NCBI GenBank assembly: GCA_949752745.1
Contig: OX457026.1
Span: 38,606,723-38,670,722, forward strand
Length of the DNA: 64,000 bases
Reading direction: 5' to 3'
Source: Protula sp. h YS-2021
Taxonomy: Eukaryota; Annelida; Polychaeta; Sabellida; Serpulidae
Below are positions 1 to 64,000 of this stretch, piece after piece. A model generated the notes under the pieces. That model was not told the origin of the DNA and ran no database searches. It was given only the letters and a program-made list of their open reading frames with translations. Each line of letters opens with the position of its first letter. The stretch's first letter is position 1. The position numbers and the translations under genes are program-made.

Positions 1-1530
1 AAGTGTAAAGTGACAGCCAATGTGCCTGAACAAAAAATCGTAGTGGAAATACCATTCAAACATCTCCTTCCACCACCCAATTTTTTTTTGGTATTAATTA
101 GCCAATACCAGGGAATTGCAGCCGCAGTTTTAATAAAAATGACGTCACAAAACCTAACGGAACTGCTAATATTTGTAAATTTCACCCCCCATCCCCCCCC
201 CCCCCACCGGTATAAAACGGCTGTCTCAACGACTTCCGAACGGCATTACTAGATCGGCACGGCACTGCTGGTTTTGTACGGCGTTTTAGCGTTTTTTACG
301 ACTTAAAGAGATTCTTGGTTGACAGGTATGACGTAAAACAGTACCAACTATGACAAAGACACACTACAATAGCTATTAAACCTGTTTTTGTAAATCTTGC
401 AGTAGGCGTCAACATCATCAGTAAAATGACACTCGAGATTCTGACCCCATTGCACACGATTATATGTAAGGCTTTGGTATAATCTTATCTGAGCTTATCA
501 TAAAATTTTGTATTGTGAAAAGCTGACAAGAGGCAAAACAAGGCAAAAATTAGATTTTATACTGCTCTACGCTACTGCTTAAAATGCAAATCAAAATGAA
601 ATAAGCATCATCGTGCCTTGACAACGCGTGAGTTCACTGTCAATTCACCAATTAACACTGCGCAACAACGGACTATTAACAGCATCGTGAGCTTCTCAGG
701 TCTCAGGTTTTCGGTAACACATCAAATGTTCGGACACCCATGCAGAGGTCCGAAATTTACAACCAGCAATAAGCATCAAAAACACGTTTTTCTTCAATTT
801 TTCGGGCGATAGGTAAAAAACTCCTGAAGGATACCGAACATCCAACCAATTCTATGCTGATTGTGTAAAAAATTGTCTACAAAACCCTGTATAGGTAGGC
901 AGTATATTTTCACCTGCAAAATCGAAAAAAAGTCTGATTCTGAACAAAATTGAACAGGCGCAGAAACACAGACGGTGTCTTGGTCTTGTGCTTTACAGTT
1001 TCACAATCACACTTATACAAGGAAGGGAAAAGAAAGAAAAAGAAGGAAATGGCTTCGCGGACGAAGCAACGCGCTTCAAAAGCACTACTAAATGTGCACA
1101 GACTCCCCCTGGTGGGGCGAAAGTACGCCATCTACTCCAAGGTCGACTCATCCACCCATCCCGACGGGCAGGGGTAATACAGTTGTCAAATAAAACCGAA
1201 TGGACTTAGGAGAAGCTTCAATAGTTGTACAATTATAAAGTTTATATCTCAGTATAAACTAAAATGTCGCAAATGAACAAATTCAGTTTGCTGCTTCATT
1301 GCATGTACTTCCACCCCACCCCCTTTTTGGACACGTGATAAAAACTAACCAACCAAAATGAAGATTTTTGATAAACTGAAACAAGAACGCTTTTAGTCAT
1401 CTCGACTGTGCAGAGATCCTCTAAGCTTTAACCTACGCTTTTTTTTTTTTGAGCAAACATGTCAACTCTCACTCCACTGCTGATCAGCCCATTCTATTAC
1501 CGAGCTTGTGTTGTTTTTTTTTTTTTTCAT
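1..1530. other. 3' flank of the FRRS1-like gene, no gene recognised
   Basis: Downstream flank of the minus-strand gene. It holds short homopolymer runs (C-run near 190-205, A/T-runs near 1440 and 1511-1527). A short plus-strand reading frame near 1050-1177 was not recognised. No protein family, RNA gene or complete transposon was seen here. Confidence 0.5.
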
Positions 1531-1536
1531 TTTATT
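1531..1536 (-). terminator. Candidate polyadenylation signal of the FRRS1-like gene
   Basis: TTTATT on the plus strand is AATAAA on the gene strand, about 160 nt past the stop codon. It is followed on the gene strand by an A-run at 1513-1527. Position and motif fit a short 3' UTR. The genomic A-run could also cause false internal priming in oligo-dT data. Confidence 0.5.
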
Positions 1537-1645
1537 TTCGATTGGTGTCCTTTTCATCCAATACAACCCGATTTTGTCTGCCTTTAAGACACCAATCTCT
1601 AATGCTTCAATGTTAATGAGGGTGTACTTTTGCCGACGAGAAGTA

Positions 1646-1696
1646 GGCGTGTCAGCAGGCGTGTCAGCAGGCGTGTCAGCAGGCGTTACTGGCGTG

Positions 1697-1700
<4 letters not shown>
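1646..1700. repeat. 12-bp tandem repeat at the stop codon
   Basis: The unit GTGTCAGCAGGC (plus strand) is repeated three to four times with a degenerate last copy. The stop codon of the FRRS1-like gene (1697-1699) lies at the inner edge, so the 3' UTR starts inside the repeat. Confidence 0.7.
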
Positions 1701-26676
<24,976 letters not shown>

Positions 26677-26943
26677 TCTCCCACGCTTGCCAAGCACTGA
26701 GCAGATTGTTGAAAGCTATGACGTCACCTCGGTTTTGTAGTGCTAATAAATCGTAGAACTGACAACTTAGTAAAAATTTAAGAAGTTTCTATAAAAGGCA
26801 CAAAAGTTAAAGTGTTTAAAATGATAGCACCAAGATATTCCTGTTTGCTAAAGATGAAAATAGGATAAATGCATAGACCTGATAACTGCATCTGCAGTTT
26901 AAAACCTCGTACCGATATTACTTATGATCGGATATATAATCTG

Positions 26944-26945
<2 letters not shown>

Positions 26946-27004
<59 letters not shown>
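26946..27004. repeat. (TA)n microsatellite upstream of the FRRS1-like start
   Basis: About 59 bp of alternating TA, some 270 bp upstream of the start codon. Confidence 0.97.
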
Positions 27005-27007
<3 letters not shown>

Positions 27008-27392
27008 TATAATCAGATAAACCGAATAAGTAGACTGATTTCCTTGAAAAATTGGCTGTGAAATAAGTGACTGCGCACAAACGTTCTGATAAAGTCAAAC
27101 TGCATAGCAAAGCGGGTGCGTGTTAATTAAAAATGGAAACTGCCGAGCTCGTCGTTAAATATGCCAGTTTTCTCTACCTTATTCTGTTACAATAAAGTCG
27201 TTTAAGCTAATAGATGTTCAGGGTTCGACGAAAGTTAGTCGAAAATGTTCTGACGTTTAAATATTGGGAGATTTAAGGCGTCAATTTGCCGTCGAAAAAA
27301 AAACTTACGTTGTGAATCTAACTTGAAACCGATTTCGGGACGACATCGGCAATCCTATCCAACTGAAGTTGGTCAGTCAAAAAGAGTCGTCT

Positions 27393-27452
27393 ATGTGTGA
27401 CGTCACACATCTCACCTGATTTGTTTTTACGAGGTCACATGGTGTGACCTCG
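27393..27452. promoter_or_regulatory. Two palindromes: full CRE and AGGTCA inverted repeat
   Basis: ATGTGTGACGTCACACAT (27393-27410) is a perfect 18-bp palindrome centred on the CREB/ATF site TGACGTCA. CGAGGTCACA and TGTGACCTCG (27430-27452) are an inverted pair of nuclear-receptor half-sites (AGGTCA) with a 3-bp loop. They lie about 0.7 kb upstream of the FRRS1-like start. A regulatory role is inferred from motif and place only. Confidence 0.35.
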
Positions 27453-27564
27453 CATCAAGTCGTTTCAAGGTCAGCCTATGACCAATACTGTTCGGGTATT
27501 TAATAACCGACGTCTCCGCATTACAAACCGGAAGTGGACACCATTTTAGAAAAGCTGAATCAGA

Positions 27565-28000
27565 CTTGCAGGCTTATTGCGGCGTTACAAAAAGGCTTAT
27601 TGGGGCGTGACATAAAGGCTTATTGGGGCGTAACATAAAGGTTTATTGCGGTGTGACATAAAGGCTTATTCAGGGTTGAGATTTCGCTGTCGACCGGTCG
27701 CTCTTGGCGACCAACTTTTGGCTCGCGCGACCAACTTTTTCTGGTTGGTGGCCCGAGTGGCGACTAACTTTTTTCTGAGTATTTTCAGATAAATACTACT
27801 GATTATTTTAAACACCATTTTGTTATTTTTTTTTCATGTGAGGAGGGCTAGACAAATTTTGCAAAAATTGCGCCGGGCGACTAACTTTTGTGCCGGGCGA
27901 CCAGAAAATTTTACGAAGTCTCAACCCTGTTATTGGGGCGTGACATGAAGGCTTAGTGAGGAGTGACATAGAGGCTTATTGGGGCGTAACTTGTAAGGCG
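27565..28000. repeat. 23-bp tandem repeat interrupted by a transposon
   Basis: About eight copies of AAAGGCTTATTGGGGCGTGA-type units lie on both sides of the element at 27671-27929. Confidence 0.85.
27671..27929 (+). mobile_element. CAGGGTTGAG MITE, copy 1
   Basis: Perfect short inverted ends CAGGGTTGAG/TCAACCCTG, flanked by TTATT on both sides within the 23-bp repeat, which suggests a 5-bp target duplication. The arms are rich in GTTGGTCGCC/GGCGACCAAC. Second copy, inverted, at 29998-30391. Confidence 0.8.
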
Positions 28001-29997
28001 ATACAATCGATGTTCTTTTTCATGACGATAATATTACAGCATGTATCAAGCACATCATTTCACTCACTTTTTAAATTCGTGTTTTTTTTTTATTGTGTTA
28101 CCGCTTAATCGAACACCCAAAATTTTTAGAATAAATCCGGTTCATGTTTCATAATCCAAAATGATAACTAAATTTTCATATGATCAGTTTCCCTGACACG
28201 CTGTCATAAGCCTCGGGGTTCGCAAATAAACAAAAAAAAAAAGAAAACACATGCAGTTGTATACGATATATTTCTGGTGTTTGGGGAGGAGGTGGAAAAC
28301 TCGACAGTGACGATCTCTTCCGAGTGTCTGGATGAACTGTGAGACGTCGTGAAATGTTTCGCAACAGCGAAGATGCGAAGATGGTGCGACAATTCTAATA
28401 TTGCTTAATATTTTGTGGGCACATAAAAAGTATGCTGGGCACATAGAAATTTTGGAAGGCACGTTGGAAGAAGATGTTCGTGCTGAGGCTGGAATTTCAC
28501 GGATAAATACGATTTGTTTTGGTCTGTTGTTAATTGGCTGAGAATGCTTTTTGTATGGCTTTCTTCGTTTTTCTATACATTTATGCGATCTGGTCAAATG
28601 ACAGAGCGACGTCTGAACAATGTAGCCGACAGAACACACGTCTCCGGAATGTAACGCAGTTTAAGTGGGAAGAACGCAACACGCTCTTTTGCATAAATAA
28701 GGATCAAACGATTTGCGTTGAGGTCTTATAAGCTTTTGTATGTGCCTTTCGTATCAATACCACTCCAAAAACATTCTAATCAAACATTCCCCGCTCCAAC
28801 ACCTCTCCACAGACCAAAAAAAAAAAAAAAAGCAATCACTGAGGGCTCAGTCTCAACCAATTGGATTTCAATCACACAGATTCACAAATCCCTGTATAGG
28901 AAAATTGAGTCAAGGCGTGGCTGGGATATTATGTGACGTTTTAGCAAATAAATTTACAACTTTTGACTCTAAACTACGAAGTAGTTTGTGTGTTATAATG
29001 TCTACAAAACAGTAGATCAAATGCAAGATGGCTGTCATTTAAGTATTCCAATCGATCCGGAAACCAAAGCCGAGCGTTCCTTTTGAATAGTTAAACCATG
29101 CCTGAAATTTAAGAGTTTTTGTGTGATCACGTAAACTAGATCTATACACACGACTTTACAGAACCAGATTAAATTGTTTGTTTTGCCTTCGTGTTTATAG
29201 TCACGATTTTACAGAACCAGTTCGTCTGTTTTGGATTCGTGTTTTCTGATGACTAAGCTGGTATAATTCACTTGACATTTCGCAGCTGAAATTACAAGAG
29301 TCTATGCCTTTGGTTTAAAAAGCTGTATTTGAATTTGTTAAACTGAACGTGTGTGGTTCGTTTTGAAAGTGTCAAAGGCAGGCAAATTAAACGAATACCC
29401 CAAGCCGCATATAGCTAGACGTTTCTTGGGACCCCCGCCCCTCCCAGAGGATTAAGTCGCCCTGGCGGTACACTCATGTGTTAAAATGCGTGCCCCCCCC
29501 CCCCCCCAAGAAAAAGAGGAGAAATAAGGGGAATTTTGTGACCAGAAGCGGCCCGTGCGGAGTGCAAATTTCATTTAAAATGGTTTAAACCAGATTTGTG
29601 ACATCAACATTGTCTTGACATGAGGATTCCAGCCACAAAACCCCTTCTGATAACGCCAATTTTCAATTCGCATAAGCACATCTCAAACACTCGGAGCAGT
29701 CTTAAAAACGAAAATATATGTAAAATTTGCAATTATGTATAAACTAATACAGTTATTTCTTTACATCTGGACGTTTATAGCTATGCAACCAACTTCTATT
29801 CGAACAGATCAAACAGCACAGTTTTTTTTATTCTGTTCATGATATACAGAATTGCCATTTATCCAAAAACACCCGTCATGGCTAGGTTTTTCCTTACACT
29901 GAATTTTAACTATTCAGTGTCCTATGAAATAAATGAATGAATAACAATCGGATCCTGTTGAAAGTTCGGGATTTGCCCTGTCAGGATCCCACGTACC
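28001..29997. other. Intergenic stretch, nothing recognised
   Basis: AT-rich DNA with an A-run near 28817 and a C-run near 29492. The longest minus-strand frame (28184-28639) resembles no family I know and lacks supporting signals. No element boundaries seen. Confidence 0.5.
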
Positions 29998-30391
29998 CAG
30001 GGTTGAGACTTCGTAAAATTTTCTGGTCGACCTTCGGGCGACCAACTTTAAGACGTTAGTCGCCCGGCACAAAAGTTAGTCGCCCAGCGCAATTTTTGCA
30101 AAATTTGTCTAGCCCGCCTCACATGAAAAATCAACAACAAATAGGTGTCTTAAGTATCCATAATTTGTAGTTATTTGAAATTTATTTCAAATGTGAAAAT
30201 CTCCCTGAAAGCAAAATTTATACAAAAGTCATTTTCATGTAAAATGGTGTTTAAAATAATCAACAGTGTTTACCTGAAAATACTCAGAAAAAAGTTAGTC
30301 GCCACTCGGGCGACCAACTCGAAAAAGTTGGTCGCCCGAGCCAAAAGTTGGTCGCCACGGGCGACCGGGCGACCGCGAAATCTCAACCCTG
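29998..30391 (-). mobile_element. CAGGGTTGAG MITE, copy 2
   Basis: Same ends as copy 1, inverted relative to it and with a longer AT-rich centre. Flanked by CGTACC on both sides (29992-29997, 30392-30397), an exact 6-bp duplication. Non-coding. Confidence 0.85.
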
Positions 30392-30647
30392 CGTACCACA
30401 TCTGGAAAAGTATTCAACATCGTTATAATTCCCTAAAAATCATGGGTCGCAAGGAACAACTTCAGTGTCATGAAAAATATCTAGCTATAACGGTTTTACA
30501 ACAGCTGAACTTACTCAAATATATGATGAACAGAATAAAAAATCTGTAATGTCAGATCTGTTTGATAAACAAATTCGATTAAAAAGAGCTGGAAACCTGG
30601 ACAACTGATACGGACGTACGCAACTGAACGAACAGAAGCCTGTCAAG

Positions 30648-31842
30648 TAGGGCTGTGAACCGGTTAGGAAAACTCAACCGCGGTTCGAAACGGTTTTCTA
30701 GCACAAAAAACCGGTTTTAATCGGTTTTTTCTCATGAGACATGTTATTGGCCAAAAATAAGAGTGATTTTATTTATCACATCAAAAACGTGAGTATAACT
30801 TCCTAACCAGGACTTTTGTTTTGCTACATATACAAATCGGCATTTTTCGTAAAAAATCAGCAGTTGGAATCGCATTGAGTTTCTGCTTCAATTTTCAGCT
30901 AAAATAATTCAGCGTTCAACAATTTCAAATTGTCCAATTCCTTTGGCCAAACACAAAAACATATGAGATGCAAAGCCCATAGCCCGCGCCAACAAGTCGC
31001 AACAAATTAAGTTCAGAGGGTCATAAGTCCGACATTTTTGGGTCGATCAAACTGATACTTGACGTCGCACATCTTCAATATATATTTTTGCACTGTCTAA
31101 AGTTTCAAAGTTCCGTAAGTTCGACAATCGGCCGATCAAACTGAAAGTTATCCGAACAGGGATGTTGGAGAGGTTGGATTTTGACGATTCACGTATTTAC
31201 CGACATTTACACAATTTAAAAAAAAAAAAAAAATTCCACCATTGCGGCATTTTTTTGTCATTTGCGAAAAAAGGAAAGTCCAGGTGGAGAAGCACCTACG
31301 AAACTTTCGATTAAAATTTTATAACTATTTGAAGAAGACTGAAAGAAATGAATGGTGTGACAATTCAGTTATTTACTAGCATTTATTCCAGTTTTTGCCA
31401 AACTTCAAAGTTCCGCCATTTCGGCAGTTTTTGGCGAACCGCGAAAAGAAACTGTAGCCTGGTAGGCGAACCCCTGTGGAACATCCCTGCGTAACATCCA
31501 AACGACTGTAGGCGTAGCATTTTAAAATGGGTCAAAACGGGCTAAAAAAGTGCCGCCATTTTGTCAGTTTTGCGTCAATCGTCAAAAAAGTATTAGCCAG
31601 GTGGGAGACCACCCAGGGAACATTCTTGCGTAATATCAAAACGAGTGGAGCAAAACTGTAGAAGGAGTAACATTTTAAAGAAAAAGTTTAACATTTTTAT
31701 TGCCTCATTTAAGTGACAAAGTCGGCTGGGTTAAAAAACCGAAAAAAAAACCGGTTTTTCATTTTCGAACCGATTAACTGAACCGCGAAAGTATAAAAAA
31801 CCCCGCGGTTTTCAGGTGAACCGGTTTAACCGCACAACCCTA
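30648..31842. mobile_element. hAT-like MITE with 8-bp target duplication
   Basis: Ends TAGGGCTGTGAACCGGTT and the near-inverse ACCGCACAACCCTA. CTGTCAAG is duplicated exactly at 30640-30647 and 31843-31850. Subterminal AACCGGTTTT motifs repeat at both ends. No transposase. A repeat-A copy sits inside. Confidence 0.88.
31158..31735. mobile_element. Repeat family A, copy 3 (head missing)
   Basis: Begins at GATGTTGGAGAGGTTGG, so the palindromic head is absent; ends GTCGGCTGGGTTA like the other copies. Nested in the hAT-like element at 30648-31842. Confidence 0.75.
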
Positions 31843-31850
31843 CTGTCAAG

Positions 31851-33650
31851 TCCTCAATAAGGTGTTACTTATGCAAAGTGAAAATAGGGTAATCAGAAGA
31901 GGTTTCGTGGCTGAGAACCCCGTGCAAAGACAAATGGATGACGTCACAACTGTGGTTGAATAGTTGCTATATTTTAGACCACAATAATCACGTATACGAG
32001 CACAGTTCTGAGTTACTCAGCCTTAAATTATTTTGCAAATTAACTGAACCGTAGAATGCCATATTCATATTGATCGCGCGTAGCACAGAAAGTGTCAATA
32101 TTAGATTCGACAACTCACGTATATCATTAAATATGTCTGGCTTCACTTGCAATTTATCCGAAACTTGCACTCTTACCTTTAATTTACAGCAATGATATCC
32201 AAAACAGTCAGATTTCCAGTTGCTTACATTTATTCCACCGCTCCTTACTACTTATTGTTTGATACTGCACAGTCACAATGAAATGCCAATTTCCTTTTAC
32301 GGTCAATGAACAGCAAAGCATGTACTTAGTAATAATGACAAATCAGAACCAGTACTTTATGGCCAGCAATGCCCCCGTGCATGTTTCATTGTGTACACAT
32401 ATACCTCTAAAGCGCGTGGCATTTCATTTTCAGTCAATGATATAACTGCTTTGTTTCTCATCCAAAACTACAAAACGGCGTCGAATATTCTCAGCATATT
32501 GGTAAAATAAGGATAATATACTAACATATTTTGTGACCCATTGCCATTCAAGCATTTGCCTGACTGCCGTTTTAATCAGAACCAGTTTTACTTGGATGAC
32601 ATAGATTCTTGACTGATGTGAAAAAATGTACTGTGATTTTGTCGAGCGAACAACCTTAACAATCGCAAGATTCAAAGTTTGTTCAAATTTAAGCTGTTCA
32701 GCTATTTAACTGTTTTTTTTTTTTTGTGGAAAATATGGGTTGGCAAAATGGTATTTCACATAGTTTTAGACGATTTGACACTCTTGCATTGGTTAATCTT
32801 GTTTTTAAAAAGTTTTTTTTTTTTTTTTCAGCTAAAAAAGCAATGGTGAAGTTAACACAAAAAGTGGGAAATAGTTTTTCTGACTTTTTAAACTTAAAAA
32901 AATGTAATTTGAAGGCTGTCAAATTTGGAAAGTACAGCGTTAAATGAAAGATTTGGACGTTACAGGGCGTTGAGGGTATACTTTCGTGGTAACAGTTTGC
33001 GTCTAAGTGACAAAATGACCGGATTTAAAGGTATTGTGTTTATTATCAAATTTAGGAAGAATAAAAAAGGTACTTTTTATTCCAGTCGACGGGACAGAAA
33101 TTGCTAAAACTATATGTTAAACTGAAAATTATTTCAGATCGAGTGGGGAGGGAGGGGAGGAGGAGTAGAATTTAAAACTGACGCGCTCAGTTCAAAGCAA
33201 TGTATCTCACTTTGTGAGGCCAGTTACAGAAATAGCATTGCTCTTCACCCCAATTAGCATTGTTTCTCAACCCAATCGCAATTACTCCCCTCTCCCCGCT
33301 CCTGATTAAAACTGGCATGTACAGTCCGATGAATGTGTTGTTTTGTTCAAAGGAATGAAATAATTCGAGTACATTTTCCAACAAAATAATCGACTAGAGC
33401 AGCGACAAATATTTTCAAATAATTGGCACTGTAGCTTATTTTAAAACAATCGAAGCTTTTGCGGAGATTCGTTAGAAATATTCCACTGCCACAACAATAG
33501 CAAGGGCACACTCATTTCATTAACACTTTCAAACCTTTTGCAAGTGGGTATAACTTAATAGTTTTTTTTTTAAGTTTTTGCCTTTTTTTCCTCTTTATTT
33601 TTTTTCCAATGGATGGTTTCCAGAAAACTATTTAGCGGAGAAAGAGAAAA
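31851..33650. other. Intergenic stretch, nothing recognised
   Basis: AT-rich, with T-runs near 32711 and 32813-32829. No frame, RNA gene or element boundary could be supported. Confidence 0.5.
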
Positions 33651-34224
33651 TATGGCACACGTGTAGAGGATGACAAGGTCTCGGTGAATCCCCAAATTTT
33701 TCTTACTCAATGGTCAAGGTCACATTGATGTCAAAGTTATTTTTTCCACAAAATGGTTTAAAGAGGACTCGGATCCTTCTAGCATTTGATTCAGCGGGAG
33801 CTTCATATTTGAAGCACTTACAGACATTTATAAGGTGTCGATGAAATCGCAAATATTTTTACCTTGACCACAAAGGCCAAGGTCAAAGTGAATCAAAATA
33901 TTTTTAAAACGCCTATTTATCACGAAGAGTGGTCATAAAGAACCCTCAAATCCCAGTTTGAATGCATAAACATATTCAGTAGGGGATAACCCTGCATCCT
34001 GAATCTCGACTTAAAAGGTCAAGGTCAAAGGTCACGTGACCTCGTATACCGGTAACAATAGGCCGACTTATCTCGAAAACGTTACATTTTGAGCTCATTT
34101 TCTACCCTTTGGGCCTAAGCAACCGTTACATAGGTACCTTGGTGACCTTGATCTTCTCGGTAACGGTCAAGACCAAAAACTGGAATTTGATCTTTGTCTA
34201 TAAAACGGTTAAAGTTAGAGCGAC
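33651..34224. repeat. ~140-155-bp tandem repeat, left of the foldback
   Basis: Degenerate units with landmarks GACCTTGA, CTCGGTAACGGTCAAG, TTATCTCGAAAA and GAGCTCATTTT. The array continues beyond the foldback at 38290-38760, so the foldback inserted into it. Confidence 0.65.
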
Positions 34225-34904
34225 AGTAGTGTGTAAATAAGAGAACCACTGCATAGCAACGCTGTTGCGATAAGAAAACCATTGCATAGCAACGGATGAT
34301 TGTGACGTCATAATCATTGTGACGTCATAACTACGAGAGTTTTGCTGTTGCGATAAGAGAACCACTGCATAGCAACGGATGATTGTGACGTCATAATCAT
34401 TGTGACGTCATAACTGTTGCTATAAGAGAATCACTGCATACAAAGAATTAAGAAACGACATGACCTCTATGAGAACCACTGCATACAAAGAATTAAGAAA
34501 CGACATGACCTCTATCGAAGAAACGACAGAATCACTGCATACAAAGAATTAAGAAACGACATGACCTCTATCAAACGGCGTTGCTAGGACAGTTTCACTG
34601 CAGTGCAGTAGAATCGGCATAGCCCTGCTGCATGAGAGCGAAATGACGAAAAGACCGAAACGTCATGGGCCTGCAGTTATCGCGATAGAGCGAAATGCAA
34701 TACTTGGTGTTTCCGGTTGAGTGTGAAAGGTGGAGAGAGGGGCGGCCGCGGTATTGTGGAGGGGGGAGGGGGATGTGGAGTGTCCGCCGTCGCCGCCGCC
34801 GCGGCCTCCTCCCTCCCTCCCTCCCTGCCCCCACATGAGTTGATTTTTTTTTAAGCCATGTCCCACACTCTCATACATACACACATAGCGCATATGGCTG
34901 TATG
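34225..34904. repeat. Outer arm module of foldback 1 (left)
   Basis: Contains four TGACGTCA sites (34303, 34320, 34386, 34403), repeats of GCATAGCAACGGATGATTG, and a 45-bp tandem unit (ACTGCATACAAAGAATTAAG). It ends in GC-rich triplet-like sequence near 34785-34820. Mirrored at the right end, where one extra 45-bp unit is present. Confidence 0.8.
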
Positions 34905-35870
34905 CATTTTTGTAACATGCCGCCATTTTAACTTTGTAAAAAGTGGAAAAATGAGATAACTTTCGGTATACTTGGTCGATTTGTATGAAAATTTCACTGT
35001 TTGATTCAGTTTTCTATCTAGTTCTGATATAATGTGGTCATAGGCTATTTACGCATGTGGCTGTATGCATATTTGGAACATTCCGCTATTTTAACTTTGT
35101 AAAAAGTGAAAGAGTGAGGATAACTTCCGGTATAGTTGGTGGATATGCATGAAAATTTCACTATTTGATTCAGTTTTATGTAAAGTTTTAACATTAAGTA
35201 GTCACAGGCTATTGACACCGGTGGCTGTATGCATAATGTGACATGCTGCCATTTTAATTTTGTAAAAAGTGAAAAAGTGGGATAACTTCCGCTATGATTG
35301 ACGGATTTGCATGAAAATTTCACTATTTGATTCAGTTTTATGTAAAGTTTTAACATTAAGTAGTCATGGGCTATTTGCACTGGCGGCTGTATGCATAATT
35401 GTAACATACCACCATTTTAACTTAAAAATGAGATAACTTTCGTTATAGTTGACCGATTTGCATGAAAATTTCACCGTTTGATTCAGTTTTGTATAAAGTT
35501 TTGCTATAAAGTGATCATAGGCTATTTGCACATGTGGCTGTATGCATAATTGTAACATACCACCATTTTAACTTAAAAAAATGAGATAACTTCCGCTATA
35601 GTTGACCGATTTGAATGAAACTTTCACTGTTTGGATTCAGTTTTATATCTAGTTTTTTTTTGTTATAATGTAGTCATGGGGCTATTTGCGCAACTGGCAG
35701 TATGCATTTTTGTAACATGCCGCCATTTTAACTTTTGTAAAAAAGTGGTGGGAAAAGTGTGATAACTTTCGTTATGGTTGACCGATTTGGAATGCAAAAT
35801 TTTCACCATTGAATTCAGTGTGATGTCTTAGTTTTTACAGTAGGTTTGGGCATAGGTGGGGGGTTATTGG
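34905..35870. repeat. 150-165-bp tandem units, left arm of foldback 1
   Basis: About six units, each with GGCTGTATGCAT, CCATTTTAACTT, GATAACTTTCG and GAAAATTTCAC. The same unit builds both arms of foldback 2. Matching open frames beginning MLQLCIQP here are repeat translations. Confidence 0.85.
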
Positions 35871-35980
35871 AATGGCGCGCCCCCCCCCCCCCCCACCATT
35901 CAAACATCTGTTTGAATTATTTTTTAAGGAACATATTACGTCAAACTATTGTTCAACAAGTTGTTTAACAATTGTACAAC

Positions 35981-36211
35981 AAATATACCCAACGTCTAGA
36001 ACAAAACGAACATTATCAAACCATTTTAGAAGACTTTAATTACTTTGTTGATGAAAAACATTACGAGTATTCAAAGGCACTAAAGGCGGCTATAAGAAGA
36101 AATGATGCATTCTTTGAAGAGCTTCTAGATGAGGAGGAGGAAGATGAAAGCAGCGACGAAGAAAGTGATATGGATGACAGTGAACAGAGTGAAGCAGATG
36201 AAGAAAAATAG
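35981..36211 (+). pseudogene. Truncated zinc-finger/acidic protein gene in foldback 1
   Basis: Encodes only the last ~80 residues of the 248-residue protein at 49437-50183 (RLEQNEHYQTILEDFNYF through the Asp/Glu/Ser-rich tail), almost identical in sequence. The first ~168 codons, including both zinc fingers, are missing, and the left junction is the inner arm of the foldback. No ATG of its own is near. AATAAA signals follow at about 36230 and 36304. Confidence 0.85.
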
Positions 36212-36374
36212 ACTTATTTGACTAAACTTTATAATAAAGACTTTGTAAATCAACAAATGTTATAATATTGTTATAGATTTAAGCTGTGTGTATTTAAGTG
36301 TATTAATAAAGCTATTCAACATATGTCTTGTTTTTTTCTGAACTGACTGCTATTGCTCCATCAATTGCTTGAAC

Positions 36375-36508
36375 TACAACATGTTGAACAACAACTTGGT
36401 AAACAACATGTTGAACAACATGTTAAACAACTTGTACAACAACATGTTCAACATGTTCAACTTGTTCAACAACATGTTGAACATGTTGAACAACAGCTTG
36501 TTGAACAA
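36375..36508. repeat. AACATGTT palindrome array in foldback 1
   Basis: Tightly packed AACATGTT/AACTTGTT palindromes joined by short GAAC/CAAC links between the gene fragment and the right arm. Confidence 0.85.
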
Positions 36509-38289
36509 TTGTTGTACAATTGTTAAACAACTTGTTGAACAATAGTTTGACGTAATATGTTCCTTAAAAAAATAATTCAAACACATGTTTGAGGGGGGGC
36601 GCGCCATTCCAATAACCCCCCACCTATGCCCAAACCTACTGTAAAAACTAAGACATCACACTGAATTCAATGGTGAAAATTTTGCATTCCAAATCGGTCA
36701 ACCATAACGAAAGTTATCACACTTTTCCCACCACTTTTTTTACAAAAGTTAAAATGGCGGCATGTTACAAAAATGCATACTGCCAGTTGCGCAAATAGCC
36801 CCATGACTACATTATAACAAAAAAAACTAGATATAAAACTGAATCCAAACAGTGAAAGTTTCATTCAAATCGGTCAACTATAGCGGAAGTTATCTCATTT
36901 TTTTAAGTTAAAATGGTGGTATGTTACAATTATGCATACAGCCACATGTGCAAATAGCCTATGATCACTTTATAGCAAAACTTTATACAAAACTGAATCA
37001 AACGGTGAAATTTTCATGCAAATCGGTCAACTATAACGAAAGTTATCTCATTTTTAAGTTAAAATGGTGGTATGTTACAATTATGCATACAGCCGCCAGT
37101 GCAAATAGCCCATGACTACTTAATGTTAAAACTTTACATAAAACTGAATCGAATAGTGAAATTTTCATGCAAATCCGTCAATCATAGCGGAAGTTATCCC
37201 ACTTTTTCACTTTTTACAAAATTAAAATGGCAGCATGTCACATTATGCATACAGCCACCGGTGTCAATAGCCTGTGACTACTTAATGTTAAAACTTTACA
37301 TAAAACTGAATCAAATAGTGAAATTTTCATGCATATCGACCAACTATACCGGAAGTTATCCTCACTCTTTCACTTTTTACAAAGTTAAAATAGCGGAATG
37401 TTCCAAATATGCATACAGCCACATGCGTAAATAGCCTATGACCACATTATATCAGAACTAGATAGAAAACTGAATCAAACAGTGAAATTTTCATACAAAT
37501 CGACCAAGTATATCGAAAGTTATCTCATTTTTCCACTTTTTACAAAGTTAAAATGGCGGCATGTTACAAAAATGCATACAGCCATATGCGCTATGTGTGT
37601 ATGTATGAGAGTGTGGGACATGGCTTAAAAAAATCAACTCATGTGGGGGCAGGGAGGGAGGAGGCCGCGGCGGCGGCGACGGCGGACACTCCACACCCCC
37701 CTCCCCCCTCCACAATACCGCGGCCGCCCCTCTCTCCACCTTTCACACTCAACCGGAAACACCAAGTATTGCATTTCGCTCTATCGCGATAACTGCAGGC
37801 CCATGACGTTTCGGTCTTTTCGTCATTTCGCTCTCATGCAACAGGGCTATGCCGATTCTACTGCACTGCAGTGAAACTGTCCTAGCAACGCCGTTTGATA
37901 GAGGTCATGTCGTTTCTTAATTCTTTGTATGCAGTGATTCTGTCGTTTCTTCGATAGAGGTCATGTCGTTTCTTAATTCTTTGTATGCAGTGGTTCTCAT
38001 AGAGGTCATGTCGTTTCTTAATTCTTTGTATGCAGTGGTTCTCATAGAGGTCATGTCGTTTCTTAATTCTTTGTATGCAGTGATTCTCTTATAGCAACAG
38101 TTATGACGTCACAATGATTATGACGTCACAATCATCCGTTGCTATGCAGTGGTTCTCTTATCGCAACAGCAAAACTCTCGTAGTTATGACGTCACAATGA
38201 TTATGACGTCACAATCATCCGTTGCTATGCAGTGGTTCTCTTATCGCAACAGCGTTGCTATGCAGTGGATCTCTTATTTACACACTACT
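36509..38289. repeat. Right arm of foldback 1
   Basis: Inverse of 34225-35981 at very high identity, including identical reading frames, a ~1.7-kb palindrome in all. Confidence 0.9.
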
Positions 38290-38760
38290 AGCGACTCCGA
38301 GCTCATTTAGGGTCCTTCGGGCCTAAACAACATTTTATAAGAGACACCTCGGTGACCTTGATCCTCTCGATAACGGTCAAGCTAAAAAACAATAAGTTGA
38401 CTATTATCTCGAAAATGGATAGAGATAGATCGGTTTTAACCTTATTTTCGACACCACGGGCCAAATCAACGTTATATAAGGGATTATAACGTTATATACC
38501 TTAGTGGCCTTGACCCTCCCTGTCAGGGTCAAAGTAATGAACCGAAAGTTGACCGTTATCTCGAAAATGGTTAGAAATAGAGCAATTCTGAGCTCATTCT
38601 CTATTCTTATGGTATAAACAGCGTTACGCAACAGTACATCATTGGCCATGAACTTCTTGGTTACTTTCAAGGTAAAAAACCGGAAGGTTGCCATTATCTT
38701 GAAAATGACCAGAGCGATTTTGGATTCATGTTTCACCCATTGCACCAAAACGACGACAAA
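38290..38760. repeat. ~140-155-bp tandem repeat, right of the foldback
   Basis: Continuation of the array at 33651-34224 (GAGCTCATTTAGGG, TTATCTCGAAAATGG). Roughly three more degenerate units. Confidence 0.65.
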
Positions 38761-38989
38761 GAAGGGGTACTGCGTGGCTTTGAGCTCGGTCATAATGTAA
38801 CACAAATATTTTCTGTGGTTTCTGCCAGTCGATCATTTTGCTACCTAAGGGAATAGTTAAACGGTCTAATCTAATGTGTTATATAAGTTGGAAATTATTC
38901 CTGGACATTTGTGTTACTCTGGTGGCGTCTTATCACTGTCACGTAATTGTCTTGTTCAAATAAAAACATGTTTCCTTAATTTTGAAATA

Positions 38990-39235
38990 TTTTGTACAGC
39001 ACATGAAATTTGTCAGGATTTTGCCGAAGAGTTGTCGGATTGGCAAAAGAATGGCTAATTTGTGTTGTCTATGGGCTGGTGCTTAATTCAACAACAGATT
39101 TGTCAGAAACTGGTCAAGTTGTAAAGCGTGTCCACTTGTTAGTTTGTCGCAAGTCATCAGATTGACTGACAACCCTTCAGTCATCAACATGACAACTCAA
39201 CAATTGAAATTTGTCGATCTCTAGTGTCATATAAA
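38990..39235. repeat. TTGTCA-family copy 2
   Basis: Shares an ordered block with 4330-4460 (GATTGACTGACAACCC, CATCAACATGACA, AACTCAACAATTGAAATTTG). The ends were not found. Confidence 0.6.
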
Positions 39236-40158
39236 GATCTTGAGCCAAAAGTCATAATGCAAAAACTCTAAAAGAAAAATTTTGCTGAAGGAATTGTCCT
39301 TGCTGAAGGAATTGTCCTTAAGGCGTATTCCCAATTAGTGATATCCCAAAATTGAAATTAGATATTAAAATTTATTTCTTGATATAAAGACGATTCCCCA
39401 AGGGCAACGCCCAGCGAACAAGACAATAACTACACCTATTTCGCTACCTAGCAGCGAAATTTACACTTATGAGCACAAAAGCATCATCTTGGAAGCTGCA
39501 AAAAATATTGAAGTTTCCACTTAAATATTGTCACCCTGTCAGTTGCAATACAAAATATGCAAAAATAAGACAAAATAAAAAGCATTTTTTTTACTGACCT
39601 TGGCTATCCTCAAACGAAAGTTTAAGAATTTGTAGGGGAATACACGTGCTTTTTGCAAACGATGTTTCCATTCGATAGACTGGGGGAAATTTGGCAAATC
39701 GCCCACATAAAATAATAGCATGCCCCCACCCAGAAAAGGAAACACACACACACACACACACACACATGGGCGGGCCATGTTTATACAAAGTTTTATTGCG
39801 ACATAATGAAAACTGCAGAAGCAGCTAATAAACAGTTCTTCTACAAAGTCATATACATTGTAGAACAACTAAAAAATTGTGCGAGTGGGGTTCGAACCCG
39901 GATTTTCCGGATGGTAATGTACACATCCTTTTTGTACACAATGTTTGTTAAAAAAAAGTCTCCAGTGTTCCACGAGATTTAAGTAAAAAACAAAACTCAC
40001 GCTTTTGGGGGAGAAACATAGAAGTCAATGAAGAAATACATCTAAATCACTTTGAAAACAGATACAGCACTCTTTTGGTGTTAGAAACTCGCTATAATAA
40101 TGCATGGATAAATTTTCCCACATTCAGATAAAGTTTTGACACCTTATAGACACGTCAT
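39236..40158. other. Intergenic stretch with (CA)n and a B-box-like site
   Basis: A (CA)n tract at about 39743-39766. GGGTTCGAACCCGG at about 39889 resembles a tRNA T-arm on the minus strand, but no A box accompanies it. No gene seen. Confidence 0.5.
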
Positions 40159-40412
40159 GGCAGAGAAAATCTTTTTTTTTTTTTGCATATTTGATTTGTT
40201 TCTTAATGTTTTTCTCCCAGTGGAATCCTGTGAGTTTCCCTACTGAGTATGCGCCGTCGAAACCATGGACCGGCTTATTGTCATGCAAATCAACCTTAAC
40301 CTTTGTTGTAAAAGCAGTATCTTGATAAACCAGATAGAAATTTATCTCAGACCCTGATGGGTTTTGAAACGAGATCACATAACCTGAGGTGGTCCACTAC
40401 ACCACGAGACGT
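40159..40412 (-). mobile_element. Probable tRNA-derived SINE, copy 1
   Basis: On the minus strand a tRNA-like head (GTCTCGTGGTGTAGTGGA as A box, GTTTCAAAACCC as degenerate B box) leads into a 185-bp body with an A-run near its end. The body recurs at 41579-41763 with a single mismatch. Confidence 0.55.
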
Positions 40413-41502
<1,090 letters not shown>

Positions 41503-41578
41503 CACGTGCCAGCCTTAAAATAGGTTTCAACGGAAAATTTTCAAAAATGTTGAAATATAAAATGTTTATGAAATTCTT

Positions 41579-41763
41579 GGCAGAGAAAATCTTTTTTTTT
41601 TTTTGCATATTTGATTTGTTTCTTAATGTTTTTCTCCCAGTGGAATCCTGTGAGTTTCCCTACTGAGTATGCGCCGTCGAAACCATGAACCGGCTTATTG
41701 TCATGCAAATCAACCTTAACCTTTGTTGTAAAAGCAGTATCTTGATAAACCAGATAGAAATTT
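41579..41763 (-). mobile_element. 185-bp repeat, copy 2 (tRNA head missing)
   Basis: Same length as, and one base different from, 40159-40343, with unrelated flanks on both sides. The tRNA-like head is absent, consistent with 5' truncation on insertion. Confidence 0.7.
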
Positions 41764-41839
41764 GTCCTAGCCCTAACCGTCTTATAGCAGTTTGCGCGAC
41801 AAGGTTATGGCGGAAAAAAGGAATTTTATGAAACATCTT

Positions 41840-41989
41840 CAGGGTTTGCGTTGGCGGGGTTTTTGTCCACTTTTTGGGCATTTTTTACGAAATGACTCAC
41901 CTTTCGGAAAACACCGGGTTTTTCTGGACCCAACTGAGTCACACTTTCCTTTTTTGACTCACTTTCCTGAGAACCCAGCGCGAACCCTG
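41840..41989. mobile_element. Short MITE with CAGGGTTTGCG ends
   Basis: Ends CAGGGTTTGCG and CGCGAACCCTG form an imperfect inverted repeat around about 130 bp with repeated TGACTCA motifs. No clear target duplication. Confidence 0.55.
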
Positions 41990-42295
41990 CTCTTACCAAT
42001 TTGTCCGAATTAATAAACTATGGAAATGAAAATCCGAAAAAAAGTTAGAGGAGAATAGCTAGAACTTCAACAATATGCCAGATTTGGTCCTAGTCCTAAC
42101 TGTCTCAGTCTAGGTAGATGGCATGTCAGAAAAGGGAAAAGGACAGAAATGTATCGTATAAATCTAGTAAACCCTGGAAATAGAAACTTCACTGAGTAAA
42201 TAAAAAGAAAATGGCTTTAAAAAATATTGAAACTGTCTTTAAATGACAAAAAACAACATGCTTACTATGTAAGTGTGTAAGTGCACGGTTTCATA

Positions 42296-42590
42296 TTTGG
42301 TTCACACTGGATGTTGATGAGTTCCCCGGGAAACGATTTGCAGGGGGACAGAAACATTGGGGAGCAAGTACGAGCGTAGTTTACTCAAATATAGGGATTT
42401 ATCGCGGGTCTCATTGGAAGGCCTGTGAACGAACTGATGAGTTCATTGGCCTTTCAAAAAGGGCTAAAATCCAACATAAAGTACATCAACCCCATGGTCT
42501 ATCACCATTATAACACAAACACACATAATCATAACTGAGATAGAGTGAAATTAAACACTTTTCCCTCGTAGATACTTCCCAATTCATTCG
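42296..42590. repeat. Dispersed repeat C, partial copy
   Basis: Shares CACACTGGATG, GGCCTTTCAAAA and CCCTCGTAGATACTT in order with 12535-12755. Confidence 0.5.
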
Positions 42591-45290
42591 CTGCTTGTGT
42601 GTCTCATTTCAATGTTCGTTATTCCTCGTGTGAATTTAAAACCTGTATTTCAGGATCATTTCGTTAGCGAATTGATTTAAACGATGACGATTTCCATTTG
42701 TTTATACTAGAGGTCATTTTCACGCGGTGCGAGTTATACTTCGTGCTACAGTTATTTCCAAGAAAATAGTCCAGAAAAATAAAGACATGCATAATAACGG
42801 CATGATTCAACCAAGAGTCTTAAAGGATTCAACATCTGCATATGATATTGAAATGATTCCACCACAATTTGGGTGGAGTAACATTAATAAAAAACACCCA
42901 GACGCGCATCTATGACGAACAAAACCTTATTATACAAACTTTATGCAAAATATGTAGGAACTTATTTACTGTAAAAATCGAAATAACGGAAGCACAAGAA
43001 GTAAAACAGATCGTGGGCTGTTGCAACTCTCTTTGGCATTCAAATCCATCCATAAGAAACATTTCTTGTTTTCTTTTTATCATGTACATAGGGATTTCCG
43101 AAAAAACGAAGGATTGACATTGTAGCCAGCCTTGATCTAATTAATTAAGTATCAAAAAGTCTGTAGGAAATATGTTCAATAGTGCGATTTCTCCTGTCCA
43201 TTCCGTCTAAATATAAAAGTTTCAACAGTTCAGTTTTTATCGAATATCGAAATAAATGTATGTTCGAAATCAATACAGCATACTTTGCCTTGTGCCGCAT
43301 CGACTACGAAAGGTGACAGCCTTTAAATACATTATTTCGTAGAAGCATACGAGAAAAAGTAACTGTTATGGAAGCATTTTTAAAGTTGCTCTAAAAATGC
43401 TAAAATGTTTTAGATGGATTACCAAAAAAGTAATCCACGAAGAGTGAACCACCCGAAGAACATACTTTAGGTGAAGAAAGTCGGCAGTATCCATTGTACA
43501 TCATACCTATCAAATATCAACTCAATCAGATTGTTCGTCATAGGGCATGGAAATGTGTTCTGTTGGTATAAATATATTTGTTTATTCTTTTTCCACCAAA
43601 ATATACTTTGTCGGCGTCCTGTTATTGTATAAAAACTGGTGATAAACCCAACAAATTTGTTTATTTATTCATCTTAACCTCCAGTTTTTGTCTTGAAGCT
43701 TATTTAAATTGCAACGGTAAATAGACACAGTAAGAAGATATGCATCCGTATTTATCAAATAAAACAGATAGATCCTCCGAATGAGCATGTAAGCATCCGA
43801 AATAAAAATCAGGTTGACAGTTGCTAAATATTCGATTTATAAGTTAAATTCTGATCCGGTCAAAAGAAGTCCTTCGTCTTATGTGATCAACAAAAATGCC
43901 ATTCTGTAAATGTATTTTGCTACATCTTTCTGTTCAAATTGTGCCAGAAAATATGCTGATGCTACACCAAGTCAGTATGTATAAGGTTGTTGACAATCTT
44001 CTTGGTGTTGGAAATGATCAAAGATTTTTACACAAGAACACATACAATGTTATGTGCCTTCAAGACTGAAATATAAGGCTCGAAGTTTTTTATATAATGT
44101 AAAACAGTGTGGCTTAACATGCAATTATTGTTTAGTTATATATTATATATTCTGATTATATATTATGCTAATATATTTTTGACGTGCTGGTTTATATGAT
44201 GAACGTTTTTATGGACCTATTATTTATCGTGAGACTGACATTTCTTGTCAGAACGATTCAACACATCAAGCTATTTATGTATCTACATTGTATTGTTATT
44301 TTATTTGTGCTATATTATTATGAATATTCTATTTTTTACCTTGAATCGGCTAAAGAATTTTTTCAATGACAATGCATAAATTACAATACAAATTTGTTGC
44401 TGAAGCGGTTTAATTGGACAGGCTTTAATCTAATTCTGTTTAATATGATTTAGTATTGAGCTTGCAATCCCAGGGTGGCAAGGTTCTCACCATTTCTGTT
44501 TAAGTAGCCTGATTTATCTTTCGCTCGAAGCGCCATTGCTACGAGAATGCGGCATGTTGGATCAGCATGTTGGATCATTTATCGTAAGTTGAAATGAGCA
44601 ACAATTATCACCGAATGACAAGGCACTTGTATATAAAAAATGATAAGTAAAATTTACTTTATCTAACTGCATTCAAAACATCGCTTCTCAATGAAGTCGA
44701 ACTTCATCGGTAAAAGCTAACGTGACTCTAACGAAAGCTTTGTGACGAAATCCGTCACAATACAGGGTAGTATCTGAGACTGTGCAATACAACAGGGTAA
44801 TAAACTAGGAAAAGATCTGGAATCAGTTGTGTATATTAACATCAACGACCAAACAAACTGAGTTCATCTAATAACAAATTCTGATTTTGATTTCGAAAAT
44901 ATTGACATGTAGCCATTTTGAACGGGTCCCCCTGTTACTATGTTTGCAATACATTGTCAGTGTCGGGGCAGTAACATTCATTTGATGAAAATTATCGGAA
45001 TCCGATAAGTATAAAATTTTCTCTGACCTATTTTTCGGTATAACGGATCAAATTCAAGGTGAATGTCATACTTTTTAGATATTATTTATCTTCAGTAGTA
45101 TCAAACGAATTACGGTTTGATGACCTTCCTTATTCCTACACGTGGTAGTTCTTGGTTTTGTCAGACCGGTTTTGTTCAGTAAATGCTTCCCCGCCACCAA
45201 GTACTTTAGTGTAGATTACTAGTGGGGTGATTTTTTGGGAGATTTCCTCAAAAATTCTATCTGGAAGGCTTTCCTCGTTGTGACTATTAA
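42591..45290. other. Intergenic stretch, nothing recognised
   Basis: 2.7 kb of AT-rich DNA. No frame longer than about 80 codons and no repeat family members recognised. Confidence 0.5.
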
Positions 45291-45374
45291 GTCAGCTGTG
45301 CAAACAGAAGAGTTAGAACTTTCCACTATCCAGTCAGCTGTGCAAACAGAAGAGTTAGAACTTTCCATTATCCT
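45291..45374. repeat. 42-bp tandem duplication
   Basis: Two copies of a 42-bp unit (AGTCAGCTGTGCAAACAGAA and following) differ by one base, inside an unassigned open frame (45235-45672). Confidence 0.9.
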
Positions 45375-46299
45375 CCTGCCCTTCTGTCAACATAATAGGG
45401 TGGTTGGGCACATAGTTGAATCCATGGTCGCTAGCTCGCCTCATCCACGTGGTCGATACTGTAGCAACTTTTTCATGAAAGGTTGCACCCACTGCCTGGG
45501 GCTGCAAGCGTGGGCGTGTTGCGGCGACTTGACACAGTGCCGGGTAGTAGAGTCGCTTGCTACCGCCTCTGATAAGACTATTGAGTTGTCCACTTGGTTG
45601 TCACAGCGGTGGCGTATCTATATGGTACGCCATATCGGCACTGTCCGGACCGTTGCATCACCGACAGTGTGAATGCGTCGTCCCTGCTTCACTGCGAGGC
45701 TTCCCTTGGCTTTGCCGCGGGTATATACATATCATCAGTAGGGGATCATGTATCTGTTTGTGTGAAATACTTAAAATTCTGGTTGTGTTATCGACACAGG
45801 TACGATCATGGATCGTGTGGGTGTCGATGTTGTAACAGCAGCGACCCGTTACATTGACCTGTGTTGTTTACATATACACTGCTGTCACGACTGCGCATTT
45901 TCACGGTTGTGGAAACTTTAATTGTCTTGTTGCACCTATGTCGACTCGGGTATGCACGATCACGTGGTCGGTAGCTAGGCGCCTAGTTGTCGCGTTTGCC
46001 ACGAAATGTGGCGGTGGCAGATTGGCCCTGTGACTGTTGCCTCTATGACGCAGTGTATCGCTCTTGTGAAGTTTTTTTACTGTTACGACCCGTGATTGTG
46101 ACGTGTTGTGTCTGTTACCGGTCGCTACTGTCACGTGTCGTGCAGGCAGCGAGTCACCATTGCTACCATGGCGGTGACTGGTCGACCATGTGACGGGTCG
46201 TGACTGTAACGACTCGACACTGTGACTGGATTGTAGGTCACGCACAAGAGTCTGCGCACTCTTTCATTAAGATGCAACTTTCTAGACCTTAAGCAAGTT
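45375..46299. other. Unassigned stretch before the retroelement relic
   Basis: Holds short frames and many GTGAC/GTCAC motifs (45850-46245). It may belong to the relic that follows, but no domain was recognised. Confidence 0.4.
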
Positions 46300-47190
46300 T
46301 GTTGAGGGGATATAAAATTTGCTGTTTGATCGCGTTTCCGATTCCATGGTGGCAGCGTCGTCCGATCTTCTTAAGCTGAATGCTTATCTGTTAGCTTCCT
46401 TGATGGCTCTGTGGCGTTACCATGCTTTGCCACATTCAAATATTAGTACAGAAGGCAGAAAAATTCGACTCGCGTCAATAGATGGCAATGGAAATTCTTT
46501 CTTCCGACCTGTTGAAGGAGGCCATGCTACAACGGGCCAGTCTTCAATACATTCCACACCAGTGACCAAGAAGCGACCAGTGTCTTCAGCGGCATCTACT
46601 CTGTAGGCCAAGATACTTTAAGTTCTTTTGTAGAATTGTTTCTTCCATTATTCAAATCAGGTGCAAATGTGCTCGTAGGACGAAGGCCAAGAATTTTTTG
46701 CAAGCTTGGCAATCACTCGGGGCTCCCAAGCAAATAGTCCGTTGGTTGCTTGGGGATACTCCTTATCTTTTTCAAAGAACAGATCGGATCACCATATCCT
46801 TCCTCCAATGGCCAAGCTTTCCGACCCTTCTTTAATCATGGGCTTTATTCTGAGCACCAGCCAGGCAGCTGGTCTTAAATACAATAATTTAAGAACCGTT
46901 AGAGAAAAAAGTAATGTAAAAAATGCCTGTTTGTTTTATTGCTGACTTGTTGAAGTGTGGTGGCCGACAAAGGTAACGATCCTGTTGCGGCCACGGAGGT
47001 GTCAGGTGCTGACTTTGTTATTTATCTTTTTGAGGTTAGGAAGTTTTCAGTCAAATCGATTATGACTTGTCGCGCAGCTGCCACGTTCAGACTTAAGCGC
47101 TACTCTGGCTAAGATTTGTCTGCCAGTGAAGTGTTATCGGATTTTCACAGGTTCGTTCAATTTTAGCATCCTCTGTCCAGTAGAACAATT
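46300..47190 (+). pseudogene. Probable DIRS-type retroelement relic
   Basis: Scattered plus-strand pieces in several frames. A stretch near 46690-46860 reads like the start of a DIRS-type reverse transcriptase (FLQAWQSLGAPKQIVRWL, GYSLSFSKN, PPMAKLSDPSL). A stretch near 47030-47160 reads like the N-terminal helical domain of a tyrosine recombinase (TCRAAATFRLKRYSG then a stop, DLSASEVLSDFH). Frames are broken throughout. The family call rests on remembered motif patterns and is tentative. Confidence 0.4.
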
Positions 47191-47376
47191 CGGTCCTTGG
47201 TATTTATCTCTGATTTCGAAATATCTCACTTTTCCACTCTTCCACCACTCTAATACTACAAATTATTGACATTAAGCTGTGTTTTTCTCGTGGCTTTGGC
47301 GTTGGACAAGCGCCGCCGAAAAACACACGCTTTGCAGAACTCTTCTAGCCAAGCTAATCTTTCATGGGAGGCGGTG

Positions 47377-47945
47377 AGTAGGTAGGAAAGGACAGAATGA
47401 GCGCACTTTGTGACATCATACTGTCTGAACCGGTAGTGACGTCATTCTGTCTGTTTGATTCTATCTGCTTCAGTTTTTGGATGGAGCGCGCGCGTGTTGG
47501 GATGACGTCATGATGAAGGGTAAACGTCACAGCAGAGTGTGCGTAAACGAAACGTCATTTTGTTTTCGTAATTTGAAATAACGGACTTCCGTTGAAGTGT
47601 GGAACTTTTTTTCTTGAAAGGAAGGAAGAAAATGTTTATTGGAGGTTTGTGAGGGTGTTTTTTGGAAAAAAGCTTACATCAGTTCAAGGCGACGACACCA
47701 TAAAGTGCCTATTGGAAGGTAAGGTTTTTTTAAGCATTTCCCACACACTCTCTCTCCCCGCGCACATATACCAACACCAGGGCAGAGGGTTTCATTTCAT
47801 AAGTCCCCTCTCATAGGTATGTTAACTCCCCGCCAGATGGAGGGCAATTTTTTTCTGTCTCATACGCATACACGCACATAACAACAATATGACAACAAAA
47901 AAGTTAACGATTGATACAACAACAATGGCAGCCATTTCAGTAAGT
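47377..47945. repeat. Outer arm module of foldback 2 (left)
   Basis: Contains TGACGTCA at 47437 and 47503, a GCGCGCGCG run, and an open stretch ending near ACACCAGGGCAGAGGG. Mirrored at about 51990-52567, where the copy carries the same CRE sites. Confidence 0.8.
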
Positions 47946-48990
47946 GGTTTTACTGTATGCATATTTGTAACATGTCACCATTTTAACTGTGTAAAAAGTG
48001 AAAAAGTGGGATAACTTTCGTTATAGTTGACGAATTTGCATGAAAATTTTACTGTTTGATTCAGTTTCATGTAAAGTTTTGTTATAAAGTAGTCCTAGGC
48101 TATTTACACCGGTGGCTGTATGCATAATATGACATGCCGCCATTTTAACTGTGTGAAAAGTGAAAAAGTGAAATAACTTTCGCTATGGTTGGTCGATTTG
48201 CATGAAAATTTCATTGTTTGATTCAGTTTCATGTAACGCTTTGTTATAAAGTAACAACAGGCTATTTGTGCCGGTGGCTGTATGAATAATGTGACATGCC
48301 GCCATTTTAACTTTGCAAAAAGTGAAACAATAAGATAACTTTCGCTATATACTTGGTCGATGTGTATGAAAATTTCACTGTTTGATTCAGTTTTATGTAA
48401 AGTTTTAACATTAAGTGTTATATGCTATTTACGCCGGTGGCTGTATGCATAATGTGACATGCCGCCATTTTAACTGTGTAAAAAGTGAAAAAGTGGGGAT
48501 AACTTAAGCTATAGTTGATCGATTTGCATGAAAACTTTAACCGTTTGATTCGGTTTTATATCTAGTTTTAACATTAAGTAGTCATAGGCTATTAACACCG
48601 GTGGCTGTATGCATAATTGTAACATACCACCATTTTAACTTAAAAATGAGATAACTTTCGTTATAGTTGACCGATTCGCATGAAAATTTCACCGTTTGAT
48701 TCAGTTTTGTATAAAGTTTCGCTATAAAGTGATCATAGGCTATTGGCGCATGTGGCTGTATGCATAACATACCACCATGTTAACTTAAAAATGAGATAAC
48801 TTCCGATTTGGTTGATCGATTTGAATGAAAATTTCACTGTTTGGGTTCAGTTTTATATCTAGCATTTTTGTAACATGCCACCATTTTAACTTTTGTAAAA
48901 AAAATGGAAAAGTGTGATAACTTTCGTTATGGTTGACGGATTTGCATGAAAATTTTCACCATTGAATTCAGTGTGATGTCTTAATTTTAC
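47946..48990. repeat. 150-165-bp tandem units, left arm of foldback 2
   Basis: Six to seven units (GGCTGTATGCATAAT, GACATGCCGCCATTTTAACT). An ~80-bp piece present at the inner edge of the right arm (GGCGCGC, AATATGTTCC) is missing here. Confidence 0.85.
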
Positions 48991-49004
48991 AGTAGTTTGT
49001 TTAA

Positions 49005-49275
49005 CAAGTTGCTTAACAATTGTGCAACAATTGTTCAACAAGCTGTTGTTCAACATGTTCAACATGTTGTTGAACATGTTCAACATGTTCAACATGTTCA
49101 ACAACATGTTCAACAAGTTGAACATGTTCAACATGTTCAACATGTTGTTGCACAAGTTGAACATGTTCAACATGTTGTTGAACATGTTCAACATGTTGTT
49201 GAACATGTTGAACATGTTCAACTTGTACAACAACATGCTGTTTAACAAGTTGTTGTTCAACAAGTTGTAGTTCAA
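49005..49275. repeat. AACATGTT palindrome array, 3' of the zinc-finger gene
   Basis: About 15 copies of the 8-bp palindrome AACATGTT with C/G links, so GAACATGTTC and CAACATGTTG recur. The two frames on each strand are repeat translations. Confidence 0.92.
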
Positions 49276-49317
49276 GCAAAGAAAAAACAAGACATATGTT
49301 GAATAGGTTTATTAATA

Positions 49318-49366
49318 TACTTAAATACACTTAAATACACTTAAATACACTTAAATACACTTAAAA
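49318..49366. repeat. 10-bp tandem repeat
   Basis: Four to five copies of ACTTAAATAC, just beyond the putative poly(A) signals of the zinc-finger gene (TTTATT at 49308 and 49420 on the plus strand). Confidence 0.85.
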
Positions 49367-49436
49367 ACATACAGCTTAAATCTATGACAATATTACAATA
49401 TTTGTTGATTTACAAAGTCTTTATTATAAAGTTTGG

Positions 49437-50183
49437 TCAAATAAGTCTATTTTCTTCATCTGCTTCAGTCTGTTCACTGTCATCCATATCACTTTCTTCG
49501 TCGCTGCTTTCATCTTCCTCCTCCTCATCTAGAAGCTCTTCAAAGAATGCATCGTTTCTTCTTATAGCCGCCTTTAGTGCCTTTGAATACTCGTAATGTT
49601 TTTCATCAACAAAGTAATTAAAGTCTTCTAAAATGGTTTGATAATGTTCGTTTTGTTCTAGACGTTGGGCATATTTGAATAGTCTCATAAACAGTTGTTT
49701 AAGTCGACGCTTATAAATGGGTAGAAAGTCATCACTTGCTATTTCACGCGCATCTTCAAGCCCTTGTTCTTCATATTCTGAAACCTTTTTTTGAAATTTG
49801 GAATCATATTCATCGTAGACTTCTTCAACCATATCATACCAAACAGAGTCTGTTTCTGACTCACTTTCAGATTCTGTTTCTGACTCACTTTCAGAGCTGC
49901 TGTCATCATCACCCTCACCACAATGTTCCATATGTTTGTACAAAGCTTCTTGACTGTTGTATAACGCACCACATTCTGTACAAGCATGTGCATTCTTTTC
50001 AGTCATGTTGACGCTTTGACTTTCCATAGAAGACTCATCTAAAGTTTCAGTGATAGGTGGTTTTACAGGGTTTTCCATATCTATCTCCAATTCTACTTCT
50101 TCTGAAGTGTGAGCATTCTTTAAGTGCCTTTTAAGACTTTGTGGCGAATTGTAAGATTTCAAACAAATGTTGCATTTATACAT
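49437..50183 (-). CDS. Acidic two-zinc-finger protein carried by foldback 2
   Basis: Intact 248-codon, intron-free frame from ATG to TGA. Residues 4-25 are a classical C2H2 finger (C4, C7, H20, H25; CNICLKSYNSPQSLKRH). Residues 68-88 are a second finger of CxxC...HxxxC/HxxH type (C68, C71, H84, H87/C88). A Ser/Glu-rich linker (about 92-112), a helical middle with charged residues (about 113-215) and a very acidic Asp/Glu/Ser C-terminus follow. It fills the centre of the foldback between two AACATGTT arrays; AATAAA lies just past the stop on its strand. The layout suggests a nuclear DNA-binding protein of the element, perhaps a regulator. Function unknown; I do not recognise the family. A truncated near-identical copy is in foldback 1. 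Confidence 0.8.
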   Translation of the reverse strand: MYKCNICLKSYNSPQSLKRHLKNAHTSEEVELEIDMENPVKPPITETLDESSMESQSVNMTEKNAHACTECGALYNSQEALYKHMEHCGEGDDDSSSESESETESESESETDSVWYDMVEEVYDEYDSKFQKKVSEYEEQGLEDAREIASDDFLPIYKRRLKQLFMRLFKYAQRLEQNEHYQTILEDFNYFVDEKHYEYSKALKAAIRRNDAFFEELLDEEEEDESSDEESDMDDSEQTEADEENRLI

Positions 50184-50239
50184 CCTTTCGGTTCAACATA
50201 CACTTTTCAAATGATGAAAAAAGCCTTTAAACATAGCCT

Positions 50240-50370
50240 TATATACAACTTGTTGAACAACATGTTGAACATGTTGAACATGTTCAACAACATTTTGAAC
50301 ATGTTGAACAACAGCTTGTTGAACAATTGTTGCACAATTGTTAAACAACTTGTTAAACAATAGTTTGACG
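50240..50370. repeat. AACATGTT palindrome array, 5' of the zinc-finger gene
   Basis: Inverse counterpart of the array at 49005-49275, ending 60-190 bp upstream of the zinc-finger start codon. It could act as the gene's upstream control region (inference). Confidence 0.85.
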
Positions 50371-50469
50371 TAATATGTTCCTAAAAAATAATTCAAACAC
50401 ATGTTTGAATGGTGGGGGCGCGCGCCATTCCAATAACCCATCTATGCAAACTACTGTAAAATTAAGACA

Positions 50470-51990
50470 TCACACTGAATTCAATGGTGAAAATTTTCAT
50501 GCAAATCCGTCAACCATAACGAAAGTTATCACACTTTTCCATTTTTTTTTACAAAAGATAAAATGGTGGCATGTTACAAAAATGCATACAGCCAGCTGCG
50601 CAAATAGCCCATGACTACATTATAACAAAACTAGACATAAAACTGAACCCAAACAGTGAAATTTTCATTCAAATCGATCAACCAAATCGGAAGTTATCTC
50701 ATTTTTAAGTTAACATGGTGGTATGTTATGCATACAGCCACATGCGCAAATAGCCTATGATCACTTTATAGCGAAACTTTATACAAAACTGAATCAAACG
50801 GTGAAATTTTCATGCAAATCGGTCAACTATAACGAAAGTTATCTCATTTTTAAGATAAATGGTGGTATGTTACAATTATGCATACAGCCACCGTTGTAAA
50901 TTGCCCCTGACCACTTAATGTTAAAACTTTACATAAAACTCAATCAAACAGTGAAATTTTCATGCACATCGACCAACCATAGCGAAAGTTATTTCACTTT
51001 TTCACTTTTTACAAAGTAAAAATGGCGGCATGTCACATTATGCATACAGCCACCGAAGCAAATAGCCTGTGACCACTTAATGTTAAAGCTTTACATAAAA
51101 CTGAACCAAACAGTGAAATTTTCATGCAAATCGGTCAACTATAGCGGAAGTTATCTCATTTTTAAGTTAAAATGGTGGTATGTAACAATTATGCATACAG
51201 CCACATGCGCAAATAGCCTATGGTCACTTTATAGCAAAATTTTATACAAAACTGCATCAAACGGTGAAATTTTCATGCAAATCGGTCAACTATAACGAAA
51301 GTTATCTCATTTTTAAGTTCAAATGGCGGTATGTTACAATTATGCATACAGCCACCGGTGTTAATAGCCTATGACTACTTAATGTTAAAACTAGATATAA
51401 AACCGAATCAAACGGTTAAAATTTTCATGCAAATCGATCAACTATAGCTTAAGTTATCGCCACTTTTTCACTTTTTACACAGTTAAAATTGCGGCATGTC
51501 ACATTATGCATACAGCCACCGGCGTAAATAGCATATAACACTTAATGTTAAAACTTTACATAAAACTGAATCAAACAGTGAAATTTTCAGGCAAATCGGT
51601 CAACTATAACGGAAGTTATCTCAATTTTTCACTTTTCACAAAGTTAAAATGGTGACATGTTACAAAAATGCATACAGCCAGCTGCGCAAATAGCCCATGA
51701 CTACATTATAACAAAACGTTACATAAAACTGAATCAAACAGTGAAATTTTCATGCAAATCGACCAACCATAGCGAAAGTTATTTCACTTTTTCACTTTTC
51801 ACACAGTTAAAATGGCGGCATGTCACATTATGCATACAGCCACCGGTGCAAATAGCCTATGACTACTTTATAACAAAACTTTACATGAAGCTGAATCAAA
51901 CAGTAAATTTTCATGCAAATCGGTCAACTATAACTTTTTCACTTTTTACACAGTTAAAATGGCGACATGTTACAAATATGCATACAGCAA
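50470..51990. repeat. 150-165-bp tandem units, right arm of foldback 2
   Basis: Ten units, with GCATACAGCC recurring at spacings of 146-165 bp. Three units more than in the left arm. Confidence 0.88.
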
Positions 51991-52573
51991 AACCACTTAC
52001 TGAAATGGCTGCCATTGTTGTTGTATCCATTGTTAACTTTTTTGTTGTCATGTTGTTGTTATGTGCGTGTATGCGTATGGAGGCAGAGAAAAAAAATTGC
52101 CCTCCATCTGGCGGGGAGTTAACATACCTATGAGGGGGACTTATGAAAGGAAACCCTCTGCCCTGGTGTTGGTATATGTGCGCGGGGAGAGAGAGTGTGT
52201 GGGAAATGCTTAAAAAAAACCTTACCTTCCAATAGGCACTTTATGGTGTCGTCGCCTTGAACTGATGTAAGCTTTTTTTCCAAAAAACACCCTCACAAGC
52301 CTCCAATAAACATTTTCTTCCTTCCTTTCAAAAAAAAAGTTCCACACTTCAACGGAAGTCCGTTATTTCAAATTACGAAAACAAAATGACGTTTCGTTTA
52401 CACACACTCTGCTGTGACGTTTACCCTTCATCATGACGTCATCCCAACACGCGCGCGCTCCATCCAAAAACTGATGCAGATAGAAACAAACAGACAGAAT
52501 GACGTCACTTCCGGTCCAGACAGTATGACGTCACAAAGTGGGCTCATTCTGTCCTTTCCTACCTACTGCGGTG

Positions 52574-52918
52574 GTTCTGAATAATTATCGTATTTTCTTG
52601 GTAAGATACAAATTGCGACAAGGATTTAATTACGTTTAAGCAAATTGTGATGCCAGCCTTGCCGGTGCGAAATCACGTGTTAGTGTCTATACCGCGTCGA
52701 TATGAGCCGACTGCCTACTATGCGCATATGCAAAACGTGTCAAGTAGTTATCTTAGCACTTTACAGGGTCGTCTATTTATATCTTTATGGGTAGTATTAC
52801 AATAGACCTTTCTAAATTATCTATATCTAACTATATAAAGCACATGACGGCATTTTGAAAGAATCTGACGATGTAGTGCAAAAGAGGTTGCCAGTTAAAG
52901 CCAATCAGGTCAGGCATG
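52574..52918. other. Short spacer between foldback 2 and the LTR element
   Basis: Unremarkable DNA ending in the CATG target site. Nothing coding seen. Confidence 0.5.
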
Positions 52919-53067
52919 TGTTGTGCCTGTTGGGTGAATAGCCGCGCGGCCCCCCTTGATTGACAGTTGAAAACCCGAATGTCATGTGCTTGAAGTAGTG
53001 TGTACCTGGCGGTCTTCGAGAGCGGACATCTTGCCTTAACGTACGCAGTACACGTAAGTTCACTTCA
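52919..53067 (+). repeat. 5' LTR
   Basis: 149 bp, TGTTGTGC...CTTCA. Very short for an 11-kb element. A strong splice-donor motif (CAC then GTAAGT) lies at 53053/53054, near the 3' end. Confidence 0.93.
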
Positions 53068-53068
53068 C

Positions 53069-53086
53069 TGGTACCAGAAGTGAAAC
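53069..53086 (+). promoter_or_regulatory. Primer-binding site
   Basis: TGGTACCAGAAGTGAAAC, one base after the 5' LTR. TGG start and place fit pairing with a tRNA 3' end (CCA). The tRNA identity was not determined. Confidence 0.75.
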
Positions 53087-54806
53087 ATACATTTAAAATA
53101 ATTTATATTTTGATGAGAATTTCGAGTAAACTTCGGTGAGCGAAAACAGAATATTTTCCGGACCAAACGAAAATTTCAGAAGAACTGATATTTGTAAATA
53201 TTCTTTATCCTGGACAATATATATAGAGAGACGAACAAAATACATTCGCTCCAAGTAACCGCTGTTTAAATTGAATTACACTTTACTAACATTTCGTCAT
53301 AGTAATTGGGCGATAGTTCGAGAACTTTACTGTCATGAAATTTTCAACACCTATTTTAAAACATTCCCGTGGATTCGGATTCTTCTGAGGATATTTATAT
53401 TATATTTTCTTATCATTTCAGTGATCTACTACATATCCATATTGAAAATTATATTTAATTCAGTGTTCCCCTTTTCTTTGGCTTTGTAGCCATTACAGTG
53501 CCATACAATGAGCAAGGATGTGAGTACAATCATATTGTACATTACATAATTTATTCATTTATGTAAACATCCTGTAATTACGTGTTTCAGAATTAATTTA
53601 TGTAATTTTCTACTGATTAGAAAAACTGCGAAAACTACATAAAATTGCGAAACCACGATTTCAAAAAGGACAGCGGCCACTTGCTGTGGGCTGTCCGTTC
53701 ATACTTTGAACTTGCTATTCGATAGTGGATTCATTTAGTTCAAAATGTATTATGAAAACTGGTAAAAAGTAAAAAAAAAGAAAAAAGATTTTGAAAGAGA
53801 GGAATAAAGGATTGCTGTAAAAAAAGTCGGGTAAAGTCTTACCGTCATATTTAATTGTGCATGGATGTTCTAGTGCTTGGATTACTTAGTAAGAACTTTG
53901 GATAGACAGATAATGGGACATTGTTAAGTTTACCCGTGCGTGGATATTATTATTTAAGTGATATTGGAGTATTTACATTGAAACACTCGTTTCGATTTCT
54001 ACCACTAATTTGGTAATTATTATTTTCGGTCTTTTTAAATAGATCGAATATTTAGAACCTTACATTAATAAATTTATTTCGAGTGCAAAGAAAACTATAA
54101 ACTTTAAATAATAAATAACACAAAGTGAAGGATACAAAAGACAGTTCCTGGATTTGGATATTTATATGCATCGTTGAATCGTCTTCATGTAATTTCAGTA
54201 AATTAATTATATCAGAATATCATCTCAATCTATCGAAGATCGAAACTTGTGTTACTGTTATTTAAGTGTTTATGTAATTAGGCTTCTGCACATTGACATT
54301 GCTGGAAAATATTTGAAACTGGTAGTCTTTTGATTCATGAGGATCAAAACACGGCATTATATATAATTAAGTTTATTATTCAAGCAACAAAAGCTTAAAT
54401 TTAAGTATTGTTGTTCTTTAAGCATTGACATATATTTCCTATAAGATGCAGTAGATGTGTACGCAGCGTTTCATTCATGAGGCTGAGACAAAAAGACACA
54501 ATTGCAAAAGCTGCATTTATTTTATTATTATCACAGCAAAATACTATCGGCTATACATTTAAAAAAAGTCTTGTTGTAAAAAAATATATTATATATATAA
54601 ACACTGTTATCAGTATCTACATATAGCAAGGCTTGTTTAAACTGACAACACTATTCTTTAGTTGCACATTCTGAATCATCTACTAATACCATTAATATTT
54701 CGAGACAATTTGGAAAACAACTTAAGATCATTATTTTTGAATAGACTTCACTGGTATAGCAAATTAAAAAATACAAATCAGAATCTGGGACTTTCGTCGC
54801 TCAATT
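53087..54806 (+). other. Long untranslated leader with a candidate leader exon
   Basis: AT-rich, many short upstream ATGs, no protein recognised. A pyrimidine tract and TTTGTAG (ends 53489) followed by ATG at 53508 and a GTGAGT donor at 53520 outline a 30-nt exon (53490-53519), possibly used in spliced element RNAs. Confidence 0.6.
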
Positions 54807-57015
54807 ATGAGTACGACCAGGATGCAAACAAGATCTTCTAGATCACATCCAAAAGTTGACATCAATACAGCCTCGGCTGAGGAAATTGATGTAATTATCG
54901 GTTTGCTATCCGATTCAAACAAAATAGTACAATTACGTCGAAACAAACCATGGACCAGGGCAAACTTTTTGAAAACATTTCACTGCTATTCAAGTGAAGC
55001 GGATCGTTTCATATTTACGGAGGACAAAGCTGCTAGTGATCCATCCATTGAGGATGGGGTCAAACGACACGACTGGTGGGATGGTGAATCCCCAGCTCCA
55101 GCGGAGTCACCAGAAAAGCTGAAGATTCCCGAAACTAAATCTATCCATGATGATTTGGCCGATATGCAGCAGCGACTGAGATCTTTAAATCTACCTGAAG
55201 CTTGTGAACGCGGGACGAAATCAGAAGATGGAGCTTTCGATTTTCCCCCAAAATGGGAGAATCCTTCTGGTAAATTGGAAAATCTGTACGATTTCTCAGA
55301 GAACTTGTCTAATCGAATGAAACGATTAGAAGAACATCACGCCGAACAAATGAGGATGATTATGGATCACCACCAATCAAGGATGATGGTGTTGGAGGAC
55401 GAAGTGAGTACAAAATTTTGACAAATAGATAGGCGTTTCGATGCTTTTGAACATAATATTACAACAAATCTGAATACCATTCAGAAAGCAGCCAGACAGT
55501 CAGTCAGCGACACTACAAGGATCTACAGCCATACGAAAAACGCACGACGTCCGTTATTCGACGGATGAGCCGATCGGTAAAACGAAACATACAGCATATA
55601 GGTTTCAGAACACAACCGTGTATGATAGGCCTCAGGCATCCGGTGGAAGGACTTATCCTATACAGCAACCTACCGTGCTACAGTCTCGTTCACCTGAGAA
55701 CGAAGATCGCGATGAAGGTCCTTACTCAGATTACGATACTTACATAAATGGGCAAGAACAAGATGATGATCATAGGCGTGCTCTTTCCATTAACCGTGCA
55801 AGAGGTCAAGGGTCTTTCTTCAATAGAAATAGATCATACCAACAAAGGGATTCTACTCCGAGGCGATCTTTCAACAGAGGACGTACTAGTAACTTGGATA
55901 GCTTACTTGTGGGAAGAAATCTTACTATCGCAAGCAAACCAAAATTACCGGAGTATTACGGCAAAGGTTTATCGAAACCATTCATCACCCAGTTTAACAT
56001 ACATGCCGACATGGGTTCGTGGACGGACGAACAGAAGAGGACAATTATGTTACTCTGTCTGAAGGATCAAGCTGCTGAGTACTACACCATGCAGTATGAG
56101 TTGGATATGACTTTTGATGAAATGTCCCTAAAAATGGAACAACTGTTTGGGAAAAAAGAATTACCCCAAACCATGCGTGTTCAATTTCATAATCTGAAAC
56201 AAACAGCCGACGAGGATCTGCACGAGTGGGCGGAGCGAGTTCAGCGGGTGGCACTAGAAGCTTTTCAAGATGTCAATATCGACGAAACTTATCTGATGGA
56301 GGAGATTGTCAGAAGATTCTGTCAAGGATGCCACGACAAGGAGTTGGCTCAGTACGCTTCTGATAAAAATCTAACGACCCTGGAACAAGCACTTGACTTA
56401 ATGCGCATGCATATGTTTAATACCAAAGCTATCTTTGGCTCAAAGAAGAAAGAAATCTGGCAGGTACAACTCTCAGAAGCGGAGGAGAACATTGACATTC
56501 AACCAGTCAGTGGAGGACGAGGCAAACCGCTGAACGTAAGGGTGAAAAATCTTGAGGGGCAATTTCAGCAATTTGGTAGTACGCTGGAAGAGAAGATGAA
56601 TGATATAATAGAACTGCTTGTCAAGCGGGGAGTTGTTGGCAACAAAGATGTTGATCGAAAGTGGATGGATTCTTCTAATACATCCAAATCTGATCAGAAG
56701 AGGTCAGATTCTCCAGGAGGTAGATCAAGTTCCCCAGTGAAATCCACTGACAGATCGAATTCTCCCACTGCCGGAAAGAGTCATAGATATTCCAGATCAA
56801 GAAGTCCAAGTCCGGGTAATAAAGGAGCGTGTTTCTTTTGTGGTGAACCGGGTCATTTCAGTGCAAAGTGCCCCTACAGAGAAAGAGGTTGATGCTTCTT
56901 TTGTGGGAAGCTGGGTCATTTCAGTGTCAAATGTCCCCACAAAAACAATAGCCAGAAACAGACTGATACTGGAAAATCGGTATCTTTTAAAGAGGATCAT
57001 TTAAACTTGAAGTAG
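54807..57015 (+). pseudogene. gag: gag of the LTR element (broken)
   Basis: Starts at ATG 54807. The N-terminus has a helix-hairpin-helix-like stretch (VDINTASAEEID, residues 17-28). A coiled-coil region (residues ~165-204) is cut by TGA at 55419-55421. A frame change lies near 55480-55560. The second part (55618-56892) holds the capsid-like region (LPEYYGKGLSKPFITQF, HEWAERVQRVALEAF), a Ser/Arg-rich linker and a CCHC knuckle (CFFCGEPGHFSAKC). A second knuckle (CFFCGKLGHFSVKC) follows directly after TGA 56890-56892; the frame closes at TAG 57013. Gag binds and packages element RNA. This copy cannot encode a full product. Confidence 0.88.
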
Positions 57016-58738
57016 GGGTCGAGCTGAAAAATGGCCCGACCTCTTTTCTAAATGATTCATCGGATTCTGATCAAACCCCTTTTAACAATCAAGGAGTCTG
57101 AACGGATGATCTTTGATTCTGATTTTAAAGGGAACAATGAAGAACTGAGTACTGATGCTCAGTTGCAGGAAGGTGCGAAACCAAGGCTAAATGCTGTCAC
57201 GTTTAAAGACACGCAAGACTTACAAACTTTACTTGTAAACCTAAAAATTAATGGACGGTCGACTGTAGCAGTTGTTGACACTGGGGCTCAAGTAACTGTG
57301 TTAAGTCGACAATTTGCCGACTCGATGCGCAAACCCCTACCTGTCAGAAATGAAGTAACCCTCAAAGGGGCGGGCGAAGAACAGTATTTCAATGCACAAA
57401 ACTAGCTCCAAGAGTTCAACTTGAGATTGGTAAAGACATATTCAGTTGGGATATGTTTATAGCACCAATCAGCGACAGTGTTATTCTTGGACTAGATTTC
57501 TTGACATACTCTAAAGCTGTTGTTGATCTTGAACAGAATACCATGACTATTAACAATAGCACAATAGCAGCTTTTGAGAAATGCAATAGTGATACTGAAC
57601 AACCTTATCGTGTGACTAGAGTTACAACGAGAAAAAGATGTGTTATTCCACCAAATACAGCGGCTATAATGACATGTGACTTGGAAAACCCAATAGAGGG
57701 ATTGTATATAGCATATCCCAACTACTGTTCTAAGAAGATAACAGGGAAGGCACTTATTCCTAAGATGTTGTTTCGGAGCAGCATTGAAGGAACTTGCAAT
57801 ATTCTATTCCTGAACGACTCGGATAGACATGTCACTATTCCGAAAAGCTGCACTGTGGGTTCGGCGTGTCAGATTGATGCGGTACTTGAGGAAGAAAAGT
57901 TACCCGATGACTCTGAACTATCCGACTCCGGCTTTCCTATCAAAGACCCTGCTGAACAGTCTGAAATAGAAAAACCCACTCCATGTGTAAGGTCCGCAAC
58001 ATTTGAGGACTCAAATCAGCCAAAAGCTCGAGCCATGCAAGAACATCTTGCGGATATGTTTACAAGGTCATCCGTTAATCTTTCCCCAGAACAGGCTGAA
58101 AGATTTGCAAACCTTCTAGTAGAATTTGCAGATATCTTTGCCAAGAATGATACCGACATCGGTCACTTCAGTGATATCAAATTTAAAATAAATACGGGTG
58201 ATGCAAAACCTGTTCAACATCGTATTCGACGAACTCCTTTAGGCTTCGAAAAGGAAGAAGAAAAGCATCTAAATTCCACGTTAGATAGTAGTGTTATACA
58301 ACCTTGTACTTCGGAATGGGCGAGCGCTCCAGTTTTGGTCCACAAAAAAGATGGCGGATTACGGTGGTGGATTGACTATCGCGATCTGAATTCCAAAACA
58401 ATCAGCGATCAATAGAGAGTTCCCTTGATATCGGAATGCATGGATACTCTAAGCGGCTTCGAATACTTGTCATCTCTCGATTTAGCTTCCGGCTATTGGC
58501 AGTGTGAAATCGATGAAAAAGATCGTCATAAAACTGCATTCATTACTAAGTATTGCTTGTTCGAACATATTAGAATGGGTTTTGGATTAAAGAATGCAAA
58601 GGGTTATGGAGCTAGTATTTAGGGGCATGACCTGGAAAGAAATCCTAGCATATTTAGACGATGTAATTGTGGTGGGAAAGAACTTTGACGACCATTTGAC
58701 AAACCTAGAAAGTTTTTGATCGCTTTCGAAAATTCAAC
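57016..58738 (+). pseudogene. pol: pol 5' part: protease and reverse transcriptase (broken)
   Basis: The aspartic protease core VVDTGAQVTVLS is near 57268-57303 and the partner motif ILGLDFL near 57483. RT follows (WASAPVLVHKKDGG, WIDYRDLN, SSLDLASGYWQ) with the catalytic YLDD at 58651-58662. Lesions: frame changes near 57100 and 57400, TAG at 58413-58415 within RT, a frame change near 58600 just after the GLKNA motif, and another near 58717. The enzymes process Gag-Pol and copy RNA to DNA in intact relatives. Confidence 0.9.
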
Positions 58739-61183
58739 TTGAAACTCAAACCCAAGAAATGCTTCTACTTTCAGAATGAGCTGAAGTTCCTCGGGAAGAC
58801 GGTATCTAAAGAAGGCATCGGCATTAACCCAGAAAATGTAGCCGTTGTGCAGAAGTGGAAAGCACCTGAAAACCGAACTCAAGTTGAAAGATTCCTCGGC
58901 TTTGTTAATTATAATAGAGAGTTCATTAAAGGCTTTGCTATTCTGGCAGAACCTTTGTATAAGCTCACAGGGAAACACGAATTTAGATGGGGTCAGGATG
59001 AGCTATCAGCTTTCGATAGACTTAAGGAAGTTATGACAACAACACCTGTTTTAGCGTACCCAAAACCGAATGATGAATTTATTTTGGACACGGACGCCTC
59101 AAACTACGCTATAGGAGCTGAATTGTCTCAGATTCAAGACGGCAAGGAACGCCCCATTTCTTTTGGAAGTTACGGTCTTACGCCACAGCAAAGACGATAT
59201 TGTACAACCCGAAAGGAACTCCTAGCAATAGTGCGATTTACCAGGCAATATCGCCACTATTTACTAGGTAGGAAGTTCTACATACGTACAGACCACAACA
59301 GTCTCAGCTGGTTGATGCGTTTTAAAATGTTAGACGGTCAGCTTGCGCGTTGGCTTGAAGAGCTTAGCCAATTTGATATGGTGATTGTACACCGGCGAGG
59401 CAAGAAGCACATCAATGCTGACGCTCTTTCACGACTTCCGGAAGAGGAAGCTTGTGACTGTTACAAGGCAGGTGTCTCAGTTTTTGAGTTACCTTGTGGT
59501 GGTTGTAAATATTGTCAGAAACTTCATAGTCAATGGGACAGATTTGAAATCGACGTTGATATTTTACCATTGGCTGTTCGTAAGATCCAGAAGTCAAGCG
59601 AAGAATCATGGCTACCACTTTATGAATCCGAGAGCATCAAGAACTGCCAAAGGAAAGACTCGGATCTCAAAGATGTAATCCAGTGGATTGAAGAAGATAG
59701 AAGTCCATCTGAAGGAGAATATTTTATTTCAAGTAGAGCTACTAAACATTATTGGCTCAACCGTAACTTGATATCCCTGCGTGATGGGTTATTATTCTGG
59801 AAACGGATTGATGAAATACGTGACCGAGATTTGTTGCATGTTCCAAAATTGATGAAAAACGATGTTCTGCAGTATTGCCATGATAATGTGACGGCAGGAC
59901 ACATGGGACAAAAGAAAATAATTCAGAAAATGAAGAAGTGTTTCTACTGGTATAATATGACCACTGACGCAAAACTTTATGTGCAGACATGTAGCGTTTG
60001 CAACCTTAATAACAAGCCTAGGATAAGGGCTAGGGCTGCTCAAGTTTCATATCACAGTGGGGCGCCTATGGAACATGTTCACCTAGACATTTTGGGGCCG
60101 TTCAGACCGAGTAAGCAAGGAAATTCGTATGTACTGGTTATTGTTGATCAGTTTACCAAATGGGTGGAATGTTTTGCGTTGCCTAACCAAACGGCACTCC
60201 TTGTAGCAAAAACAACATTACATGAGTTTTTTGCTAAGTTTGGATGTCCAATTTATTTGCATAGTGATCAAGGACGAAATTTTGATGGAAATGTTTTTAG
60301 AGACATTTGCCAGCTACTGCATATAACCAAACAGCGCACAACTCCGTATAGACCGAGCGCAAATGGACAAGGTGAAAGGTGTAACAGAACTCTTCTTCAA
60401 CTTATTCGCTGCTATCTTAAGGATAATCAGAATAATTGGGATGAACATATTCCACTTCTTTGTGCTGCTATTAGAGCTACCGTCAATAGACAAACTGTTT
60501 TCACACCCAATATGATGATGTTGGGTAGAGAAGTCAGTCATCCTCAGGATATCATGTTTGGAGTTGTGCATCAAAATAAACAATTGGAGGAACCCTCCAC
60601 TTACGTCAAGAATCTATTACTTACCTTGAAAGGTGTTCATACCACGGCGCGCGAACATTTGAAATCCTGTCAGAAACGTCAGAAGAGAGATTATGATGCC
60701 AAGGTGCACGAAAAGCCTTTTCTTGCTGGAGACTTGGTGTATAAACTCAACTCTGCTACAAAAATTGGCCAGTGCAACAAACTTAAGCCTATTTTCAAGG
60801 GACCTCATTTAGTGGTTGAAGTTTTATCACCTGTATTGTTTCTCATTCGAGATCGGAGGAAGACCACCGTCATACATCATGATCGCCTTATCCGATGCGA
60901 CGATAGATCCGTACCGTTATGGATGAGGCAAATGAGACGCAAGTGGTTGACCACGGGTATCACGGATGATTCTTCTAACCATGATATCATTGGTGAGGAG
61001 GATCTTCATTTGGAAAACCTATTTCAAGATTCAGAAGACAAAAATGCAAGTAATGACGTGGAACAATTAGGAACAAAGAATTCTTCTTATAGTCAGGAAG
61101 AATTTAGGCCTTCTGAGGTACTCTCCCGCCATGGTCGTAAGATTAAAGTACCTCAGCATCTAACCAAAGATTATTACCTGTGA
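58739..61183 (+). CDS. pol: pol 3' part: RT thumb, RNase H and integrase (814 open codons)
   Basis: Longest open stretch of the element, still part of a broken pol; it has no own ATG at its edge. Order: RT thumb (FLGKTVSKEGIGINPENV), RNase H (DTDASNYAIGAEL, TTRKELLAI, YIRTDHNSL), the gypsy linker (NADALSRLP), an integrase HHCC zinc domain (H near 59879, CSVCNLNN), and the catalytic core with Asp 60086, Asp 60266 and Glu 60374. That is 59 and then 35 residues between, the classical DD35E spacing. A GPY/F-type module (GPHLVVEVLSP) and a tail ending HLTKDYYL follow. All catalytic residues are visible. Whether any product forms from this copy is doubtful because upstream pol is interrupted. Confidence 0.92.
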   Translation: MKLKPKKCFYFQNELKFLGKTVSKEGIGINPENVAVVQKWKAPENRTQVERFLGFVNYNREFIKGFAILAEPLYKLTGKHEFRWGQDELSAFDRLKEVMTTTPVLAYPKPNDEFILDTDASNYAIGAELSQIQDGKERPISFGSYGLTPQQRRYCTTRKELLAIVRFTRQYRHYLLGRKFYIRTDHNSLSWLMRFKMLDGQLARWLEELSQFDMVIVHRRGKKHINADALSRLPEEEACDCYKAGVSVFELPCGGCKYCQKLHSQWDRFEIDVDILPLAVRKIQKSSEESWLPLYESESIKNCQRKDSDLKDVIQWIEEDRSPSEGEYFISSRATKHYWLNRNLISLRDGLLFWKRIDEIRDRDLLHVPKLMKNDVLQYCHDNVTAGHMGQKKIIQKMKKCFYWYNMTTDAKLYVQTCSVCNLNNKPRIRARAAQVSYHSGAPMEHVHLDILGPFRPSKQGNSYVLVIVDQFTKWVECFALPNQTALLVAKTTLHEFFAKFGCPIYLHSDQGRNFDGNVFRDICQLLHITKQRTTPYRPSANGQGERCNRTLLQLIRCYLKDNQNNWDEHIPLLCAAIRATVNRQTVFTPNMMMLGREVSHPQDIMFGVVHQNKQLEEPSTYVKNLLLTLKGVHTTAREHLKSCQKRQKRDYDAKVHEKPFLAGDLVYKLNSATKIGQCNKLKPIFKGPHLVVEVLSPVLFLIRDRRKTTVIHHDRLIRCDDRSVPLWMRQMRRKWLTTGITDDSSNHDIIGEEDLHLENLFQDSEDKNASNDVEQLGTKNSSYSQEEFRPSEVLSRHGRKIKVPQHLTKDYYL

Positions 61184-61374
61184 AAACCAAATTAATATAA
61201 GAGTAGTTAGTTAAGAGTGCATGCAATATTATTTAAGAATTTACATTAAGAAACAGATCCTAGCATGTTAGATAATAAGAGATGATTCGCCAGTTAAGGG
61301 GATAGGTAGTGTAGTAGATAAAATGTCTTAAGAATAGTGTCATACTTTACAAGACTAAGGTCTTGTCTTTTCAG
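61184..61374 (+). promoter_or_regulatory. Intergenic stretch ending in a strong splice acceptor
   Basis: AT-rich gap after pol. It ends with a branch-like ACTAAG, a pyrimidine tract and TTTTCAG at 61374, directly before the ORF3 reading frame. Confidence 0.6.
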
Positions 61375-62327
61375 AAAATAACGTATCTGCCACCGTTACA
61401 TCGTGATATCCGGTATTTCGGTAGCAAGGCCGACCGAGCAAGAGCGCCTATCGACGATGGCTCCCGCGGATCCGAAATAACGACCAGAGGAACTAGTGAT
61501 AAGAACCCTTCACGACCCGAACAGCCGTCCGGGGCCACTCGTGTTGGTAGCCTCAAGGATCAAGAACAGTCCGTCAGCATTCGTTCTTCTGACGAGGCAA
61601 AGGAAGACTCAGATAATGGCTTCCAACTAGTAGTTCGGAAGAGAGATAGGCGAAGACTTCAGGATTCGAGCCGGCAAAGCCGCCCTGAATTCAGGAGAAG
61701 GTTTGACCATCGTGGTCAAATCGGTTCAAGTGACCGCAAGAGTCGTGCGGCGGAAAGAACACAATGGACGAAAACTTCGACTGAACGGGCCTATCACCCG
61801 TCACCGCTCAACCGACCACAAGTACGTGTGCCATCCCAGGATTTGAGCCGGCAGAGTCTTTCTGATTCACGAGAAGGGTTGACCATCGTGGTCAAACCGG
61901 TTCAGGTGATCGCAGGAGTCGTCAAAGTCGCTCTGAATTCCGGGAAAGGCTTGACCATCGTGGTCAAACCGGGTCAAGAGATTCTCATCATTTTGATAGA
62001 AGTCGTTCTAACCAAAGGGGTCAGGACACCGTTGGAATTATCCCCCTTAGGAATTCTCAGAATACCACCGAGACAGAACCGCCGAGATATCGTCAACCCC
62101 CAAAAGTTGGGGGAGCTGGCCACAGAAATTGCCGGTTTAGAGGCTGTCATGCGAGAATTAATCATCCAAATACGCACGCATTGACGCATCTGCCAACAAT
62201 TTTTGGTGAAACCGATTTAAGGACGCATTTCAATTCTTTTCTGACGTATCTCCTGTGTATGACCTCGATTTTTGAACTGGAAACCCTTAACGACCTGTTG
62301 AGATTTGCAAGAAAAACGGCTCTATGA
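61375..62327 (+). pseudogene. ORF3: basic Arg-rich protein of the LTR element (frameshifted)
   Basis: Open from the acceptor at 61375 with no ATG near its start. The first half is Arg/Ser/Gln-rich and contains imperfect repeats around FRRRFDHRGQIG and RQSRPEFRR, as in nucleic-acid-binding tails. Comparing the repeats shows one base missing in the second repeat near 61850-61875. After that the original frame runs to TGA 62182-62184, while the biologically sensible frame (third repeat, then a Cys/His cluster CRFRGCHARINH and a helical end) continues to TGA 62325-62327. Function unknown; RNA or nucleoprotein binding is a guess from composition. I know no standard gypsy gene like it. Confidence 0.6.
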
Positions 62328-62527
62328 AGAAAACGAGAATTACAAGTTGAAACCGGAAGAGACTGAGCTGTTGTTTGACTTCTGAATAAGCGTTGTTCAG
62401 ATATCGGGCTTGCAGATCGAATTGTCGTTTCGCCGCCGAACTGTGTAGCAGCTCTGCTATACTGGAAGATTCAGCGCTGCCTTTTTAACTGCCTCAACGA
62501 TTCAAAAGTTCGATTCTCCTGAGCAGT

Positions 62528-63586
62528 ATGACGTTTCCAGAAAGTAAACGGCAGGGGATTCAGAGGTCGATGGTAAGTGAAGCCATCGAAAAGTCACGGA
62601 CATTACCTGTTTCGTCTGCTAGTACCCAATCAAAGATGATTGGAGAAGGCAAGAGATCCGATCTCACGGTGGAACTGGATGTGAGGCGTGGTACACAAGC
62701 CATCCGAACTTCATCCTCAAGACCGAAGCTTACGCCTGGGATCGATACCCATTTTCATCCTGATAAGATGGCAGAAAGGTCAACTCAAATGGACAAGGAT
62801 AGGGACTTCGAAAGTCTGCTTGCACTTGAGCCTAGCTGTCCGGGCGATTTCTACCTGGAGAGTGAGGTGGCAGTCTTTTGCTTCCCTCAACAATACCCCT
62901 CGGGTACCATGCGTCACAATTTGCTGAAAGACGGCAGATTGCGTTTCGCTTTTGGAGTACATCCGAAAGCTGCGACATCCGTGACTCCGGGTGTGTTGGA
63001 AGACCTGAGGTTGATGTTGCAGTCCAGAGGTACAGTTGCCTTAGGCGAAATAGGGTTGGATAATTCAAGTTCGACCTGCCCGCGAGAGGATATTCAGATA
63101 AACGCTCTTGTTGACCTGCTTAAGATCGGAAATGAAATCAGGCTTCCGATTATTATTCATTGTCGAGACGAATTGGGTTCGCGTCGTGCGAGCAAAGATT
63201 GTCTCAACTTGATGAGACAACATCTATCTCCCTTCGCGCCCATTCATAGGCATTGCTTCAACGGCGGTTTAGGTGAGTTAAAAGAATGGTTGAGATACTT
63301 CCCAAACACCTTCTTTGGTATTACCGGACTCATCACTAAGAACCTGAAGCATCCTGAGTCATCAGAAGTCATTCGGGAATTAAGAGATATGTCTCGACTT
63401 GTTCTGGAAACGGATGCACCCTATTTGAGACCGGAAGGAGTAGACAATCAGCTGATGAACTCGCCGTACAACATTCCTGTGATTGCTGAGCAAATAGCAG
63501 AAATCTGCCATTGCAGCAGGACGCAGATTCTTCAGGAAACCGTAGAGTCTGCGAGGATGTTGTATCAGATCTCTCCGCTGGATTGA
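62528..63586 (+). CDS. TatD-family metal-dependent deoxyribonuclease carried by the LTR element
   Basis: Intact 352 codons from ATG to TGA. After a ~68-residue Ser/Arg-rich N-terminal extension the TatD barrel begins. Visible ligands: H75 and H77 (GIDTHFHPDK), H145 (FGVHPKA), E174 (ALGEIGLD), H211 (PIIIHCRD), H242 (RHCFNGG) and D296 (LETDAPYL). That is the full two-metal set of TatD nucleases, which degrade DNA 3'-5' or at abasic sites; the animal relative TATDN2 is also active on RNA. It lies between integrase and the polypurine tract, so it belongs to the element. A CAG acceptor-like site ends one base before the ATG, suggesting a spliced message. It is the only undamaged full-length frame of the element. 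A role in clearing RNA/DNA intermediates or host DNA is inference. Confidence 0.93.
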   Translation: MTFPESKRQGIQRSMVSEAIEKSRTLPVSSASTQSKMIGEGKRSDLTVELDVRRGTQAIRTSSSRPKLTPGIDTHFHPDKMAERSTQMDKDRDFESLLALEPSCPGDFYLESEVAVFCFPQQYPSGTMRHNLLKDGRLRFAFGVHPKAATSVTPGVLEDLRLMLQSRGTVALGEIGLDNSSSTCPREDIQINALVDLLKIGNEIRLPIIIHCRDELGSRRASKDCLNLMRQHLSPFAPIHRHCFNGGLGELKEWLRYFPNTFFGITGLITKNLKHPESSEVIRELRDMSRLVLETDAPYLRPEGVDNQLMNSPYNIPVIAEQIAEICHCSRTQILQETVESARMLYQISPLD

Positions 63587-63738
63587 TCATCGATGATCAA
63601 TCGCTTGTAGAATAGTGCGTGGACTGAATAAGCATGTTCAGTCAACGAGTGACAAGTGGGCAATTTAGGCACAACTTATACTGAATAAAGATGTTCAGTT
63701 GTGAGGTTCAGACAGGATAGAGGGCCCATTCCTTTTTT

Positions 63739-63752
63739 AAAATGGGGAAGAG
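63739..63752 (+). promoter_or_regulatory. Polypurine tract
   Basis: AAAATGGGGAAGAG directly before the 3' LTR, the usual plus-strand DNA priming site. Confidence 0.85.
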
Positions 63753-63900
63753 TGTTGTGCGTGTTGGGTGAATAGCCGCGCGGCCCCCTTGATTGACAGC
63801 TGAAAACCCGAATGCCATGTGCTTGAAGTAGTGTGTACCTGGCGGTCTTCGAGAGCGGACATCTTGCCTTAACGTACGCAGTACACGTAAGTTCACTTCA
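63753..63900 (+). repeat. 3' LTR
   Basis: 148 bp, differing from the 5' LTR by three substitutions and a one-base C-run difference. Followed by the CATG duplication (63901-63904). The last ~96 bases of the window are flank with nothing recognised. Confidence 0.93.
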
Positions 63901-64000
63901 CATGTAACGCATTCTTTGCGCTGTTCTAGTGGTATGTTAAGGTGTGATTTGCTGGGACTTGGCTGTTGGGTCTCTCCAAATACTCTTATCAAACTTTACT

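Follow-up and report, generated by a model that had tools for sequence, protein, structure and literature searches.

For most LTR retrotransposons, gag and pol suffice. In the bdelloid rotifers, the LTR retrotransposons Juno and Vesta carry behind pol a third open reading frame (ORF3) that codes for a DEDDy exonuclease (PMC5408684). This is the closest described case that we found to the element presented here, although the enzyme is another one. The two share a general plan, with an extra ORF behind pol that codes for a nuclease and whose catalytic residues are largely kept (in the rotifers, DEDD has become DEED), and, according to the text available from that source, ORF3 copies of Juno and Vesta are closer to other element-borne copies than to host genes (PMC5408684). 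By contrast, the fold is DEDD there and TatD here, and neither 'tatd' nor 'zinc finger' appears as a term in the main text of PMC5408684. In orchids, Ty3/gypsy elements with an m6A RNA demethylase domain likewise have a fixed extra RNA-acting enzyme, but the enzyme is different and the hosts are plants (PMC9289625, accessible part). Ty3/gypsy clades have also been described in molluscs, the host group of the nearest named relatives of our element (PMC6238403); this work seems not to treat extra genes, because 'orf', 'envelope' and 'nuclease' are absent from its available text, which has 'open reading frame' two times. No description of a TatD-bearing retroelement was found in the literature searched, a scope that left aside subscription journals, preprint servers and repeat databases, and 'TatD' occurs 0 times in the accessible parts of PMC8220671, PMC8556966 and PMC8905726. 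Ty3/gypsy elements that have captured an enzyme as ORF3 are a known kind; within the literature searched, TatD appears to be new in this place.

The window that we analysed, a stretch of 64,000 nucleotides from the annelid Protula sp., contains one complete Ty3/gypsy insertion, 10,982 bp long (52919-63900). Two LTRs, a short target duplication, a primer-binding site and a polypurine tract are present, together with the gene order gag, protease, reverse transcriptase (RT), RNase H and integrase, established with Pfam on separate pieces and, for the RT, via tblastn of the pol proteins P0239 and P0240. The features outside ORF3 are as follows.

52915..52918, no strand: target-site duplication CATG, left copy, read in the sequence, the same as 63901-63904
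52919..53067, plus strand: 5' LTR, 149 bp, TG...CA, aligned to the 3' LTR
53069..53082, plus strand: putative primer-binding site TGGTACCAGAAGTG, starting with TGG, read in the sequence and assigned by position
54807..55421, plus strand: N-terminal gag ORF with a weak HHH_3 match (Pfam PF12836, E 0.0011, below its cutoff)
55618..56892, plus strand: gag with a CCHC knuckle (Pfam Retrotrans_gag 1.4e-4, below cutoff; zf-CCHC 4.6e-5)
56893-56941, plus strand: second gag CCHC knuckle, behind a stop (repeat D3)
57052..57405, plus strand: aspartic protease piece (Pfam gag-asp_proteas 3.7e-8)
57453..58415, plus strand: end of the protease, linker and start of the RT (tblastn of P0239 over 57402-58607; match with P0238 at 2e-45; no Pfam match)
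58739..61183, plus strand: end of the RT, RNase H and integrase (Pfam RT_RNaseH 3.9e-33, H2C2 1.6e-17, rve 2.3e-16)
63739..63752, plus strand: polypurine tract AAAATGGGGAAGAG, from sequence and position, before the 3' LTR
63753..63900, plus strand: 3' LTR, 148 bp, TG...CA, aligned to the 5' LTR
63901..63904, no strand: target-site duplication CATG, right copy, read in the sequence

The TGG that opens the primer-binding site is the complement of the CCA at the 3' end of a tRNA. Between the two LTRs, 145 of 148 aligned bases are identical (3 differences), and there is one gap (K 0.0205). With so small a divergence in its LTR pair, and with frame changes in pol (near 57.40, 58.60 and 58.71 kb, as seen from P0239 and P0240, which span 57133-61174 including the reverse transcriptase), this copy is dead but young. 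An initial annotation had proposed an LTR retrotransposon with a TatD nuclease between integrase and the 3' LTR, and the LTRs, the CATG duplication, the primer-binding site, the polypurine tract and the Pfam domains bear this out.

Among the best 120 of 839 pol relatives, the closest are pol proteins at 54%, and Mytilus edulis reaches 48%. The integrase ends in a tail of the type (R)xGRxxxxPxxLxxDY, common to the pol relatives (15 tails compared). The helix-hairpin-helix domain HHH_3, weakly matched in the first gag piece, is also listed for M. edulis P0338, beside gag and integrase domains (precomputed domains). A match of P0001 over 34 residues inside gag (E 0.008) was put down to chance. 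The sole contig obtained when genome contigs were searched with the pol alignment is PIVK01000084.1, a 5.4-kb bacterial MAG contig with a Ty3-type pol, 34% to P0239, probably as contamination from a eukaryote; the match ends in the integrase, and the contig is uninformative on ORF3.

Elsewhere, the window holds two mutually related inverted-repeat structures (34261-38170 and 47377-52567), which may be foldback or TIR transposons. The arms of the first measure about 1.7 kb and share 95% identity, those of the second about 1.5 kb and 93%; the second structure spans an ORF of 248 aa with C2H2-like motifs on the minus strand (49437-50183). There are also two tandem arrays, 14273-15583 and 5177-10123, whose self-matches are shifted by about 55 bp in the first and 26 bp in the second; the latter gives rise to long repetitive ORFs on the minus strand, apparently mere by-products of the repetition.

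Between integrase and the 3' LTR, the pieces of ORF3 are distributed as follows.

61375..61878, plus strand: part a, basic and Arg/Ser-rich, with no ATG, starting at the candidate 3' splice site TCTTGTCTTTTCAG/A (acceptor rank 4 of 746)
61668..61981, plus strand: three 66-nt repeats (DHRGQ... units, family D1), the frame being lost within the second repeat (read by eye)
61866..62324, plus strand: part b, C2H2-like finger CRFRGCHARINHPNTHALTH and helical region (family N-terminal HMM, E 4e-4)
62379..62519, plus strand: part c, SPPNCVAALLYWKIQRCLF motif, the HWRI region of the family (family N-terminal HMM, E 1e-6)
62528..63586, plus strand: TatD domain, in a frame that differs from that of parts b and c and is open from 62489

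In the initial annotation, the TatD ORF was accompanied by an 'unknown basic ORF' taken as a separate gene. The comparison with related proteins leads elsewhere. Stretches 61866-62324, 62379-62519 and 62528-63583 match the proteins of one family in order, first over a C2H2-like finger, then over the region with the HWRI motif and last over TatD. The two N-terminal E-values were computed over the element's own open pieces, a small set in which the next-best piece reaches E 0.21, and the value of part b comes from two short stretches, the finger and the helical part; on the pieces of the element, the TatD profile covers 62489-63583 at E 4e-76. When P0135, one of the 36 rows from which the HMM was built, is compared with the 11-kb element by tblastn, it matches 61980-62510 (E 2.6e-8). 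Because the N-terminal family HMM and the TatD profile match in order, the basic ORF and the TatD ORF are, judged from their sequence, pieces of one broken gene. These ordered matches, with that of P0135, rule out the basic ORF as a gene of its own: it codes for the N-terminal portion of the TatD protein and has been interrupted by lesions. The breaks are stops at 62325, 62364 and 62376, a frame change within the repeats and another one before TatD. The second CxxC part of the finger region (TACWxC) has no match in the window, and it is absent too from P0131 and P0135. Once restored, the protein would comprise an Arg/Ser-rich basic N-terminus, a C2H2-like finger, a conserved helical region of the type '...PPNxVAxLxHWRI...' and the TatD nuclease.

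The TatD part matches PF01026 with 133.7 bits, against a gathering score of 27. The seven residues that we take to be its metal ligands (HxH, H, E, H, H, D) are 7/7 kept in the window, at the positions H75, H77, H145, E174, H211, H242 and D296 where they had already been noted. In the predicted structure, this part takes the TatD barrel fold; the N-terminal region was folded only jointly with it, and the TatD part heads the resulting match list. By Pfam as by predicted fold, the domain is TatD, and no match to the DEDD family was found in ORF3 or in TatD. In the viral structure library, a single protein, from Yasminevirus, matched with E 0.001 or below.

How the gene might be expressed is indicated by its beginning. 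ORF3 has 0 Met in its first 173 codons. In a scan with a splice-site consensus, the sites of which are predictions, the acceptor at its start (61375) is surpassed, among the 746 AG sites of the element, by acceptors that include two inside pol, and upstream there is a candidate leader in phase with 61375.

53490..53519, plus strand: candidate leader mini-exon, with an acceptor of rank 5 of 746, then ATG AGC AAG GAT at its end, and a GTGAGT donor of rank 5 of 422

The lack of an ATG in 173 codons, the good 3' splice site at the start and the in-phase leader ATG suggest that ORF3 was made from a spliced subgenomic RNA, in which the upstream exon would supply the start codon. Gene models P0238 and P0222, described below, likewise jump from early pol to TatD. 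In the rotifer LTR elements, ORF3s are said, in the text available, to be typically expressed from spliced messages (PMC5408684).

Relatives came from two protein searches, one starting from the TatD ORF (best 120 of 945) and one from a small alignment (best 120 of 127), which together gave 238 different proteins. The family to which the window gene is related displays one or several C2H2-like fingers, a helical stretch, a motif like SPPNxVAxLLHWRILAxLI and TatD, mostly in 430-860 aa. Its N-terminal profile draws on 36 rows of alignment A3, which has 38 rows in all and a low mean column identity (15%); the nearest relative compared shares about 40%. At E up to 0.01, the profile matches 50 of 358 proteins, 36 of them its own builders and 14 others. 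The window has both features of the family, the finger and HWRI regions before TatD (in a gene broken by stops and frame changes) and a TatD placed inside the family clade. The host gene TATDN2 of vertebrates and arthropods has a TatD domain of the same superfamily, and 31 of the 38 named TATDN2-type proteins also have a long N-terminal extension, of more than 150 residues before TatD (the other 7 are too short there). The trees place the window family in a separate clade, and the finger/HWRI region was found in none of these 38 proteins, some of which are partial. Four further proteins (P0008-P0011) have TatD behind zinc-binding motifs as well, but these are two gag-type CCHC knuckles, and the proteins group with TATDN2, not with the window family.

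Some finger-TatD proteins depart from the common size or architecture. P0179, which stands for 21 member sequences, has a C-terminal NADAR domain (Pfam 3.2e-19), and P0202 aligns to it across this region, itself without a NADAR match. P0196, P0201, P0206 and P0229 have 804-862 aa and long, unassigned N-terminal regions, and these regions could be further element or host proteins.

What would such a protein do for a retrotransposon? TatD enzymes are described as 3'-5' exonucleases acting on single-stranded DNA and RNA, and human TATDN1 and TATDN3 also as AP endonucleases (PMC12709183, available part). The basic and finger parts of ORF3 would hold the protein on the RNA or the cDNA of the element, and the TatD metal site would trim or cut RNA or single-stranded DNA. 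Its likeliest substrates would be RNA:DNA hybrids, flaps or leftover primers from reverse transcription or integration. Given a basic N-terminus rich in Arg and Ser, with a net charge of +12 over part a, the finger and the lack of a strongly hydrophobic segment, we tentatively see in it a putative accessory nuclease working on the intermediates of these two processes; this is the role that we deem most likely, at somewhat more than one chance in three. Ranked second, and carrying perhaps a quarter of our belief, is a role of the same gene in counter-defence, where the nuclease would destroy small RNAs of the host, transcripts involved in silencing or nucleic acid that competes with the element, or relieve R-loops at the transcription units of the element. 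The NADAR domain of P0179, and the alignment of P0202 to it, would fit this role. NADAR domains have been linked to host-virus conflict. A role in counter-defence also agrees with what is known of TATDN2, an RNase that acts on R-loops and resolves them, and the loss of which harms primordial germ cells in medaka (PMC12709183, available part). However, the basic and finger parts would suit packaging with the element's RNA equally well.

Does the gene belong to the element lineage, or to the host? Each of the 238 proteins from the TatD searches was compared with ten pol proteins and with three pol pieces of the window. Ty3 pol pieces accompany a family TatD in 3 of these 238, and pol always precedes TatD.

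P0236, Mytilus edulis: integrase tail before TatD (best E 8e-23)
P0238, M. galloprovincialis: protease-RT linker and RT start before TatD (2e-45 with a window pol piece)
P0222, Saccostrea cucullata: protease before TatD (best E 2.5e-7; 2e-5 with the window's piece)

P0222 has no N-terminal profile match and is a family member by its TatD part only. The tail of M. edulis P0337 was considered as a fourth such chimera and rejected, its best family match reaching only E 0.24. Among the matches listed, M. edulis has at least five separate family clusters (P0133, P0148, P0150, P0157 and P0236). Pol is present in 3 of 14 family members and in 0 of 38 TATDN2-type proteins (Fisher p 0.016), in a sample of 52 named animal proteins hand-picked from the matches listed and split by best match. 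This value is soft, since gene models can be in error and habits of annotation vary from one animal group to another. Bivalve annotations may retain more transposon genes than vertebrate ones. Conversely, none of the best 120 of 839 pol relatives has TatD or the N-terminal region, which is neutral, as it is expected if ORF3 is a separate frame. Viral contigs gave no match with TatD, the integrase piece or the pol alignment, and the TatD alignment A2 led to 4 loci at 22-27% identity; contigs of equal length among the TatD and pol matches, sought by eye, yielded a single pair (length 2119), too short for both genes.

These data bear on the possibility that finger-TatD is a fast-evolving, multi-copy host family of invertebrates that an element took up once, the bivalve chimeras being errors of prediction beside unrelated insertions. 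The scarcity of pol (3/238, or 3/14 named family members) agrees with it, as do the long and different N-termini of P0206, P0196 and P0201; linkage outside the window rests on three predicted gene models, and prediction can join exons wrongly. By contrast, the three chimeras come from two mussel species and an oyster, all have pol then TatD, and their pol pieces match the window's own pol pieces. We consider a host family of this kind unlikely, at roughly one chance in eight.

Slightly less probable still, at about one in nine, is a one-off capture, in which a host TATDN2-like gene would have been taken up behind pol by read-through or template switching, either by this copy alone or by a small number of copies within a single host, with no role in the element. 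In the 50-row tree, the window groups with P0131 and P0001 (bootstrap/SH-aLRT 99/91), and a split with 100/99 separates the family, window included, from the rows of TATDN2, of CCHC-TatD and of bacteria. The same picture emerges from a quick tree of 93 rows, with SH-aLRT 98 for the family, the window and six further rows, and 95 for TATDN2 with CCHC proteins. A tree in which the window TatD is held with TATDN2 and CCHC-TatD narrowly escapes rejection by the AU test (p 0.055), a result which one-off capture can claim for itself, together with the fact that a single complete element was examined. The trees nevertheless appear to set the finger-HWRI-TatD family apart from the host gene. Against capture by this copy stand the clade that excludes TATDN2, the N-terminal region found in none of the 38 named TATDN2-type proteins, even though most of them have room for it, and the bivalve pol-TatD gene models. 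The same models and trees counter the alternative foreseen in the initial annotation, a TatD captured only in this copy. Relatives joined to retrotransposon genes in models from two mussels and an oyster argue that the capture of TatD was probably not a one-off event, and that TatD is probably a standing part of a retrotransposon lineage. As for an env-like gene in which the TatD part would be incidental, it has the position of env and, putatively, its spliced expression in its favour, but it is ruled out for practical purposes by the predicted TatD barrel and by the absence of any strongly hydrophobic segment in ORF3, where, on hydropathy only, the top 19-residue Kyte-Doolittle mean is 1.32 in four window pieces and 1.67 in seven relatives.

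The reading that we prefer, and hold with about three chances in four, is that of a young, dead Ty3/gypsy copy, the ORF3 of which codes for one basic-finger-HWRI-TatD protein, inherited within the element lineage rather than acquired by this copy from a host TATDN2 gene. The lineage with ORF3 would then also be present in bivalves and in metagenomic sources. A broader view, to which we give even odds, is that a large and ancient pool of finger-TatD genes, some with NADAR, is the spliced third gene of Ty3-type elements across invertebrates, that many bivalve annotations as 'putative deoxyribonuclease TATDN2' or 'tatD' are retrotransposon ORF3s, and that TatD was recruited for retrotransposition. 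In the giant squid Architeuthis dux, a TATDN2 gene is found beside ZMYM1 and a pogo-type gene among the non-Hox genes of the Hox cluster (PMC6962438, available part); it may be a copy of such an element gene. If this is true, part of the TATDN2-like annotation of invertebrates would be transposon content. And a lineage keeping a TatD of its own would, if true, point to a step of the life cycle (removal of hybrids, trimming of flaps or primers, repair at integration, or counter-defence) beyond what pol and the host provide.
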